From Mediterraneibacter butyricigenes (GTDB taxonomy: Bacteria; Bacillota; Clostridia; Lachnospirales; Lachnospiraceae), in NCBI RefSeq assembly GCF_003574295.1, contig NZ_BHGK01000001.1:496001-560000 (forward strand): 64,000 nucleotides of DNA. The letters are read 5' to 3'. The number at the start of each line of letters is the position of its first letter. Position 1 is the stretch's first letter. The translations under genes were made by a program, and so were the position numbers. Below are positions 1 to 64,000 of this stretch, piece after piece. Below the pieces are notes generated by a model, which saw nothing but the letters and a program-made list of their open reading frames with translations, did no database searches and had not been told where the DNA came from.

Positions 1-4
1 AGTT

Positions 5-415
5 GTGGACTATACATTTGAAAGTGACCGGATTAAGGGATTGTATTGTGATGGTGTTGTAGCCATCCGAGAAGATATGACGATTCCAGAGAAAGCTTGT
101 GCACTGGCAGAAGAAATGGGACATCACGGAACCTCTTACGGGAATATCATAGATATGGATTCCGTACAGAACCGTAAACAGGAACGTCAGGCACGCTTGC
201 ACGGATATAATCGCCTGATCGGACTCGCAGGGCTGGTCGAAGCCTATGAACACGGCTGCCAGAACCGGTATGAGATTGCAGAGTTTTTGGAAGTTACGGA
301 TGAATTTCTGGAAGACTGCATTAGCTGCTATCGAGATAAGTATGGGGAGTGCAAAACTGTAGATAACTACACAATTTATTTTATCCCTAACTTGATGATA
401 TTTAAGAAAATATAG
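5..415 (+). CDS. ImmA/IrrE-family metallopeptidase, 5'-partial
   Basis: Resembles ImmA/IrrE (DUF955) zinc peptidases, which in mobile elements cleave the element's repressor after damage and so trigger excision or transfer. The diagnostic core is AEEMGHHGTSY (about residues 35-45), where E and H residues form the metal site; the order of the H/E residues departs from a strict HExxH, as is common in phage versions. A helical 'NRKQERQARLHGYNRLIG' block and the ending VDNYTIYFIP fit the family. The frame is open to the window edge, so the GTG at 5 may not be the true start and N-terminal residues are probably missing. It is followed 15 nt later by the TPR-like gene. The family call is fairly secure; the target repressor is outside the window. 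Confidence 0.75.
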   Translation: MDYTFESDRIKGLYCDGVVAIREDMTIPEKACALAEEMGHHGTSYGNIIDMDSVQNRKQERQARLHGYNRLIGLAGLVEAYEHGCQNRYEIAEFLEVTDEFLEDCISCYRDKYGECKTVDNYTIYFIPNLMIFKKI

Positions 416-430
416 AATCGAGGTGATTTT

Positions 431-1258
431 ATGGGATTTTTTGATGCATTTAAACCCAAAGACACTTCTTCATCTTCCAAAATTATAGACAGAAAATCTA
501 TTCCAGCCGAACAAATAGATAAAATGCAACGTATCAAAGCCAGCAACTGTTATCGTCAAAGACTTTATAAAACCTTTTATAAAGGATATCCTGAAATGCC
601 ATTTATTTCTCAAGATAGAGAATTAAACACCAACTGGATCGAGCAAGCCAAAATGTTTGGCGTTACTCCTACAAAAGAAGCGATGACACGATATTCTGAT
701 GGTTTATTGCCTGGACATGTTTATCTGTTGTATTGGCTAAAGAAATATACCAACCAAAAGGCCCCCTCGTACTTCGAATATAAATACGGTATAGATTTTT
801 ATAAAGAAAAGAAGTTATTAACTCAGAACGGTTATTTGGAAAATTCCAAGCCTACCCACAAAGGCGAACTTGCAATCAATACTCATCATGATGTCATTGT
901 TAAACATGATTCGAAATTTCAAGTAACTTTATCAGATAATGCTGATTTAAGTAAATTAAAAGATCCTGCTGATATTAACTTAAACGCAAGGGAATTGGAG
1001 AAGCAAGGTGATATAGATACTGCTATAACGCTCTACGAAAAAAATGTTTCTCACCGTTTTGTCGGTAATTATCCTTATGATAGACTCGCCATTATCTACA
1101 GGAAGAAAAAAGACTATGCTAATGAAATCCGTGTTCTTAAAACAGCAATTGATGTTTTTACACATGATGTTCCTGTTACACGTTCAGATCGTTCTGTCAA
1201 GTTAACACGTTTCAAAGAACGTCTAGCAAAAGCAAAAAAATTAAAGATGAATAATTAG
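431..1258 (+). CDS. Hypothetical cargo protein with C-terminal TPR-like region
   Basis: I do not recognise a named family for the whole 275-residue protein. It starts at an ATG after GAGGTGATTTT, a good ribosome site. The N-terminal 40 residues are Ser/Lys-rich and probably disordered. Residues about 95-150 look like a small winged-helix or SAP-like unit (YFEYKYGIDF...LLTQNGYL...HKGELAI). Residues about 185-265 form helical pairs typical of a TPR unit (ARELEKQGDIDTAITLYEKN, then IYRKKKDYANEIRVLKTAID). No signal peptide or membrane segment. It lies between an ImmA gene and a displaced ImmA-like tail, and is AT-rich, so it looks like cargo acquired by the element. No biochemical role is proposed. 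Confidence 0.6.
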   Translation: MGFFDAFKPKDTSSSSKIIDRKSIPAEQIDKMQRIKASNCYRQRLYKTFYKGYPEMPFISQDRELNTNWIEQAKMFGVTPTKEAMTRYSDGLLPGHVYLLYWLKKYTNQKAPSYFEYKYGIDFYKEKKLLTQNGYLENSKPTHKGELAINTHHDVIVKHDSKFQVTLSDNADLSKLKDPADINLNARELEKQGDIDTAITLYEKNVSHRFVGNYPYDRLAIIYRKKKDYANEIRVLKTAIDVFTHDVPVTRSDRSVKLTRFKERLAKAKKLKMNN

Positions 1259-1265
1259 AAAATTC

Positions 1266-1361
1266 TTTGATAACAATCTTCCTAAGTACGGAATCGGAAC
1301 GACCGTGGATAATTACTACATTGCGTTTATCCCGCATTTGATGGTAGGGAAGATAAAATAA
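1266..1361 (+). pseudogene. Orphan C-terminal tail of an ImmA/IrrE-like gene
   Basis: Immediately after the TPR-like gene an open stretch encodes KYGIGTTVDNYYIAFIPHLM before a TAA. It matches the end of the ImmA-like protein at 5-415 (KYGECKTVDNYTIYFIPNLM). There is no start or upstream ImmA body, so this is a remnant. The simplest reading is that the cargo gene entered within or beside an immA 3' end and the original tail was left downstream while the first copy acquired another ending. Confidence 0.65.
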
Positions 1362-1427
1362 AAATAGACGCCTTTTTTATAAGAATATGAGTTCAAAAAA
1401 CACTTAGAATTGGTACACTCTGTAAAT

Positions 1428-1469
1428 ATCATTTTGGTACAATGTGGAAAATTATTTTTGCAAAATGAT
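1428..1469. repeat. Inverted repeat with 9-bp arms
   Basis: ATCATTTTG at 1428-1436 is exactly complementary to CAAAATGAT at 1461-1469, in an AT-rich gap. The octamer TTGGTACA also occurs twice nearby (about 1410 and 1435). It may be a regulator site or a weak hairpin upstream of the abi promoter. Confidence 0.35.
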
Positions 1470-1490
1470 AAGCATTTTTTTGTAGAATAC

Positions 1491-1518
1491 TTGACAAGAT
1501 TCTTGCGTATGATATAAT
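1491..1518 (+). promoter_or_regulatory. Sigma-A promoter for the abiF-type RNA and possibly abi
   Basis: A perfect TTGACA (1491-1496) and perfect TATAAT (1513-1518) are separated by 16 bp. Transcription would begin near 1525, just upstream of the structured RNA and 90 nt before the Abi start codon. Confidence 0.75.
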
Positions 1519-1520
1519 AT

Positions 1521-1594
1521 CACTAATTAGTGAATGACTGGGGTCCAGTTGCAGAAGAGTCTTGAGGTAGAAATGCTTCAGGGCTCTTTTTGCA
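1521..1594 (+). ncRNA. Small structured RNA upstream of abi (abiF RNA motif candidate)
   Basis: The segment between a consensus promoter and the Abi gene holds three structural elements. First comes a 12-bp perfect palindrome CACTAATTAGTG (1521-1532). Next is a hairpin ACTGG-GGT-CCAGT (about 1537-1549). Last is a long hairpin with a T-run (1555-1591) that works as a terminator. The result would be a discrete RNA of roughly 70 nt, or an attenuated leader. An 'abiF' RNA motif next to AbiF/Abi_2 genes is known from comparative genomics; position and architecture agree, but the covariance model was not run. It could act as an RNA antitoxin or regulator of the neighbouring HEPN protein. Confidence 0.55.
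1555..1591 (+). terminator. Intrinsic terminator or attenuator before abi
   Basis: AAGAGTCTTGAG pairs with CTTCAGGGCTCTT, including G-U pairs, across a loop of about 8-10 nt and is followed by TTTTT. It lies 25 nt before the Abi start, so most transcripts would end as the small RNA and read-through would make abi mRNA. Confidence 0.6.
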
Positions 1595-1616
1595 TAATTA
1601 ACGAAAGGAAAAGATT

Positions 1617-2591
1617 ATGTGCAATAAAATAATTGCAGAATTCACTACTATAGATGAACAAATTGAAATTTTAAAGAGACGACATCTTTTGTTCTTAGAC
1701 GAAAAACTCGCAAGAGATTCGTTACAAGCTTATGGATATTACACCCTAATCAACGGCTACAAAGAACCCTATGTCTATCTTGATGAAGATGGAAATGAAT
1801 TTTATAAAGAAGGCACTTATTTCGAACAAATTTGCTCTCTCTTTAATCTTGATGCCGAACTCCGTTACGCGGTTTTAACTTCTATGCTTGCTCTAGAAGA
1901 CCATTTACGCTCTGTAACATCCTATGTTATAGGTGAACACTTTGGATCAGACGACTCGGTTTACTTAAATCGAGAAAACTACAAAGATCGACCTGTTTCA
2001 AATAAAAATTTTTCTTTGGATTCTATTCTTGATACGATGCAGCATACATTACGTTCCAACAGAGAGCCTATTCTATATCACCGACAACATTATAATAATG
2101 TTCCTCCGTGGATTCTCGTAAAAGGGCTTTATATGAATACACTTGTTAACTTTATACGCTTTCAAAAGAAATATGTTAAAGAAGAAATGCTTCATATTAT
2201 CTATGGAATCTCTCCTGAAGTAGCTGCTTTAGATTCCGTAAAGGAATTGTTTATGAGTACACTCTTTATTTCATTAGATTATAGGAATATGGCAGCTCAT
2301 GGTGGGCGCACATACAATTTTGCTCCACATTCAAAATTAAGATTAAATAATTCTTTGATCAAGGAATTATCAACGGTTCTTGATTGCCCTGTCCTAACGC
2401 AGAAAACCTGCAACATTAATCAGTTATTTTACTTATTACGATTATTCCGATTAGAACCACTTCATCTAAATATGTTAACCGCTTTAGAAAAGGAGGTAAG
2501 TCGTCATTGTACCCTGTTTCCGAATGATATCCATTACATCCAAGACGCTACTGGAGTACTCTTCGATCTCGAAATAACTGAAGATAAATAA
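1617..2591 (+). CDS. Abi family (Abi_2/AbiD-AbiF type) abortive-infection protein
   Basis: A 324-residue cytosolic protein of the Abi_2 family, linked to abortive infection of phage. Family marks are the early LQAYGYYTLINGY block (residues 37-48), the acidic-aromatic stretch around residues 55-75, and RNMAAH at 223-228. The last fits the R-x4-H ribonuclease signature of HEPN domains, so RNA cleavage is a reasonable inference. The ATG at 1617 follows AAAGGAAAAG. Just upstream is a promoter and a short structured RNA, the arrangement known for abiF RNA. The gene lies between immA and the recombinase, so it is defence cargo of the mobile element. The family is fairly secure; the trigger and the RNA target are unknown. 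Confidence 0.85.
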   Translation: MCNKIIAEFTTIDEQIEILKRRHLLFLDEKLARDSLQAYGYYTLINGYKEPYVYLDEDGNEFYKEGTYFEQICSLFNLDAELRYAVLTSMLALEDHLRSVTSYVIGEHFGSDDSVYLNRENYKDRPVSNKNFSLDSILDTMQHTLRSNREPILYHRQHYNNVPPWILVKGLYMNTLVNFIRFQKKYVKEEMLHIIYGISPEVAALDSVKELFMSTLFISLDYRNMAAHGGRTYNFAPHSKLRLNNSLIKELSTVLDCPVLTQKTCNINQLFYLLRLFRLEPLHLNMLTALEKEVSRHCTLFPNDIHYIQDATGVLFDLEITEDK

Positions 2592-2604
2592 TATTCATAA
2601 TAAA

Positions 2605-2634
2605 AAACCGCCCCTGCGCCAACAGGAACGGTTT
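2605..2634. terminator. Terminator after abi
   Basis: AAACCG (2605-2610) pairs with CGGTTT (2629-2634), reinforced by CCTG/CAGG inside. It lies 14 nt after the abi stop. A-run on the left and T-run on the right make it potentially bidirectional. Confidence 0.55.
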
Positions 2635-2672
2635 CCCCATAATCAATATGAGGACGTATATAACGTATATAT

Positions 2673-2719
2673 CCGAAGAGATACATACAATACTCACAAA
2701 AATATTGTATCATCTTCGG
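2673..2719. repeat. Long imperfect inverted repeat upstream of the recombinase
   Basis: CCGAAGA (2673-2679) and TCTTCGG (2713-2719) form the base, and TACAATA/TATTGTA (2686-2692, 2703-2709) the top, of one stem. It lies 95 bp before the recombinase start and may be a second terminator or a protein-binding site. Confidence 0.5.
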
Positions 2720-2777
2720 GCAGCTATCGCAAGCGGAACACCCGTTCCTCGCTGGCTGTTATTTTTATACCCATTTT

Positions 2778-2793
2778 TGTGCGACGTCGCACA
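2778..2793. promoter_or_regulatory. Perfect 16-bp palindrome before the recombinase
   Basis: TGTGCGACGTCGCACA is a perfect palindrome ending 21 nt before the recombinase ATG and close to its ribosome site AGGAAGGTGATG. It is far more GC-rich than its surroundings. An operator for a dimeric repressor, or a hairpin masking translation, are both plausible. Confidence 0.5.
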
Positions 2794-2814
2794 TATACTT
2801 AGGAAGGTGATGTT

Positions 2815-4371
2815 ATGAAAAATGAATACTGTATCTATCTGAGGAAATCCCGTGGTGATTCCGCTCTTGAAGCTATGGGCGTAGATGTCCTGGAACGGCA
2901 TGAGCGCACACTCCTGGATCTGGCCAAACAGATGAATCTGTCGATCACTGCAATCTACCGTGAAGTGGTTTCTGGTGACTCTATTTCTGCCCGTCCTGAA
3001 ATGCAAAAACTTCTGGCTGAGGTGGAATCCGGCAAATGGAAAGGCGTACTGGTTATGGAAGTAGAACGTCTGGCCAGAGGCGACACCATCGATCAGGGCA
3101 TTGTTCAAAGAGCATTCCAGTACACGGATACTCTGATCGTAACGCCAGTCAAAGTCTACAATCCTGCCAATGAATTCGATGAAGAATACTTTGAATTTGG
3201 ATTATTCATGTCACGCCGGGAATATAAAACCATCAAGCGCCGGATGCAAGCCGGTCGTTATGCTGCAGCCAAAGAAGGAAAATGGCCATTTAATGCAGCA
3301 CCTTATGGTTTCCGCAGATTCAAGCTCTCAAAAGAAAAAGGGTGGACACTTGTACCGGAAGAAGAAGAGGTTCCTGTTGTGCGTCTGGTATATGCACGTT
3401 ACACCGGCCCCGATCGCGTTGGCGTGACCACGATCCGCAGATATCTGAATGACCGCCAAATGTTCACGCGCTCCGGTAAATTGTGGACAGACAGCATGAT
3501 CCGGGAAATGCTGGCAAATCCGGTATATGATCAGATGGTCGCAATCGGTCGGCGGAAACAAATCACTGCACTGGAAGACGGGCAACCGGTAAAGAAACGT
3601 CCCCGTTGTGATAATTACGAAGTATATCAGGGCAGACACCCTCGTATCATTGATCACGATGTCTGGATGGAAGCACAGAGCTACCTTGGAAGAGGAAAAC
3701 CTAAACTTCCGGAGCAGTACAGCGTAAAAAATCCACTGGCCGGATTGATTGTGTGCAGCCAGTGTAAAAAGAAAATGCTCCGTCGTCCTGCTGCTCTGAC
3801 CGGAAATAAACATGGTGCTCCTTACGATTCGATTTTATGCAATACACAAGGCTGTCCAACCGTAGGATGCAGTCTGGATCTGTTGGAACATTCCGTCATC
3901 GATGCGTTGAGTGAATGGGTAAAGGATTATGAATTGGATCATGTCATTCCAGAAAGTAAAGTCCCGGAACTAACAGATCTCCTAGGATCCACTGAAAAAG
4001 AAAAGGCTGCTCTTCTCTCCCAGAAAGAAAACCTTTTCAATCTTCTGGAACAGGGCGTGTACTCCTCTGAGGTCTTTCTGGAACGCTCCCACGTCCTTCA
4101 GGAGCGCATTAATGCTGTGGATGATAAAATCCTCGACTTACAAAAAGAGATCGAATATGAGAAAAATAACGATGCTCACATCCATAGTTTTATTCCATCC
4201 TGCAAAGGTCTGCTCTCCTGTTATTGGGATTTATCAGTTGAGGAAAAGAATAAAGCTTTGAAAATGCTATTGCATAGTGTAGAATATAAGAAGTTAAAGA
4301 GAAACAAGAAAGGACACAAAGATGATGCGTCCTTTGAACTAACTATAAAGCCTCGAATCCCGCGTATTTAG
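2815..4371 (+). CDS. Large serine recombinase (integrase)
   Basis: A 518-residue integrase of the large serine recombinase class, catalysing site-specific integration and, with a directionality factor, excision. The N-terminal resolvase domain (about 1-150) carries the nucleophile S12 in YLRKS and the conserved ER-LAR-D segment (84-90). A recombinase domain follows (about 155-290, with PYGFRR at 163-168). The zinc ribbon has C314, C317, C342 and C347. A coiled-coil region (about 385-450) comes last. Length and domain order are normal and no key residue is missing. The start follows GGAAGGTGATGTT. The gene ends 18 bp before truncated cotJC, the usual position of an integrase next to its att site. 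It is the last gene of an element extending left beyond the window. Confidence 0.93.
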   Translation: MKNEYCIYLRKSRGDSALEAMGVDVLERHERTLLDLAKQMNLSITAIYREVVSGDSISARPEMQKLLAEVESGKWKGVLVMEVERLARGDTIDQGIVQRAFQYTDTLIVTPVKVYNPANEFDEEYFEFGLFMSRREYKTIKRRMQAGRYAAAKEGKWPFNAAPYGFRRFKLSKEKGWTLVPEEEEVPVVRLVYARYTGPDRVGVTTIRRYLNDRQMFTRSGKLWTDSMIREMLANPVYDQMVAIGRRKQITALEDGQPVKKRPRCDNYEVYQGRHPRIIDHDVWMEAQSYLGRGKPKLPEQYSVKNPLAGLIVCSQCKKKMLRRPAALTGNKHGAPYDSILCNTQGCPTVGCSLDLLEHSVIDALSEWVKDYELDHVIPESKVPELTDLLGSTEKEKAALLSQKENLFNLLEQGVYSSEVFLERSHVLQERINAVDDKILDLQKEIEYEKNNDAHIHSFIPSCKGLLSCYWDLSVEEKNKALKMLLHSVEYKKLKRNKKGHKDDASFELTIKPRIPRI

Positions 4372-4400
4372 GGGCTTTTCGGTTACTTCTACAGAAAATG
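4372..4400. other. Predicted attachment-site junction inside cotJC
   Basis: The cotJC reading frame matches its family up to H68 (codon 4398-4400), then reads only Phe-Leu-stop. The integrase stop lies at 4369-4371. The crossover site must therefore lie near 4385-4410, around the codons for GTEEVSH. The exact core cannot be read without the other end of the element. Confidence 0.6.
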
Positions 4401-4601
4401 GGAAACTTCCTCAGTTCCGATATCGGTCAATATTCCAGTTACTTCCTTATAAGGCATGGTGTATCTCTGACACAAATATCTCATGGATGCGCCAAGCTCG
4501 CCGTCAGGTCCTCCAAATTGAGTCATAATTACCTGTGCCATTTCCGGATTTGTCTGAGTAATCTTTACCGGATACTGTAACCTCTTTTCATAATTCCACA
4601 T
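4389..4601 (-). pseudogene. cotJC: cotJC (spore-coat Mn-catalase) N-terminal fragment, interrupted
   Basis: Seventy residues matching the start of CotJC, the manganese-catalase-like spore coat protein: MWNYEKRLQYPV, then GGPDGELGASMRYL (30-43), then LTDIGTEEVSH (58-68). Intact CotJC is about 190-220 residues, so two thirds are missing. The break falls at the HxxE-type metal-ligand region, removing most of the active site. Downstream sequence is the mobile element carrying the serine recombinase. It follows cotJB by 3 nt. Identity is secure; whether the gene is dead or is restored by excision during sporulation cannot be told from this window. Confidence 0.85.
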
Positions 4602-4604
4602 AAA

Positions 4605-4874
4605 TCAGCATCCCCCTTCCTGCCATGGCCACGGTGAATCAATCCAATCCCAATTATCACTGCATGAATCCGTCACTGTATCTATAGTCAACGGTCCGAA
4701 GTTTTTGGCATACTCTTTCAATGCCTGATTGCGCATCCGACTGCACTCATAAAAATACGCCAGGGCATCTTCATCCTCAGGATGCGTATCTAAAAATAGT
4801 TTTGCATCATCCACCGCAAAACTATATAAATAAATCTGATCCATCAGATCTTTCTTGCATACACCATTCGTCAT
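4605..4874 (-). CDS. cotJB: Spore coat protein CotJB
   Basis: About 89 residues matching CotJB, a small inner-coat protein made in the mother cell. Visible features are KKDLMDQIYLYSFAVDDAKLFLDTHP with the family's helical spacing, then ECSRMRNQALKEYAKNFGPLT, and a Trp-rich end (WDWIDSPWPWQ). The start is taken at the internal ATG (4874) because AAAAGGAGGGCAAATGAG stands directly upstream and it overlaps the cotJA stop by 4 nt; a longer reading from 4940 has no such support. It lies between cotJA and cotJC in the usual order, minus strand. Confidence 0.88.
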   Translation of the reverse strand: MTNGVCKKDLMDQIYLYSFAVDDAKLFLDTHPEDEDALAYFYECSRMRNQALKEYAKNFGPLTIDTVTDSCSDNWDWIDSPWPWQEGGC

Positions 4875-5140
4875 CTCATTTGCCCTCCTTTTCTTCCAAG
4901 AAATTCGAGATTTAATTCCTGAAAGATCGTTCCCTGACAAAGAGCCTTCTCTAAATCACAGATTTCTCTCCATTCCTGCCATGGCACATAAGCCATCGCA
5001 AGCGGAAACTGAGATAACGGATCTTTTCTCATCTTTATACATGTATCACATGCATCCTGGTGAAATTCAGCACATGGTGAACAGGAACCTCTTCCCGTAT
5101 TTCGAACCTGATTCCGGGAATAATTGGAACAATATGGCAT
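4871..5140 (-). CDS. cotJA: Spore coat-associated protein CotJA
   Basis: Eighty-nine residues whose second half, PLAMAYVPWQEW followed by LEKALCQGTIFQEL, is the signature of CotJA, first gene of the cotJABC coat operon. The N-terminal 40 residues are Cys-rich (six Cys) with no clear family match. The start follows AAAAGGAGGAAACAGGAAT. It overlaps cotJB by 4 nt, indicating translational coupling. Expression is expected in the mother cell under SigE; a weak matching promoter lies upstream. Confidence 0.88.
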   Translation of the reverse strand: MPYCSNYSRNQVRNTGRGSCSPCAEFHQDACDTCIKMRKDPLSQFPLAMAYVPWQEWREICDLEKALCQGTIFQELNLEFLGRKGGQMR

Positions 5141-5175
5141 ATTCCTGTTTCCTCCTTTTCCATTCTTGTACTTAT

Positions 5176-5203
5176 AATTTATGAAAAAATGAGAAAAATG
5201 TGC
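5176..5203 (-). promoter_or_regulatory. Possible SigE-type promoter for cotJABC
   Basis: On the minus strand GCACATT (5203-5197) and CATAAATT (5183-5176) are separated by 13 nt. Both resemble SigE elements (about GCATATT and CATACAAT) with one or two mismatches. A 14-bp palindrome CCACATATATGTGG lies just upstream (5220-5233). Suggestive only. Confidence 0.35.
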
Positions 5204-5310
5204 ATATTTTCCTTTCTTGCCACATATATGTGGATGATTTCAATTTTAAACGTTGTTCTTACGAAGTCGCCGCAGATGGTACGATTGTGTAAAGACAGCA
5301 TTTATAAAAC

Positions 5311-5336
5311 AAAAAAGATCAACATTTCTGTTGATC
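5311..5336 (-). terminator. rRNA operon terminator
   Basis: GATCAACA (5317-5324) and TGTTGATC (5329-5336) form a perfect 8-bp stem with a 4-nt loop, followed on the minus strand by six T. It lies about 70 nt past the 23S 3' end and 14 nt past the 23S processing arm, with no second 5S in between. Confidence 0.8.
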
Positions 5337-5349
5337 TCCCAATAAATAT

Positions 5350-5373
5350 GTACCTTCAAAATCACATACAAAG
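5350..5373 (-). repeat. 23S processing stem, 3' arm
   Basis: These 24 bases complement 22 of 24 bases at 8442-8465 on the other side of 23S. In the transcript they would form the long stem cut by RNase III to release pre-23S. Confidence 0.7.
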
Positions 5374-5402
5374 AACTCTTTCATCCATTCTCCTATCACC
5401 TG

Positions 5403-8295
<2,893 letters not shown>

Positions 8296-8827
8296 ACTTG
8301 CTTCGATTCACGGGAATGAATCTCAGCCACACATGTATAGCGTTACATGCGTTGGTAATAGTTCAATTATTTTAGTTCGTTTTCTTCGAACAAGTTAATG
8401 TTGTTAACATTACCTCGGATGTCTTGATATTTCTATCTTATCTTTGTATGCGATTTTCAAGGTACATAAAGATGCGAGCGCGTCGGAAACAATGTGTGGG
8501 ACAAGCTTGCTTGTCTAAGCACTATTGCTTTTCGATGCATTGGCATGTCATGCCATGAGCGATAAAACCGTAGGTTTTAGAGCTTCGCATCACATCTTCT
8601 CATTTCATTGACTGAATTTATCAGTCATTAGAAACCTGAACACTTTTAGAACTTCCTCTTTTCTTCTCGTTCAACTCTCTAATCACTGGTAAAACCAGCT
8701 ATCCGAACAGCACTTCCCTGCTGATGGGGTTGACCTCAGGCTCCCCTCTTTTCTTCAGTTGCCTGTGTCTGTATCTATGCATAAATGTCGAGCAGCGATT
8801 CCGCTCTTTCATTTATTCTTTTTCAAT
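8296..8827 (-). other. Spacer between 5S and 23S
   Basis: About 530 bp without a tRNA or credible gene. It contains the 5' arm of the 23S processing stem (8442-8465), small hairpins such as GACAAGC-TT-GCTTGTC near 8501-8516, and otherwise unstructured AT-rich sequence. Confidence 0.6.
8442..8465 (-). repeat. 23S processing stem, 5' arm
   Basis: Pairs with 5350-5373. It includes the CCTTGAAAAT motif that also occurs ahead of 16S (about 10687-10696). Confidence 0.7.
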
Positions 8828-8944
8828 TTTGGCGGCCACCTACTCTCCCACACCGTTACCAGTGCAGTACCATCGGCCGCTTAAGGCTTAACCATCGTGT
8901 TCGGGATGAGAACGGGTGTTTCCCTTAAGCGCATCGCCACCAAA
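8828..8944 (-). rRNA. rrf: 5S ribosomal RNA, located between 16S and 23S
   Basis: About 115 nt of typical 5S: GGTGGCGATGCGCTTAAGGG at the 5' side, CCGAACACGATGGTTAAGCC in the middle and GTGGGAGAGTAGGTGGCCGCC at the 3' side. It lies 3' of 16S and 5' of 23S on the minus strand, not at the operon end where 5S normally is, and outside both processing stems. Confidence 0.93.
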
Positions 8945-8956
8945 AACCTTTAGGTT

Positions 8957-8983
8957 ATTGATAACCCAACAATAGACAACAGC
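8957..8983 (-). repeat. 16S processing stem, 3' arm
   Basis: ATTGATAAC..AACAATAGACAACA here is matched, in inverted orientation, by 10696-10722 ahead of 16S with only a few mismatches. The two would pair to form the pre-16S stem. It separates 16S from 5S. Confidence 0.65.
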
Positions 8984-9044
8984 ACTCTCTACTTTTTCTT
9001 CCGTTTTAGTTGGATTGTTCCAGACGAAAGAAATATTTCTTTAT

Positions 9045-10585
<1,541 letters not shown>

Positions 10586-10695
10586 TGTTTGTGTCCAGTT
10601 CAGAATCAACCTTCTGGCTAATTCTTCCCTTTTTACTGTTGTTTGGTTCGTTTGAACCGTTCTTAAAAATCTTCTCTTATAAGAAATTTTCAAGG

Positions 10696-10722
10696 GTTGT
10701 TGTCTATTGTTCAGTTATCAAT
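10696..10722 (-). repeat. 16S processing stem, 5' arm
   Basis: Inverted counterpart of 8957-8983, lying in the leader about 110 nt before 16S. Confidence 0.65.
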
Positions 10723-10764
10723 GTTCTTTTTCTTTGCCGTGCTCTCACGAGTCAGCCTATTTAG

Positions 10765-10791
10765 ATTATCACATTAGCGGCTTTCTGTCAA
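10765..10791 (-). promoter_or_regulatory. rRNA promoter, proximal
   Basis: Minus strand TTGACA (10791-10786), 15-bp spacer, GATAAT (10770-10765). Start would be about 170 nt before 16S. Confidence 0.65.
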
Positions 10792-10912
10792 GAACTTTTT
10801 TCTTTTTCTTTTCAAGTTCTCATCTCAGCTCTTCAGACCAACCACTGTCGATCACCCGATCCGTTCTGTTGTTCCGACTTGCTGTTAGCTGTCTGCCTCA
10901 GCGACGTGTTAT

Positions 10913-10941
10913 ATCTTATCATTCTAATTTTGAATTGTCAA
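10913..10941 (-). promoter_or_regulatory. rRNA promoter, distal
   Basis: Minus strand TTGACA (10941-10936), 17-bp spacer, TAAGAT (10918-10913), with A/T-rich UP-like sequence upstream. Together with 10765-10791 it gives the tandem promoters usual for rRNA operons. Confidence 0.65.
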
Positions 10942-11054
10942 TGATTTTTCTGTTTTTTATTTTTTTCACACAATTTATATAATTCAAAACGTTTTCCTAA
11001 TTTTGTCTCTGTCTATTCTGCTATTTTTCCCTTGTTCAAGCTAAAAATATCGCA

Positions 11055-11102
11055 TAAAAAACAAAAGGCATCGTGTTAACTCATCCTGTTAATACGACAC
11101 CC
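11055..11102 (-). terminator. tRNA-Pro terminator
   Basis: On the minus strand GGTGTCGT and ACGATGCC pair (two G-U), extended by TTAAC/GTTAA, and are followed by TTTTGTTTTTT. It ends the tRNA transcript about 75 nt after the gene, just upstream of the rRNA promoters. Confidence 0.75.
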
Positions 11103-11175
11103 TTCTACTTTCGCACCCTATCGTAAATCATCCGCTCAGTGATCATTTACCTTTCCAACACTTTTATATTTTTAA

Positions 11176-11250
11176 TCGGGGTGACAGGATTCGAACCTGC
11201 GACCTCACGGCCCCCAGCCGTGCGCTCTAACCAAACTGAGCCACACCCCG
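11176..11250 (-). tRNA. tRNA-Pro (anticodon GGG)
   Basis: Cloverleaf readable on the minus strand: acceptor CGGGGTG/CACCCCG, D arm GCTC..GAGC, anticodon arm CACGG-CTGGGGG-CCGTG giving GGG at positions 34-36, T arm with GGTTCGAATCC. CCA is not encoded. It has its own promoter and terminator, separate from the rRNA operon. Confidence 0.93.
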
Positions 11251-11263
11251 CAACGCTCTTACT

Positions 11264-11292
11264 ATTATAGATAAAAACGTTGCAAATGTAAA
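11264..11292 (-). promoter_or_regulatory. Promoter of tRNA-Pro
   Basis: Minus strand TTTACA (11292-11287), 17-bp spacer, perfect TATAAT (11269-11264), 14 nt before the tRNA 5' end. Confidence 0.75.
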
Positions 11293-11368
11293 GAAGGAAT
11301 TAAGGAATTCACTTTCCTGGGTTCAAAACGTTTTCGAAAGAACGAATTCTCCCTCCAAAACCTTCCGT

Positions 11369-11902
11369 TCAAAACTCAAAATCTTCATAATCCTCCGGCA
11401 GAAATCTGTGGTAAATGATATGGCATCCCTCATCTTTAAAGCAATAATAATAAGGATCCTCATGTTCCTCCGGAAAACGGATCAGCCAGTCAAATTCTCC
11501 ATTTTCAATTTTCTGACAGGTACTGTCCTTCGCACGACTTCTGAATAATTCCAGAATTTTTTCTATCGTGCAGTCATGACGCGCCACCAACTCCACCAGA
11601 TCACGGATAAATTCATTTTCCGCCATATTTTCATGTACATAAATACTCCCCTGCTCCGGCACATGAAAGCAAAATCTTTCATTTTTTGCCGTAACCGAGA
11701 TATTTCCCAATTTTTCTGTTATAGACTCCGGTAATGTTTGAAGTCTTTCCAGCATCTCTTCCTCACTATCCTGACAATCCAGTATATGATTCAGAGAACT
11801 CAACGGGTAATACAGGCGAATCTTTTCTTTCTGATATCCAAGTTTCGCCTGCTCTTCCTTTATAATATCAATCAGATTCTTTTCCAGTCTGTCCGCCCTC
11901 AT
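11369..11902 (-). CDS. DUF3877-like protein of unknown function
   Basis: A 177-residue soluble, acidic protein resembling the DUF3877 family common in Clostridia; function unknown. The N-terminal helix (RLEKNLIDIIKEEQAKLG) leads into YYPLSSLNHIL, a segment I associate with the family. The C-terminal part has clustered aromatic and acidic residues (DPYYYCFKDEGCHIIYHRFLPEDYEDFEF region). No signal peptide or metal motif is evident. It sits 85 nt downstream of the htrA stop on the same strand and might be read from the htrA transcript. The family assignment is from memory of its pattern. Confidence 0.6.
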   Translation of the reverse strand: MRADRLEKNLIDIIKEEQAKLGYQKEKIRLYYPLSSLNHILDCQDSEEEMLERLQTLPESITEKLGNISVTAKNERFCFHVPEQGSIYVHENMAENEFIRDLVELVARHDCTIEKILELFRSRAKDSTCQKIENGEFDWLIRFPEEHEDPYYYCFKDEGCHIIYHRFLPEDYEDFEF

Positions 11903-11987
11903 AATTTCTCACTCTAACTTTCCCAGATGTGATTTCCGATACTTCAGTCTCCACAGCTGTGAGATTCACACCGTAATCTTCTGCTTT

Positions 11988-13286
11988 TTATTTTGGCTGT
12001 TCACTCAACGTTACTTCCACGGTCTTCTCCTTATATTCTCCATCATTTCCTGGAATCTGTACCGTTACTTTTACTTTTTCTCCAGCCTTATAATATTGAA
12101 GCTTATTCTGCAAAGTCTCCATGCTGTCAATGGTATCGCCATCCAGTCCCGTGATTACATTTCCTTTTGTAATTCCGGCAGCTTCTGCTCCATAACCTTT
12201 AATTGCTTCTGATACATAAACTCCTTCCGGCATATTAAACCGCTGTGTAGTCTCTGATGTAACATCCAGTCCCTGAATTCCCAGATATCCTCTCTCGGCT
12301 TCGTCCACCTTTTCTTTTGTGGTCTGGTTCATCAGATCTGTAATAATATCGCTGACATCACTGATCGGGATGGCATATCCCATACCCTCTACTTCATTTG
12401 CCGCAAGCTTTGCGGAATTGATTCCGATTACCTCTCCATTTGCATTCAAAAGAGCTCCGCCACTGTTTCCAGGGTTGATCGCTGCATCTGTCTGAAGAAG
12501 CCCGGTTGATGTAGTTCCACTGCTGGTCTCGATCTGACGGTTTGTCGCGCTGATAATTCCGGTTGTCACAGACTGTCCGTAACCCAGAGCATTTCCGATT
12601 GCGATTGCCGGTTCTCCCACTTTCACACTATCCGAATCTCCCAATGTGGCAATTGCGATTGAATTCATCGTATCATCACTGATCGAGTCCAGAGGTACCG
12701 CAATTACTGCAAGATCATTTTCTGAATTGGTACCTTTAATATTTGCTTCCACACTCGTGTTATCCGCAAAAGTAACCGTCAGGTTATCACTGCCCTCTAC
12801 CACATGGTTATTGGTCACGATCAAAAGTTCCGTATCACTCTGGGAAATAATAATTCCCGAACCGGAACTGGTCGATTCCTGTGTCCCAACCTGCCCAAAG
12901 AAATTCTGCACCTCCTGAACACTCATGCTGGTAATCGAAACAACAGACGGCATCGCATTTTCCACAATCTTTGATACGTCAGATGTTACTGTACCGGAAG
13001 ATGTGGTAAGTGCTGCTGTATTACTCTGTACCGTACTGGTCGTTTTTGCCGTAGTCTTTGTTCCACCGATTCCAAGTACATTCGTTCCAATCGCACTGAC
13101 TCCCAAAAAGGCTGCTCCTGCAACCACACCAAACGCCAGTCCGCATCCGGCCGCTTTTACTCCTTTTGGCACATTTCTCTTTTTCTTAGGATTTTTATTG
13201 TCTGAACTACCTGAGCCTGTATTCGAATAACCGGATCCGTTTGAATGTTCTGTCTCCGGATCGTAATAATTATATTGATTTTCCAT
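11988..13286 (-). CDS. HtrA/DegP-type membrane-anchored serine protease with PDZ domain
   Basis: A 432-residue envelope protease that degrades or refolds damaged exported proteins. Residues 1-42 are a polar Asn/Ser/Gly tail ending in a basic cluster (PKKKRNVPKGVK), followed by one membrane segment (about 45-66), so the enzyme faces outward. The trypsin-like domain (about 105-315) shows the full triad: H161 in VTNNHVVEG, D191 in ENDLAVIAV and S275 in NPGNSGGALL. One PDZ domain follows (about 330-425, YLGIQG..GVYVSE..AGITKGNVI). The start follows GGAAGGAGTAATCTCT. Transcribed alone or with the DUF3877 gene. The HtrA family has several paralogues, so no gene symbol is assigned. Confidence 0.9.
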   Translation of the reverse strand: MENQYNYYDPETEHSNGSGYSNTGSGSSDNKNPKKKRNVPKGVKAAGCGLAFGVVAGAAFLGVSAIGTNVLGIGGTKTTAKTTSTVQSNTAALTTSSGTVTSDVSKIVENAMPSVVSITSMSVQEVQNFFGQVGTQESTSSGSGIIISQSDTELLIVTNNHVVEGSDNLTVTFADNTSVEANIKGTNSENDLAVIAVPLDSISDDTMNSIAIATLGDSDSVKVGEPAIAIGNALGYGQSVTTGIISATNRQIETSSGTTSTGLLQTDAAINPGNSGGALLNANGEVIGINSAKLAANEVEGMGYAIPISDVSDIITDLMNQTTKEKVDEAERGYLGIQGLDVTSETTQRFNMPEGVYVSEAIKGYGAEAAGITKGNVITGLDGDTIDSMETLQNKLQYYKAGEKVKVTVQIPGNDGEYKEKTVEVTLSEQPK

Positions 13287-13376
13287 AGAGATTACTCCTT
13301 CCGTTTTCTTTTTACATGCTTAATCATACCGACACTTTGTGATAGAAATGTGTTCGATCGGTAAAAAAACTTTGAA

Positions 13377-14462
13377 TCACCGATTCCCCGTCAACAGATT
13401 CCATATACATTTTGCTCTTCCTGAAAGGATTTTCTTACAGATCCATGCTATGAAAAAGCTGTAAATCGGCGCCGCGATAAACAGAAAGAGGCCGATCCAT
13501 GCATTTGCTCCCAGAATTCTCATTCCCAGCTTTGTCACAACACTAACCACCATCTGGTGACTGGCATAAACAAAGAAGGTAAGCTTCATCCAGGATTTTG
13601 CCTCATGTTTCACAATTTTATTGAGTAATAACCAGAAAAATACTGCTCCCACAAGAAAATATAAGAGAGAAAATACTACATTAATTCCCTTGCCGTATAA
13701 AATACCTGTCAAAAGCATGCAAATGCCAGACACCGTAAGGGCAAGATTCTCTCCAAAGGGGCCTGGCCCTTTTAACGTATTTTCTCCAATATGCCCTGGC
13801 CCCTTTGATCCATTTTCCACCCATCGTTTTCCATGGAGGCCAAGCCATGCTCCGGTTCCATACACCACAAACCAATTCAGAAGTGAATTCAACATCTGAG
13901 GCTGTACCCGATAAAATATACCGCTCTGCAGAAGGAGCACTCCTGCCAGAACCACCGCTCCCACATATCGGTTTCTCAACAGCACATAAATTACCGGACA
14001 AAGGAACACGAAAATGATCAGAAACTGTAAATACCAGAATACCGGATTATACCGATACCAGATTACTGCATCCAGCACAGACCTCCAGGACAGGCTGATC
14101 GGGCGATCCGCAAACATTCCCGCCAACTTCGGGATCTGCAATACGACATAATGCAAAATATAATAGATCAGATTCCATACTATATAAGGCAGAACCAGAG
14201 TTTTAACCCTGCTCTTCCATTTTCCCGAAAGTTTCCCCATGGTAAATCCCCGATAAAATAAATAGCCCGAACAGAGGTAAAATCCTGCCACGCCCAGATT
14301 TGCCAGATATTTTATGATAAATCCTTCCAATACAAAAGGACCGGTGACTTGCGCACCGGCCTCTGTAAAGCTTGAAATATTATCTGCATGGATCCAGATC
14401 ACAAAGATCGAAAACAGAAAATGAAACCACTCGACATTCTTCCAAAACTTCTGTTCTTTCAT
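13377..14462 (-). CDS. Acyltransferase-3 family membrane protein
   Basis: About 361 residues with roughly ten hydrophobic segments, matching acyltransferase-3 enzymes, which O-acylate sugars of surface glycans using cytosolic acyl-CoA. The opening NVEWFHFLFSIFVIWIHADN carries the family's membrane-embedded His. LCSGYLFYRGF and PYIVWNLIYYILHY follow. The start is the ATG at 14462, one base after the glmS stop, rather than the upstream in-frame ATG inside glmS. A short loop (about residues 215-240 of the shorter form) contains two copies of KGPG..GEN, a recent small duplication. Likely co-transcribed with glmS. The substrate is unknown. Confidence 0.82.
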   Translation of the reverse strand: MKEQKFWKNVEWFHFLFSIFVIWIHADNISSFTEAGAQVTGPFVLEGFIIKYLANLGVAGFYLCSGYLFYRGFTMGKLSGKWKSRVKTLVLPYIVWNLIYYILHYVVLQIPKLAGMFADRPISLSWRSVLDAVIWYRYNPVFWYLQFLIIFVFLCPVIYVLLRNRYVGAVVLAGVLLLQSGIFYRVQPQMLNSLLNWFVVYGTGAWLGLHGKRWVENGSKGPGHIGENTLKGPGPFGENLALTVSGICMLLTGILYGKGINVVFSLLYFLVGAVFFWLLLNKIVKHEAKSWMKLTFFVYASHQMVVSVVTKLGMRILGANAWIGLFLFIAAPIYSFFIAWICKKILSGRAKCIWNLLTGNR

Positions 14463-14463
14463 A

Positions 14464-16290
14464 CTATTCGACCGTAACTGATTTTGCCAGATTTCTCGGC
14501 TTATCCACATCACAACCGCGTCCTACCGCGATATAGTAACCAAAGAGCTGCAACGGAATGATCGCCAGAGAGTTTGTAAAGTATTTATTGGTATTCGGGA
14601 TGTAAATCACATAGTCGGAAGCCTTTGTCACTTCGTCATTTCCCTCCTGGGTCACTGCCAATACAAACGCACCTCTGGAACGAACCTCTACCATGTTACT
14701 GATCATCTTCTTATACAGGTCTTCCTGCGTCAGGACTGCTGCCACCAGGGTTCCTTCTTCTACCAGAGAAATGGTACCATGCTTCAGTTCACCTGCCGCA
14801 TATGCCTCGGAATGAATATAGGAAACCTCTTTCAGTTTCAGTGATCCTTCCATGGAAATCGCATAGTCGATACCACGTCCGATAAAGAATACATCCTTTG
14901 CTGCCAGATAACGGTTTGCGAACTTCTGGATCTTCTCCTGATTTCCAAGCAGCATTTCCACCTGATCCGGGATCTTCTTCAGATCTTCGATCAGTTCTGC
15001 CATCTGTGTATCTGTGATTTTTCCCTTTGCACGGGCAAATTTTACCGCAAGCAGATACAACGCGATCAACTGGCAGGAATATGCCTTTGTGGTTGCAACG
15101 GCGATCTCCGGACCTGCCCAGGTATACATAACACTGTCCGCTTCTCTTGCGATGGAACTTCCAACCACATTTACGATACCAAGAACTTTTGCGCCTTTCT
15201 GTTTCGCTTCACGCAGTGCTGCCAGAGAATCTGCGGTCTCTCCGGACTGGCTGATGATCACAACCAGAGTTCCTTCTTCGATGATCGGATCACGATAACG
15301 GAATTCTGATGCCATATCCACTTCTACCGGGATTCTTGCCATGCCTTCCATCACATATTTGCCGGTCAGTCCTGCATGATATGCAGATCCGCAGGCCACA
15401 ATATTAATCTTCTTGATCGCACGGATATCCTCATCTGTCATGCCCAGTTCTTCAATCTCGATCTTGCCATCCTGAATCCTCGGAGACAAGGTATCTGCAA
15501 TTGCCTTCGGCTGCTCATACATTTCTTTCAGCATGAAATGCTCATATCCGCCTTTTTCTGCCGCATGAACGTCCCAGTCAATTTTTACAGATTTCTTTTC
15601 AATCGGTTCTTCATCAACATTGAAGAATTCAATGTTATCTTCGGTCAGCTTCACGATCTCTTCATTTTCAATAAAATATACGTCTCTTGTATATTTCAGG
15701 ATTGCCGGAACGTCTGATGCAATCAGATTTCCGTCTTCTGCTTTTCCAACGATCAGCGGAGAATCTTTCCGCACTGCATACAGTTCATCCGGATGATCAT
15801 TAAAAATGATTCCAAGCGCATAAGATCCTTCCATACGATGCATTACTTTTGCAATCGTGCGAAGCGGGTTACCATCATAATAGTTATCCAGCATATGAGC
15901 CACTACTTCTGTATCGGTATCAGAAATAAACTCATATCCTTTTTCAATCAGACGATTCTTTAATTTCAGATAATTTTCAATAATACCATTGTGCACTACT
16001 ACAATGGAGCCATCCTTGTTCATATGAGGATGTGCATTGACATCAGACGGTTCTCCGTGGGTTGCCCATCTGGTATGTCCGATTCCGATGGTTCCCGGCA
16101 GTGTAGCGCCGTCATGTGTCATCTCACTGACTACTTTCAGACGTCCCTTCGCCTTTACCATATCAATTTTTCCACCGTTGCAGACTGCAATACCGGAAGA
16201 ATCATATCCTCTGTATTCCAGTTTTTCCAATCCATCCAACAGAATCGGAGCAGCCTGACGCTCTCCAATATAACCTACGATTCCACACAT
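14464..16290 (-). CDS. glmS: Glucosamine-6-phosphate synthase GlmS
   Basis: A 608-residue L-glutamine:D-fructose-6-phosphate aminotransferase, making glucosamine-6-P for UDP-GlcNAc and hence peptidoglycan. Translation begins at ATG 16290 after AAAGGAGTAACATT so that Cys2 (MCGIVGYIG) is the N-terminal glutaminase nucleophile. Downstream are HTRWATHGEPSD, then two SIS domains (SQSGETADSLAAL, and GRGIDYAISMEGSLKLKE), and the C-terminal PRNLAKSVTVE. Full length with all motifs. Only 67 nt separate it from the upstream gene and no glmS ribozyme is present. It is in line with the LCP and cohesin-like genes upstream and the acyltransferase downstream. Confidence 0.97.
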   Translation of the reverse strand: MCGIVGYIGERQAAPILLDGLEKLEYRGYDSSGIAVCNGGKIDMVKAKGRLKVVSEMTHDGATLPGTIGIGHTRWATHGEPSDVNAHPHMNKDGSIVVVHNGIIENYLKLKNRLIEKGYEFISDTDTEVVAHMLDNYYDGNPLRTIAKVMHRMEGSYALGIIFNDHPDELYAVRKDSPLIVGKAEDGNLIASDVPAILKYTRDVYFIENEEIVKLTEDNIEFFNVDEEPIEKKSVKIDWDVHAAEKGGYEHFMLKEMYEQPKAIADTLSPRIQDGKIEIEELGMTDEDIRAIKKINIVACGSAYHAGLTGKYVMEGMARIPVEVDMASEFRYRDPIIEEGTLVVIISQSGETADSLAALREAKQKGAKVLGIVNVVGSSIAREADSVMYTWAGPEIAVATTKAYSCQLIALYLLAVKFARAKGKITDTQMAELIEDLKKIPDQVEMLLGNQEKIQKFANRYLAAKDVFFIGRGIDYAISMEGSLKLKEVSYIHSEAYAAGELKHGTISLVEEGTLVAAVLTQEDLYKKMISNMVEVRSRGAFVLAVTQEGNDEVTKASDYVIYIPNTNKYFTNSLAIIPLQLFGYYIAVGRGCDVDKPRNLAKSVTVE

Positions 16291-16357
16291 AATGTTACTC
16301 CTTTCATTATCAAGCCTCAATTTTTAAGCTTTTCTTCTGAATGCCCATTTTCAGGTT

Positions 16358-17914
16358 CTACTCATCTAAGTTGATAAAATCTAAAGAAAAATCATCCTCT
16401 TCCTTCTTTGCATTTCGCTTCGGAAGCTCAATTTGTCTGGTTGCACCTTCCAAATCTAATGCATCAGAGTAAGGATTTTCATCTTCTTCAAATTCCTCGT
16501 CATACTCGTCATCATATTCGCCGTCGAAGTCTTCGTCGTACTCGTCATCATATTCGCCGTCGAAGTCGTCTTCGTACTCGTCTTCATCATATTCATCGTC
16601 GAAGCCATCTTCATACTCGTCGTCATCATATTCGCCATCGAAGTCATCTTCGTACTCGTCATCATCATATTCATCATCAAAATCATCTTCGTACTCATCG
16701 TCGAAGTCATCGGCATATTCATCATCGGATGCATCTGACTCGTAAGAATCTTCATATCCATCATACGAACCGCCGTATCCGCCTTCTACGTCTGAATATA
16801 ATTCGTCCAGTTCATTGTTGCGTCGGTGAACCTGGATTGATTTAATAATCACCAGAAGGAGAAGAACTAAAATCACAGCCCAAACCACAATCAACACAAT
16901 CATAAAATGACTGTTTACGAGATCCTGAATCTTATCCAGGACTCCATTTGCACTGGCTTTTTCTGCCTTTGTCGGCACGATATATCTCTGATAAGTTCCC
17001 TGTGTGGTGTCATACTGATAATATCCTTCCGATCCATCCGTGCAGAGTGCATACACCAGGAAATAATCTGTGCTGGATGTATTCTGCCATGCCGTAAATT
17101 CTTTTCCATTAATGTCAGATGTTGTCTCCTGGTATTTGGACGGCAGTCCGTCACTACCTTTATGATTCATCAAATAGATCGTACAACTATCAGAGATATC
17201 TACCAGTTCTGTCGGCTCATAAGCAGATTCCTTGGTATTATACAGAAAATAATCGGAATTTCCATCTGAATCTTTCAGATACACCAGACAGTAATCGGAA
17301 CCATCCATCAACATAGCTCTTCTGTCTTTTCCGTCGATCTGTACTGTACCTTCCGTAAATCCTGTCGGAATCACCGCCTCTGAGAAATCTTCATTCAGTG
17401 TATAATCTTTTCCGTTTACAGACACAGAAAGGCTTTCGCCGGAAGAAGAAACATTTCCTCCATCAGCAGAAGTTCCGTCTCCCGCTTCGATCGTCACGGT
17501 AGCGGTTCCTGTCGTCAGGTTCAACGTCTCATCCGAGTACAGATAAGAAGTATAGTTCTCAACGGATAAAGTTGTAGAACCTTCTTTCAATGCTTTAAAG
17601 ACCATGGTGTACGCCAGTTCTGACTGGGTACCGTCTCCTGTGGTAGACAGGGTCACTTTTCCATCTCCGCCGGTTGCATTTTCCCCATTCTTAAATTCCA
17701 GATAAGAAGTATCATAAGTAACCGTGGCATCCCCGTCTCCGATTGCTGCTCCACCGGTTGCGATTTTTACCTTTACTGTCACTTCTTCTCCAACTTTTGT
17801 GGTAGGATCCGAAAATTGCAGCGTTCCTTCTGCCGCATTTGCTACAAAAACAGATCCGAATACCAGCATACCGATCAATGCCAGTGTTGTACCTAATCTC
17901 TTCATCGTTTTCAT
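16358..17914 (-). CDS. Cohesin-like membrane protein with very acidic cytoplasmic tail
   Basis: A 518-residue single-pass surface protein. Signal peptide 1-28 (cleavage near ANA-AEG). Residues 29-145 resemble a cohesin-type beta domain (VGEEVTVKVKI, DATVTYDTSYLEF, YTMVFKAL). A Ser/Thr linker precedes a 170-315 extracellular domain I do not recognise. The membrane segment is 337-358, followed by a basic stop-transfer (HRRNNE). The tail 374-480 is almost only Asp, Glu, Tyr, Phe and Gly, built from DDEYEDDFD-like repeats, and ends in RQIELPKRN and DFSLDFINLDE. It lies 23 nt after the LCP gene, whose cytoplasmic tail is strongly basic. The cohesin call is by pattern; a cellulosomal role is not implied. 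Confidence 0.72.
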   Translation of the reverse strand: MKTMKRLGTTLALIGMLVFGSVFVANAAEGTLQFSDPTTKVGEEVTVKVKIATGGAAIGDGDATVTYDTSYLEFKNGENATGGDGKVTLSTTGDGTQSELAYTMVFKALKEGSTTLSVENYTSYLYSDETLNLTTGTATVTIEAGDGTSADGGNVSSSGESLSVSVNGKDYTLNEDFSEAVIPTGFTEGTVQIDGKDRRAMLMDGSDYCLVYLKDSDGNSDYFLYNTKESAYEPTELVDISDSCTIYLMNHKGSDGLPSKYQETTSDINGKEFTAWQNTSSTDYFLVYALCTDGSEGYYQYDTTQGTYQRYIVPTKAEKASANGVLDKIQDLVNSHFMIVLIVVWAVILVLLLLVIIKSIQVHRRNNELDELYSDVEGGYGGSYDGYEDSYESDASDDEYADDFDDEYEDDFDDEYDDDEYEDDFDGEYDDDEYEDGFDDEYDEDEYEDDFDGEYDDEYDEDFDGEYDDEYDEEFEEDENPYSDALDLEGATRQIELPKRNAKKEEDDFSLDFINLDE

Positions 17915-17937
17915 GTGCTTCTCCTTATCGTTTCCTG

Positions 17938-19479
17938 TTAGTAATCCTCATCATCATAACTTGAATCATAACTTGAATCATAACTGTTATCATAGCTTGA
18001 GTCATAATCCGAATCATCATCGTAGCTATTATCGTATGAATTATCATACGAATTGTCATAGGAGTTATCATAATAATTATCATAATAACTGTCATCATAA
18101 TCGCTGCTACCGGAAGAACCACTGTCAAGTGATGCAGCCTTACTCTCGATCTCAGAACTAATCGACTTTACGGTAGACGACGGTGTATACCCATCATCTC
18201 CGAAGAAATATTTATGCAGCGCAATGACATTGCTTTCCAGTGTATTTGGTACCACACTACTTCCAATTCCGGTTAACGTAGGAGTCGTATTATCCTTCGG
18301 AAATCCCTGACTCTCTGCCAGTTTATAGTTCATAGCATTTTTAGCATATGCCAAAATCTCTGTCATGGTAAAATTCGTCTCCACTTTCGAAAACACCTTG
18401 TCTATCACTTTATTGATGGTACGCAGATTCGAGGCCTGAAGTTTTTTCACAATCTGCTCAATCACAGCTCTTTGCCGCTCCGCCCGCTTGAAGTCATCTC
18501 CCTTGGTATATCGGATTCTTGCATATCCCGTAGCCTGCACTCCGTTTAACAACTGCTTTCCGGGCTGAGTCACCGGTGCAGAATCCACTCCGGTATTCTT
18601 GATAACTTCCACCGCATAGTTATTCAGATAAGGAATCTCTTCCTCGGTTACATCAATTTCCACACCACCGACTGCGTCGATCACATCCACCAGTGCGGCA
18701 AAATCTACGGTCACATACTTTTCAATGTCCATGTCCAGATTCTTATTCAGCATGGCGATCGCATCTTCTGCTCCCCCAAAAGAATAGGCCGCATTTGCCT
18801 TATTATACGTCCCGTCTTTCTGCTGAAGAAGCGTATCTCTGTAGATAGAACTCATCTTTACTTCTCCGGTCTCCCGGTTCAGGCTGGCGATGATAATGGT
18901 ATCACTTCGGGCCCCCATCTCCGGATCCGTATCCCGTCCATCCAGACCAAACAGCGCCACATTCAGATATCCTGTCTGCGTCTCCGTTGCCTGTTCCGAA
19001 ATATTCAGTGCATCGGTATCCAGATCCACGGTCTTGATCTGACTCATCTTCCAGGCCGCCACACCGATCACTGCCGTAATCGCCAGTACCAGCACACCGC
19101 CCACTATGGATGCAATCTTAAGCGGCATTGGCCAGGATAAGAATCCGCCTTTCTTGCGAGGTCTTTTTCCTGAGGTTCTCGCTGCTGACGAAGCTCCTCT
19201 GCCTTTTCTTGCCTGTGTCTTTCTTGTCTGTCCTTTCAGCTTCTGATCCCGAAGTGCCTGATTCTGTGCAGACTTGTCTGTTCTTTTTCCGGCCTTGTTT
19301 TTCGCCTTGCCGGCCTGATTCATTGTCTTGCCGGATTTTCCTTTTCCCGGTATTTCACTGTTTGCTGTTCTTTTTCTCTGCCCGTTCTTTTGTGTGTTCT
19401 TCACAGGGCGTCGATTCTCCGAGGATGGTGCAGTCCTCACTCTTCCCTCCGGGGAACGTCCGGTCCTTCTATTTGCCAT
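17938..19479 (-). CDS. LytR-CpsA-Psr (LCP) family glycan phosphotransferase
   Basis: A 513-residue enzyme of the family that transfers undecaprenyl-linked teichoic acid or capsule to peptidoglycan on the outer membrane face. Residues 1-118 are a cytoplasmic tail extremely rich in Lys/Arg. The membrane segment is about 121-143. The LCP domain spans about 172-345 with RSDTIIIAS (191-199), the IYRDT Arg/Asp pair (212-216) and RIRYTKGDDFKRAERQR (321-337). The last 60 residues are a low-complexity SYDN/SYDS repeat tail. Start after AAAGGAAGATACG. It heads the likely LCP - cohesin-like - glmS - acyltransferase operon. A paralogue with a similar but Ser/Asp-rich tail is at 62076-63296. Confidence 0.92.
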   Translation of the reverse strand: MANRRTGRSPEGRVRTAPSSENRRPVKNTQKNGQRKRTANSEIPGKGKSGKTMNQAGKAKNKAGKRTDKSAQNQALRDQKLKGQTRKTQARKGRGASSAARTSGKRPRKKGGFLSWPMPLKIASIVGGVLVLAITAVIGVAAWKMSQIKTVDLDTDALNISEQATETQTGYLNVALFGLDGRDTDPEMGARSDTIIIASLNRETGEVKMSSIYRDTLLQQKDGTYNKANAAYSFGGAEDAIAMLNKNLDMDIEKYVTVDFAALVDVIDAVGGVEIDVTEEEIPYLNNYAVEVIKNTGVDSAPVTQPGKQLLNGVQATGYARIRYTKGDDFKRAERQRAVIEQIVKKLQASNLRTINKVIDKVFSKVETNFTMTEILAYAKNAMNYKLAESQGFPKDNTTPTLTGIGSSVVPNTLESNVIALHKYFFGDDGYTPSSTVKSISSEIESKAASLDSGSSGSSDYDDSYYDNYYDNSYDNSYDNSYDNSYDDDSDYDSSYDNSYDSSYDSSYDDEDY

Positions 19480-19516
19480 CGTATCTTCCTTTCAGTTTCT
19501 CAGAATAAACAGTACT

Positions 19517-19545
19517 ATTATATCTTATTTCTCTGTTCTGCGCAA
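19517..19545 (-). promoter_or_regulatory. Promoter of the LCP operon
   Basis: Minus strand TTGCGC (19545-19540), 17-bp spacer, perfect TATAAT (19522-19517). The same TTGCGC -35 occurs ahead of the GT4 operon at 38070-38075. Confidence 0.65.
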
Positions 19546-19572
19546 ACCTTTATCGTTTTCCCGGTCAGAGTC

Positions 19573-20493
19573 TCAGTCAGATTCCCAGTACAACGGGCTC
19601 ATCGTACATTTCCGGATCACCCAGCCCGGCAGCTTCTGATAGCGCTTTCCAAGCCGGTAACCCAGATATTTTCCTGCACTTTGCATCACCAGGGTTACGA
19701 TCAGCCAGGGCTTTCGGATATCCAGCAAATGTTTTGCCGTCTTCTTTACCAGCTTGATTCCCTCGTCTTCCGAACGAATCTCCTCGAAAATCTCCGGATG
19801 TTCCGCCTGGGAAACTGCCAGATCAAAATTTCGATGAAACTGCTGACGCACCGAATAATTATGGGAATGAATCACTTCCGCATCCGCCGCATAGGCTACC
19901 CGGTAACCGGACTGAATGATCTTTGCCGCAAGGATCATATCTTCATTAAAAATCGTCCGCTCCTCAAACCCGCCGAGAGAATCGTAAATATCTTTTCGGT
20001 ATGCCGCACATACGTTGGAGCAGAAATACGTTTTGATTCCCATTTTCGGAAGATCATCCCAGGATTTCACAAAACTTTCTTTCGGGTAATTAAAACTTCT
20101 GGTATATCGCTCAATCACCCGGCAATCCTTCGCCGGAAGCTGTCTTGCATAAGCGGCTCCCACCTTTTCCTGCCGAAGCGCTTTCACCAGATTTTCGATC
20201 AGATTCGGATTGGCAGGCATGGCATCCTGGGTCATAAAAATCAAGATCTCCGCACTGGATGCATCTGCGCCCATCGCCCGGGTTCCTCCGTGGTCAAAAC
20301 GTTCCGGTTCAATCCGGGTCAGCTTAATCCCCGGATCTTCCTCTAACTCCTCCGGGAAACTCCCGCTTCTGGTATCGATCATATGAATCCTGTCCGGAGG
20401 TACCGTCTGCTTCTTCAGACGACGAACCAGTTCTACAACCTGACTATCCGGACGATATGTTGGAATGATCACTTCAATGACCGGCTTTTCCAT
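19573..20493 (-). CDS. GT2 glycosyltransferase, rhamnosyltransferase-like
   Basis: A 306-residue GT-A glycosyltransferase: VIEVIIPTYRPD (5-16) is the nucleotide-sugar entry strand, DTRSGSF and TQDAMPANP are the acidic sugar-nucleotide sites, and HGGTR lies between. Closely similar in pattern to the gene at 27762-28739, which has the same TQDAMPA block, so the two are probably paralogues. With dTDP-rhamnose genes nearby, rhamnosyl transfer is plausible but unproven. It overlaps wzy by 25 nt and has its own AAGGAGGAAGGGCT ribosome site. Last gene of the wbaP-wzy-GT unit. Confidence 0.85.
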   Translation of the reverse strand: MEKPVIEVIIPTYRPDSQVVELVRRLKKQTVPPDRIHMIDTRSGSFPEELEEDPGIKLTRIEPERFDHGGTRAMGADASSAEILIFMTQDAMPANPNLIENLVKALRQEKVGAAYARQLPAKDCRVIERYTRSFNYPKESFVKSWDDLPKMGIKTYFCSNVCAAYRKDIYDSLGGFEERTIFNEDMILAAKIIQSGYRVAYAADAEVIHSHNYSVRQQFHRNFDLAVSQAEHPEIFEEIRSEDEGIKLVKKTAKHLLDIRKPWLIVTLVMQSAGKYLGYRLGKRYQKLPGWVIRKCTMSPLYWESD

Positions 20494-21923
20494 AGCCCTT
20501 CCTCCTTGTTTCCTACAAATAGCATCATAATAAACGTCAGCCCCAGCCAGAACCAGGTGGTTGGGTTACTGAACCATGTGGTAAAAAAGGAAAGTCCCAG
20601 ATAGATTGCGATCTGTCCGTAAAACAGCGCAAAAATCGGGTTGGAACTTCTCTTTTGCGTCTCGCTTAGCCAGCTTGCCATCATTCCGATCGCTCCTGCA
20701 AACAAAACAATTCCCCAAATACCGAAATCATAATAAGCATCATAGAACATCGTAAGCGTGGTAAGCTCCGTCTTGGTAATATATAGCGGTAAGCTGATCA
20801 GCTCCGGAAAGACAAATTTCAGTCCGGTCAGTGCCAGAACCGGAAACAACATCCGGACTCCATGGCTGTGTGCTGTCAGATCTCTTACCATACAATTGAA
20901 ATTTTCATAATTATTTGCCACATACATGTAAGGCTGTGTCACAAAAATCGGCACGTTTGAACTCTTCATCTCAAAAATCCCGTTCAGGTAAGCCACATCA
21001 TGATGTCGGAAAAATGTAAGCATCACATAAAGCGGAATCATAACAACCAATCCGACCACCACCATTTTCCAGGTGATTTTTTTATAAAGCAATACATAGA
21101 TTACAGCTGCAAATCCTACGGAAAACAGCAGTTGAAACCTTGATACACAGAAAATCGGAATTCCCACTGCGGTTGCATTTCCAAGCAGTAATAAACCTTT
21201 TTCCAAAGTTGTCGTCTTCTGTGCCAGTTTCAGGTACACCAGGGTCAGACCGGGAATCAGAATGCAACTGATGGTAAAATAATGCACGCCGGACACATGG
21301 AAATAGGAATAAGCGTGAGGTGCCGAGGACAGGATCGGGATATACCCCAGGATCCACGCTTCCAGACCGAAGCACAAAACAGAACCGGCCATCAGGCAGA
21401 CAATACAGATCAGTACTCTCTTCGCACGTTTCTGTGTCGGGATTTTCTGCTTTCCTGCTGCTGTTGAATCCATGCTGTTCTTTTCTATCAAATTCATGCG
21501 TCTTTCATTTCCCCGTGCCTGCAAAGATTCCGTCCCTTCTGCTTCTCCAGTTTTCACAAGCACGCTCTTCCTTGTCCGTTTCTTCAGACAATTCTGCATC
21601 CAGTCATACCCTGCACAAAACAGAAGATATACCAGATAAAAACTAAGCCAGGTCTCGATCTCCCACGGAGCGGAAAGTCTGCTTAATTTCAGACAGGCAA
21701 TTCCCTCTCCTCCTATCCAGGACAGAGAAAACAGGGCTTTCAAATCCACCAGACTTCCGGATTCTTTCACAAATCGGATATAGAGAAAGAGTGCCGCAAG
21801 TCCCAGAACCACACCGGATGCTGCATACCACTCCTGTTTCGAACAGGCAATTGCAGCTAGATAAGCAGCAAGATATATTCCATATTCTTTTAAATGAATC
21901 TGCTGATACTTTTTCTGTTCCAA
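20469..21923 (-). CDS. Wzy-like oligosaccharide repeat-unit polymerase
   Basis: A 484-residue protein with about eleven membrane segments and a large outer loop (YVANNYENFNCMVRDLTAHSHG), the pattern of O-antigen / capsule repeat polymerases, which join lipid-linked units on the outer face. A hydrophilic Lys/Arg/Glu-rich cytoplasmic loop (about residues 112-165) separates the N-terminal helices. Translation appears to begin at a TTG codon (21923) after GGGAGAGCATT, as no ATG is available before the first helix. It is 15 nt downstream of the wbaP-like gene. A Wzx flippase (44117-45559) is encoded elsewhere in the same locus. Confidence 0.78.
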   Translation of the reverse strand: MEQKKYQQIHLKEYGIYLAAYLAAIACSKQEWYAASGVVLGLAALFLYIRFVKESGSLVDLKALFSLSWIGGEGIACLKLSRLSAPWEIETWLSFYLVYLLFCAGYDWMQNCLKKRTRKSVLVKTGEAEGTESLQARGNERRMNLIEKNSMDSTAAGKQKIPTQKRAKRVLICIVCLMAGSVLCFGLEAWILGYIPILSSAPHAYSYFHVSGVHYFTISCILIPGLTLVYLKLAQKTTTLEKGLLLLGNATAVGIPIFCVSRFQLLFSVGFAAVIYVLLYKKITWKMVVVGLVVMIPLYVMLTFFRHHDVAYLNGIFEMKSSNVPIFVTQPYMYVANNYENFNCMVRDLTAHSHGVRMLFPVLALTGLKFVFPELISLPLYITKTELTTLTMFYDAYYDFGIWGIVLFAGAIGMMASWLSETQKRSSNPIFALFYGQIAIYLGLSFFTTWFSNPTTWFWLGLTFIMMLFVGNKEEGLWKSRSLK

Positions 21924-21938
21924 AATGCTCTCCCGTCG

Positions 21939-23342
21939 CTAGTATGCGTTTTTATTCACAAATCCCTTAAAGAAAGTCAGAATAATAATCTTAAAATCCA
22001 GTCCCAGCGTCCAGTTCTCAATATAATAAAGATCACAGTCGATTCGCTTGCGGATCGAAGTATCTCCACGAAATCCATTGATCTGTGCCCAGCCGGTCAG
22101 GCCCGGACGCACCTGGTGCTTGATCATGTAACGCGGAATCTCCTCTTTAAACTTCTCCACAAATTGCGGTCGTTCCGGTCTTGGTCCCACCAGACTCATA
22201 TCTCCCTTTAAAATATTAAACAACTGAGGAAGTTCATCAATACTGGTCTTCCGGATGAATTTTCCAACTTTCGTCACACGTGGATCATCCTTTGTCGTCC
22301 ATTTACTCTTTTCAGAAGCCGCATCCTGCACGATCATAGAGCGGAATTTGTACATAGAAAATGTCTTATTCTGCAATCCAACTCTTTCCTGCTTGAAGAT
22401 CAGCGGTCCCGGAGAAGAAATCTTGATGGCGATACAAGTTCCCAGCATTACCGGGGAGAACAAAATAATCGCAACAACTGCGCCAAAGATATCCACTGCC
22501 CGCTTCATCATCCGATTGAAAAAATTGTTCAGCGGTACATGACGGATATTGATAACCGGAAGTCCCAGAAGATCTTCCGTATAGGGTTTTGTCGGGATAA
22601 TGTTATTATAATCCGGGATAAATTTGGTATGGACTCCGGATTTCTCACACATTCCCACGATATATTCCAGTTTATGATATTCTTCCAGACCTAAGGTAAT
22701 GGCAATCTCATCCACATGATTCTGCGGCAGAATGATCAGCAGGTTGTCGATGCTTCCGATCACCTTTACCCCTTTGTATTCCGTTCCACGCGGCTGATGA
22801 TCATCCAGGATTCCCCGGAGAGAATATCCCCATTCCGGATTGGCTACGATCCGGTCAATATACTGTTCTGTGGCACGACTGTATCCTACCAGAAGCAAAT
22901 GTTTCTGATTATAACCATTTTTACGGATCTTACGCAGGAAAAGCCGGATCCCGTTGCGCAAAAGCACTTCCAGAACCACATTTAAACAGAAGAAAATAAA
23001 AATCATGGTTCTGGAGAAATTCGCCTGTTTCATCACATACAACACTAGGATAAATCCCATCAGACCGATGACATTGGCCTGAATAATATGCCAGGCTTCC
23101 AGTCTTCTTCCCTGGACACGCTTGGCTGTGTAGAGCTGGAATACCGCATACAGAATCAGATATCCCGGCACAATGTAAATCAGAGCCCTGCAATATTCAC
23201 GGAGAGACAAGTACCAGGGATCCATCCGGAAGAACCCGGACTGGAATCGAAGATACCACGCCATTACATAAGAAATGACGATCACCAGCGCATCTAATAC
23301 CACATGAACTCTGTTTAAATATTTCTGATTGTCCTTTATCAT
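21939..23342 (-). CDS. Undecaprenyl-phosphate sugar phosphotransferase (WbaP/CpsE type)
   Basis: A 467-residue polyprenol-phosphate hexose-1-phosphate transferase that starts repeat-unit synthesis on the inner membrane face. It has four N-terminal helices, a central nucleotide-binding-like CoA_binding_3 region (HLLLVGYSRATEQYI), a fifth re-entrant helix and the catalytic C-terminus. Motifs are KRAVDIFGAV, SPGPLIFKQERVG, KFRSM, TSIDELPQLFNILKGDMSLVGPRPE and RPGLTGWAQINGF. The start is set at 23342 (AAAGGTGAAGATAGA before ATG) rather than 33 nt upstream. Its own promoter lies at 23394-23422. The sugar it transfers (glucose, galactose or other) cannot be read. Confidence 0.92.
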   Translation of the reverse strand: MIKDNQKYLNRVHVVLDALVIVISYVMAWYLRFQSGFFRMDPWYLSLREYCRALIYIVPGYLILYAVFQLYTAKRVQGRRLEAWHIIQANVIGLMGFILVLYVMKQANFSRTMIFIFFCLNVVLEVLLRNGIRLFLRKIRKNGYNQKHLLLVGYSRATEQYIDRIVANPEWGYSLRGILDDHQPRGTEYKGVKVIGSIDNLLIILPQNHVDEIAITLGLEEYHKLEYIVGMCEKSGVHTKFIPDYNNIIPTKPYTEDLLGLPVINIRHVPLNNFFNRMMKRAVDIFGAVVAIILFSPVMLGTCIAIKISSPGPLIFKQERVGLQNKTFSMYKFRSMIVQDAASEKSKWTTKDDPRVTKVGKFIRKTSIDELPQLFNILKGDMSLVGPRPERPQFVEKFKEEIPRYMIKHQVRPGLTGWAQINGFRGDTSIRKRIDCDLYYIENWTLGLDFKIIILTFFKGFVNKNAY

Positions 23343-23393
23343 TCTATCTTCACCTTTAAATCGGGCGCACTTCACCCGTTAATTTCTCCGTAC

Positions 23394-23422
23394 ATCATAC
23401 AATATTTTTGTTAAAAGAACAA
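23394..23422 (-). promoter_or_regulatory. Promoter of the wbaP-wzy-GT unit
   Basis: Minus strand TTGTTC (23422-23417), 17-bp spacer, TATGAT (23399-23394). Confidence 0.55.
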
Positions 23423-23504
23423 CCCTATTGGTAATTTTTGTTTAATATCTGTAACATTTTCGTAATTATTTAACAGAAAGTTTCTGGTCAGCCCTTTTCT
23501 TCCA

Positions 23505-23513
23505 TGTTATAAT
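23505..23513 (+). promoter_or_regulatory. Extended -10 promoter for the plus-strand GT2 gene
   Basis: TGTTATAAT is an extended -10 with a perfect TATAAT (23508-23513); no good -35. It lies 57 nt before the ATG at 23570 and is divergent from the wbaP promoter. Confidence 0.5.
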
Positions 23514-23569
23514 AGGAAACAAATGATTCGATTACAAAGGAAAATCAGGAAAGCGAGTATAGAAAATCA

Positions 23570-24475
23570 ATGAAAGTCACCATTATCATTCCTAATTATA
23601 ACGGAAAACATTTTATGGAGCCCTGCCTCAAATCACTGGCAGAACAGACCTGTAAAGATTTCAAGATTCTGGTTGTGGACAACGCTTCCACCGACGGCAG
23701 CGTGGAATACATGAAAGAAGAATATCCGGAGATCGAGACACTGGTTCTGGAGAAGAACTACGGATTCAGCAAAGCAGTCAACGTAGGAATCCGCCACGCA
23801 GATACTCCTTATGTTCTGCTTCTGAACAATGATACCACTGTCGAACCACATTTTGTCCTGGAAATGATTCGCGCCATCGAACGCTCCCGCTATATTTTCT
23901 CCGTCAGCAGTAAGATGATCCAGATGTATCATCCGGAACAGATCGACAGTGCCGGCGACCTCTATACCGTCATCGGCTGGGGCATCTGCCGGGGAGCCGG
24001 ACGTTCCATCACCAACTATACTGAAGACTGTGAGATCTTCTCTGCCTGCGCCGGAGCCGCTATCTACCGCCGGGAACTGTTTAAAAAGATCGGCTATTTT
24101 GATGAGAATCATTTTGCCTATCTGGAAGATATCGACGTAGGTTACCGTGCCAAAATCTACGGCTACAAGAATGTCTACTGCCCTTCCGCTCTCGTATATC
24201 ATGTAGGAAGCGGAACCAGCGGATCCAAGTACAATGCTTTCAAAGTCAAATTGTCCGCCCGCAATAACATTTATGTCAACTATAAAAATATGCCGGTTCT
24301 TCAACTGCTTTTGAATCTCCTGCCGCTTACCGCCGGATATCTGGTAAAATGGATTTTCTTTCTGAAGATCGGATTCGGGAAAGAATACATGGAAGGAATA
24401 AAAGAATTCGCGACCTGTAAAGAACAGAAAAATGCCATTCAACCCACTTCATCTGCTCAACTATTGCAGGATTGA
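23570..24475 (+). CDS. GT2 glycosyltransferase, C-terminus frameshifted
   Basis: The open frame codes 301 residues of a WbbL/rhamnosyltransferase-like GT2 enzyme: VTIIIPNYNGKHFMEPCL (2-19), DNASTDGS, LLLNNDTTVEP, AGAAIYRRELF and FDENHFAYLEDIDVGYRA. The only large gene of the 19-38 kb block on the plus strand. The final 14 residues are not family-like, whereas the +1 frame continues with a typical membrane-proximal ending to 24545. One surplus A in the AAAAA at 24428-24432 would explain this. It is a real mutation, an assembly error or a slippage site. Function is probably intact because the GT-A core is complete. Confidence 0.85.
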   Translation: MKVTIIIPNYNGKHFMEPCLKSLAEQTCKDFKILVVDNASTDGSVEYMKEEYPEIETLVLEKNYGFSKAVNVGIRHADTPYVLLLNNDTTVEPHFVLEMIRAIERSRYIFSVSSKMIQMYHPEQIDSAGDLYTVIGWGICRGAGRSITNYTEDCEIFSACAGAAIYRRELFKKIGYFDENHFAYLEDIDVGYRAKIYGYKNVYCPSALVYHVGSGTSGSKYNAFKVKLSARNNIYVNYKNMPVLQLLLNLLPLTAGYLVKWIFFLKIGFGKEYMEGIKEFATCKEQKNAIQPTSSAQLLQD

Positions 24476-24545
24476 GATTGAATTGATTGCAAATACATTT
24501 CTGTATGCGAAAGACTGGATGCAGCGAAAGGTGTTGAAGGGGTAA
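24432..24545 (+). pseudogene. Displaced C-terminal end of the GT2 gene at 23570
   Basis: The +1 frame from the A-run encodes MPFNPLHLLNYCRIEIELIA and further NTFLYAKDWMQRKVLKG before TAA (24543-24545). This hydrophobic helix with a basic end is what related GT2 enzymes carry after the preceding Cys/Lys-rich segment. With four rather than five A the gene would encode 324 residues. Confidence 0.6.
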
Positions 24546-24626
24546 AAAGCGTTCAGTAAATAGGATTTCTCCGTTTATAATCCCCGAAAAAGATTGCATC
24601 GGGTAACTCCAAAAGAACTCCAAAAG

Positions 24627-24697
24627 AAAAGGTGCTAACTTCACTTACCAGCTTGAACTATTATATCAGCTCGTAATATTGAAGTTTAGCACCTTTT
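24627..24697. terminator. Long bidirectional inverted repeat between convergent genes
   Basis: AAAAGGTGCTAACTTCA (24627-24643) is complementary to TGAAGTTTAGCACCTTTT (24680-24697) except for one extra T, around a 36-nt loop. A- and T-runs at both ends and convergent flanking genes (GT2 and rmlD) point to a shared terminator. Confidence 0.65.
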
Positions 24698-24739
24698 CTT
24701 TACTCTCTTTTGTTTTTTCCGAAATTATTAAGTTCTTTT

Positions 24740-25594
24740 CTACGCCTCAATCACACCGATTGCTTTCAGATAACGATTCAGCGCATCCTGCCAAGTTGGC
24801 AAACGGTCAAATCCGTTTGCTTCTAATTTATCCTTACTCATCCGGCTGTTATGCGGACGTCTCGCTTTTGACGGGAACTGATCGCTGGTTACCGGATGAA
24901 CCGTAATTTCTTTTCCAGCCTGACGGAAGATCTCTGTTGCAAATTCATACCAGGTACAGAGTCCTTCGTTGGTTGCATGGTAACGGCCGTACTTGTCTGT
25001 CTCTACCATATCCACCAGAAGTTTTGCCAGATCGTAAGTATAAGTCGGGGATCCGATCTGATCATTTACCACGCTCAGTTCATCATGTGTCTCGGAAAGA
25101 TTCAGCATAGTTTTAATAAAGTTCTTTCCATTCACTCCGAATACCCAGGCGATTCTGACGATATAATACTTCTCCAGATATTTTTCTACTGCCAGTTCTC
25201 CTTCGTATTTCGCCTGTCCATAGACATTCAGCGGCTCTCTTTCATCATCCGGCTCCCATGGTCTGGTGCCTTCTCCATTGAATACATAATCCGTACTGAT
25301 ATAGATCATTTTCAGATCCAGCTCTTTGCATACCTTCGCAATGTTTTCAGTACCCTCTGCATTGATCTTATGACAGATTTCCACATTGTCTTCTGCAGCA
25401 TCTACTGCTGTATAAGCTGCGCAATGGATGACTGCTTCCACATCAGACGCTTTGATCACCTGCTCTACTTTTGCAGCATCGGTGATATCCATTTCTTCTA
25501 CGTCTACGCCAATTCCGGTATGACCACGTTTGGCGAGTTCATTCATCACGTCATAACCAAGCTGGCCTTTTACACCTGTTACTAAAATTCTCAT
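24740..25594 (-). CDS. rmlD: dTDP-4-dehydrorhamnose reductase
   Basis: A 284-residue SDR catalysing the last step of dTDP-L-rhamnose synthesis, NAD(P)H reduction of dTDP-4-keto-rhamnose. Nucleotide-binding GVKGQLG (7-13), ISTDYVFNG (99-107) with T101, and the YGQAK Tyr/Lys pair (Y125, K129) are all present; RPHNSRMSKDKLE is a family C-terminal mark. Full length. It is the last gene of the minus-strand rml-ABC-GT run and overlaps the upstream SDR gene by 4 nt. The long inverted repeat at 24627-24697 should end its transcript. Confidence 0.95.
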   Translation of the reverse strand: MRILVTGVKGQLGYDVMNELAKRGHTGIGVDVEEMDITDAAKVEQVIKASDVEAVIHCAAYTAVDAAEDNVEICHKINAEGTENIAKVCKELDLKMIYISTDYVFNGEGTRPWEPDDEREPLNVYGQAKYEGELAVEKYLEKYYIVRIAWVFGVNGKNFIKTMLNLSETHDELSVVNDQIGSPTYTYDLAKLLVDMVETDKYGRYHATNEGLCTWYEFATEIFRQAGKEITVHPVTSDQFPSKARRPHNSRMSKDKLEANGFDRLPTWQDALNRYLKAIGVIEA

Positions 25595-26520
25595 GATAGA
25601 TTCTCCTGTTGTTCTTTCAAATAATTATAATATTTTTTTACGCCTTCCTCAAAGCTGCACAACTTTTCGGTATAAATCGAGCGAATTTTCGTATTGTCCA
25701 AAACAATCTTTCTTGCATCTACACTCCGTGCATCTTTATAAATGACTTCGGAACTTTTATCCAGTTTCTTCAGAATTTCAACTACTCTGTTCTGACTGAT
25801 TCCTTCATTGGAACTGAGATTAAAGACTTCTTCCTCTCCTTCATAATCCACCAGAGCTTCCAACATTCCACACACATCTTCGATGTAAATGTAGTCCCGA
25901 ATGTTTTCTCCGTCACCCCAGATTTCCAGAGTTTCTCCTTCCAAAGACTTTTTGATCGCCGCGTCCACAAACCCGACACCTTTGTGATAGTCCTGCCCCG
26001 GGCCGTAAGGATTTGAAATACGAGCAATTCTCATTTTGGTATGCAACTGTGTGTTAAAAGTACGTATCACACTCTCAATACAAAGTTTCAGACTTCCATA
26101 ATGATTGATCGGCACCGGCAATGCAGTTTCCTTAATTGGCTGTATCTCCTGCACTCCATAAACAGTTCCCCCAGAAGACAGGAAAATCATATTTGTTTTC
26201 TGTCGGATTAACATACTGCATAAATTAACAGTTTGTATAAAGTCCCGTTTATAACCTTCCATATACTTTTTATTGGAATTTCCCGGATTCACCGTACTGA
26301 GTGAATGAATCACCAGATCCATTCCTTCTACCGTCTCCTCCAGAACACAGTCATCAAAAAAATCCCCTGTCAGGTAGCTTACTCCGGTAACTTTCTTTTC
26401 TGGCATTGTCAGATCAAAACTGTACACATCCAGGTCTTCTCTTTTCGACAACCTTCTGGCGAGATTCGTTCCGATAAATCCGTTCCCGCCAATAATTAAT
26501 ACTTTTCTAATGTCTTTCAT
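25591..26520 (-). CDS. NAD-dependent epimerase/dehydratase (extended SDR)
   Basis: About 309 residues with the extended-SDR plan: GGNGFIG near the N-terminus, FLSSGGTVYG, the catalytic NHYGSLK (Tyr/Lys), ARISNPYGPGQ and REYIYIEDV-like RDYIYIEDV. It resembles UDP-glucose/GlcNAc 4-epimerases, but specificity cannot be assigned. The ATG at 26520 follows AAAGGATAAAA and overlaps the upstream GT end; the ATG 15 nt earlier lacks a ribosome site. It overlaps rmlD by 4 nt. It probably provides another nucleotide sugar, such as UDP-Gal or UDP-GalNAc, for the same polymer. Confidence 0.82.
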   Translation of the reverse strand: MKDIRKVLIIGGNGFIGTNLARRLSKREDLDVYSFDLTMPEKKVTGVSYLTGDFFDDCVLEETVEGMDLVIHSLSTVNPGNSNKKYMEGYKRDFIQTVNLCSMLIRQKTNMIFLSSGGTVYGVQEIQPIKETALPVPINHYGSLKLCIESVIRTFNTQLHTKMRIARISNPYGPGQDYHKGVGFVDAAIKKSLEGETLEIWGDGENIRDYIYIEDVCGMLEALVDYEGEEEVFNLSSNEGISQNRVVEILKKLDKSSEVIYKDARSVDARKIVLDNTKIRSIYTEKLCSFEEGVKKYYNYLKEQQENLS

Positions 26521-27748
26521 TTTTATCCTCTGCAATACCTTTCAAAATTGCATCTTTTACCTTTTCCGCTTCTGCTTCCCAGGAAGTTGATCTTGCAAAC
26601 TCCAGTCCCTTTCTTCGAATCGTCTCCAATTCATCCTCATGTTTCAGGTAATATTCCAGCGTTTCTGCAATATGATGCGGATCGTAATCGACCAGAACAG
26701 AATTTTCCTTATTTACCAACCATGTACTGTTTGCACCTGTGGAACATACTGCTACAGAATTCGATGCCATAACTTCCAACGGGAGCAAAGACAGATTGGT
26801 ATTAGACAATACAAAGCACAGATCGCACTGTGAATAAACCTTTGACAACTGATCGATACTTACAATTCCAAGGCTCTGATGCTTAAACGGAATCTTAAAC
26901 TCCGAAACATCCCAACCTGCAAATACCACTTCCACTTCCGGCATCTTCTGACACAGAAGATCCAACGCAAGGATTCCCATCTCAAAATCTCTTCTCGGTG
27001 TAACCGGTCTTGCATAGAAAAATACCCGTTTTGCAGCACTTTTCTTTTTATAAGGTTTATAAAGTTCCTTATCATAAGAAAAGCCAAAACTGTCTGTTTT
27101 CATTCCAAACTCCTGCGCCAGCTTATCTTTCAACCAGTCACCCGCTGTAATTCCACGGAATCCAAAGGTATAGGTCGCTTTTGCAAATTGAGCTTCCGAG
27201 CCAAGCGGATAAAAATACGGCTCATAATCCTGCACAAAATAGAATTTTGAAATTGTATTGTCAAAATTTTTCACAAAATATGCGGTCTGCCAGGAAGTTG
27301 CAATCGTTGCATGCGCAAATTCTGCATATTTTACATCCCAGAATACTTCCACTCTCTCATCCAGAATTGCAAAATTCTCACGCAAAAAATCTTTTAAAGA
27401 TTTATTATCTCTGAAATTCGAAGCCAGATGCAGGTACAGTCTGCTGTGAAATCCCAGATTCTCCAGATTGGAAATAAACCGGAAAATATTGATATGTCCT
27501 CCGGATCCCTTTCCCATTTCAGGGATTACCCAGTTCAACAGAATCGTCGCATCCTCTTTATGTGTTTCAAACTCTTTTTCATCAAAAGGAACTTTCTGTT
27601 CATCAACGATAAAGTGATAAGCCTCGACCAGCGGAAACTGTTCTTTTCTCAAATGCAATTTTATAAGAATCTTTTCCCAAACGCCACGGAGACCTCTTCG
27701 TTTAATAAACGGAATCAGTTTTTGAAAAAACAATTTAACCTTATTCAT
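26507..27748 (-). CDS. WsaF-like rhamnosyltransferase (GT-B fold)
   Basis: A 413-residue cytosolic glycosyltransferase whose layout resembles WsaF of Geobacillus S-layer glycan synthesis, which extends a polyrhamnose chain. The N-terminal region contains LLNWVIPEMGKGSGGHINIFRF-type substrate loop (about 75-95). The C-terminal GT-B half contains FYARPVTPRRDFE, LGIVSIDQLSKVYSQCDL and LSLLPLEVMASNSVAV, with the Glu of the LEVMA segment in the sugar-nucleotide site. Its presence beside rml genes and an ABC exporter supports a rhamnose polymer. It overlaps the SDR gene and follows a GT2 gene by 13 nt. Confidence 0.8.
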   Translation of the reverse strand: MNKVKLFFQKLIPFIKRRGLRGVWEKILIKLHLRKEQFPLVEAYHFIVDEQKVPFDEKEFETHKEDATILLNWVIPEMGKGSGGHINIFRFISNLENLGFHSRLYLHLASNFRDNKSLKDFLRENFAILDERVEVFWDVKYAEFAHATIATSWQTAYFVKNFDNTISKFYFVQDYEPYFYPLGSEAQFAKATYTFGFRGITAGDWLKDKLAQEFGMKTDSFGFSYDKELYKPYKKKSAAKRVFFYARPVTPRRDFEMGILALDLLCQKMPEVEVVFAGWDVSEFKIPFKHQSLGIVSIDQLSKVYSQCDLCFVLSNTNLSLLPLEVMASNSVAVCSTGANSTWLVNKENSVLVDYDPHHIAETLEYYLKHEDELETIRRKGLEFARSTSWEAEAEKVKDAILKGIAEDKNERH

Positions 27749-27761
27749 TTATACTCACCTT

Positions 27762-28739
27762 TTATGCCTTTCTTTGTCTATATTGCTGTGAAATATGTTT
27801 ATCTAGCCATTTCTGCACTCTCGGCGAATAGCTGTCATATTTTCCTCCAAGATATCCCCCATAATATCGACTGAAGTTTCGGCATACCGCATACCAGCCC
27901 CAGTACACTTTCTCCTTTTTAGGCATTTCCAAATGCCTGATATACCTTTCATCTGACAGAATATTTCTCGCCGTCTGAACCGGTAATTTCACCCAACTCG
28001 TTGAAATCAAAAATTTCTGTAAATCATATAATCCCTTATACTCATCAAAATATCTCATAAAATAGGAACTAAGTTTAAAATTGTGTGAATGATAGACCGG
28101 AGCATATGGACAGTATAATTTTTTATATCCTAACTCAATCATTTTTCTTGCCCAAATCTGATCTTCAGCAAAAGAAACATCATCATAAGGATACTGCTCA
28201 AAAATATCCCGCCGAATACAGGAATTATTGTCAGAGAAGAACGATAACAAATGTCGATATCCCTCCTCCGTCTTATATCGCTCCCTGTTTTCATCTGTCA
28301 GTTGAAAAATTGTATTGTCCTCTCCGAAATTTTTAAAATGATAATACAAATCTCTTTTATCCAGTATATTGCAGTCCGGATAAGGATAGTGTATTCCAAA
28401 CCCTCCCACAATCTCTGGGTCACTCTTCATTCCATCTATAAAATTCTGAAGCCATTTCTTAGACGCCGGCATCGCATCCTGTGTAATAAATACGATATAT
28501 TTGCCGGTTCCTTTCGAAGCTCCAAAATTTCTGGTTTTTCCATGTCCGAATTCTGAAGCCGGTATCTGATACAACTTACAGGGATATTTTTTGATCGTTG
28601 AAATCGTTTCATCCTTTGAGCCCGAATCTACACAAATGACCTCATATTCATATTCTGTTTCCTGCTTAAACACCCGGTCCAAAACCTTATCAAACAGTTT
28701 TCCACCATTTTTGGTTGGGATTACGATTGTAACATCCAT
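27762..28739 (-). CDS. GT2 glycosyltransferase, rhamnosyltransferase-like
   Basis: A 325-residue GT-A enzyme: MDVTIVIPTKNGGKLF (1-16), CVDSGSKDET, then FGHGKTRNFGASKG and VFITQDAMPAS, followed by FSDNNSCIRRDIF and VSFAEDQIWARKM. The acidic EDQ in the last motif is the usual acceptor-activating position. Same subgroup as 19573-20493. A rhamnosyl specificity is inferred from locus content only. In line with the ABC exporter genes upstream and the WsaF-like gene downstream. Confidence 0.85.
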   Translation of the reverse strand: MDVTIVIPTKNGGKLFDKVLDRVFKQETEYEYEVICVDSGSKDETISTIKKYPCKLYQIPASEFGHGKTRNFGASKGTGKYIVFITQDAMPASKKWLQNFIDGMKSDPEIVGGFGIHYPYPDCNILDKRDLYYHFKNFGEDNTIFQLTDENRERYKTEEGYRHLLSFFSDNNSCIRRDIFEQYPYDDVSFAEDQIWARKMIELGYKKLYCPYAPVYHSHNFKLSSYFMRYFDEYKGLYDLQKFLISTSWVKLPVQTARNILSDERYIRHLEMPKKEKVYWGWYAVCRNFSRYYGGYLGGKYDSYSPRVQKWLDKHISQQYRQRKA

Positions 28740-28759
28740 TCTTTTCTCCTATATCGCCA

Positions 28760-29395
28760 TTATCTGAACAACTTATACATAAATTTGATAAATACTACCA
28801 GATATACAACAATTGCCAGGAAAACGATAAACGTCTCTACATTAAACCGTTTATAATTTAATTTAATAACACTGGCTTTTTCCAGATTTTCTCCATCTAG
28901 CTTCATTGTGCTTTCTGATTTTCCCTTTTCCGTCATATAAACTGCCATGGTTTCATCTTCCTGCACATTTTCCCCTTGAATCGTAAGAATATATTCCTTT
29001 CCTTCACTCTCTTCCTGAATCGGAAAAGATACTTTTATATTCCCGCGCTTCTGCGCGCTCGAACTGACAAACTCCTTATTTTCTGTACTAGATTCATCAA
29101 TCACTCCCGTTCCAACTTCTTTTCCGGAATCAGCTTCTGTCACACTCCAGTTATAAGTTCCGATCACCTGGTTATCCAGCTTCGTTAGTTTGATTGAAAA
29201 TCCACACAGCCCATGGTCTGTACTGACAAACGTCTGTGTCAGAACAACACCGGCATTAAGTTTTCCAGTATTCTCATAAGAATTTGCACCTATATCCGTA
29301 TTATAAATTGCTCGCGGCCAGACTCCATAAGAATAGATTGCAGCGACAACGACTGCCAATACAACAAATATAATTTTCTTTAGATTTTTCACCAA
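28760..29395 (-). CDS. Two-pass membrane protein with extracytoplasmic beta domain, unknown
   Basis: A 211-residue protein I do not recognise. One N-terminal membrane segment (about 8-27), an outer domain of about 150 residues with alternating hydrophobic strands (VVLTQTFVSTDHGLCGFSIKL, then YNWSVTEADSGKEV), and a C-terminal membrane segment (about 186-205). The plan mirrors the N-terminal part of the DUF2142 protein at 33792-35810: helix, Ser/Thr-rich beta domain of similar size, helix. It sits between the Wzt-like ATPase gene (8 nt) and a GT2 gene, so it may serve export or lipid-carrier steps; this is inference. Confidence 0.55.
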   Translation of the reverse strand: MVKNLKKIIFVVLAVVVAAIYSYGVWPRAIYNTDIGANSYENTGKLNAGVVLTQTFVSTDHGLCGFSIKLTKLDNQVIGTYNWSVTEADSGKEVGTGVIDESSTENKEFVSSSAQKRGNIKVSFPIQEESEGKEYILTIQGENVQEDETMAVYMTEKGKSESTMKLDGENLEKASVIKLNYKRFNVETFIVFLAIVVYLVVFIKFMYKLFR

Positions 29396-29403
29396 TATAA
29401 CCT

Positions 29404-30162
29404 CTACTCTTCCAGTTCTCCTGCATAATACGCTCTCTCAAAATGGCTGCCCACTTCTTCGCTCGTACCATCCTCCCGGATTCTTCCCTTTTCGATCCAG
29501 ATTGCCCGATTACAGATTTTCTTCACCTGGTCAATACTGTGAGACACAAACAAAATTGTTGTATCTTTCTTCATCATTCCCTGAATTCTTTTCTCACATT
29601 TTTCCTGGAATCTGAAATCTCCTACCGACAGGACTTCATCCACGATCAGAATATCCGGTGTACCGATTGTTGCGATTGCAAAAGCCAGTCGGGCCAACAT
29701 ACCGGAAGAAAAATTCTTGATCGGTACATCCATAAACTCTTCCAACTCCGAAAACTCTACGATTCCATCATAATGCTTCTGCATCTCTTTTCGTGAGTAT
29801 CCCAGAATGGCACCGTTTAAGAATACATTTTCGCGAGCGGTAAGATCCATATCAAAACCAGCACCCAATTCGATCATCGGAGCAATATTTCCATAGATTT
29901 TCACAGAACCCTTCGTTGGTTTCAATACTCCTGCAATTGTCTTAAGCAAAGTACTCTTACCGCAACCATTCAATCCGATCAGAGCAACCGATTCTCCTTT
30001 TTTTACATCAAATGTCACATCACTCAATGCCCAGAACTCATCGTATTTCATGTTATTTTTTATACGCTTGATAAAATATTCTTTCATATTATCTACTTTC
30101 TCACTGGAAAGATTAAAACGCATTGAAACATGATCTACTTTTACTACAATATCATCACTCAT
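29404..30162 (-). CDS. Polysaccharide ABC transporter ATPase (Wzt/TagH type)
   Basis: A 252-residue ATP-binding subunit energising export of a completed polysaccharide. Walker A GLNGCGKST (63-71), signature FSSGM (151-155), Walker B DILIVDE (170-176) with E176, H-loop SHS (207-209). The short N-terminal insert before Walker A and ELGAGFDMDLTARENV are typical of the Wzt/TagH/RfbE subgroup. It lacks the long C-terminal carbohydrate-binding domain of some Wzt proteins, so export probably does not need a modified chain end. The permease gene is 14 nt upstream. Confidence 0.92.
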   Translation of the reverse strand: MSDDIVVKVDHVSMRFNLSSEKVDNMKEYFIKRIKNNMKYDEFWALSDVTFDVKKGESVALIGLNGCGKSTLLKTIAGVLKPTKGSVKIYGNIAPMIELGAGFDMDLTARENVFLNGAILGYSRKEMQKHYDGIVEFSELEEFMDVPIKNFSSGMLARLAFAIATIGTPDILIVDEVLSVGDFRFQEKCEKRIQGMMKKDTTILFVSHSIDQVKKICNRAIWIEKGRIREDGTSEEVGSHFERAYYAGELEE

Positions 30163-30176
30163 TCATCTATCCTTCC

Positions 30177-30965
30177 TTAGAGATTCAATATAAATTCATC
30201 CTGCTGCTTGTAGAATACCCACAATCCCAAAGCAAGCGTTGCCAGGACAACCACCAAAAATACCAGCAACTCAAATGCTGACGGAATCCGGTTATACATC
30301 ATAACCTCCCGAAAAATATTTAAGATTCCGGTCAATGGATTTAAGTTTACAATGATTCTTACTTTCTCTGGCAACATGCTCATTGGATAAATAATCGGAG
30401 TCAAATACATTAAAGCCGTTAAAAATACGGTATACAAATGCATCACATCTCTGAACTTTACGGTAAGTGCCGCCAAAATCAACCCAATTCCCAATGAAAA
30501 AATCGTCAGATAAACCAACGGGATCACTACCAAAAACATCGTAAAGTGCAACTCCGTTCTTGTAAAAAGCATAACCAGGATCAATGCACAGAAAGAAGAC
30601 AAGATATTAATGCTTGATGATGCAATCCTCGAAAGCACAAACAGGTATTTCGGAATGTATACTTTCTTGATCAAAGACGCATTTCCCAGAATCGCTGTCA
30701 TCGCCCCAGATGTTGCCTCGTTATAAAATGTAAACAAGATCTGTCCTGTCAAAATATACAGGGAGTAATTCTCAATATCAAATTTCATCAGATTTGAAAA
30801 TACTACAGACAGAATCACCATCATCATCAACGGGTTTAGCAACGTCCATAACACTCCAAGCACTGACTTTCGATATTTAATCTTTACATCCCTTGCCACC
30901 AACTCATATAGCAGTGGCTGAAATTTTTTAAAATTATTAATATGTTCCAACATCTCTTTTCTCAC
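30177..30965 (-). CDS. Polysaccharide ABC transporter permease (Wzm/TagG type)
   Basis: A 262-residue ABC-2 permease with six predicted helices. LLYELVARDVKIKYRKSVLGVLWTLLNPL is the family entry motif (about 17-45), preceding the first helix. LNPLTGILNIFREVMMYN follows near the C-terminal helices. Pairs with the ATPase 14 nt downstream and follows rmlC by 12 nt in the same orientation. The pair would export an undecaprenyl-linked glycan such as a rhamnan. Confidence 0.92.
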   Translation of the reverse strand: MRKEMLEHINNFKKFQPLLYELVARDVKIKYRKSVLGVLWTLLNPLMMMVILSVVFSNLMKFDIENYSLYILTGQILFTFYNEATSGAMTAILGNASLIKKVYIPKYLFVLSRIASSSINILSSFCALILVMLFTRTELHFTMFLVVIPLVYLTIFSLGIGLILAALTVKFRDVMHLYTVFLTALMYLTPIIYPMSMLPEKVRIIVNLNPLTGILNIFREVMMYNRIPSAFELLVFLVVVLATLALGLWVFYKQQDEFILNL

Positions 30966-30977
30966 CTGTTCACATGA

Positions 30978-31529
30978 CTATTTTGTCAAGTCCTTGATTC
31001 CGCCCCACTTCTGATCTTTTTCAGAAATGATAAGCTCCATATCTTCCGGAATAGGCCATTCTACACCAATATCCGGGTCATTCCACGCAAGGCCACCCTC
31101 GTCATTTGGATGATAAAAATCCGTGCATTTATATGCAAACTCTGCAGAATCAGATAATACTACAAATCCATGCGCAAAATTTTTCGGAATAAAGAACTGT
31201 TTTTTATTTTCTGCAGAAAGGAGTACTCCAAACCATTTTCCATAAGTTTTTGATCCTTTTCTCAAATCAACTGCCACATCAAACACTTCTCCACTTACCA
31301 CTCTCACCAGCTTATCCTGCGGATAGTTGATCTGGAAATGCAGTCCTCGAAGCACACCTTTTTTAGAGCTGGACTGGTTGTCCTGTACAAACTGAACATC
31401 AATTCCTGCTTCTTTAAAATCATTGTAATTATACGTTTCCATAAAATAGCCACGCTCATCTCCATGAACGGTCGGCTCTATTACTTTCAATCCTTCAATT
31501 TCACAATCTGTTACTTTGATCTGTCCCAT
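30978..31529 (-). CDS. rmlC: dTDP-4-dehydrorhamnose 3,5-epimerase
   Basis: A 183-residue cupin epimerase, third step of dTDP-L-rhamnose synthesis. GDERGYFMETY (23-33), QDNQSSSKKGVLRGLHFQ (49-66) with catalytic H64, and IPKNFAHGFVVLSD are diagnostic. The ATG at 31529 follows AAGGAGAAGAAG; an ATG 42 nt upstream would add a non-homologous extension. Order rmlB-rmlA-rmlC-wzm-wzt on the minus strand. Confidence 0.95.
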   Translation of the reverse strand: MGQIKVTDCEIEGLKVIEPTVHGDERGYFMETYNYNDFKEAGIDVQFVQDNQSSSKKGVLRGLHFQINYPQDKLVRVVSGEVFDVAVDLRKGSKTYGKWFGVLLSAENKKQFFIPKNFAHGFVVLSDSAEFAYKCTDFYHPNDEGGLAWNDPDIGVEWPIPEDMELIISEKDQKWGGIKDLTK

Positions 31530-31583
31530 CTTCTTCTCCTTACTACATATCGTTTCAACATTCTGTTTCACACATCTGTTTCA

Positions 31584-32462
31584 CTATTCGATATATTTTC
31601 CTTCCAGTACATCCATCAGATAACGACCATACTGATTCTTCTGATACAGATCACATGCCTCTTGCAATTTTTCTTTATCAATCCATCCATTGTTATATGC
31701 GATCTCTTCCAGACATGCGATCTTACGATTCTGATGAGTCTCTACCGTCTTTACAAAATTCGTTGCATCTACCAGAGATTCATGTGTACCGGTATCCAAC
31801 CAGGTAAATCCCTGTCCAAGTAATGTCACGTCCAGATTGCCTTTTTCCAGATAAATCCGGTTCAGGTCTGTAATCTCCAGTTCTCCTCTGGCACTCGGTT
31901 TGATCTGTTTTGCGTATTCTACAACTTTATTATCATAGAAATACAAGCCTGTTACCGCATAGTTTGATTTCGGCTGTGCCGGCTTTTCTTCCAGAGAAAC
32001 AGCCTTTCCTTCTTCATCAAATTCCACCACACCAAAACGTTCCGGATCATCCACGTAGTATCCGAATACGGTAGCACCCTCTGTCTTCTTTGCTGCAGCT
32101 ACCAGACGTTTTTTCAGTCCGTGTCCATGGAAAATGTTGTCACCCAGGATCATAGCACAACTGTCCCCATCAATAAATTCTTCACCCAAAAGGAACGCCT
32201 GAGCCAGTCCATCCGGTGACGGCTGAACTTTATACTGAAGAGAAATACCAAACTGACTTCCATCTCCCAAAAGTTCCTCAAAACGTGGAGTGTCTTCCGG
32301 TGTAGAAATGATCAGAATCTCTTTAATTCCTGCTTCCATCAGGATACTGAGCGGATAATAGATCATCGGTTTGTCATAGATTGGAAGTAACTGTTTACTG
32401 GTTACCTGAGTCAGTGGGTAAAGTCTTGTTCCTGAACCACCTGCTAATATAATTCCTTTCAT
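31584..32462 (-). CDS. rmlA: Glucose-1-phosphate thymidylyltransferase
   Basis: A 292-residue nucleotidyltransferase making dTDP-glucose, the first committed step of rhamnose synthesis. [18 protein letters not shown] with the GxGxR signature (8-13), [22 protein letters not shown] and [10 protein letters not shown] are all characteristic of RmlA. Full length. Preceded by rmlB across a 126-nt gap that holds a perfect hairpin (32554-32580). Confidence 0.96.
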
Positions 32463-32553
32463 GTTCTTCTCCTTTTCTTCATGCTTGATATCATCTGCAA
32501 CTTCAAATTTTTGCGTATCTTCTCAATCATCTCTCTGTTCAATAACGCAAAGT

Positions 32554-32580
32554 AGCAGTATCTTGATTCAAGATACTGCT
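32554..32580. repeat. Perfect hairpin between rmlB and rmlA
   Basis: AGCAGTATCTTG and CAAGATACTGCT pair exactly over a 3-nt loop, 8 nt after the rmlB stop. On the minus strand no T-run follows, so it is probably an mRNA-stabilising or pausing structure and not a full terminator. Confidence 0.55.
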
Positions 32581-32588
32581 CATATGAC

Positions 32589-33671
32589 CTAGTTATTATA
32601 CATTTCCTCGTAATACTTCTGGTAATCACCGCTTGTCACACGTTCCATCCAGTCTTCATGTTCGAAGAACCATTTGATCGTAAGCTTAATACCATCTTCG
32701 AATTTTGTTTCCGGATACCAACCGATCTCAGATTTGATCTTGTCCGGTGCAATGGCATATCTTCTGTCATGTCCTTTACGGTCTTCTACGTATGTGATCA
32801 GATCTTCGCTGACAAGTTTCTTTCTCGGATCATCATCCGGAAGCATCTCCTGCAATGTATCCAGAATAATATGAATGATCTGAATATTCTGTTTTTCATT
32901 ATGTCCACCGATATTGTAAGTCTCGAAAAGTCGTCCCTTTTCCTGAACCATATCGATTCCCTTTGCATGATCTTCTACATACAGCCAGTCACGGACATTT
33001 TTTCCATCTCCATATACCGGAAGTTTCTTGCCCTGCAATGCATTGTTGATGATCAGCGGGATTAACTTCTCCGGGAACTGATACGGACCGTAGTTATTAC
33101 TGCAGTTTGTAATGTTCGCCGGGAACTTGTAAGTATCCATGTAAGATTTTACCAGCAGATCAGAAGATGCCTTACTTGCTGAGTATGGGCTATGCGGATC
33201 ATAAGGAGTTGTCTCATAGAAATATTCTCCCTCTTCTTCCAGTGATCCATATACTTCATCGGTCGAAACATGTAAGAATTTCTTGCCTTCTTTAAAAGAA
33301 CCGTCTGGCAATTCCCAAGCTGCTTTCGCTGCATTTAACATTACCAGAGTTCCAAGTACATTTGTCTTTACAAAAACATCTGGATTCTTGATACTTCTAT
33401 CCACATGACTCTCTGCTGCAAAATGTACCACTCGATCAATATCATTTTCCTCAAAAATCTTATTGATTGCATCTGCGTCACAAATATCTGCTTTTACAAA
33501 GGTATAATTGTCTCTGTCTTCGATATCTTTCAAGTTTTCAAGATTACCTGCGTATGTGAGCTTGTCCACATTGATGATGCGGATCTCATCCCCATACTTC
33601 TTAAACATATAATGAATATAATTAGAACCGATGAAACCGGCCCCTCCGGTTACCAAATATGTCCTCTGCAT
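32589..33671 (-). CDS. rmlB: dTDP-glucose 4,6-dehydratase
   Basis: A 360-residue extended SDR, second step of dTDP-L-rhamnose synthesis. GGAGFIGSN (9-17), HFAAESHVDRS, STDEVYG (136-142) with T137-D138-E139, and YSASK (163-167) are the complete active-site set. NCSNNYGPYQFPEKLIPL and VRDWLYVEDH follow. Start after AGTAGGAGGATATT. First gene of the rmlBAC - wzm/wzt - GT - rmlD run, with a strong promoter upstream. Confidence 0.97.
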   Translation of the reverse strand: MQRTYLVTGGAGFIGSNYIHYMFKKYGDEIRIINVDKLTYAGNLENLKDIEDRDNYTFVKADICDADAINKIFEENDIDRVVHFAAESHVDRSIKNPDVFVKTNVLGTLVMLNAAKAAWELPDGSFKEGKKFLHVSTDEVYGSLEEEGEYFYETTPYDPHSPYSASKASSDLLVKSYMDTYKFPANITNCSNNYGPYQFPEKLIPLIINNALQGKKLPVYGDGKNVRDWLYVEDHAKGIDMVQEKGRLFETYNIGGHNEKQNIQIIHIILDTLQEMLPDDDPRKKLVSEDLITYVEDRKGHDRRYAIAPDKIKSEIGWYPETKFEDGIKLTIKWFFEHEDWMERVTSGDYQKYYEEMYNN

Positions 33672-33719
33672 AATATCCTCCTACTAAATATAATCAAAAT
33701 AATCTCATAATCACACATC

Positions 33720-33748
33720 AGTATAGCATTGTATGGGTAAAATATCAA
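33720..33748 (-). promoter_or_regulatory. Promoter of the rml operon
   Basis: Minus strand TTGATA (33748-33743), 17-bp spacer ending TGC, TATACT (33725-33720): five of six matches in each box plus an extended -10. Confidence 0.75.
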
Positions 33749-33791
33749 CTACGACAACCCTTTTTCATCATATTGGTGCATCAATACTTCC

Positions 33792-35810
33792 TTATCTTAT
33801 CATAACTGTAATCATGACATTCAATACTATAAATACCTGTAATACTATAACAGAACCAATCACCACTCTATCCAAACTACGCTTCGATACAATCACCGAA
33901 TTCTGGCAGCTCAATAATAACGGAATACAAATCGGGAGGAAATACCTTCCTTGTATGCCAAGAATTGTACTTGAAATACTCGGCGTATAATCAAACATTA
34001 GCCCTGCGCAAACGATCAGAAATATCCCGCCGACCAAACAGAGCATCCAGATTCTCTCCCATTTTTTCCATACATGTATCATTTTTTCATTTTGTATTAC
34101 AGCCAGAATCATTAAAATTACATAACCGATAATCAGAATACTTGGCACTTCAATTTCTACCCAGCCCAGTTTGTCTCCGATCATCCCCGTAAAATAGCTT
34201 CCAAAATTCTGCCGAATCGTCTCACAAAAGACTGTGAAAGTATGCACCGGATTCTTAATGCACATTATCAGGCTATAAGTCTTTGTCGTATTTCCCGCTG
34301 CCGACGCACCACCTGCTGCCACTAGCATCTTAGGCAACTTTGTAACTAGCATGACAGCCGACCCAATTCCCAGCATTCCTCCGCCAAATATGATTTTCTG
34401 TCTGATTCCTCCAAACTTTTCTTTCGGAATCAGAAGACCGATACCAAGCAACGGCAGGTATACAAATTTTATCGGAACAATCACAAGCAAGAGAATTCCA
34501 ACTACAACGATATCTTTTCCTGTAATCTTTTCCTTTTTTTCATCATAGGCAAGATATAACAAGTATGCTGTCAGAAGGAAACATGCTCCCAACAATACCG
34601 AATCATAATTATACGACGCTACCATTTGTATGGTCATTGGGAAGCTTCCGACCAGAAATAGTATATTCTTTGCAAATCCGGGAATTATCCTGAGTGCAAA
34701 CCACATCACTGTACAATACCAGAATAATGCAAATAACCTTCCCAGGAAAAAGATCTGAACTCCGTTTAAACTCAAAAGACGTCCCAGAGTAACCCCCAGC
34801 ACTTGCGGCACATAGCCCAAGTGCGCACTCGACAATGGACTTCTTGTTGCAATCGTTTTCTTTGTAATTGCTCCATCTTTTCCTAAGAGTCCTCGGATAT
34901 AGTGTGCATAAGTCTCTCGAAACGGTCTTTCCTGTCGAAGCAAATAATCTGCAGACTCTTTTTCCAAAAGAACTTGATTTTCCTGATCCACACTTTCTTT
35001 ACCTAACACTTTACTACTCAGTGCATACGTTGTCACAAAATGCGATCCCTCATCCGGCACTGTATATTGCGGCAAAATCAAAAGATACATACTTCCGATT
35101 AACAAAATGCTGATAATTACAACTATATCTTTCGACAGATTCAACGCCTTACAAGCAAATACTACCGTGATGCACATCAACCCCACCGCTACGATCAACC
35201 AATAAAAATAAATAATGGAACCGCAGTCTCCGTCAAGAAGCTGAAAGAACAGAGTGTTTTTCTCCTCATCCTTTGTTTCGTTCAAAGTTACCGGATGAAA
35301 CAACTGATTATTTCCCGTATACGTTTTTTTCAGTCCAAGATTTGCTTCACTGGTTTTAGAATTTCCAATTTCTATTTTATAAATTTCTCCCAGCTCAACC
35401 TTTTGCTCCGGAAGATAGAAATAGCAAAATCCTTCTTCCGGCAATGTAGTTTCGTCACATAGCCATTCTTTTACCAGTTCCCCAGTTTGCTTTTTTAACT
35501 GTACCGAAATATTTAACCTTTCCTGAGGACAGTCTACCCATATTGCAATTCCCGTAATTCCAGTGCTTACAGTTGTAATATCCTGAGTAGCTGATTCGCC
35601 TGGTTTTAAGGAAATCTCTTCTGCAACTCCAGCCGGATCTGAATCTTTTCCTACTGCCATCACACTTCTCGGCTGACTTGCTGCATTTTCGACATATATC
35701 TTATACAATCCTCCTGCCGACCCTAAAAAAAGACAGCACAAAACTGCCCATAAGATAATTAGATTCTTATTTTTTTTCCATCGTTCTTTCAAACTACTCT
35801 TCCCCTGCAT
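33792..35810 (-). CDS. DUF2142-family polytopic membrane protein
   Basis: A 672-residue protein with about twelve membrane segments. After the first helix there is an outer Ser/Thr-rich domain of about 150 residues, then helices containing PQYTVPDEGSHFVTTYAL, the DUF2142 hallmark also found at the same place in GT-C-type enzymes. HAxRSPLSSAHLGYVPQVLG-like text follows. The family is thought to transfer sugars or modify glycans using lipid-linked donors, which fits its partners here: a DPM1-like GT2 (36157) and a DUF2304 protein (35794). It overlaps the latter by 17 nt. The exact start is uncertain (ATG at 35810 or a TTG 18 nt later). Confidence 0.75.
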   Translation of the reverse strand: MQGKSSLKERWKKNKNLIILWAVLCCLFLGSAGGLYKIYVENAASQPRSVMAVGKDSDPAGVAEEISLKPGESATQDITTVSTGITGIAIWVDCPQERLNISVQLKKQTGELVKEWLCDETTLPEEGFCYFYLPEQKVELGEIYKIEIGNSKTSEANLGLKKTYTGNNQLFHPVTLNETKDEEKNTLFFQLLDGDCGSIIYFYWLIVAVGLMCITVVFACKALNLSKDIVVIISILLIGSMYLLILPQYTVPDEGSHFVTTYALSSKVLGKESVDQENQVLLEKESADYLLRQERPFRETYAHYIRGLLGKDGAITKKTIATRSPLSSAHLGYVPQVLGVTLGRLLSLNGVQIFFLGRLFALFWYCTVMWFALRIIPGFAKNILFLVGSFPMTIQMVASYNYDSVLLGACFLLTAYLLYLAYDEKKEKITGKDIVVVGILLLVIVPIKFVYLPLLGIGLLIPKEKFGGIRQKIIFGGGMLGIGSAVMLVTKLPKMLVAAGGASAAGNTTKTYSLIMCIKNPVHTFTVFCETIRQNFGSYFTGMIGDKLGWVEIEVPSILIIGYVILMILAVIQNEKMIHVWKKWERIWMLCLVGGIFLIVCAGLMFDYTPSISSTILGIQGRYFLPICIPLLLSCQNSVIVSKRSLDRVVIGSVIVLQVFIVLNVMITVMIR

Positions 35811-36153
35811 CTTCTCTGTCCCGTACTTTCTTCTCTAAAAATGCTACCTGCTGTGCCAGATTTTTAATGCGGATTGACATTCTCGAAACCGCAACCGTCA
35901 GGATAAAAATAATGGTCAAAGCAAAAAGGAATCCACAGAAAAAAAGCATATTAGTTGGACTTGCCACTCCAACCAGATGCGCCAGCCTTGTAATCAGCAT
36001 TGGGAAACAGTTTAAAATAAAAATCCCAACACCCACCCCCAACCAGGCCAAAGCATACCGTAATTCCAGTTTTCTTTGTTTTACCATATTGATAATCCAG
36101 GACAACGCAAAAATAATAATCACTGCCACTACAATCTGTATTTTTATATTCAT
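35794..36153 (-). CDS. DUF2304 small membrane protein
   Basis: A 119-residue protein with three hydrophobic helices and a C-terminal amphipathic or coiled-coil end (RIKNLAQQVAFLEKKVRD). The segment KQRKLELRYALAWLGVG is the DUF2304 mark. These proteins are usually encoded beside a dolichyl-phosphate-mannose-synthase-like GT2, as here (3 nt gap to 36157), and may help anchor it or handle the lipid carrier. Confidence 0.8.
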   Translation of the reverse strand: MNIKIQIVVAVIIIFALSWIINMVKQRKLELRYALAWLGVGVGIFILNCFPMLITRLAHLVGVASPTNMLFFCGFLFALTIIFILTVAVSRMSIRIKNLAQQVAFLEKKVRDREDAGEE

Positions 36154-36156
36154 ACA

Positions 36157-36852
36157 TTATCTTCCTTTTCTAAACCATTCAAAAATAATTGCAAGCGGAA
36201 CTTTTATCATATAATACACTGAATTTTTCAGTGAAATGGATGATACACCCCCCTCACGTTCCCGCATGATAACCGGGATTTCTTCCACCTTAAGTCCACG
36301 CATCAAAACTGCGACCACACTTTCCGGTTCCGGGTAATCTTTCGGATAATCCTTTGCGAACATTTCCAGTACATTTTTTCCGATCATTCTTAAACCCGAT
36401 GTGGGATCTGTAATGGTTTTCCCTGTTAACAAACGAATCAGTCTTGTAAAAAAGCGAATCCCGACTCTTCGTAATCCTGAAGACTGAAAACCTTCCTTCT
36501 CTATAAAACGAGACCCTATTACCATATCCAGTTGATTCTTTTCCAGATAATCTGCCATTTTTTCTAGAAACTCCGGATCATGCTGACCGTCTCCATCTAC
36601 CTGAACAGCCATATCATATCCATGTTCCGCCGCATATTGATATCCGGTCTGTACTGCTCCTCCAATTCCAAGATTGATTGGAAGATTTATGATATTATAT
36701 TGATGACTTTCACAGATTTCTTTCGTCCTGTCTGTCGAGCAGTCATTGATAACCACATAATCAAAATGTTTTGATTTTCCCAGAATATCCTCTACCGTAT
36801 GCTCTATATTTTCCTCTTCATTATAAGCCGGTACAATAATCAATCTTTTCAT
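36157..36852 (-). CDS. DPM1/GtrB-like polyprenyl-phosphate glycosyltransferase (GT2)
   Basis: A 231-residue GT-A enzyme of the dolichol-phosphate-mannose synthase group, loading a sugar onto polyprenyl phosphate. RLIIVPAYNEEENIEHTV (3-20), VINDCSTDRT, VQVDGDGQHDPEF with the DxD-like DGDGQHD site, and GSRFIEKEGFQ with DPTSGLRMIG are clear. It lacks C-terminal membrane helices; the DUF2304 and DUF2142 proteins encoded just downstream probably supply membrane context. The trio looks like a lipid-linked sugar side-chain module. Confidence 0.88.
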   Translation of the reverse strand: MKRLIIVPAYNEEENIEHTVEDILGKSKHFDYVVINDCSTDRTKEICESHQYNIINLPINLGIGGAVQTGYQYAAEHGYDMAVQVDGDGQHDPEFLEKMADYLEKNQLDMVIGSRFIEKEGFQSSGLRRVGIRFFTRLIRLLTGKTITDPTSGLRMIGKNVLEMFAKDYPKDYPEPESVVAVLMRGLKVEEIPVIMREREGGVSSISLKNSVYYMIKVPLAIIFEWFRKGR

Positions 36853-36854
36853 AT

Positions 36855-38012
36855 TTACTCGTTAACTATCCTCTCTAATTCATCCGTAGTACATTCCCAG
36901 GTGAAATGTTCCCTCAGTCGTTCATAACACAACTCCTGAGCTTTCCTTCGTTTTTCCGGATCATTCGCCACATCCTCCAGAACACGATACAACGTATCTA
37001 CATGATTGTCTTTCATAACTGTTCCATATTCTTTTCCCATGACTAATTCCTTGGTTCCACCTCGCTCTGTCGTAATAATATAACAGTGACAGGCTGCCGC
37101 TTCTAAAGCTGATGTCGCAAATCCTTCCGAAAGGGACGGTAGGCAAAAAATATCCGACGACTCTAACAACGCAACTACTTCTTCAAATGCCAGGCGTCCT
37201 ACCGGAATAATATACTCGGATTGATGTGCTTCCACATATTCTTTTTCTTCGCCCTCTCCGGCTAAAAACAGATATAAATTATCACATTCCTTTTTATTAT
37301 ATCTTTCAACCGACTCTATCAATTCATAAATGCCTTTTTCTTTCAATAATCTTCCCGTAAATGCAATAACAACCGCTTTCTCCGGAATATTGTATTTCAT
37401 TCGATAATCACATAATTCTTTTTCTTTTATTTTTTCTATTTTTTTCAGATCCACTGCATTATACAACACACCTTTTGACTGAATTCCAAAATGCGCAGAC
37501 CATTCACAGCATGCTTCAGAAACCCCATAATAATTTCCACAAACCCGTTTCAGGACAAACGTATGCATATGCTCATAGATTCCCCCGATAAAATCCAAAA
37601 TCTTATTGTGAACAGACAAATGCCCAGTTCCATGTTCAATGCAAATACTCTTTATTCTCTTCCTTTTTGCATATACTGCTGCATAAATAGAATGTAAATA
37701 AAACCTTGCATTGATTACGACAATATCATAATCATGTCTTTTCAGGTACCGGTGGATCAGCCAAAATTCCCTAGTTGGCTTCATAACAGGAAAACGTCCG
37801 TTTATAAAATTAAAACATGGGAAACGATATACTTTGATTCCTTCTATCTTTTCCGTCGTCTTACTTCCAGTTGTATTGTTAGTGATAACGGTAACTTTGT
37901 TTCCCCTTTTTATCAATTCTTTCGCAATATTATAAGTGTAATTCTCAATTCCTCCCATATGTGGAAGAAATTGTGCCGCAAAAATGCAATACTTTCTTCT
38001 TTTATTATCCAT
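36855..38012 (-). CDS. GT4 glycosyltransferase
   Basis: A 385-residue GT-B enzyme. The N-terminal acceptor half has FLPHMGGIENYTYNIAKEL (14-32) and VTVITNNT. The donor half has IAFTGRLLKEKGIYELIES, FLAGEGEE and the EX7E site CLPSLSEGFATSALEAAA. Typical of retaining mannosyl-, glucosyl- or GlcNAc-transferases of surface glycans. First gene of the GT4 - GT2 - DUF2304 - DUF2142 unit, with 2-nt spacing to the next gene and a promoter at 38047-38075. Confidence 0.9.
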   Translation of the reverse strand: MDNKRRKYCIFAAQFLPHMGGIENYTYNIAKELIKRGNKVTVITNNTTGSKTTEKIEGIKVYRFPCFNFINGRFPVMKPTREFWLIHRYLKRHDYDIVVINARFYLHSIYAAVYAKRKRIKSICIEHGTGHLSVHNKILDFIGGIYEHMHTFVLKRVCGNYYGVSEACCEWSAHFGIQSKGVLYNAVDLKKIEKIKEKELCDYRMKYNIPEKAVVIAFTGRLLKEKGIYELIESVERYNKKECDNLYLFLAGEGEEKEYVEAHQSEYIIPVGRLAFEEVVALLESSDIFCLPSLSEGFATSALEAAACHCYIITTERGGTKELVMGKEYGTVMKDNHVDTLYRVLEDVANDPEKRRKAQELCYERLREHFTWECTTDELERIVNE

Positions 38013-38046
38013 CTATTCTCTTCCATTTTTAATCATTTTGTCTTTT

Positions 38047-38075
38047 ATTGTAACATTCTTATGTATTCAGCGCAA
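38047..38075 (-). promoter_or_regulatory. Promoter of the GT4-DUF2142 unit
   Basis: Minus strand TTGCGC (38075-38070), 17-bp spacer ending TGT, TACAAT (38052-38047), an extended -10. The -35 is identical to that of the LCP operon. Confidence 0.6.
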
Positions 38076-38199
38076 GGTTTGTGATTGCGGCTGTTACTTT
38101 CAACACTATTCTCCTAACAAATCGCTTATTTGCAAACTTCTGTTAAGTATGATACATTACTAAAGTATTACCAATTTACACTTGAAAGGAGAAAAATAT

Positions 38200-39159
38200 A
38201 TGCTTTTCAGCATTATTGTCCCGGTTTACAATTCCGAAAAATATTTAGCACAATGCATAGAAAGTGTTCTCTGTCAAACTTATACAAATTTCGAATTAAT
38301 TTTAATTGATGACGAATCCACGGATTCTTCCTATGAACTCTGCCAGAGCTACTCTGTAAAAGATCCTCGTGTTCGCGTTGTCAGGAAAAAGAATGGTGGA
38401 ACTTCCTCCGCAAGAAACGCTGGTTTAGATATCGTCACCGGTCAGTATACCACTTTTATCGATAATGATGATTATTGGCATGATCCAGATGCTTTAGCTC
38501 TTCTTGCTACACAATTAGAAGAAAGTCAGGCAGATGCTCTATTTTATAATTCTGTATCCTATTATCAGAACACGGATTCTTTTTCACATGTGAAAGAACC
38601 ACTTTCCAGGAATCAACTTTTATCTTTATCAACAGAAGATGCCCTAAAAGAACTCATACAACATCAACTTCTCTACCGCGCTGTTTGGACAAAAGTTGTA
38701 AAAACCTCTCTTATTAAAGAACATCATATTTATTTCCCGGAAGGAATGCGCAATGAAGATACCGACTGGACAGCCACACTTCTTCAACATATCTCTTCAC
38801 TGGATTATTGTGAAAAGACTTTTTATGTTTATAGAAAAGGAACCGGAAATGCTCAAACTGACACTGCACCTAATTTTAAGATCATAACCGATCTTGCAAA
38901 AATTTTGAAAAAGCATACAGATACAGCTCAAAGCCTTCCACAAAAACGTCGTGAAGTTCTTTATCATTATCTTGCTTATCCTTATGCTGTTTGGATGGCT
39001 CAGATTCGTTCCTGCTCTCTTAGACATCCTGCTGTAAAAAAAGAGTTTTCAGCCATGAAGAAATATTCTTTTCTTCTGAAATACAACTGGGATCCCTCAG
39101 TCAGATTAGTCAGTTGTGCTTATCGCCTTTTGGTTTTAGAATTACATCTCATTTATTGA
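38200..39159 (+). CDS. GT2 glycosyltransferase
   Basis: About 319 residues of a GT-A enzyme common in capsule loci: MLFSIIVPVYNSEKYLAQCI, then LIDDESTDSSYELC, the VRVVRKKNGGTSSARNAGLD acceptor loop and FIDNDDYW with the DxD-like site. The C-terminal third is helical and basic. The ATG at 38200 lies after GAAAGGAGAAAAATAT; an upstream TTG in frame would put that ribosome site inside the gene. One of the few plus-strand genes; AT-rich compared with the rml genes, suggesting separate acquisition. Confidence 0.85.
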   Translation: MLFSIIVPVYNSEKYLAQCIESVLCQTYTNFELILIDDESTDSSYELCQSYSVKDPRVRVVRKKNGGTSSARNAGLDIVTGQYTTFIDNDDYWHDPDALALLATQLEESQADALFYNSVSYYQNTDSFSHVKEPLSRNQLLSLSTEDALKELIQHQLLYRAVWTKVVKTSLIKEHHIYFPEGMRNEDTDWTATLLQHISSLDYCEKTFYVYRKGTGNAQTDTAPNFKIITDLAKILKKHTDTAQSLPQKRREVLYHYLAYPYAVWMAQIRSCSLRHPAVKKEFSAMKKYSFLLKYNWDPSVRLVSCAYRLLVLELHLIY

Positions 39160-39199
39160 ATTATTATCTTTATCACCGCAACTAAATTCCTTTGTAAAA

Positions 39200-39227
39200 A
39201 TGGACAAAACCCCCGGGTTTTGTCCAT
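39200..39227. terminator. Strong bidirectional terminator between GT2 and licD
   Basis: ATGGACAAAACCC and GGGTTTTGTCCAT form a perfect 13-bp stem over a 2-nt loop. On the minus strand it is followed by TTTTTA, ending the licD unit; on the plus strand only a weak T-run follows. Confidence 0.8.
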
Positions 39228-39284
39228 TCTACTTTGGCAATTCTGGTTGTGTATTTGCACTTCTGAATCAACTTTTTGATTTCT

Positions 39285-40148
39285 TCATTCATCTTCAAAC
39301 TTTATAACATATGGTGAATGATTAATCCGCCTATCTTCTGGTGGAAGTTCCATATAATTTCCATATGCATTTTCAAGATGTTCTTTATTATTTCTCAATA
39401 CGCAAATAGAAATATCTTCAAATGGGACTTCTTCCACAGGGAACATATTTTTCACTGGAAATTTATATTGCATTGACTCTGCATCTCCAAAAGACGTCAC
39501 ATATTTTGTATGCATCGGATTATATTTTGTACAGGCTTTCACATATAGACGATAAATAAATCTCGGTGAAACATGAAACAGCTTCAAGCCATAATGGGTG
39601 CACCAGCAGATTGACTGGGCTAATGCAAATTTGATTCCTTTGTATGGTATTACTGGATATGGTGTTCCGCAAAGATAAAGTAATCTGTCCAAAAATGTAG
39701 TCATAAACCACTGACGCTTAGCTAATTTTTTAGTTGGTGCCACACAATCAAACGGAAAAATATCAATAAAAATACATTGCTCACATTTCAGATTCTTACT
39801 GAGATGTGAAATAAAAACAGTTCCCTTTCTCTGTAATTTTGTTACATTGCACGCATAACGCTTATCAACTTCTGGTGTTAAGACCCGATAATGATCACCC
39901 AGCTCTTTTTCTGCAATTTCCAAAAACCTGTCATAATCTTTCCGAAGCATTCCTACATCTGTGTCATCATCCCAAGGAATAAACCCCTGATGACGCACCG
40001 CACCAAGTGCTGTTCCAAATGCAGCAAAATATGGAATCTCGTATTTTTTACATACACGATCCAAATCCTGTATCATCTCTATTTGCACCCTGTGCAAATG
40101 CTCCAGCACTTCCTTTTTATACGGCTTACTTCTGTTTATCTTTTCCAT
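39285..40148 (-). CDS. LicD-family phosphotransferase
   Basis: A 287-residue protein with the LicD core FAAFGTALGAVRHQGFIPWD then DDTDVGM (41-67), a nucleotidyltransferase-fold Asp triad (D60-D62, D64). LicD enzymes transfer phosphocholine or similar phospho-substituents from CDP-activated donors to surface glycans; fukutin-like homologues transfer ribitol phosphate. Which group is moved here is unknown: no choline kinase or choline cytidylyltransferase is seen, but a PLP aminotransferase and CDP-alditol enzymes are next to it. It follows the aminotransferase by 31 nt and ends its unit at a strong terminator. Confidence 0.88.
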   Translation of the reverse strand: MEKINRSKPYKKEVLEHLHRVQIEMIQDLDRVCKKYEIPYFAAFGTALGAVRHQGFIPWDDDTDVGMLRKDYDRFLEIAEKELGDHYRVLTPEVDKRYACNVTKLQRKGTVFISHLSKNLKCEQCIFIDIFPFDCVAPTKKLAKRQWFMTTFLDRLLYLCGTPYPVIPYKGIKFALAQSICWCTHYGLKLFHVSPRFIYRLYVKACTKYNPMHTKYVTSFGDAESMQYKFPVKNMFPVEEVPFEDISICVLRNNKEHLENAYGNYMELPPEDRRINHSPYVIKFEDE

Positions 40149-40179
40149 TTTTATTTCCTCTTTTATTTTTCTGTTACTC

Positions 40180-41253
40180 TTAAATTAAAAATTCTCTTTT
40201 CACCAGATCCTGTAAAGCTTCCACCAGTCTTTTATTATCCTCTATTGTCAAACAGCCAATATGTCCCACTCTGAAAACCTTATCTGCCAACTCTCCTCCA
40301 TTCGGGCAGATCCAGATCTGATATTCGTCTTTCAAAATCTGAAATATTTTTTTTGCTGAACACTGTTGTGTTTCTAATGCTGTTACCGCGTTTGACATAG
40401 AGTCTGAAAAAAATGATAAGGGAAAATCCTGTATTCTGTTTCTAAAATCCTCTGCCAGATTTTTCACCTTCCCAATTTCTTTTTCCACACCAATAGTGTC
40501 AATTTCTTTTAATCGCGCATGTATCTGTAATAAAGTTCCCACTGCAGGTGTAAATGGCGTTTGTCCTCTCTCGCCGTTTTTTAATGCATTTTTTAAATCC
40601 AAATACATACATTTTGTTTCGATAAACTCTATTTTATCCACCGCCCGTTCTGACAAGCCCAATATAGCAATTCCCGGTGGTACGGCTAACGCTTTCTGGG
40701 AACCCACAATCAACACATCGATTTTCCATTTTTCCATATTCACTTCATCTGCAAGAAAAGAACTGATTGCATCCACTATTAAAAATATTTCATTTTTCTC
40801 ACAGAACTCATGAATCATATCTAAATCATAATGTACACCCGTTGAAGTTTCATGTACATTTACAAGCAAGGCCGAATATCCTTTCCGATCATACTTTGCC
40901 AGGTCACTTTCCTGTAGCGATTTTCCCGGTTGCAATTTTATCTCATCATACGGAATATTATGAAGTTCGCACAATTCTGCAAATCTATGTCCAAAACTCC
41001 CTCCATTAATAACCAACGCTTTATCCTCTGTTGACAACGTATGCATTACTGTTGCTTCCATTGCCGAAGTCCCTGATCCCGTCAGAAATACTGCTCTTGC
41101 ATTCTTTCCTGCATATGCGCTCTTCAAAAACATTCTTTCATTTGCTTTCATAACTGCCGAAAATTCATCTGTACGAAAATACGGAATCTCCTCTCCTCCA
41201 ATTTTTCGCACTTCTTCATTCATCTGTACCGGGCCAACCGTAAAATTAATCAT
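40180..41253 (-). CDS. PLP-dependent class V aminotransferase (PhnW / serine-glyoxylate type)
   Basis: A 357-residue fold-type I aminotransferase. INFTVGPVQM is the usual start, TGSGTSAMEA (58-67) binds the cofactor phosphate, HETSTG (134-139) and VDAISSF (160-166) hold the pyridine-binding Asp, and K187 in GSQKALAVPPG forms the Schiff base. The subgroup includes 2-aminoethylphosphonate, serine and alanine-glyoxylate aminotransferases. No phosphonate genes (PepM, Ppd) are present in the window. With TagD-like and LicD neighbours, making an amino-alcohol or aminated polyol head group is an attractive but unproven idea. Confidence 0.85.
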   Translation of the reverse strand: MINFTVGPVQMNEEVRKIGGEEIPYFRTDEFSAVMKANERMFLKSAYAGKNARAVFLTGSGTSAMEATVMHTLSTEDKALVINGGSFGHRFAELCELHNIPYDEIKLQPGKSLQESDLAKYDRKGYSALLVNVHETSTGVHYDLDMIHEFCEKNEIFLIVDAISSFLADEVNMEKWKIDVLIVGSQKALAVPPGIAILGLSERAVDKIEFIETKCMYLDLKNALKNGERGQTPFTPAVGTLLQIHARLKEIDTIGVEKEIGKVKNLAEDFRNRIQDFPLSFFSDSMSNAVTALETQQCSAKKIFQILKDEYQIWICPNGGELADKVFRVGHIGCLTIEDNKRLVEALQDLVKREFLI

Positions 41254-41295
41254 TTTTTCTCCTTTTACTTCTATTCGGTTCTTTCACGAACTTTT

Positions 41296-41457
41296 TTACA
41301 TCTTTCTGACATCTTCTTGATCAAACTTCTCTATAACTTTAATAATTGCCTCCATCTCTTTTCTACTGTACATATCATTTTCTGTTCCACCATGATTCAT
41401 CATTTTTACAAATTCTAGCAACTCATACCGAAAGCCCTCTCCATCATATTGGAAAAA
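41296..41457 (-). pseudogene. Displaced C-terminal end of the TagD-Gfo/Idh fusion
   Basis: In another frame the sequence continues as FFQYDGEGFRYELLEFVKMM and then about 34 more residues to a TAA at 41298-41296. This is a typical oxidoreductase C-terminus (GEGFRYE..EF). Adding one T to the six-T run at 41458-41453 (minus strand) rejoins it to the fusion gene, giving 443 residues. Confidence 0.7.
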
Positions 41458-42626
41458 ATATTTTTTGTACTTCTCAAATCCTCATATCTGATTTCAAAAT
41501 AATCAATTTTCCACCAGGGAGCCGGCACATAAATATAGCCCTTTGTTCCTGTTATAACCATATGCCCTTCGGTTTTAATGCCTTTTCCAATCTTAAAGGT
41601 CGCAGTTGCATGCTCATATTCTAAAGTTCCTTTTGTAAAGTAATTATATCCGTTTTTTTCATAATCATAAAGCGTACAGTTTTTATATTCTGTTCCAAGC
41701 ATTTTGATAATCGGAGCTAACGCGATACTTCCCCAATCATACATGCTCCCCTGATATTTTTCTTCACTCACTTTTTCCATATCATCCGGAATATTACTAC
41801 AGGCAATCTCCATATCCCTCACACTTCCAATCATCCCACTGTTCACAATCAACAAAAGATGTTCAAATGCCGGGAAAAACAGAGTTTTAATCGCTTCAAA
41901 CAGAACAAGCTGCCTGCTCTTGGCCAGATCAAACATTGAAATTGCTTCCCTTTCCGAAAGAAAAATCGGGCTTTCACATAATACATGGCAATTATTTTCC
42001 AAAGCATCACAAATCAGTTTTTCATGTTCTGTAATCATTGCGGAAATATATACTGCATCTACATCCTTCAGCATTTCCACCAGAGTCTGATACTTTTTAA
42101 GATTGTATTTTTCGCACAATTCTGTCTCAGAATTTCCATCTTTAAAAATTCCAATCACTTCCAGCCCGCTTACATATTTACATTCTTTCAGCACTCGCTC
42201 CGCCGGATTTTGAATTCCAACAATCCCCAGTCGAATCACCGGATTCAAATTTTCCCTCAATTCACTGCTGCTGATTCCTTCCGTTCTTTTCAAATATACA
42301 ACTTCACAAAATTCTTTCAGATAATCAAATTTTCCTTCCCAATCTGACCCTATTGCAAAAATATCAATTCCATATTTTTTTATATCTGAAATTTTCTGTC
42401 CTTCATACTCTTCTACAATAATCTCGTCCGCAAGCCCTGTTGCTTTGACCGCTTCAATCCTTTCTACTACTGATTGCTGTACATTAAGTTTTCCACGGTT
42501 TTTATCAAAAGCATCCGATGTCACTCCAACTATCAGATAATCTCCCAGCTTTTTTGCCCGTTCCAGCAATGCAATATGGCCATAATGTAATAAATCATAG
42601 GTTCCATAAGTAATTACTTTTTTCAT
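41415..42626 (-). CDS. TagD-like cytidylyltransferase fused to Gfo/Idh-type oxidoreductase, frameshifted
   Basis: The first 130 residues are a glycerol-3-phosphate cytidylyltransferase: TYGTYDLLHYGHI (6-18) with HYGH, DWEGKFDYLKEFCEVVYL and RTEGISSSE (114-122). It should make CDP-glycerol or a related CDP-alditol. From residue 131 a Gfo/Idh/MocA fold follows (LGIVGIQNPAERVL, CESPIFLSEREAISMFDLA). The usual catalytic EKP lysine is replaced (E218-S219-P220), so redox activity is doubtful. The open frame ends in an unrelated NMMERAFGMSC; the family ending lies in the next frame to 41296. Start after GGGAGATAAAG. It heads the unit with the aminotransferase and licD. Confidence 0.83.
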   Translation of the reverse strand: MKKVITYGTYDLLHYGHIALLERAKKLGDYLIVGVTSDAFDKNRGKLNVQQSVVERIEAVKATGLADEIIVEEYEGQKISDIKKYGIDIFAIGSDWEGKFDYLKEFCEVVYLKRTEGISSSELRENLNPVIRLGIVGIQNPAERVLKECKYVSGLEVIGIFKDGNSETELCEKYNLKKYQTLVEMLKDVDAVYISAMITEHEKLICDALENNCHVLCESPIFLSEREAISMFDLAKSRQLVLFEAIKTLFFPAFEHLLLIVNSGMIGSVRDMEIACSNIPDDMEKVSEEKYQGSMYDWGSIALAPIIKMLGTEYKNCTLYDYEKNGYNYFTKGTLEYEHATATFKIGKGIKTEGHMVITGTKGYIYVPAPWWKIDYFEIRYEDLRSTKNIFSNMMERAFGMSC

Positions 42627-42667
42627 CTTTATCTCCCATAAAGTCTAGTCGTTTTTGACTGTTTCTT

Positions 42668-42696
42668 ATTTTACCATTCCTTTTGCTTTGAAGCAA
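42668..42696 (-). promoter_or_regulatory. Promoter of the fusion - aminotransferase - licD unit
   Basis: Minus strand TTGCTT (42696-42691), 17-bp spacer ending TGG, TAAAAT (42673-42668), an extended -10. Confidence 0.5.
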
Positions 42697-42756
42697 TATT
42701 TTCAGCTTTCTCTCCTGCCATTCCTTCTACAAATCTTTCTTCTTTTTCCGCATTTC

Positions 42757-42784
42757 TTGACTTTTCTTCTCAACATGCTATGAT
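42757..42784 (+). promoter_or_regulatory. Promoter of the plus-strand TagB/TagF-like gene
   Basis: TTGACT (42757-42762), 16-bp spacer, TATGAT (42779-42784), 47 nt before the chosen ATG; divergent from the fusion-gene promoter. Confidence 0.6.
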
Positions 42785-42830
42785 TGAAAAAGCTTTTACA
42801 TCAATAATTTCAAATTCAAGAGAGGTATTT

Positions 42831-43976
42831 ATGCACGATTATTTTTACATAGGCTGTACAACAATTCTCCGGTTTCTGTTACGTTTTTTCCCACACAGAC
42901 CATTTCATCCAAAACGGATTGTTTTTACAAGTTATCTTGGCAAACAGTATTCCTGCAACCCCAAATACATCTGTGAATATATCCAGAAACATTCTTCAGA
43001 TTATGAACTTGTCTGGGCATTTCAGAATCCCGGACAATTCCAGTACCTGCAAAAACAGGGAATAAAAACCGTAAAATATAACTCCCTTGCTTTTATTTAT
43101 CTTTGTTTATCTTCTGGATATATCATCACAAATGTACGCGATCTGAATCACATTCCATTTACATCCAGGCAGCATGTCATAAATACCTGGCACGGTGGTG
43201 GCGCATATAAAACCGTAGGTTCTTCCACCGCTTCCCAGACAATTGCCGAACGTTTCCGGCAAAACATTGCTCAAAAAACCTGCTTAACTTTTTTATCAAG
43301 TTCCAGATCTTTTACTGAATTAACGCTTCAAAAAAGCTTTCATCACACTGGTACTATTCTTGAATGTGGAATGCCCCGCAATGACCTTCTTATCAATGGA
43401 CAGCGATCGGATATTCGTAAAAAAGTATTAGAACATTTCCAGCTTCCTGAAGACCAGCATTTATTGATTTATGCACCAACTTATCGCGAAAATAAGGCTG
43501 TCGCTGATTATTCCTTTGATACATCTGCTGTGAAACAAGCATTATCACAACGCTTTGGTGGAAACTGGTCCATTTTGTTCCGTTGCCATTATTACCTCGT
43601 GGAAGAAGCTCGTAATTTAAATTCTGACTATATCAACGCCTCTGATTATCCAGATATGCAAGAATTATTATATGCTTCTGATATTCTGATTACAGATTAT
43701 TCTTCATCTATCTGGGACTTTTCTTTTACAAAACGTCCCTGTTTCTTGTACGCCACTGATCTGGATGATTATGAAATTTCTCAAGGATTTTACACCGATA
43801 TTCATACCTGGCCATTTCCTCTCGCCGAAAACAACCAGGAATTATTAGATAACATTCTATGTTTTGATCAGAACCTCTATTTACATGCCATCCAAAAACA
43901 TCATCAGGATCTTCACTCTTTTGAGCACGGAACCGCATGTCAGCAGGTACTTAACTATATAAAAAAAACCTCTTAA
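42831..43976 (+). CDS. CDP-glycerol (polyol) phosphotransferase, TagB/TagF-like
   Basis: A 381-residue peripheral enzyme that transfers glycerol-phosphate (or another alditol phosphate) from its CDP form to a lipid-linked acceptor. KRIVFTSYLGKQYSCNPKYI and YELVWAFQNP precede the active-site HGGGAYKT (with TWHGG), LLIYAPTYRE, the RCHYYL segment and ILITDYSSSIWDF. His in TWHGG and His in RCHYY are the expected catalytic pair. The ATG at 42831 follows AGAGAGGTATTT, better than the one at 42780, which sits in the -10 box. Only gene of its plus-strand unit, ended by 44064-44099. Confidence 0.88.
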   Translation: MHDYFYIGCTTILRFLLRFFPHRPFHPKRIVFTSYLGKQYSCNPKYICEYIQKHSSDYELVWAFQNPGQFQYLQKQGIKTVKYNSLAFIYLCLSSGYIITNVRDLNHIPFTSRQHVINTWHGGGAYKTVGSSTASQTIAERFRQNIAQKTCLTFLSSSRSFTELTLQKSFHHTGTILECGMPRNDLLINGQRSDIRKKVLEHFQLPEDQHLLIYAPTYRENKAVADYSFDTSAVKQALSQRFGGNWSILFRCHYYLVEEARNLNSDYINASDYPDMQELLYASDILITDYSSSIWDFSFTKRPCFLYATDLDDYEISQGFYTDIHTWPFPLAENNQELLDNILCFDQNLYLHAIQKHHQDLHSFEHGTACQQVLNYIKKTS

Positions 43977-44063
43977 CTTAAATATTGCTAAAGTAATCGC
44001 AACAATCACCAAGGTCAAGTTTTCATACAAACTCAGATTTTTTCGCTTCACGTAAATCATTCA

Positions 44064-44099
44064 GGAGCTGTCAGTTCTATACTGCCAGCTCCCGTTTTT
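44064..44099 (+). terminator. Terminator of the TagB/TagF-like gene
   Basis: GGAGCTG (44064-44070) pairs with CAGCTCC (44086-44092), extended by CAGT/ACTG inside, then CGTTTTTC on the plus strand. Confidence 0.8.
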
Positions 44100-44116
44100 C
44101 TTATATTCTACTATTT

Positions 44117-45559
44117 TTATTTTCTATATCTTAGATTATCTATATTTCCTTTTCCCACCAAATAAATCACACCTAAAATCACAATGTAAATCAATGCTCC
44201 TACCGGCACCAATACTAATAACTGCAAAAACGCGCCATTAATATATTTCATAAGATAATTAATCACAAACCCCATAATTCCTGACGCCACCAAAAATTTT
44301 GGCGCTCCGCCAAGAATAATTCGAAGTCGTATAATCTTCCTGGTTGCACAAATGAAATAAACAAAGACAACTGTCTCGGAAATCACTGTGGCAATTGCAG
44401 CTCCCATCTCCTGATATTGCGGAATTAGAATCGCATTCAAAATTAAATTCGATACAGCTCCTGCTGCTGTTCCAATCAATGCTTTATTCTCATTTTCTGT
44501 CGGTATCAATACCTGATTATAAAAAATATTATCCAGTGCCGAAAACACCAAACGCAAGGCCAGCACCCGCCCCGTCCACATTGCCGGAAGGTAATCTTTT
44601 CCACTAAACAGTAAAATAATCGGACGAATCAGTACAAATAATCCTGCCGTACTTGCTGTTGATAAAAACAAATTCAATTCGGCACCTCTTTTAAAGAGTT
44701 TTTCATATTCTTCTTTTTGTCCTTTTGCTATATATTCTACCAGTCTCGGAAGAAGCACTACACTAATTGAATTGATTATAATCTTTACAACATTATTGAT
44801 CTTTACAGCCGCCGAATATAGTCCAACCTGATAATCACCACAAATAGCGCCCAACATAACCGTGTCCATATTCATATAAATTGACACCGACAAGGTCGCG
44901 CCAAAAATCACTATAATCGGACGCAGATGTTTTTTCAGTTGTAACTTTCCGGTCACACGGAAATTCACATATTTTCGCATCTGAAACAAATTCAGAAAAC
45001 AATAGCCATAAGTCGAGAAAACATAAAGGGCTGTATATGTCAGAACATCCTTTTCTGATTTAATTAACAGAAAAGTCAATACCAATGATAGTATCTGTAA
45101 TACGATCGTTCGAATACTAATATATACATATTGTTCCAATGCCTGATACAGCCAATCTACACATAGGGTGCTTCCGATAATACACAAGCTACATACGAGC
45201 ATGATTTTTTCTCTTCCCGTAAAAGCTCCCGACACAAAGAATATGAGTAACACCAGATAAACAATAGCTGTTGTTATCAAATTAATCGTAAAAATTTCTT
45301 TTACTAATTGCGAAAACTTATTCTTATCTTCTCTGCGCTTTGCTGCTTCTCTGACTGCATAAGTACTGATTCCCAGAGATGCAAATAAGATAAAATAGGA
45401 GATCACTGAATAACAGTATTGAAATTTCCCCAGCCCCTCTACTCCTAAAACTCTTGAAATATAAGGAAAAGAAATCAAGGGAAACACGATCACCATCACG
45501 GATTTAATAGCATTAAATACAAAATTAACCCGAATATCAGGTCTTTTCTTTTTCTTCAT
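44117..45559 (-). CDS. Wzx-like polysaccharide flippase
   Basis: A 480-residue MOP-superfamily flippase with about twelve to fourteen helices, moving lipid-linked repeat units across the membrane. The start NFVFNAIKSVMVIVFPLISFPYISRVLGVEGLGKFQY is typical of Wzx proteins: amphipathic entry, helix 1, and the RVLG..G-G motif. Last gene of the TarI - SDR - TagF - Wzx unit. With the Wzy and WbaP homologues about 20 kb away it completes a Wzy-dependent pathway, in addition to the ABC exporter pair. Confidence 0.88.
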   Translation of the reverse strand: MKKKKRPDIRVNFVFNAIKSVMVIVFPLISFPYISRVLGVEGLGKFQYCYSVISYFILFASLGISTYAVREAAKRREDKNKFSQLVKEIFTINLITTAIVYLVLLIFFVSGAFTGREKIMLVCSLCIIGSTLCVDWLYQALEQYVYISIRTIVLQILSLVLTFLLIKSEKDVLTYTALYVFSTYGYCFLNLFQMRKYVNFRVTGKLQLKKHLRPIIVIFGATLSVSIYMNMDTVMLGAICGDYQVGLYSAAVKINNVVKIIINSISVVLLPRLVEYIAKGQKEEYEKLFKRGAELNLFLSTASTAGLFVLIRPIILLFSGKDYLPAMWTGRVLALRLVFSALDNIFYNQVLIPTENENKALIGTAAGAVSNLILNAILIPQYQEMGAAIATVISETVVFVYFICATRKIIRLRIILGGAPKFLVASGIMGFVINYLMKYINGAFLQLLVLVPVGALIYIVILGVIYLVGKGNIDNLRYRK

Positions 45560-45574
45560 AAAATCTTCTCACAC

Positions 45575-46786
45575 TCAAAGTTTTTCTACTAATTCATACG
45601 TTTTTTCACAATGCTGATTCCCAAAATACTTAAAAAACGCTTCCGTTCTTCTTTCATACTCCGGTTTCATAGCAAATTCATTCCTACATGCTTCAAGAAG
45701 TTCTTTTTCTACCTCTTTTAAAGTTGTTGCTATTGGTCCAAATCCCTGATCTTTATAAGTAAAGTATTCGCTCTCCGCATATTGTTTTTCCGAAAATTCT
45801 TCCGCATCAAACTGATAATACACCATCGGCTTCCTCATATAAACATAGTCACAGGACACCGATGAATAATCTGTAATTAAAAAAGCAGCTTTTTTCAGCA
45901 AATCCTGTACAAAATATTCTTCCTTTTCCGCTATAATTACACGATCAGAAGGAGATTTAAAACATCCAGCATACCCTTGCGCATATCCATGCAGATAAAA
46001 AATCAAATGTAAATTTTCGCGTTCCAAAATCTCTAAAAATTCCGGATCATTCAACATCCGACTGTATTCTTTATAATAGGGCGACTGAAAAAAATCCTTT
46101 CTTATCTCCGCAATCCGATTTTTGTTTGTCTCATGGCGATAATCCAGCCATCTCCTCCATGTAGGCATTACTACCACTAAACCTGGTTCCTTTTCTTTTT
46201 CGAAAAGATTATCATGCCGACAAAAACCAATCGCCTGAATCTTTTTCGGATCCTGATGATTCATTTCCACCATAATTTTCTTTTCCAACTCTGAGATTGC
46301 TATGATCAGATCATATCTGGTGCTTTCTCCACTTACAATTCCAGATACACCTCTTGCAAAACCATGATTTAAAAAAATATATTTAAATCTTGTCAATTTC
46401 AGTTCGAAAAATCCCCCACAGATTCTGTCATCTGGAAAACCATGATATTTTGTCGTTCCAATATATTTCGCTGCCGCCCAATACAACATAGAATGTTTCC
46501 AACCACCAAATTCTATCGTATTTCCCAATTCAGCAACTTTTGTATAATCCGAAGCCATCTTTTTAATCGGATAGTATACTTCTTTTTCCGGATAATTTTC
46601 TCTTATATATTTAAAAAACCAATACCCATTATCTCTTGCGTTTTCTGCATATTCTGTAACCACCCAGACGTCAGGATGCCTTCTCCTGTACAGTTTTCCC
46701 GGTATCCACATCACCAGCAATTTAAAAATGGTTGGAATATCTCGTGGCCTTAATCTTAAGATCTGATTCAACAGATACTTCATCAT
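45575..46786 (-). CDS. CDP-glycerol/ribitol phosphotransferase (TagF/TarF-like)
   Basis: A 403-residue enzyme of the CDP-glycerol:poly(glycerophosphate) glycerophosphotransferase family. DVWVVTEYAENARDNGYWFF and EVYYPIKK are the N-terminal acceptor side. IFLNHGFARGVSG has the catalytic His equivalent. VVVMPTWRRW, LIFYLHGYAQ and AAFLITDYSSVSCDYVYM form the CDP-alditol half. Resembles TagF/TarL-type transferases without their N-terminal GT domain. It lies 15 nt before wzx and 21 nt after the SDR gene. Glycerol versus ribitol specificity is open; the adjacent TarI-type enzyme favours ribitol or another pentitol. Confidence 0.88.
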   Translation of the reverse strand: MMKYLLNQILRLRPRDIPTIFKLLVMWIPGKLYRRRHPDVWVVTEYAENARDNGYWFFKYIRENYPEKEVYYPIKKMASDYTKVAELGNTIEFGGWKHSMLYWAAAKYIGTTKYHGFPDDRICGGFFELKLTRFKYIFLNHGFARGVSGIVSGESTRYDLIIAISELEKKIMVEMNHQDPKKIQAIGFCRHDNLFEKEKEPGLVVVMPTWRRWLDYRHETNKNRIAEIRKDFFQSPYYKEYSRMLNDPEFLEILERENLHLIFYLHGYAQGYAGCFKSPSDRVIIAEKEEYFVQDLLKKAAFLITDYSSVSCDYVYMRKPMVYYQFDAEEFSEKQYAESEYFTYKDQGFGPIATTLKEVEKELLEACRNEFAMKPEYERRTEAFFKYFGNQHCEKTYELVEKL

Positions 46787-46807
46787 CTTCTTTACCTTTC
46801 AACATTT

Positions 46808-47878
46808 TTATTCTGCTATCATATCTGCTATCATTCGTTCATAGGTTTCTCTCATACCTATTTGTGGTTTCCATCCTAATTTTCTTAACTTTTCTCCACT
46901 GAGATGCATTTTCACAGAAGGAGCATATCCGCAATCTGTTTCCGGAATCTCAATCCGGGTTTTAATTCTTCCTTGTGCTACCTGATCTGCTACCAACATT
47001 GCCATTTCCCGGATTTGCATATGAGATTCCTCATTTACCACATTATAAGCCTCCCCATCACTTCCACAAGTTCCAAGAAGTAATAATGCCGCAACCACAT
47101 CCCGGATATAGCAATAATTTCCTTCTGATGTTCCTGCTGTATGCAGAACAATATCTTCTCCGTGGATCGCACTCCTTGCAAACTGAGCATAAACACGGTT
47201 ATCTTCTCCGGAGACTCCCGCTCCAAATGTCTGAGCCAGTCGCGCAATTCGAACCGGCAATTTGTATTCGGATGAATAAGCTGCACACAGACATTCACAC
47301 AGCCTCTTTCCTTCCGGATAACAACTCCTTGCACTGGTCAGATCTACATATCCTAACTCTTTTTCCGTCACTCTTTCCAGTAACGGATCCGGTGTACCAT
47401 ACACTTCCATAGAAGAAAGATATACTATTCCCTTGGTCTGTTTCTTTCTGGCTAACTCTAATATATTTTTCGTCCCCTCACAGGAAATATTCAGCGTTTC
47501 CACCGGTTTCTCTATCATTGTTTTCGAAGTAGTCACACTTGCCGTATGGAAAATGTAATCTACATTTCCTTTATAATCGATTGGCTCTGTAATATCTCCT
47601 ACATAAAGTTCTAAATCCGCTTCCTTCAAAAGTAAATTAAATTCTCTTTCTGCTTTTTTCTGATCTCGTATCGCAGCAATCACATGAATTCCCAGATTTT
47701 TTTTTCGATTTCCCAGCAGAAATGTCTTCACTAACATTTTCCCCACAAATCCGGTAGCTCCAGATACCAATACCGAACTGTTTCTATATTTTTTCAGATC
47801 TTCTTCATGTTGCTCTACTACATATTCCAGATCTTCCATCTGCATACTTCCTGCAACAAATAAATTCTTAACATCCAT
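46808..47878 (-). CDS. NAD-dependent epimerase/dehydratase (SDR) paired with TarI
   Basis: A 356-residue extended SDR. After a 33-residue leader, VSGATGFVGKML (38-49) binds NAD(P). VDYIFHTASVTTS, IVYLSSMEVYG, the catalytic SCYPEGKR (YxxxK) and VRIARLAQTFGAG follow, resembling UDP-glucuronate decarboxylase-like enzymes. It overlaps the TarI-type cytidylyltransferase by 11 nt, so the two products probably act in one pathway, possibly reducing or epimerising a sugar or its CDP form. It is not the medium-chain dehydrogenase TarJ. The start is uncertain: ATG at 47878, or two ATGs 33-39 nt later after GCAGGAAGT. Confidence 0.78.
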   Translation of the reverse strand: MDVKNLFVAGSMQMEDLEYVVEQHEEDLKKYRNSSVLVSGATGFVGKMLVKTFLLGNRKKNLGIHVIAAIRDQKKAEREFNLLLKEADLELYVGDITEPIDYKGNVDYIFHTASVTTSKTMIEKPVETLNISCEGTKNILELARKKQTKGIVYLSSMEVYGTPDPLLERVTEKELGYVDLTSARSCYPEGKRLCECLCAAYSSEYKLPVRIARLAQTFGAGVSGEDNRVYAQFARSAIHGEDIVLHTAGTSEGNYCYIRDVVAALLLLGTCGSDGEAYNVVNEESHMQIREMAMLVADQVAQGRIKTRIEIPETDCGYAPSVKMHLSGEKLRKLGWKPQIGMRETYERMIADMIAE

Positions 47879-48587
47879 ATAACTGTGAATTTTCCCTTTC
47901 TTCTGCCAATGCCTTAAATGTAAAATAATCCATCGGCGTCGTTATTTTAATATTTTCTACCGGGCCTTCCACTGTGAACAATTCATGGCCGTTCCATTGC
48001 ATGATACTTGCCGAATCAATAAAGTCATATTTTTCTTCTTTGATTGCCCGCTCATGAGCTTCCAAAATTTCTTTTAAATGAAATCCCTGCGGAGCACGTG
48101 CAAACAAGCATTTCGATCTGTCAATGACCCGATCCACTCTTTCTTTTTCATCCACCTGAATAATCGTTTCCGTAACCGGTGCCACCGTAATAGCCGAGCC
48201 ATGTTCCCGGATAGACTGCAAACAATCTGTGATCGTTTTTCTCTCAATTAATGGACGTACCCCGTCATGAATCAAAACGTTTGCCTCTTCTCCAAACAGT
48301 TCTTCTGCCTTTTTCAATCCATGATAAATGGATTCCTGACCTGTCTTTCCGCCAGGAACAACTGCCTTTACCTTATCCATATTATATTGCTTTAAAAGCT
48401 TTTCTAAAAACGGAATCCAGTCTTCCACACAAGCAACCACAATCCCATCCATTTCTTCATGATTCTGAAAATGTTCCAGAGTATGAATGATAATTTCTTT
48501 CCCATGTAATTTTAAGAACTGTTTCGGCAACGCTTTCTGATTCATTCTGCGTCCGATTCCACCCGCAAATATGACTGCAACATTCAT
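47868..48587 (-). CDS. IspD/TarI-type cytidylyltransferase
   Basis: A 239-residue CTP-dependent nucleotidyltransferase. MNVAVIFAGGIGRRMN (1-16) is the CTP loop, LPKQFLKLHGK the conserved Lys, VLIHDGVRPL and ARAPQGFHL the substrate site, and NIKITTPMDYF the family end. This subgroup covers MEP cytidylyltransferase and D-ribitol-5-P cytidylyltransferase (TarI). Context with TagF-like transferases favours CDP-ribitol or a related CDP-alditol over isoprenoid synthesis. The start at 48587 gives the standard N-terminus; 42 nt upstream an ATG without ribosome site would add a charged extension. Confidence 0.85.
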   Translation of the reverse strand: MNVAVIFAGGIGRRMNQKALPKQFLKLHGKEIIIHTLEHFQNHEEMDGIVVACVEDWIPFLEKLLKQYNMDKVKAVVPGGKTGQESIYHGLKKAEELFGEEANVLIHDGVRPLIERKTITDCLQSIREHGSAITVAPVTETIIQVDEKERVDRVIDRSKCLFARAPQGFHLKEILEAHERAIKEEKYDFIDSASIMQWNGHELFTVEGPVENIKITTPMDYFTFKALAEERENSQLYGC

Positions 48588-48653
48588 TGATTTTTCATCC
48601 TCTTCTTTCCACAACGGATTTCTTTCCATATTTTTTTATTTTATCATTTTTCA

Positions 48654-48689
48654 TAAAAAAAGAAAAGTCCCCATCACAACTATGATGGG
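48654..48689 (-). terminator. Terminator after the tandem GT2 gene
   Basis: Minus strand CCCATCA (48689-48683) and TGATGGG (48676-48670) pair over a 6-nt loop, followed by ACTTTTCTTTTTTT. It divides the 48718-50913 gene from the TarI unit. Confidence 0.78.
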
Positions 48690-48717
48690 CACTCTATTCC
48701 TTAATACATTTCCATTT

Positions 48718-50913
48718 TTATCCCAGCGTAAATGGGGCTTCCGTAATCGGGAAGTTCTTATTATAAAACGGATCCCCCTCATCTAATACTTTTTGCCATT
48801 TTTTCTGGAACTTTTTCTTCTCTTTTTCAAAACGTTCTATCTTTTCTTCCGTATCCTCATATCCTCTGGATTTCGATTCATAATGATGCCATTCTGCAAA
48901 TGCATTAAACACGATCAGTTTGTTTAACTCTCGTAACTTCAGACAATAATCCACATCGTTACAGGCAATGACGAACTGTTCATCAAAACCACCGACCTGT
49001 TCAAACAGATCTTTTTTTGTCATCATACACGCTGCCGTTACCGCACTGTAATTGCAGTTAATTCTCGCACGTCCCATATATCCAAACTCGTCTTTTCCAA
49101 TTTTCATATTGACATGACCCGCGTAATTGTCAAATCCGATTACAATTCCTGCATGTTGAACCGTATCGTCTGCATATAATAATTTTGCACCTACAGCACC
49201 TACTTCTTCACGCATGCAACATCCCAACATTTCTTCCAGAGCATCTTCTGTCATCATTTCCGTATCATTATTCAGGAATAATAAATATTCTCCTTCTGCA
49301 GACTTCACCCCAAAGTTATTAATCGCTGAATAGTTAAATTCTTTCTCCCAGATAACAACTTTCACATTTTCATGTTGTTTTTTCAGCTTTTTATAATACT
49401 GGAAGGTTTCTTTCTTTTCACTGTTGTTCTCGATAATCACTATCTCAAAATTTTTATAGGAGTTCACCTGATATAAGGAACGTATGCATTTGTCCAGATC
49501 TGCTACATGGTCTTTATTTGGAATAATAATCGACACTTTCGGGTCGCCATGTATTGCATATTTTACATGATACATTCCCAGAAGTTCCGCATGCTCTACC
49601 GTTGCATCAATCTTCATTCTCTTCAAATGATCTTCAATCGCTTTTTTCCCGGCTTCATATGCATACATCTTACTTGCCGGATCTCCTGCAACTGAATTCA
49701 TGTGAACCCGCCAGTGATAGAGAATCATAGGAATATGCTTAATCTGCGTTGCATTTTCAATGCATCGAAACATCAGATCATAGTCCTGCGCTCCGTCATA
49801 CTCGCTGCAAAATCCACCAATTTTATCCACAATTTCTTTCTTCACCACAAAAAAATGGGTAATGTAATTATTAGAACGGAACAAATCTATACTGAAATCC
49901 GGTTTAAAATTCGGATCCAGATGCTTTGATCCATCTCCGGTTATCTTATCTTCATCTGTATACAGGATATCATAATCCGTTTCCTGTAATGCATTTACCA
50001 CTTCATACAGCGCATTCGGTGTCAGCAGATCATCATGATCAAATAATCCGATGTATTCTCCCGTTGCAAGTTCTAATGCACCGTTTGTATTTCCTGCGAT
50101 TCCAAGATTTTTTCCCAGGATTTTATATTTGATTCTGGAATCCTGCTGATGGTATCTTTCCAGTTCTTTTTCTACTTCTACATCCCCCTCACTTCCATCA
50201 GCGATACATAACTCCCAGTTTGAATAACTCTGAGAGATAACGGACTCTATCATTTCTCTCAGGAAATTGATTGGCGTTTTATAGGTCGGAACCACAATAC
50301 TGATCAATGGCTGCTTCTCAAATACCATTACTCTTTGCTTCTGTAATTCTTCTTTTGTCACCTTATTCTCTTCATACCATTCTTCATAAGGTTTTCCCGT
50401 TTTATTTACAGCTCTTTTGACATATTGCTTTATGTTTTTCATCCCATATTTCCGGATATAGTCTGCCATTTTTTTTGCATATTCCGGTTTCATATATTTC
50501 AGAGACCTTCGAATAAAAGAGACTCCATCACGCATTTTCTGTTTTTTCAAAATTTTGTCACCGTTTATGCTGATTTCTTTTTTTCGGATTCCATCTGTAA
50601 TATAGAATTTATATTCAGTTTCTTCGCTTGTCTCAAATTCAATTTTAAAACCACAATTTTCTTCTTCAGATACTCCAAAGTCAGATTCAACACCATCCCT
50701 TCTTGTTTTCCGTGTAACTTTTATCTTTACAGACTCTCCCTTGGAATCTTCCACCCTAAATCGAACATCCTTCGACCCTTCTGTAGAAATTGCCCAGCCC
50801 TGAATCACCATGTTATTTTTCACAATTTCTATTCTTTCAATCTCATAGGAAATCGTGCTGTCCTTTTCTGTTTTTTTATTTTTCTTACCATTCATGCGGT
50901 ATTTTAAATTCAT
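48718..50913 (-). CDS. Two-domain GT2 glycosyltransferase with N-terminal beta domain
   Basis: A 731-residue cytosolic enzyme. Residues about 22-125 form an all-beta accessory module (NNMVIQGWAISTEG, FRVEDSKGESVKIKV) seen at the front of some large surface-glycan transferases. The first GT-A domain (about 203-440) starts PLISIVVPTYKTPINFLREM and has LFDHDDLL and YTDEDKI. The second (about 465-690) starts PKVSIIIPNKDHVADLDKC and has LFLNNDTEMM and FVIACNDVDYCLKL. Both DxD-like sites look intact, suggesting two transfer activities in one chain. Transcribed alone from a promoter at 50964-50992 and ended by a strong terminator. Confidence 0.9.
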   Translation of the reverse strand: MNLKYRMNGKKNKKTEKDSTISYEIERIEIVKNNMVIQGWAISTEGSKDVRFRVEDSKGESVKIKVTRKTRRDGVESDFGVSEEENCGFKIEFETSEETEYKFYITDGIRKKEISINGDKILKKQKMRDGVSFIRRSLKYMKPEYAKKMADYIRKYGMKNIKQYVKRAVNKTGKPYEEWYEENKVTKEELQKQRVMVFEKQPLISIVVPTYKTPINFLREMIESVISQSYSNWELCIADGSEGDVEVEKELERYHQQDSRIKYKILGKNLGIAGNTNGALELATGEYIGLFDHDDLLTPNALYEVVNALQETDYDILYTDEDKITGDGSKHLDPNFKPDFSIDLFRSNNYITHFFVVKKEIVDKIGGFCSEYDGAQDYDLMFRCIENATQIKHIPMILYHWRVHMNSVAGDPASKMYAYEAGKKAIEDHLKRMKIDATVEHAELLGMYHVKYAIHGDPKVSIIIPNKDHVADLDKCIRSLYQVNSYKNFEIVIIENNSEKKETFQYYKKLKKQHENVKVVIWEKEFNYSAINNFGVKSAEGEYLLFLNNDTEMMTEDALEEMLGCCMREEVGAVGAKLLYADDTVQHAGIVIGFDNYAGHVNMKIGKDEFGYMGRARINCNYSAVTAACMMTKKDLFEQVGGFDEQFVIACNDVDYCLKLRELNKLIVFNAFAEWHHYESKSRGYEDTEEKIERFEKEKKKFQKKWQKVLDEGDPFYNKNFPITEAPFTLG

Positions 50914-50963
50914 GCTTTTCTCCCTATTCTATAAGAATCATTCCGACTTTCACAAACACCCTC

Positions 50964-50992
50964 AGTATACCCCTCGCCTTAGATATTGTACA
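50964..50992 (-). promoter_or_regulatory. Promoter of the tandem GT2 gene
   Basis: Minus strand TGTACA (50992-50987), 17-bp spacer, TATACT (50969-50964). Confidence 0.5.
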
Positions 50993-51045
50993 GGTTTTTC
51001 TCTGCTTTTTTCAATTGATCCTTTCTTAATTTCTTATTTTTAAAA

Positions 51046-51073
51046 CAGGCCATATTCCTGAGAATACAGCCTG
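51046..51073 (-). terminator. Terminator after the ChW-GDPD gene
   Basis: Minus strand CAGGCTGTATTC and GAATATGGCCTG form a 12-bp stem with two G-U pairs over a 4-nt loop, followed by TTTT. It lies about 40 nt past the stop. Confidence 0.7.
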
Positions 51074-51111
51074 CTAATAAATCGTTTTCTATTCCGTTTT
51101 TTATTGACCTT

Positions 51112-53199
51112 CTATTGATCCCACATTACATTATCCACTGTAAAGGAAGTAATTCCGCGATCCATTAAGATTCCCAGAGAGGTTTTATCCTTCACCGAAT
51201 AAATATTCACCCTGATATCCGAATCTACGTATGCTTTTTCATCCCCGTTTACCAGATTCCGACAATTCACCGATACTCCCACATTATAATTCTTCAACCA
51301 TTCAATATCTGTGGTCTGCGCAGATTCGATTCCGTATGTCAGCGTAATATTCGGATTCATTTCCCTCAATAACTGTAAATACAGATTATTAAAGGACGTC
51401 ACGATCACATCGTCCTGTATTCCCCGTTCCACCAAAATCTGATACAGCTCTTTCACACTGTCAAAGGAATTCAGATTCTTGGTATCCAGTTGAGGAATAC
51501 ATCCATATTCTCCACAGATGTCCAGGAATTCATCCAATCTTGGGATTCGTCGCTCGTAATTATTATAATTTCCTACTCCGTTTCCTGTCTTGATATTGTA
51601 CTTGGAATAATTACACAATTCCTCATATGTCAAATCCGAAATATTTACATTCACACCACATATGTTGGAAAGATTATTGTCATGGGACAACACAAAGACG
51701 CCATCTTTTGTCTCATTTACATCAGTCTCTATAGAATCAAATCCAGCCTGACCGGCAAGTGTAAATGCCGGGATAGAATTATCCGGCGCTTTTCCACGAA
51801 GTCCGCGGTGTGCCGTAAAGAATGCATCACTCTTCAGGATTACTCCGTGATTTACCTGTACGGTTAATTGCTTAGAACCGATTCTTCCGTTTGCATCCTG
51901 TGCCGTTGCCGTAATCACATATTTTCCGGAAACCGTAGGCGTCCATTTTACTTCTTCTTTCGCTCCGACTGTCGCGATTTCTCCGCTTTCTCCGGTTGTC
52001 TCATTCTTCCAGGAATAGGTGGTCTGTACTCCATTTACATTTCCTGTAAAGGCTGAGGAAAGTGTCAGCTCCGTATTGACTGCAACGCTTCCGCCTGCGC
52101 TGCTCTGAATCTGCGACAGACTCCATGTTCCGGATACTGTCTGGTTTTCACCGTTTCCTTTTTCTACAAATGCATTCGTTTCTGTAAAAGTTCTGGCATT
52201 CTTTGGCAATACCATCACCTGAATACTCTCCAGTCGATAGGAATATCCTGCGGTTCCGGCTTCTTCTCCATTTTTAGCCCAGCCAAGCCAGCCATAATGC
52301 TGTGCATGTACCCGATAATAGACATCACATTTTTCCGCAATCTCTCCGGTCAGTCGGATACGGATTGCTTCCAGTCGTTTAGACTGCCCTTCCGTTCCCG
52401 ATTTTTCTCCGTTTTTCTTCCAGTCTTTTTCCCAACCATAAGTCTGCACATGCGTTTGATATTCTATATTGCCCTTATATGGTTGATTTTTTAAAGATAA
52501 TTGGATACTTTCCAGTCTCTTAGACAGCCCTGTAGTCCCGGACTCATATCCATTCGTCCTCATTCCTTGCCAACCATAAGTCTGTACATGCGTCTGATAT
52601 TGCACCCCTGTATCCGCACTCAGATAAGAATAGCCCGTATCACCAGGTGCCCCGGTTCCTTTGTCCACCAACATAATCTGAATGGCTTCCAACCGTTTCG
52701 AATAACCACTGGTACCCGCCGGTTTTCCATTCTTTGTCCAGCCAAGCCAGCCATAGGTCTGGCAGTGAACCCGGTAGTATATATCATATTTTTCTGAAAG
52801 TTGTCCGGTCAGACGAATCTGGACTGCTTCCAATCTTTTAGACTGTCCAACTGTACCTGAGACCTGTCCGTTTTTCTTCCAGTCTTTTTCCCAACCATAA
52901 GTCTGTACATGACTGCGATATTCAATATTTCCGAAATAATTTCTAATATTAGACACCTGAATCTTCAGGCCCTCCAACCGCAGACTGGAACCTGTGGTTC
53001 CGGAAGATTCTCCATTGTATACAGATTCTATCCATCCCTTTTTCTGAACATGAGTAGAATAACTGACCATGGCCGACTCATTCGCCTGCGTCTCTACCTC
53101 ATTCTCCGCATGAACCTGCACTGTTGGGAAAACGCAACTAACTCCCATAAGAAAGACTCCGGCCAGTATGCCGATTCTTCGTCTCCAACTTTTTACCAT
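51112..53199 (-). CDS. Secreted ChW-repeat glycerophosphodiester phosphodiesterase
   Basis: A 695-residue exported protein. Signal peptide 1-31 (VQVHA-EN). Six ChW repeats (about 38-340) in two sets of three, each with THVQTYGW and SKRLEAIQI hallmarks. An Ig/PKD-like domain (about 360-450) follows. The C-terminal GDPD domain (about 455-695) opens FFTAHRGLRGKAPDNSIPAF and has SIETDVNETKDGVFVLSHD, giving the HR / E-x-D / H metal and catalytic set; the usual PENT reads PDNS. It should cleave glycerophosphodiesters outside the cell, either lipid head groups or a glycerol-phosphate polymer of the kind the adjacent TagF-like genes would make. Own promoter and terminator. Confidence 0.88.
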   Translation of the reverse strand: MVKSWRRRIGILAGVFLMGVSCVFPTVQVHAENEVETQANESAMVSYSTHVQKKGWIESVYNGESSGTTGSSLRLEGLKIQVSNIRNYFGNIEYRSHVQTYGWEKDWKKNGQVSGTVGQSKRLEAVQIRLTGQLSEKYDIYYRVHCQTYGWLGWTKNGKPAGTSGYSKRLEAIQIMLVDKGTGAPGDTGYSYLSADTGVQYQTHVQTYGWQGMRTNGYESGTTGLSKRLESIQLSLKNQPYKGNIEYQTHVQTYGWEKDWKKNGEKSGTEGQSKRLEAIRIRLTGEIAEKCDVYYRVHAQHYGWLGWAKNGEEAGTAGYSYRLESIQVMVLPKNARTFTETNAFVEKGNGENQTVSGTWSLSQIQSSAGGSVAVNTELTLSSAFTGNVNGVQTTYSWKNETTGESGEIATVGAKEEVKWTPTVSGKYVITATAQDANGRIGSKQLTVQVNHGVILKSDAFFTAHRGLRGKAPDNSIPAFTLAGQAGFDSIETDVNETKDGVFVLSHDNNLSNICGVNVNISDLTYEELCNYSKYNIKTGNGVGNYNNYERRIPRLDEFLDICGEYGCIPQLDTKNLNSFDSVKELYQILVERGIQDDVIVTSFNNLYLQLLREMNPNITLTYGIESAQTTDIEWLKNYNVGVSVNCRNLVNGDEKAYVDSDIRVNIYSVKDKTSLGILMDRGITSFTVDNVMWDQ

Positions 53200-53272
53200 A
53201 ATACTCCTCTCATATCTGTTGACATTCTTCGTATCATTCTATCTAATCAATTTTTCGCGTAATAATATATAA

Positions 53273-53301
53273 AGTATATCACAATTTAAGTTTTACAACA
53301 A
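53273..53301 (-). promoter_or_regulatory. Promoter of the ChW-GDPD gene
   Basis: Minus strand TTGTTG (53301-53296), 17-bp spacer ending TGA, TATACT (53278-53273), an extended -10. Confidence 0.55.
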
Positions 53302-53326
53302 GATCAGGAACTTCCGTACGCCTTAA

Positions 53327-53377
53327 AATAAAGATAAGGTACCAACCACTCCCTGCAATTGATCCCTTATCCTTATT
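53327..53377 (-). terminator. Long-stem hairpin after the ChW-GH25 gene
   Basis: AATAAGGATAAGG and CCTTATCTTTATT (minus strand) pair over 13 bp with one G-U, around a 25-nt loop, 67 nt past the GH25 stop. T-run is weak, so termination is likely but not certain. Confidence 0.5.
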
Positions 53378-53443
53378 GTCTCTTCTTTTTGTTTTTTCTG
53401 TTCTTTCAATCAATCTTGATTATTCTTTTTGATTTTATCGCTC

Positions 53444-56254
53444 CTAATACAGCTTATACGCCACATTCCGATCCACGTATCCGCTGATTCCCGGTACGCT
53501 TCCCTTGGAGGTAAACTGCCAGATCGTGACATTTCCTTTTCCGGCATAACCGTGTCCCAGTCCGAAGCTTCGATATCTTGCCACCCATACATCTTCATCT
53601 GCATAGTGGTTCATATCGATATAATTATTCAACCAGTTAGTATTCGAATAAATCATAAATTTATATCCCGCATTCTCGATTTCTTTCTGGAATGCATCGA
53701 TGATCTGGGTCAATTTTTCTTTCCCAAGTACCTGTTGTGTCGCATCTTCTACGTCATAAGCAACCGGGAAAGAAAGCTTTCTTCCGTTTAAAGTTCGAAT
53801 CACAGACTGTGCCTCCGCCTTCGCCTGTGCCACCGTAGTCGCATACCCATATTTATATACACCGACACGCACTCCATTTGCAATTGCCTGATTATAGTTC
53901 TGCTCAAACGTCGCATCTACCTGGTTATTTCTGGTTGTGATCCGAAGCATGGCAAATTCATTTCCTGCATTCTTCACGCTAGACCAGATTACATTTCCGT
54001 TATATGCAGACACGTCCACTCCATAAGCATTTCCACGGTAAGCATCCCTTAAGACGCCCGGTGCCGGAAGAACTTTGGGTATTACCAGAACCTGAATCAT
54101 CTCCACTCGTTTGCCCAGTCCTGCGGTCCCGGCCTCCGTACCATCTGCTGCCCATCCAAGCCAGCCATAGGTCTGCACGTAGACTCTGTAATAAATATGA
54201 TAATGCTGCGCCAGTTCATCCGTCAGTGACAGTTTGATGGCTTCCACCCGTTTGCCACTGTTGGCTGATCCGGCCTCTGCTCCATTTCCGGTTTCTGTAT
54301 TCCATCCGGTTCCCTGGGTATATGCCTGGTATTTCACTCCACCTTTAAACCGATCATCTGTCACGGATAATTTAAACGCTTCGATCCGCCGGCTCTGACC
54401 GGTGGTTCCACTGAACCCATTCCCATCCGCTTTCATCCATCCAACTCCCTGTACAAAAGTGGTAAGGGATACATTTCTTGCATAGGACGGGACATTTGTG
54501 GAGCCTGGTGCCGCCTCGCCTTTTGCAACCAATTTCACACGGATCGACTCAATACGCTTGCTCTGTCCATAGGTTCCTGCGACTTCCCCATTTTTCGCCC
54601 AGTCCAACCAGCCAATGGTCTGTACATGCACCTGATAATACACATCATAGTGCTTTGCCAGTTCGCCGGTCAGATTGATCTTCAACGCTTCCATTCGTTT
54701 GCCGCTGTTCTCTGCACCGGATACATTTCCTGCCGTTGCCAGATTCCGCCAACCATAAGTCTGTACATACGTCTGATACTGAATACTTCCGGTATATGTT
54801 CCATCCCCTACATACATACGCAGGGCTTCCATTCTCTTTCCTTCTCCGGTGGTTCCGGCCTCTGCTCCATTTTCTGCCTGAACCCAGCCTTTTCCTTCTA
54901 CATACACATCATAGGAGACGCCTTTAAGTTCCCGGCTCGGTCTGGTAGTGGCTCCCGGAGCCGCTCCACCTTTTGGCACCAGCTGAATCTGGATGGATTC
55001 AATTCGTTTTGCATAGCCGGAAGTTCCTGCCATTTCCCCGTTCTTTGCCCAGTCAAGCCAGCCGTAGGTCTGACAATGTACCCGATAGTACACATCATAT
55101 TTCTGTTCCAGATCCCCGGTCAGTTTTAACTGAATGGCTTCCAGCCGTTTGGACTGTCCCACCGTTCCGACGGAGCCGTAGTTCTGATTGTTCCAGTCTG
55201 TCCAACCGTTTCCCTGTACATGTGCACGGAAGGAAATGCCGCCATCTGTTTCACTTCTCACGCCGATCTGCAGGGATTCTACTCGTTTACTGAGTCCTGT
55301 CGTTCCGCTGAGTGCTCCGTTTGCGGCCCAGTCCTGCCAGCCATAAGTCTGGACATGAGATTTGTATACGATAGAATCCTGAATTTTTTTCGGGGTCGTA
55401 GTGGCTCCCGGGGCCTGTCCCCCTTTTGCAACCAGTACGATTTTCACGGATTCCAGTCGCTTATCCAGACCGACGGTTCCGCTGGTGTCTCCATTTTTCG
55501 CCCAGTCAAGCCAACCGTAAGTCTGCGCATGCACCGAATAATATACATCATACTGTTCTGCCAGTTTTCCGGTCAAACGTACCTGCAGAGCCTCCAGTCG
55601 TTTGGATTGTCCTGTGGTTCCGACTTCTGCTCCGTTGCTCTTCCAGTCCGTCCAGCCCACTTCCTGAATGAACGCACGATACTCTACGTTTCCGTCCACC
55701 GCACTGTCCACATTGATCTTCATGCTTTCCACACGTTTGCTCTGTCCGGTGGTTCCTTCTTCTTTTCCGTCTTTGACTTCCTTGATCCAACCGTAGGTCT
55801 GCACATGTGCCTGGTAGCGGATAGATGCACCTTCTGCCGCAACTGCGATTTCTTCCTTCGCGTCTTGTGTTTCAGGCGTCTGTCCTTCTTCCCCTGTCTG
55901 GTTTCCGTCCTTGTCCTCTGTAAACTCTGTGCCGGTCGTCTGTGAAGCGTCTGCATTTCCTGCGTTGCCACCGGAAGTCTGATCTTTGCCCGTTTCCTGA
56001 TTTTCTCCGGTAGTCTGATCCTGTCCGGAACCCTGAGTATCTCCGGTGTTCTGATCCTGTCCGGAAGTCTGGGATGGATCCTGGGTTGTATTTTGTGAGC
56101 CTTCTTCTGTATCGGTCGTCACCGAATTTGCCGCTTCCTGATTTGTCTCCTCCTGCACTGCCACATTTTTGCTTTCCTGTGCCCATACGGTTGCCCCGCT
56201 GAATCCGGTCAACACCATAGAGGCGCATAACAGTGCCACGATTGTTCTTTTCAT
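53444..56254 (-). CDS. Secreted ChW-repeat lysozyme (GH25)
   Basis: A 936-residue exported muramidase. Signal peptide about 1-26, then a Gln/Thr/Asp/Gly-rich disordered linker (about 28-135) with TSGQDQNTGDTQGSGQDQ-like repeats. Twelve ChW repeats follow (about 145-735) in four sets of three, the later sets more divergent (for example GNVSGAENSGKRMEAL). The C-terminal GH25 domain (about 740-936) has YGVDVSAYNG, FAMLRITTRN, VGVYKYGYA and the acidic VAYDVED, the family catalytic set; IWQF near the end is typical. It cuts the MurNAc-GlcNAc bond. Last gene of the three-gene ChW run, 45 nt after the GH73 gene. Confidence 0.92.
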   Translation of the reverse strand: MKRTIVALLCASMVLTGFSGATVWAQESKNVAVQEETNQEAANSVTTDTEEGSQNTTQDPSQTSGQDQNTGDTQGSGQDQTTGENQETGKDQTSGGNAGNADASQTTGTEFTEDKDGNQTGEEGQTPETQDAKEEIAVAAEGASIRYQAHVQTYGWIKEVKDGKEEGTTGQSKRVESMKINVDSAVDGNVEYRAFIQEVGWTDWKSNGAEVGTTGQSKRLEALQVRLTGKLAEQYDVYYSVHAQTYGWLDWAKNGDTSGTVGLDKRLESVKIVLVAKGGQAPGATTTPKKIQDSIVYKSHVQTYGWQDWAANGALSGTTGLSKRVESLQIGVRSETDGGISFRAHVQGNGWTDWNNQNYGSVGTVGQSKRLEAIQLKLTGDLEQKYDVYYRVHCQTYGWLDWAKNGEMAGTSGYAKRIESIQIQLVPKGGAAPGATTRPSRELKGVSYDVYVEGKGWVQAENGAEAGTTGEGKRMEALRMYVGDGTYTGSIQYQTYVQTYGWRNLATAGNVSGAENSGKRMEALKINLTGELAKHYDVYYQVHVQTIGWLDWAKNGEVAGTYGQSKRIESIRVKLVAKGEAAPGSTNVPSYARNVSLTTFVQGVGWMKADGNGFSGTTGQSRRIEAFKLSVTDDRFKGGVKYQAYTQGTGWNTETGNGAEAGSANSGKRVEAIKLSLTDELAQHYHIYYRVYVQTYGWLGWAADGTEAGTAGLGKRVEMIQVLVIPKVLPAPGVLRDAYRGNAYGVDVSAYNGNVIWSSVKNAGNEFAMLRITTRNNQVDATFEQNYNQAIANGVRVGVYKYGYATTVAQAKAEAQSVIRTLNGRKLSFPVAYDVEDATQQVLGKEKLTQIIDAFQKEIENAGYKFMIYSNTNWLNNYIDMNHYADEDVWVARYRSFGLGHGYAGKGNVTIWQFTSKGSVPGISGYVDRNVAYKLY

Positions 56255-56299
56255 CCGTCTCTCCTTTTCCCGCTTCGCTTTTGTTACTTCTTTTATTTC

Positions 56300-58867
56300 T
56301 TACTTTTTCACAAATGGATTTGCTGTACTTCCCGGCGCCGCACCGCCTTTTTTCACCAATACGACCTGAATCGCTTCCAGTCGCTTGGAAAGTCCTTCGG
56401 TTCCGGCACTTGCTCCATTCTTTGCCCATCCGAGCCAGCCATAAGTCTGAGCATGCACCCGGTAATATACATCATATTGATTTGCCATCTCTCCGGTTAA
56501 TTTGATCTGAATGGCTTCCAGTCGTTTTGCCTTTCCGGTGGTGCCACTTTGCTGACCTCCACTCACCCAATTCTGCCAGCCATAAGTCTGCACATGCGTC
56601 TTATACTGAATATCCCCTGACATCGGCTTATTCTGAAGTTTCAAAACGATGGATTCCAACCGTTTTGATTTTCCGGTCGTTCCCGCTGTAGCTCCGTCTG
56701 CCACGAAAGCCTGCCAGCCATAAGTCTGCACATGGGTTTGATATGCCACCGACGGTGTGGATTCACGATACGCATTGGCTGTACTACCCGGTGCTGCACT
56801 GCCCTTTTCTATCAGTACGATCTGTACCGCTTCCAGTCGCTTGGAATAGCCGGCACTTCCGGCGCTCTCTCCATTTTTCGCCCATCCCATCCAACCGAAA
56901 GTCTGCGCATGCACCCGATAATACACATCATAGTGCTTTGCCATCTCTCCGGTCAGTTTGATTCGGATAGCTTCTACCCGCTTGGACTCACCGACCGTAC
57001 CAGCGATAGCATCATTTTTCACTTCAGAAAGCCAGCCGTAAGTCTGGCAATGGGTCTGGTAAACGATATCACCGGAATAGGGAGCATTTTGCAGTCGGAT
57101 CTGCAATGCCTCCATTCGCTTGGATTCTCCGCTGGTTCCGGCACTGGCTCCATTTTTCTGATAATTCATCCAACCGTAGGTCTGGCAATGTGCCCGATAG
57201 GCTACCGCCAGACTTCCATCATCCTGATCGCCATCATTTCCGTTGTTCCCAGGATTCTTCCCTTGAATGACCACATTCACATAGTTCTTGCTCACATACC
57301 CATACATTCCATCATAGGAATAATTTCCCGAACCAGTATTGATCGAACCTCTGTCCGAATTCAATACCGGATCACTCTGGATCTGGTAAAAATCTCCGGA
57401 GCTTCCCAGAATCCGGAACGCATATCCAGACTGCAAACCGGTGGAATAAATTTTCGCGGATGAAGTGCTTGCTTCTTTTCTCACATTCAGATCTGTATGG
57501 TTAAAATTATAAAAATCTTTGATTCCGATGGTATATTGGTTCAGATCCCTCTTTGCCGAATCCAGGCTCTTCATGATCGAGGCAGCCTTTTCGCCCCAAT
57601 AAGGATCCGATCCATAACTCACATTGATTCCTGCCGCCTTATTTCCCAGAAATCCACCCTTGTAATAAATATATCCCGCTCTTAAATAACGTTTGGACAT
57701 ATACGTCTCTGCAAAATCTTTCACACAGGCATCTACACTTCCATAGCTATTGGCACTGGCACCAGGTGACCGGTCGATGGCATTTAACCCAAATAAATTA
57801 TTTTTATTCTGTGCAATATTGCTTCTTCCCCAACCGCTTTCGTTTCCGGCGATTGCAACGATCGCAAGCGCATTGACTCCATAGGTATTCTGCATATTGA
57901 TGGCGATATTTCCCATATTCAACATTTTTCCACTGCTGGTCTTGCTTTGAATCAGTTGATTCAACTCGGCTGCCGTATATGTGGTTTTACTTCGAAATGG
58001 CAGATACTGAAAATAATTATAATATGGTGCCGATGGATTCACCGAACGATTTCTGGTATTGTTCTGGTAATCGGATGCCATCACCGTATAATCGGTATAA
58101 AAGTAATGCCCATCATAACTGTAATAGGTTACACCCTGAGACAGGCCGGACGGTGCCGCTCCCAGATTGATGATACTGCCCGCATTTTTATCATTTAGGT
58201 TGATTGCAACTTTATGGTACAGATTTCCGTTCTTCACATAATAATAACTGACACTTCTGGAACTGTTGTAAGCCACGATCTGGACTTCCGATGCATTCAC
58301 CAGACCAATGACTCCACCCAACATGAATTTGACCTGGCCGTTCTCCATGCCCAGATAAATGGCATCTGCCCCATAAGCACCACAAGTATACCCTTTGTAA
58401 TTGGTATCCTTTTCTTTAAAATCCGTCGTACTGTTTGCGGAGACTGCCGTGCCATTAGCTTTTGCACGGAAATTGACGATCTTTACCCCGGTTGCCTGTG
58501 CTTCTATCTCGCTACCCGCGTCTGCACTCTGAACTGCAACCCCCTCTTCCGAAGTTCCATCCGTGGTTTCGTCCTGATCCTCATCTAAGGCTCCGCTTTC
58601 TACTCCGGATTGTGCTCCATCTGTTACTGCATCTGTTACTGCCGGATCCACGCGATCTTCCAACAAACTGTAATTTCCATTTTCATCTACTACATAGATT
58701 TCCCGCTCTGACAGATTACTGCCATTTGGTTGTTCTTCTGCATATACCACATGAATTTCTCCGAAAAACAGCACAAGGGAGAGAGCCATTCCCAAAAGAA
58801 TGGCTGCATCTCCCTTGCGTTTTCCGAACATTCTAAACAGATTCTTCCTGTGTTCTCGTTGTCTCAT
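56300..58867 (-). CDS. Secreted ChW-repeat glucosaminidase (GH73) with SH3-like domain
   Basis: An 855-residue exported protein. Long signal peptide (about 1-43, basic start RQREHRKNLFRMFGKRKGD). An acidic disordered stretch and an unrecognised domain (about 125-290) come next. The glucosaminidase domain (about 295-440) has IAGNESGWGRSNIAQNKNNLFG with E343 as the catalytic acid. An SH3-like region (about 455-545, LNVRKEASTSSAKIYSTG) and six ChW repeats in two sets of three (about 552-850) follow. Predicted endo-beta-N-acetylglucosaminidase that hydrolyses peptidoglycan glycan strands. It sits 52 nt downstream of the NlpC/P60-like gene and 45 nt before the GH25 gene. Confidence 0.88.
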   Translation of the reverse strand: MRQREHRKNLFRMFGKRKGDAAILLGMALSLVLFFGEIHVVYAEEQPNGSNLSEREIYVVDENGNYSLLEDRVDPAVTDAVTDGAQSGVESGALDEDQDETTDGTSEEGVAVQSADAGSEIEAQATGVKIVNFRAKANGTAVSANSTTDFKEKDTNYKGYTCGAYGADAIYLGMENGQVKFMLGGVIGLVNASEVQIVAYNSSRSVSYYYVKNGNLYHKVAINLNDKNAGSIINLGAAPSGLSQGVTYYSYDGHYFYTDYTVMASDYQNNTRNRSVNPSAPYYNYFQYLPFRSKTTYTAAELNQLIQSKTSSGKMLNMGNIAINMQNTYGVNALAIVAIAGNESGWGRSNIAQNKNNLFGLNAIDRSPGASANSYGSVDACVKDFAETYMSKRYLRAGYIYYKGGFLGNKAAGINVSYGSDPYWGEKAASIMKSLDSAKRDLNQYTIGIKDFYNFNHTDLNVRKEASTSSAKIYSTGLQSGYAFRILGSSGDFYQIQSDPVLNSDRGSINTGSGNYSYDGMYGYVSKNYVNVVIQGKNPGNNGNDGDQDDGSLAVAYRAHCQTYGWMNYQKNGASAGTSGESKRMEALQIRLQNAPYSGDIVYQTHCQTYGWLSEVKNDAIAGTVGESKRVEAIRIKLTGEMAKHYDVYYRVHAQTFGWMGWAKNGESAGSAGYSKRLEAVQIVLIEKGSAAPGSTANAYRESTPSVAYQTHVQTYGWQAFVADGATAGTTGKSKRLESIVLKLQNKPMSGDIQYKTHVQTYGWQNWVSGGQQSGTTGKAKRLEAIQIKLTGEMANQYDVYYRVHAQTYGWLGWAKNGASAGTEGLSKRLEAIQVVLVKKGGAAPGSTANPFVKK

Positions 58868-58919
58868 TTTTGCTCTCCCCTTATGTTTCTTCCTGTTTCA
58901 CACTCCTGGTTCCCTGCTT

Positions 58920-61787
58920 TTATTTCACAAAACTGCTGGTGGTTGAAGTCGGTGCAACTCCCCCTTTGTTCACCAACTTGATCTGAATGGCCTCCAGTCG
59001 TTTGGACTTTCCTTCCGTTCCGGCACTCTCTCCGTTCTTCGCCCAGCCAAGCCAGCCGTAAGTCTGAGAATGTACCCGGTAATAAATATCGTATTTCTGT
59101 GCTGCGGTTCCCGTCAGCTTGATCTGAATGGCTTCCAGTCGCTTGGACTCTCCGCTGGTTCCTGACAACGCTCCGTTCTTCGCCCAGCTCTGCCAACCAT
59201 AGGTCTGTACGTGAGTCCGGTACTCGATTCCACTGGAACTGTCTCCCTTTAAAAGACGGATCTTGATAGCTTCCAGTCGTTTAGATTGTCCACTGGTTCC
59301 AGAAGTCCCGCTGGTTCCTGTGGTCAGGCCTGTCCAACCATAGGTCTGTACATGGGTCTGGAACTGTAATTCCAGTTGCGGCAGATCTGCACTGGTCAGT
59401 TTAACAAAGTGGTTGCTGGTACTTCCCGGTGCTGCCTTTCCTTTTTCCACGATCTTAATCTGGATGGCTTCCAGGCGCTTGTAAGCCCCTTCCGTTCCGG
59501 CGCTCTCTCCGTTCTTTGCCCAGCCAAGCCAGCCGTAGGTCTGTGCATGGACTCTGTAGTAAATATCGTATTTATCTTTGTCCGTTCCGGTTAGTTCAAT
59601 CTGAATGGCTTCCAGGCGCTTGGACTCTCCACTGGTTCCCGATAGATGCCCGGCTGTTACCCAGTCCATCCAACCGTAGGTCTGTACATGGGTCCGATAT
59701 TTCACAGAGACTTTGCTGTTGTTTGCCACATTGATCTTAATGCCTTCCAGGCGCTTGGACTCCCCGCTGGTTCCGGCTGTGGCTCCGTCTTTTACCACAT
59801 TCTGCCATCCGTAGGTCTGTACATGCGTCTGATACTCGACAGAAGGAGCTCCGTCTGCCTGTTCTACGAATCGATTGTCTGTGCTGCCCGGAGCTGCCGA
59901 TCCCTTCGGTACGACCTTGATCTGGATCGCTTCCAGTCGCTTGGACAGTCCTTTCGTTCCGGCACTCTCTCCGTTCTTTGCCCAGCCAAGCCAACCATAG
60001 GTCTGGGCATAGGCCCGATAATAAATATCATACTTGGAAGCATCGGTCCCTTCCAGTTTGATCTCAATGGCTTCCAATCGCTTGGACTCATTGACCGTTC
60101 CGGATAAGGAACCATCTTTCACCCAGTTCAACCAACCATAGGTCTGAGCATGGGTCCGATATGTAACGGATACATTTCCGTAATTTTTAAGAGAAATCTT
60201 AATGGCTTCCAGTCGTTTTGATTCTCCGATGGTTCCAGAAGTCTCTCCATCTTTGGATTCAGCCTGCCAGCCATAGGTCTGCACATGGGTGCTATAAACC
60301 ACATGAGGTGTCGTATCTACTACCGGTCCATTTCCCGCATCGCTGGAATTTTTATTATCGTCCGTCACTTTGTTGCTACGGTATGCCAGATAACTGCTTG
60401 CCGGATGATAATAATTCAAAAACTGCTGTAAAGTCTTGGTACCACCCTGACCGTATACCGTACGTTTGATAATCGGTGGAGTCTGTTCAATGATCGTCAG
60501 AGATTTTAACTGCCCACTCTTGTAGACCACGTCTTCCACCAGAACCACATGGCTTCCCGCTTTCAGAAGCATGTCCCCCACCTGAAGTTTGTACAGGATC
60601 TCGGAATCCGTTCCACTGATTCTCTTTCCGGCAGAGGCAATACTTCCTGTATAATGTCTGCTGGAAAGTCCCCATGCCCAAGACACGAATCCACTACAGT
60701 CGGAAGAGTAATATGGTGCTGACGCGTTAAAAGTCGAACGATCTGTATAAAATTTGCTGTTTCCATCCTTCACTGCATTCTGGAACTCGGCAATGGATGC
60801 GTCATACGGAACATATTTTGCATAGACAGGCTGTCCGTAAGGAATTCCTGTATAAGTCTTTCCGGCCCGGAACGTATAATCCCCATCCCAACCGGATACA
60901 TTTTTCAACGGTGTCCAGGTCACCTTTGCCTGTTCCTCTGCACGATTCACGATGTTCTGCTGTTCCTTGCTCAGATCAGACATTGCATAGGCAGAAACTT
61001 CATCCGAAGCGGTGGCTTCCTCTCCTGGCTCTGCAGCCAGTGATGCCTCATAGTCTGCCTCTGTAAAATTCTTTGCATTCTTTTCACATTCCTCACAGAT
61101 TCCGTCTTCCTCACTGTGGAGACTGATCTCACTCTCAGGTGTCGTCTCATACACATATTCGGACAGATCCGCACTGGAAAAATCTTCAGCAAATAGCCGT
61201 TCCAAAGAGACCTGATATTCCTTATGGTCCATCGTTACAATCAGATTGCCATCCTCCGTGTAACACTGATAAATATCATGGAGTACCTGATTCTCTCCGG
61301 CATAAACATCCCAGTGGAAGGCTTCCCCCCGTTCGTAAATTTCTCCGTATGGAGTCGGAATCACACTTTGAACGTCACCGGTCTCCTGCAAGGCCATCAG
61401 CTCTTCTGCCTCAAAATCATAACAGTAAGCATTTCCATTCTGGATGAAATAAGCCTTTTTATCATTGACCACAAACATCCGGGAGATCACAGCCTCTACC
61501 TGATACAATACCCTGCTCTCTCCACTGGAGCGATCCACCTGTACAATCTTGGTATCATCTGCCACATAATAAATATGATCCGTGAACACATTGATACTGC
61601 TGTAAGATGCTCCTCCTGTATAGTCTTCTATATTAAGATCCTCTTCTGAAAAAACACCTCCATTCAGAAGATTCAGGCTGCTATTTCCAAGTATATAGTC
61701 GTTTGTCAGATCTTCCGCCCCTGCGCTCATCTGCAGTCCCGATGCCAGAATCAATGCTGCCAGAAGACCTACTACCCGTCTTTTCAT
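58920..61787 (-). CDS. Secreted ChW-repeat NlpC/P60-like hydrolase
   Basis: A 955-residue exported protein. Signal peptide 1-24. Residues about 55-200 look like a beta-propeller-type module (HIYYVADDTKIVQVDRSSGE, KAYFIQNGNAYCYDFEAEEL). An acidic linker with a CEEC pair follows. The catalytic domain (about 310-465) has SSDCSGFVSWAWG with Cys364, and GSHVVLVED with His413, the Cys/His arrangement of NlpC/P60 or amidase/CHAP-like hydrolases. Nine ChW repeats in three sets of three form the C-terminus (about 496-950). Start follows AAAGGAGAGTAATCT. First gene of the three-gene ChW run; a hairpin (61804-61825) lies just before its ribosome site. Confidence 0.86.
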   Translation of the reverse strand: MKRRVVGLLAALILASGLQMSAGAEDLTNDYILGNSSLNLLNGGVFSEEDLNIEDYTGGASYSSINVFTDHIYYVADDTKIVQVDRSSGESRVLYQVEAVISRMFVVNDKKAYFIQNGNAYCYDFEAEELMALQETGDVQSVIPTPYGEIYERGEAFHWDVYAGENQVLHDIYQCYTEDGNLIVTMDHKEYQVSLERLFAEDFSSADLSEYVYETTPESEISLHSEEDGICEECEKNAKNFTEADYEASLAAEPGEEATASDEVSAYAMSDLSKEQQNIVNRAEEQAKVTWTPLKNVSGWDGDYTFRAGKTYTGIPYGQPVYAKYVPYDASIAEFQNAVKDGNSKFYTDRSTFNASAPYYSSDCSGFVSWAWGLSSRHYTGSIASAGKRISGTDSEILYKLQVGDMLLKAGSHVVLVEDVVYKSGQLKSLTIIEQTPPIIKRTVYGQGGTKTLQQFLNYYHPASSYLAYRSNKVTDDNKNSSDAGNGPVVDTTPHVVYSTHVQTYGWQAESKDGETSGTIGESKRLEAIKISLKNYGNVSVTYRTHAQTYGWLNWVKDGSLSGTVNESKRLEAIEIKLEGTDASKYDIYYRAYAQTYGWLGWAKNGESAGTKGLSKRLEAIQIKVVPKGSAAPGSTDNRFVEQADGAPSVEYQTHVQTYGWQNVVKDGATAGTSGESKRLEGIKINVANNSKVSVKYRTHVQTYGWMDWVTAGHLSGTSGESKRLEAIQIELTGTDKDKYDIYYRVHAQTYGWLGWAKNGESAGTEGAYKRLEAIQIKIVEKGKAAPGSTSNHFVKLTSADLPQLELQFQTHVQTYGWTGLTTGTSGTSGTSGQSKRLEAIKIRLLKGDSSSGIEYRTHVQTYGWQSWAKNGALSGTSGESKRLEAIQIKLTGTAAQKYDIYYRVHSQTYGWLGWAKNGESAGTEGKSKRLEAIQIKLVNKGGVAPTSTTSSFVK

Positions 61788-61803
61788 AGATTACTCTCCT
61801 TTC

Positions 61804-61825
61804 AAGTGAAGACATAGTTTCACTT
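61804..61825 (-). promoter_or_regulatory. 5' UTR hairpin at the ribosome site of the first ChW gene
   Basis: AAGTGAA and TTCACTT pair over an 8-nt loop, ending one base before AAAGGAG. It may modulate translation or mRNA decay. Confidence 0.4.
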
Positions 61826-61944
61826 ATACAAAGATAAGCATACCACAAACCCCTGACATTTTCCACCGTTTTCATTCATTCCGCTTTATCCTGTCTGTAT
61901 TTTCCCACTTTCATTTCCAAATTTTGCCCATTTTATCCGTGTAT

Positions 61945-61973
61945 TTGACTTTCCATCTGAAATAGGTAATAAT
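61945..61973 (+). promoter_or_regulatory. Promoter of the second LCP gene
   Basis: TTGACT (61945-61950), 17-bp spacer, AATAAT (61968-61973), about 100 nt before the ATG at 62076. Divergent from the ChW run. Confidence 0.55.
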
Positions 61974-62075
61974 ATCCAATATATTCTTTGCAGTCATGCG
62001 TTTTCAGTTCTGTATTACCAGCCCTGTGTTATGCATGATTTGCTATATGTTTTCAAACCGAAACGGAGGTCCTTT

Positions 62076-63296
62076 ATGAGCAGAAAAAGAAGACGCAGAC
62101 CGCTCACTCCCAAAGAGCGCGCCCTTCTACGACGAAAGAGAAAACGCAGACGACTGATCCTGATCCTTGCAGAGCTTCTGGTTCTTGCAGTCCTTGGTGT
62201 CGCTGCTTTTGTTGTTTTAAAATTAGATCTGATGAATTATAATCCATTGAATGAAAAGAATCTGGATATTTATCAGGACACCGGTGATTACACCAATATT
62301 GCACTTTTCGGTCTGGATTCCAGAGAAGGCGAACTGGAAAAAGGCGCCCGAAGCGACAGTATCATCATCGCCAGTATCAACAACAAGACCAAAGAAGTCA
62401 AACTTCTGTCTGTTTACCGAGACACCCTTTTAAAACAGGATGATGACACCTATGATAAAGCAAACAGTGCTTATTTTTACGGTGGACCGGAAGCAGCCAT
62501 CGCACTGCTGAACCGAAATCTGGATCTGGATATCAAGAAATACATCAGTGTCAACTTCAACGCCTTAAGCGACATCATCGATGCCCTCGGAGGACTTGAG
62601 ATTGATGTAACCGAAGAAGAAGTTCCTTATGTGAATGCGTATACCGTGGAAAATATCAAAGTCACCGGTAAAGATTCTCTGGGAATTGAGTCCGCCGGGC
62701 TCCAGACCTTAAACGGAATCCAGGCTACGGCCTACGCGCGAATTCGTTACACTAGCGGTGATGATTTCAAGCGAACCGAACGTCAACGTCTGGTACTCCA
62801 GAAGATTGCAGAGAAAGCACAGGCCGCCGATATTTCCACCTTAAATCGTATCATTGATCAGGTACTTCCAGAAATTTCCACCAATCTGACCGCCGCCAAT
62901 TTTATGGGTCTGGCCGCCAACGGTCTGAAATACAGTATCGGGGAGAGCAAGGGATTTCCTTTTGACGTCACGACTTCCGAAAGTGTGCGCAACCACGATG
63001 GCTCCTATGTTATTCCCATTGGATTTTCCGACAATGTCTCCCAGCTTCATCAGTTCCTTTTCGGAGACAAAGATTACAAGCCCTCCGACTTGGTGGAGGA
63101 GATCAGTAACGACATCATTTATCTTTCCGGAGTAGATCCGGCAGATTATACCACCAACGATTCTTCCTCTTCCGACAACGAGGATTCCTCCGGTGATCCT
63201 TCAGATTCTTCCGATGAAGAGGACAGCAGTTCCGACAGCGGTTCTGACTATAATGACTCCTCCGATGAAGAAGATACCGGCGGATATTATGATTAA
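62076..63296 (+). CDS. LytR-CpsA-Psr (LCP) family glycan phosphotransferase
   Basis: About 406 residues. Cytoplasmic start of about 27 residues, again Arg/Lys-rich (SRKRRRRPLTPKERALLRRK), one membrane helix, then the LCP domain with YTNIALFGLDSREGELEKGA, RSDSIIIASINNKT, LSVYRDTLL and RIRYTSGDDFKRTERQR. The Arg/Asp residues needed for pyrophosphate binding are present. The C-terminal 50 residues are a Ser/Asp/Glu tail (DSSDEEDSSSDSGSDYND). Start at 62076 after GGAGGTCCTTT. Closely resembles the LCP at 17938-19479, so the two bracket the polysaccharide locus. It is ended by a strong terminator. Confidence 0.92.
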   Translation: MSRKRRRRPLTPKERALLRRKRKRRRLILILAELLVLAVLGVAAFVVLKLDLMNYNPLNEKNLDIYQDTGDYTNIALFGLDSREGELEKGARSDSIIIASINNKTKEVKLLSVYRDTLLKQDDDTYDKANSAYFYGGPEAAIALLNRNLDLDIKKYISVNFNALSDIIDALGGLEIDVTEEEVPYVNAYTVENIKVTGKDSLGIESAGLQTLNGIQATAYARIRYTSGDDFKRTERQRLVLQKIAEKAQAADISTLNRIIDQVLPEISTNLTAANFMGLAANGLKYSIGESKGFPFDVTTSESVRNHDGSYVIPIGFSDNVSQLHQFLFGDKDYKPSDLVEEISNDIIYLSGVDPADYTTNDSSSSDNEDSSGDPSDSSDEEDSSSDSGSDYNDSSDEEDTGGYYD

Positions 63297-63304
63297 GCAA
63301 AAAA

Positions 63305-63358
63305 TCAGGCATGCGAGTGTTTTTCTACACATTTGCATGCCTGACTTTTTGCTTTTTT
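63305..63358 (+). terminator. Terminator of the second LCP gene
   Basis: TCAGGCATGC (63305-63314) and GCATGCCTGA (63335-63344) pair exactly, then CTTTTTGCTTTTTT. The 20-nt loop is large. Confidence 0.75.
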
Positions 63359-63419
63359 AGCCACTTAATTTACAGTGCCGCTCAAAGGTTAGTGCTCGTT
63401 GCAACCTTTTATGGTGTTT

Positions 63420-63692
63420 TTACTCTCCCAGACCATCTTCCACGATCTTTACCATCTCTGCCAGTGCCGCTTCTTCATTTTCGCCCTCGCAGAAGATCTC
63501 AATCTCATCTCCGCTTTTTATGCAGGCTCCCAACACACTGAGCACGCTCTTCGCATTGGCGGCCAGTTTTCCGTTTCTTGCCTTAAATGTCACAGAGCAA
63601 TTTTCAAACTTCATTGCAGTGGTACAGAACAAACCTGCCGGTCTCAGATGAAGTCCTGTAGGATTTTTTATCTTTACTGTTTCGCTTACCAT
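63420..63692 (-). CDS. HPr-family phosphocarrier protein
   Basis: A 90-residue protein of the HPr family, carrying phosphate from Enzyme I to PTS permeases; in Firmicutes it also controls catabolite repression through HPr kinase. NPTGLHLRPAG (10-20) holds H15, the phospho-histidine. NAKSVLSVLG (46-55) holds the regulatory Ser at 49, three residues later than in Bacillus HPr. C-terminus EEAALAEMVKIVEDGLGE is typical. Start after AACAGGAGTGATAGAACG. It stands alone beside unrelated genes; whether it is the main HPr or an accessory one is unclear. Confidence 0.9.
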   Translation of the reverse strand: MVSETVKIKNPTGLHLRPAGLFCTTAMKFENCSVTFKARNGKLAANAKSVLSVLGACIKSGDEIEIFCEGENEEAALAEMVKIVEDGLGE

Positions 63693-63797
63693 CGTTCTAT
63701 CACTCCTGTTTTGCTATCTCGTCTTCTCTTATATGCCATGTTCTTCCTTACTTTTGGTTCCCGTCTTTCCTTTTTCTTCCTTTTTCTCTGTCTTACT

Positions 63798-64000
63798 TTA
63801 CTCTTCTTTTTTCTGTAAAAGGATCTTGATTGACGGTTGGGTCACCAGAGTGACTGACTCCGGCACTTCTACGGAAACCGGAACGATATAAGTGCCCGGA
63901 TCTTTGCAGTCTTTCAGATCGATCGAAACACCATTTCTCACATCCAGAGAATTCAGTGCATCCTGCGATCCTTTAAACTGAAGACTCAGGTCTTCCACAT
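63798..64000 (-). CDS. YbbR-domain (CdaR-like) protein, C-terminal part
   Basis: The end of a protein whose start lies beyond the window. The visible 67 residues fit the last strand-rich part of a YbbR domain: VRNGVSIDLKDCKDPGTYIVPVSVEVPESVTLV, ending KILLQKKEE. YbbR proteins such as CdaR regulate the diadenylate cyclase CdaA and are usually co-transcribed with cdaA and glmM. The gene order beyond the window would confirm this. The frame is open to the edge, so no start codon is claimed. Confidence 0.65.
   Translation of the reverse strand, partial: VEDLSLQFKGSQDALNSLDVRNGVSIDLKDCKDPGTYIVPVSVEVPESVTLVTQPSIKILLQKKEE

Follow-up and report, generated by a model that had tools for sequence, protein, structure and literature searches.

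The cotJ operon of Mediterraneibacter butyricigenes raises the question of whether a spore-coat gene that breaks off beside a recombinase has been destroyed or can be put together again. We analyzed a window of 64,000 nucleotides, corresponding to C1:496001-560000 of the host genome (G000; 3.03 Mb in seven contigs); window positions are counted from 1, and coordinates elsewhere in the genome carry the contig label C1. In the window, cotJA and cotJB are intact on the minus strand, as predicted from the bare sequence and borne out by profile searches, and cotJC adjoins the gene of a full-length large serine recombinase (LSR). The stop codons of the LSR and the truncated cotJC lie 17 bp apart (4372-4388), rather than 18 bp as first counted. 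The original prediction also had cotJC breaking off near its third metal-ligand region, after the residues GTEEVSH. True homology stops at a trinucleotide core (4407-4409); the final VSHFL of the 70-codon open frame is encoded by a phage-derived arm and resembles LAHLE by chance. Directly upstream of the cotJ operon lies an rRNA operon (window about 5305-8400), the end of which is 99-100% identical to three other loci of the same genome.

A search of the genome with the Mn_catalase profile (PF05067) returned exactly two matches (Table 1) and no third, which leaves the split gene as the sole CotJC of this genome. The 3' part lies outside the window, 38.9 kb leftward of the 5' part. Chance is excluded as an explanation for this second match, because it is on the same strand, is complementary to the first in profile coordinates (62-197) and rejoins with it in frame. 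The sequence left of the window, where the original prediction had suggested looking, thus holds the 3' part of cotJC at the other end of the element, next to a matching att half. The mobile element postulated inside cotJC is a prophage of 38,922 bp (C1:461485-500409) with parts of the gene on either side, and the initial observation is confirmed. That unrelated sequence was joined to cotJC during assembly is improbable in the extreme, as both junctions reside on one 2.9-Mb contig, the halves, att arms and LSR are mutually consistent and the same architecture recurs in one-contig genomes (G268, G300 and G359).

Table 1. Features of the cotJC-borne element and its surroundings. Coordinates are window positions unless preceded by C1.
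Feature	Coordinates	Strand	Remarks
cotJC 3' match	C1:461131-461499	-	PF05067, profile positions 62-197
attL	C1:461485-461513		GTAGAAGTAAC at 461503-461513
Prophage right end	1..4409		remaining 34.5 kb left of window
IrrE/M78-like peptidase	1..415 (starts at C1:495936, outside window)	+	E 5e-4, below cut-off; lysogeny module
Cargo ORF, 275 aa	431..1258	+	no family over its cut-off
Abi_2-family cargo protein	1617..2591	+	PF07751, E 1e-28
Shared LSR upstream block	2725-2800		also at loci L062, L078, L080, L081, L213, L225, L231, L208
Sigma-E-like site of LSR	2771..2799	+	CCATTTT-N14-CATATACT, 23 bp before LSR start
LSR (integrase/excisionase)	2815..4371	+	518 aa; site-B clade B1; phrog_95 integrase, E 7.6e-91
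attR	4382..4430		phage arm GTTACTTCTAC (4382-4392), core TTC (4407-4409), then cotJC
cotJC 5' fragment	4389..4601	-	homologous part 4407-4601, codons 1-65; last codons of open frame are phage arm
cotJC 5' match	C1:500398-500601	-	PF05067, profile positions 1-69
cotJB, intact	4605..4940	-	PF12652, E 6.7e-30
cotJA, intact	4871..5140	-	sigma-E/K-like promoter GCACATT-N13-CATAAATT upstream

The junctions indicate how the gene was opened. On the cotJC strand, where the core reads GAA, the sequence at the 5' part is ...GATATCGGAACTGAGGAA|GTTTCCCATTTTCTGTAGAAGTAACC and that at the 3' part is GGTTTCACGTTACTTCTACCGAATACTGGACAAC|GAACTTGCTCATCTTGAAATC. Joining the two flanks in silico by a crossover at the common GAA gives DIGTEE^LAHLEII (^, junction) within a 199-aa open frame, in agreement with the DIGTEELAH motif of unbroken CotJC in related genomes. 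The phage-derived halves join as GTTACTTCTAC-N32-GTAGAAGTAAC, an attP that is palindromic, its 11-bp arms being perfect repeats; this inverted repeat spans 54 bp around the GAA core, consistent with an att site of about 50 bp. An LSR inserted the element at a defined att site, the gene halves and hybrid att sites have both stayed intact and the gene is restorable; a crossover between attL and attR would yield exactly the full-length CotJC.

Residues 4-178 of the rejoined CotJC align with Alr3090 (6j42; E 2.3e-21) and residues 1-176 with the L. plantarum Mn catalase (1jku; E 2.6e-15). The ligands of the latter enzyme we take to be Glu35, Glu66, His69, Glu148 and His181. Comparison with the solved sequences located GGPDGE, EELAH, AAEQKAR and EIVH in the rejoined CotJC, and the product is predicted to be a complete Mn catalase fold with its Mn-ligand motifs. 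Were the insertion dead, the strain would have a cotJC pseudogene and two relic halves, a fate to which the truncated LSRs of some small elements in other genomes might point. In G000, however, both halves are open, in register and in possession of all ligand motifs, their CotJC match equals that of intact genes and the LSR is full length, so that we judge such decay very unlikely here.

The element brings along more than a recombinase. In its LSR, the Resolvase and Recombinase domains score above the Pfam cut-offs and a Zn-ribbon match falls below cut-off, and the IrrE/M78-like peptidase adjoins an HTH repressor. In the 34.5 kb beyond the left edge of the window, ORFs have matches to families of endolysin, tail fibre, tape measure, major head protein, portal, large terminase, DNA primase/helicase and repressor. 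The element is a complete tailed-phage prophage with all main modules. An IMG/VR contig of 38,917 bp encodes a recombinase 100% identical to the LSR; the exact predicted attP junction found no match in viral_contigs.

These properties bear on the class of the element, which had been proposed to be skin-like. It is an intervening element in a sporulation gene: cotJC is split, its parts are co-oriented, the frame is restorable and a serine recombinase adjoins att. It is not skin proper, a defective prophage inserted in sigK, since the target is cotJC and the prophage is complete. Because the element is a whole prophage, it resembles SPbeta in spsM more than skin, and it represents a newly found SPbeta-like sporulation-gene intervening element; the original interpretation as a whole is partly supported. 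With its complete gene set and its own repressor module, the whole prophage could, on the other hand, leave by ordinary induction. It might then be an ordinary prophage with a convenient attB, a conserved stretch of a gene needed in spores alone, excising only on induction and leaving lysogen spores without CotJC. In C. difficile, each cotJC-type catalase is dispensable individually, cotCB and cotD mutants having less catalase activity and no significant coat defect (PMC11222575). We nevertheless consider this account unlikely in light of the remnants, the inherited split gene and the promoter signals described below.

In 60 relatives surveyed, cotJC was found in pieces across many genera. A Mn_catalase match was present in 203 of 327 Lachnospiraceae genomes with a completeness of at least 90%, and in at least 57 of these 203 (over a quarter, by hand count) cotJC was split into at least two complementary pieces. 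In the only other available congener (G001), cotJC is broken at the G000 position too, by an LSR of another lineage. In-frame rejoining via a shared core of at least 2 bp succeeded for 67 of 68 adjacent piece pairs from 61 genomes, the sole failing pair (in G336) being two overlapping partial copies. The insertions fall into three windows, each 3-6 codons wide and each in a Mn-ligand motif: site A (profile positions 28.7-31.7; 20 cases), where rejoining restores GGPDGE or a close variant; site B (59.7-65.7; 33 cases), where EELAH or a close variant reappears; and site C (134.3-136.7; 14 cases), where every join recovers AAEQKAR. GGPDGE, EELAH and AAEQKAR are three of the ligand motifs of the Mn-catalase.

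Some gene copies have been hit repeatedly, with three insertions in G052 and two each in G204, G249, G128 and G082. On one contig of G204 (C24:9500-117500; L199-L201), two successive insertions of about 52-53 kb stretch cotJC over more than 100 kb. Element sizes range from 1.6 kb up to full prophages. At the lower end, remnants in G246 (2.4 kb) and G249 (2.5 kb) keep the LSR and both halves and contain little beyond an intact LSR; a 4.7-kb element of Tissierella praeacuta DSM 18095 carries an intact LSR and an amidase-like ORF, and no phage structural genes were found in it. That remnants without phage structural genes still have an LSR and both halves argues against ordinary prophages that excise only on induction. 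The LSR is shortened in a few small elements, some of which may therefore be stuck.

The fetched stretches contained an LSR in 58 of 66 genomes; it usually lay no more than 150 bp from a cotJC part, and in 52 of these 58 genomes it is at least 470 aa long. The LSR tree separates by target. Site A corresponds to one clade and site C to another, with one member of the site-C clade labelled A only since it borders the shared middle piece of the G082 gene; the site-B LSRs form two well separated groups, one of them two-branched, with the divergent LSR of G058 standing on its own. Among the 80 best relatives of the G000 LSR in named genomes, 61 directly adjoin a cotJC half, their hosts ranging from Lachnospiraceae and Oscillospiraceae to Caproiciproducens and T. 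praeacuta DSM 18095. On a virus-derived contig from human faeces that encodes a 46% identical LSR, GAACTGGCTCAT (ELAH codons) is located beside the integrase, as in a free attP. The LSRs of G000 and G004 abut the cotJC 5' half in opposite orientation, and those 59-63% identical to that of G000 (L098, L101 and L097) abut the 3' half in the same orientation; these opposite placements imply that the same attB takes up the element in both directions.

Two species of one genus (G013 and G315) have a site-C insertion in common. Their 5.0- and 5.2-kb stretches, comprising host flank, cotJC piece and element, are colinear and 96.4-96.5% identical across flank and element, and the insertion was therefore inherited by descent. 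Between the two species, the cotJC pieces show a dN of 0 at a dS of 0.14-0.18 over 207 codons, and dN/dS of the LSR is 0.12; this sister pair alone was used for dN/dS, synonymous sites being saturated across genera. Such conservation of a 3' half that lacks a start codon would not be expected if it were never rejoined. The absence of any amino-acid change in the separated 3' half of a split gene inherited by two species also runs counter to an ordinary prophage whose lysogens form spores without CotJC.

Sigma-E-like promoters were sought with the pattern KMATAYT, 13-15 bp, CATAYANT, allowing up to two mismatches. Such sites lie upstream of 10 of 58 cotJC-linked LSRs versus 4 of the 318 other ORFs from these loci (P = 2e-6, a value that is optimistic because the LSR sequences are related); as a positive control, 5 of 26 cotJA genes were recovered. 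This enrichment, too, speaks against excision by induction only. The site of the G000 LSR is weak on its own, with 13 sigma-E-like sites in the 39 kb of the element versus about 8 expected. In the C. difficile skin element, the LSR is constitutive and its directionality factor, CD1234, is under the control of sigma-E and SpoIIID (PMC5025042); a weak promoter signal at the G000 LSR is therefore no strong argument either way. As to a directionality factor in G000, a 56-aa ORF overlapping the LSR start (2648-2818) was without support, and a 58-aa acidic ORF toward the element's left end, behind a sigma-E-like site (about C1:462780-462950), is possible, but such sites are near chance level across the element.

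Nine of the 58 LSRs, from three clades, have a common upstream block consisting of a hairpin, then GTATTTTTTATACCC and usually CATA (Table 1), which looks as if a regulatory cassette had been swapped between integrases. Upstream of the G000 LSR, the spacer that separates the CATA box from the conserved block contains an operator-like palindrome, TGTGCGACGTCGCACA (window 2778-2793); a similar spacer palindrome occurs upstream of some related LSRs (L095, L097 and L140).

A complete temperate phage has entered codon 65 of the G000 cotJC via its own LSR, and we regard it as rather probable that excision in the mother cell at sporulation rejoins the gene. The LSR and a candidate directionality factor would be active in the mother cell during sporulation and excise the prophage; cotJABC would be rejoined, and CotJC could be made for the coat. 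The integrated prophage would stay in the spore, because the rearrangement would be limited to the terminal mother-cell chromosome. The phage would gain an attB at no cost to host growth and at little cost to sporulation. The element belongs to a large set: several LSR lineages have settled independently on the three cotJC stretches encoding Mn-ligand motifs, and some of the elements have shrunk to little beyond the recombinase. Comparison across the family makes programmed mother-cell excision a likely candidate process, and cotJC elements may form a widespread switch that is reset when spores form. We lean, by a little, toward the still broader proposal that cotJC of Clostridia is a general landing site on which unrelated serine-integrase lineages have converged, its function being kept by routine, developmentally timed splicing of mother-cell DNA, including copies that need two or three excisions.

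In the literature consulted, the sporulation genes known to be interrupted are sigK, spsM, spoVFB, gerE and yabG (PMC5595907, PMC10747680); a literature search, conducted mostly without subscription papers and hence no proof of absence, did not turn up cotJC among such targets. SPbeta in spsM of B. subtilis (PMC4191935) is likewise a complete, LSR-driven prophage in a mother-cell spore-surface gene. It is inducible, and its precise excision restores spsM, just as precise excision would restore cotJC in G000. The two differ in gene and host class, and the G000 LSR is about 30% identical to the SPbeta integrase; moreover, the cotJC target encodes an enzyme's catalytic motif and is common to many LSR lineages, and the G000 case is known from sequence alone. 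The skin elements in sigK of B. subtilis and C. difficile (PMC5025042) also are LSR elements splitting a mother-cell sporulation gene in frame; the small cotJC remnants in other species strongly resemble them, and skin of C. difficile sets a precedent for mother-cell control. Unlike the G000 element, a full prophage that gates a coat enzyme, skin is defective and acts on a sigma factor gene. Gin in gerE (B. cereus; PMC5595907), vfbin in spoVFB, and yin in yabG (C. botulinum; PMC10747680) are LSR-using sporulation-gene intervening elements as well, each reported with one gene, one insertion point and few hosts, in contrast to cotJC, which has three insertion points, is hit in many hosts and takes up to three insertions per gene copy. 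What is new is thus a multi-site, multi-lineage insertion hot spot in the catalytic motifs of one coat enzyme.

Among named phages, Dorea phage DO134P1 (OP172779.1) has the nearest integrase (62% identical over 99%); neither a cotJC-like core nor an inverted repeat was recognized beside it. Prophage phi027 of C. difficile R20291 was reported beside a CotJC-like Mn-catalase gene, CDR20291_1465 (PMC11222575). With 678 bp, this ORF is probably not split and was left out of the count.

Sporulation-gene intervening elements have so far been viewed as a few cases; in this survey, a single coat gene is hit in more than a quarter of the Lachnospiraceae with a Mn-catalase, and phage integrases have found its active-site codons on several independent occasions. 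If excision is programmed, splicing of DNA would belong to the regular course of coat formation in major gut bacteria and would tie phage fitness directly to spore quality. The cotJC pieces are also a source of numerous LSR/att pairs with natural attB sites, and in annotations split cotJC genes are probably recorded as absent or truncated.

A 3.9-kb cotJC element of G031 (L064; C18:14000-24000) encodes a full-length Spo0A and the 1.6-kb element of G325 (L174; C99:98500-103000) a 111-aa Spo0A_C domain. Phage-borne spo0A has been reported without a link to coat-gene integration (PMC10294663). Spo0A paralogs as general cargo that couples the elements to sporulation were discarded, being present inside these two elements only and absent from that of G000. 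Outside this cargo question, a Spo0A_C match over the family cut-off was obtained in all 54 split-gene genomes searched; in G000, which also has the cotJ operon, it lies at C1:166949-167260 in a 284-aa open frame.
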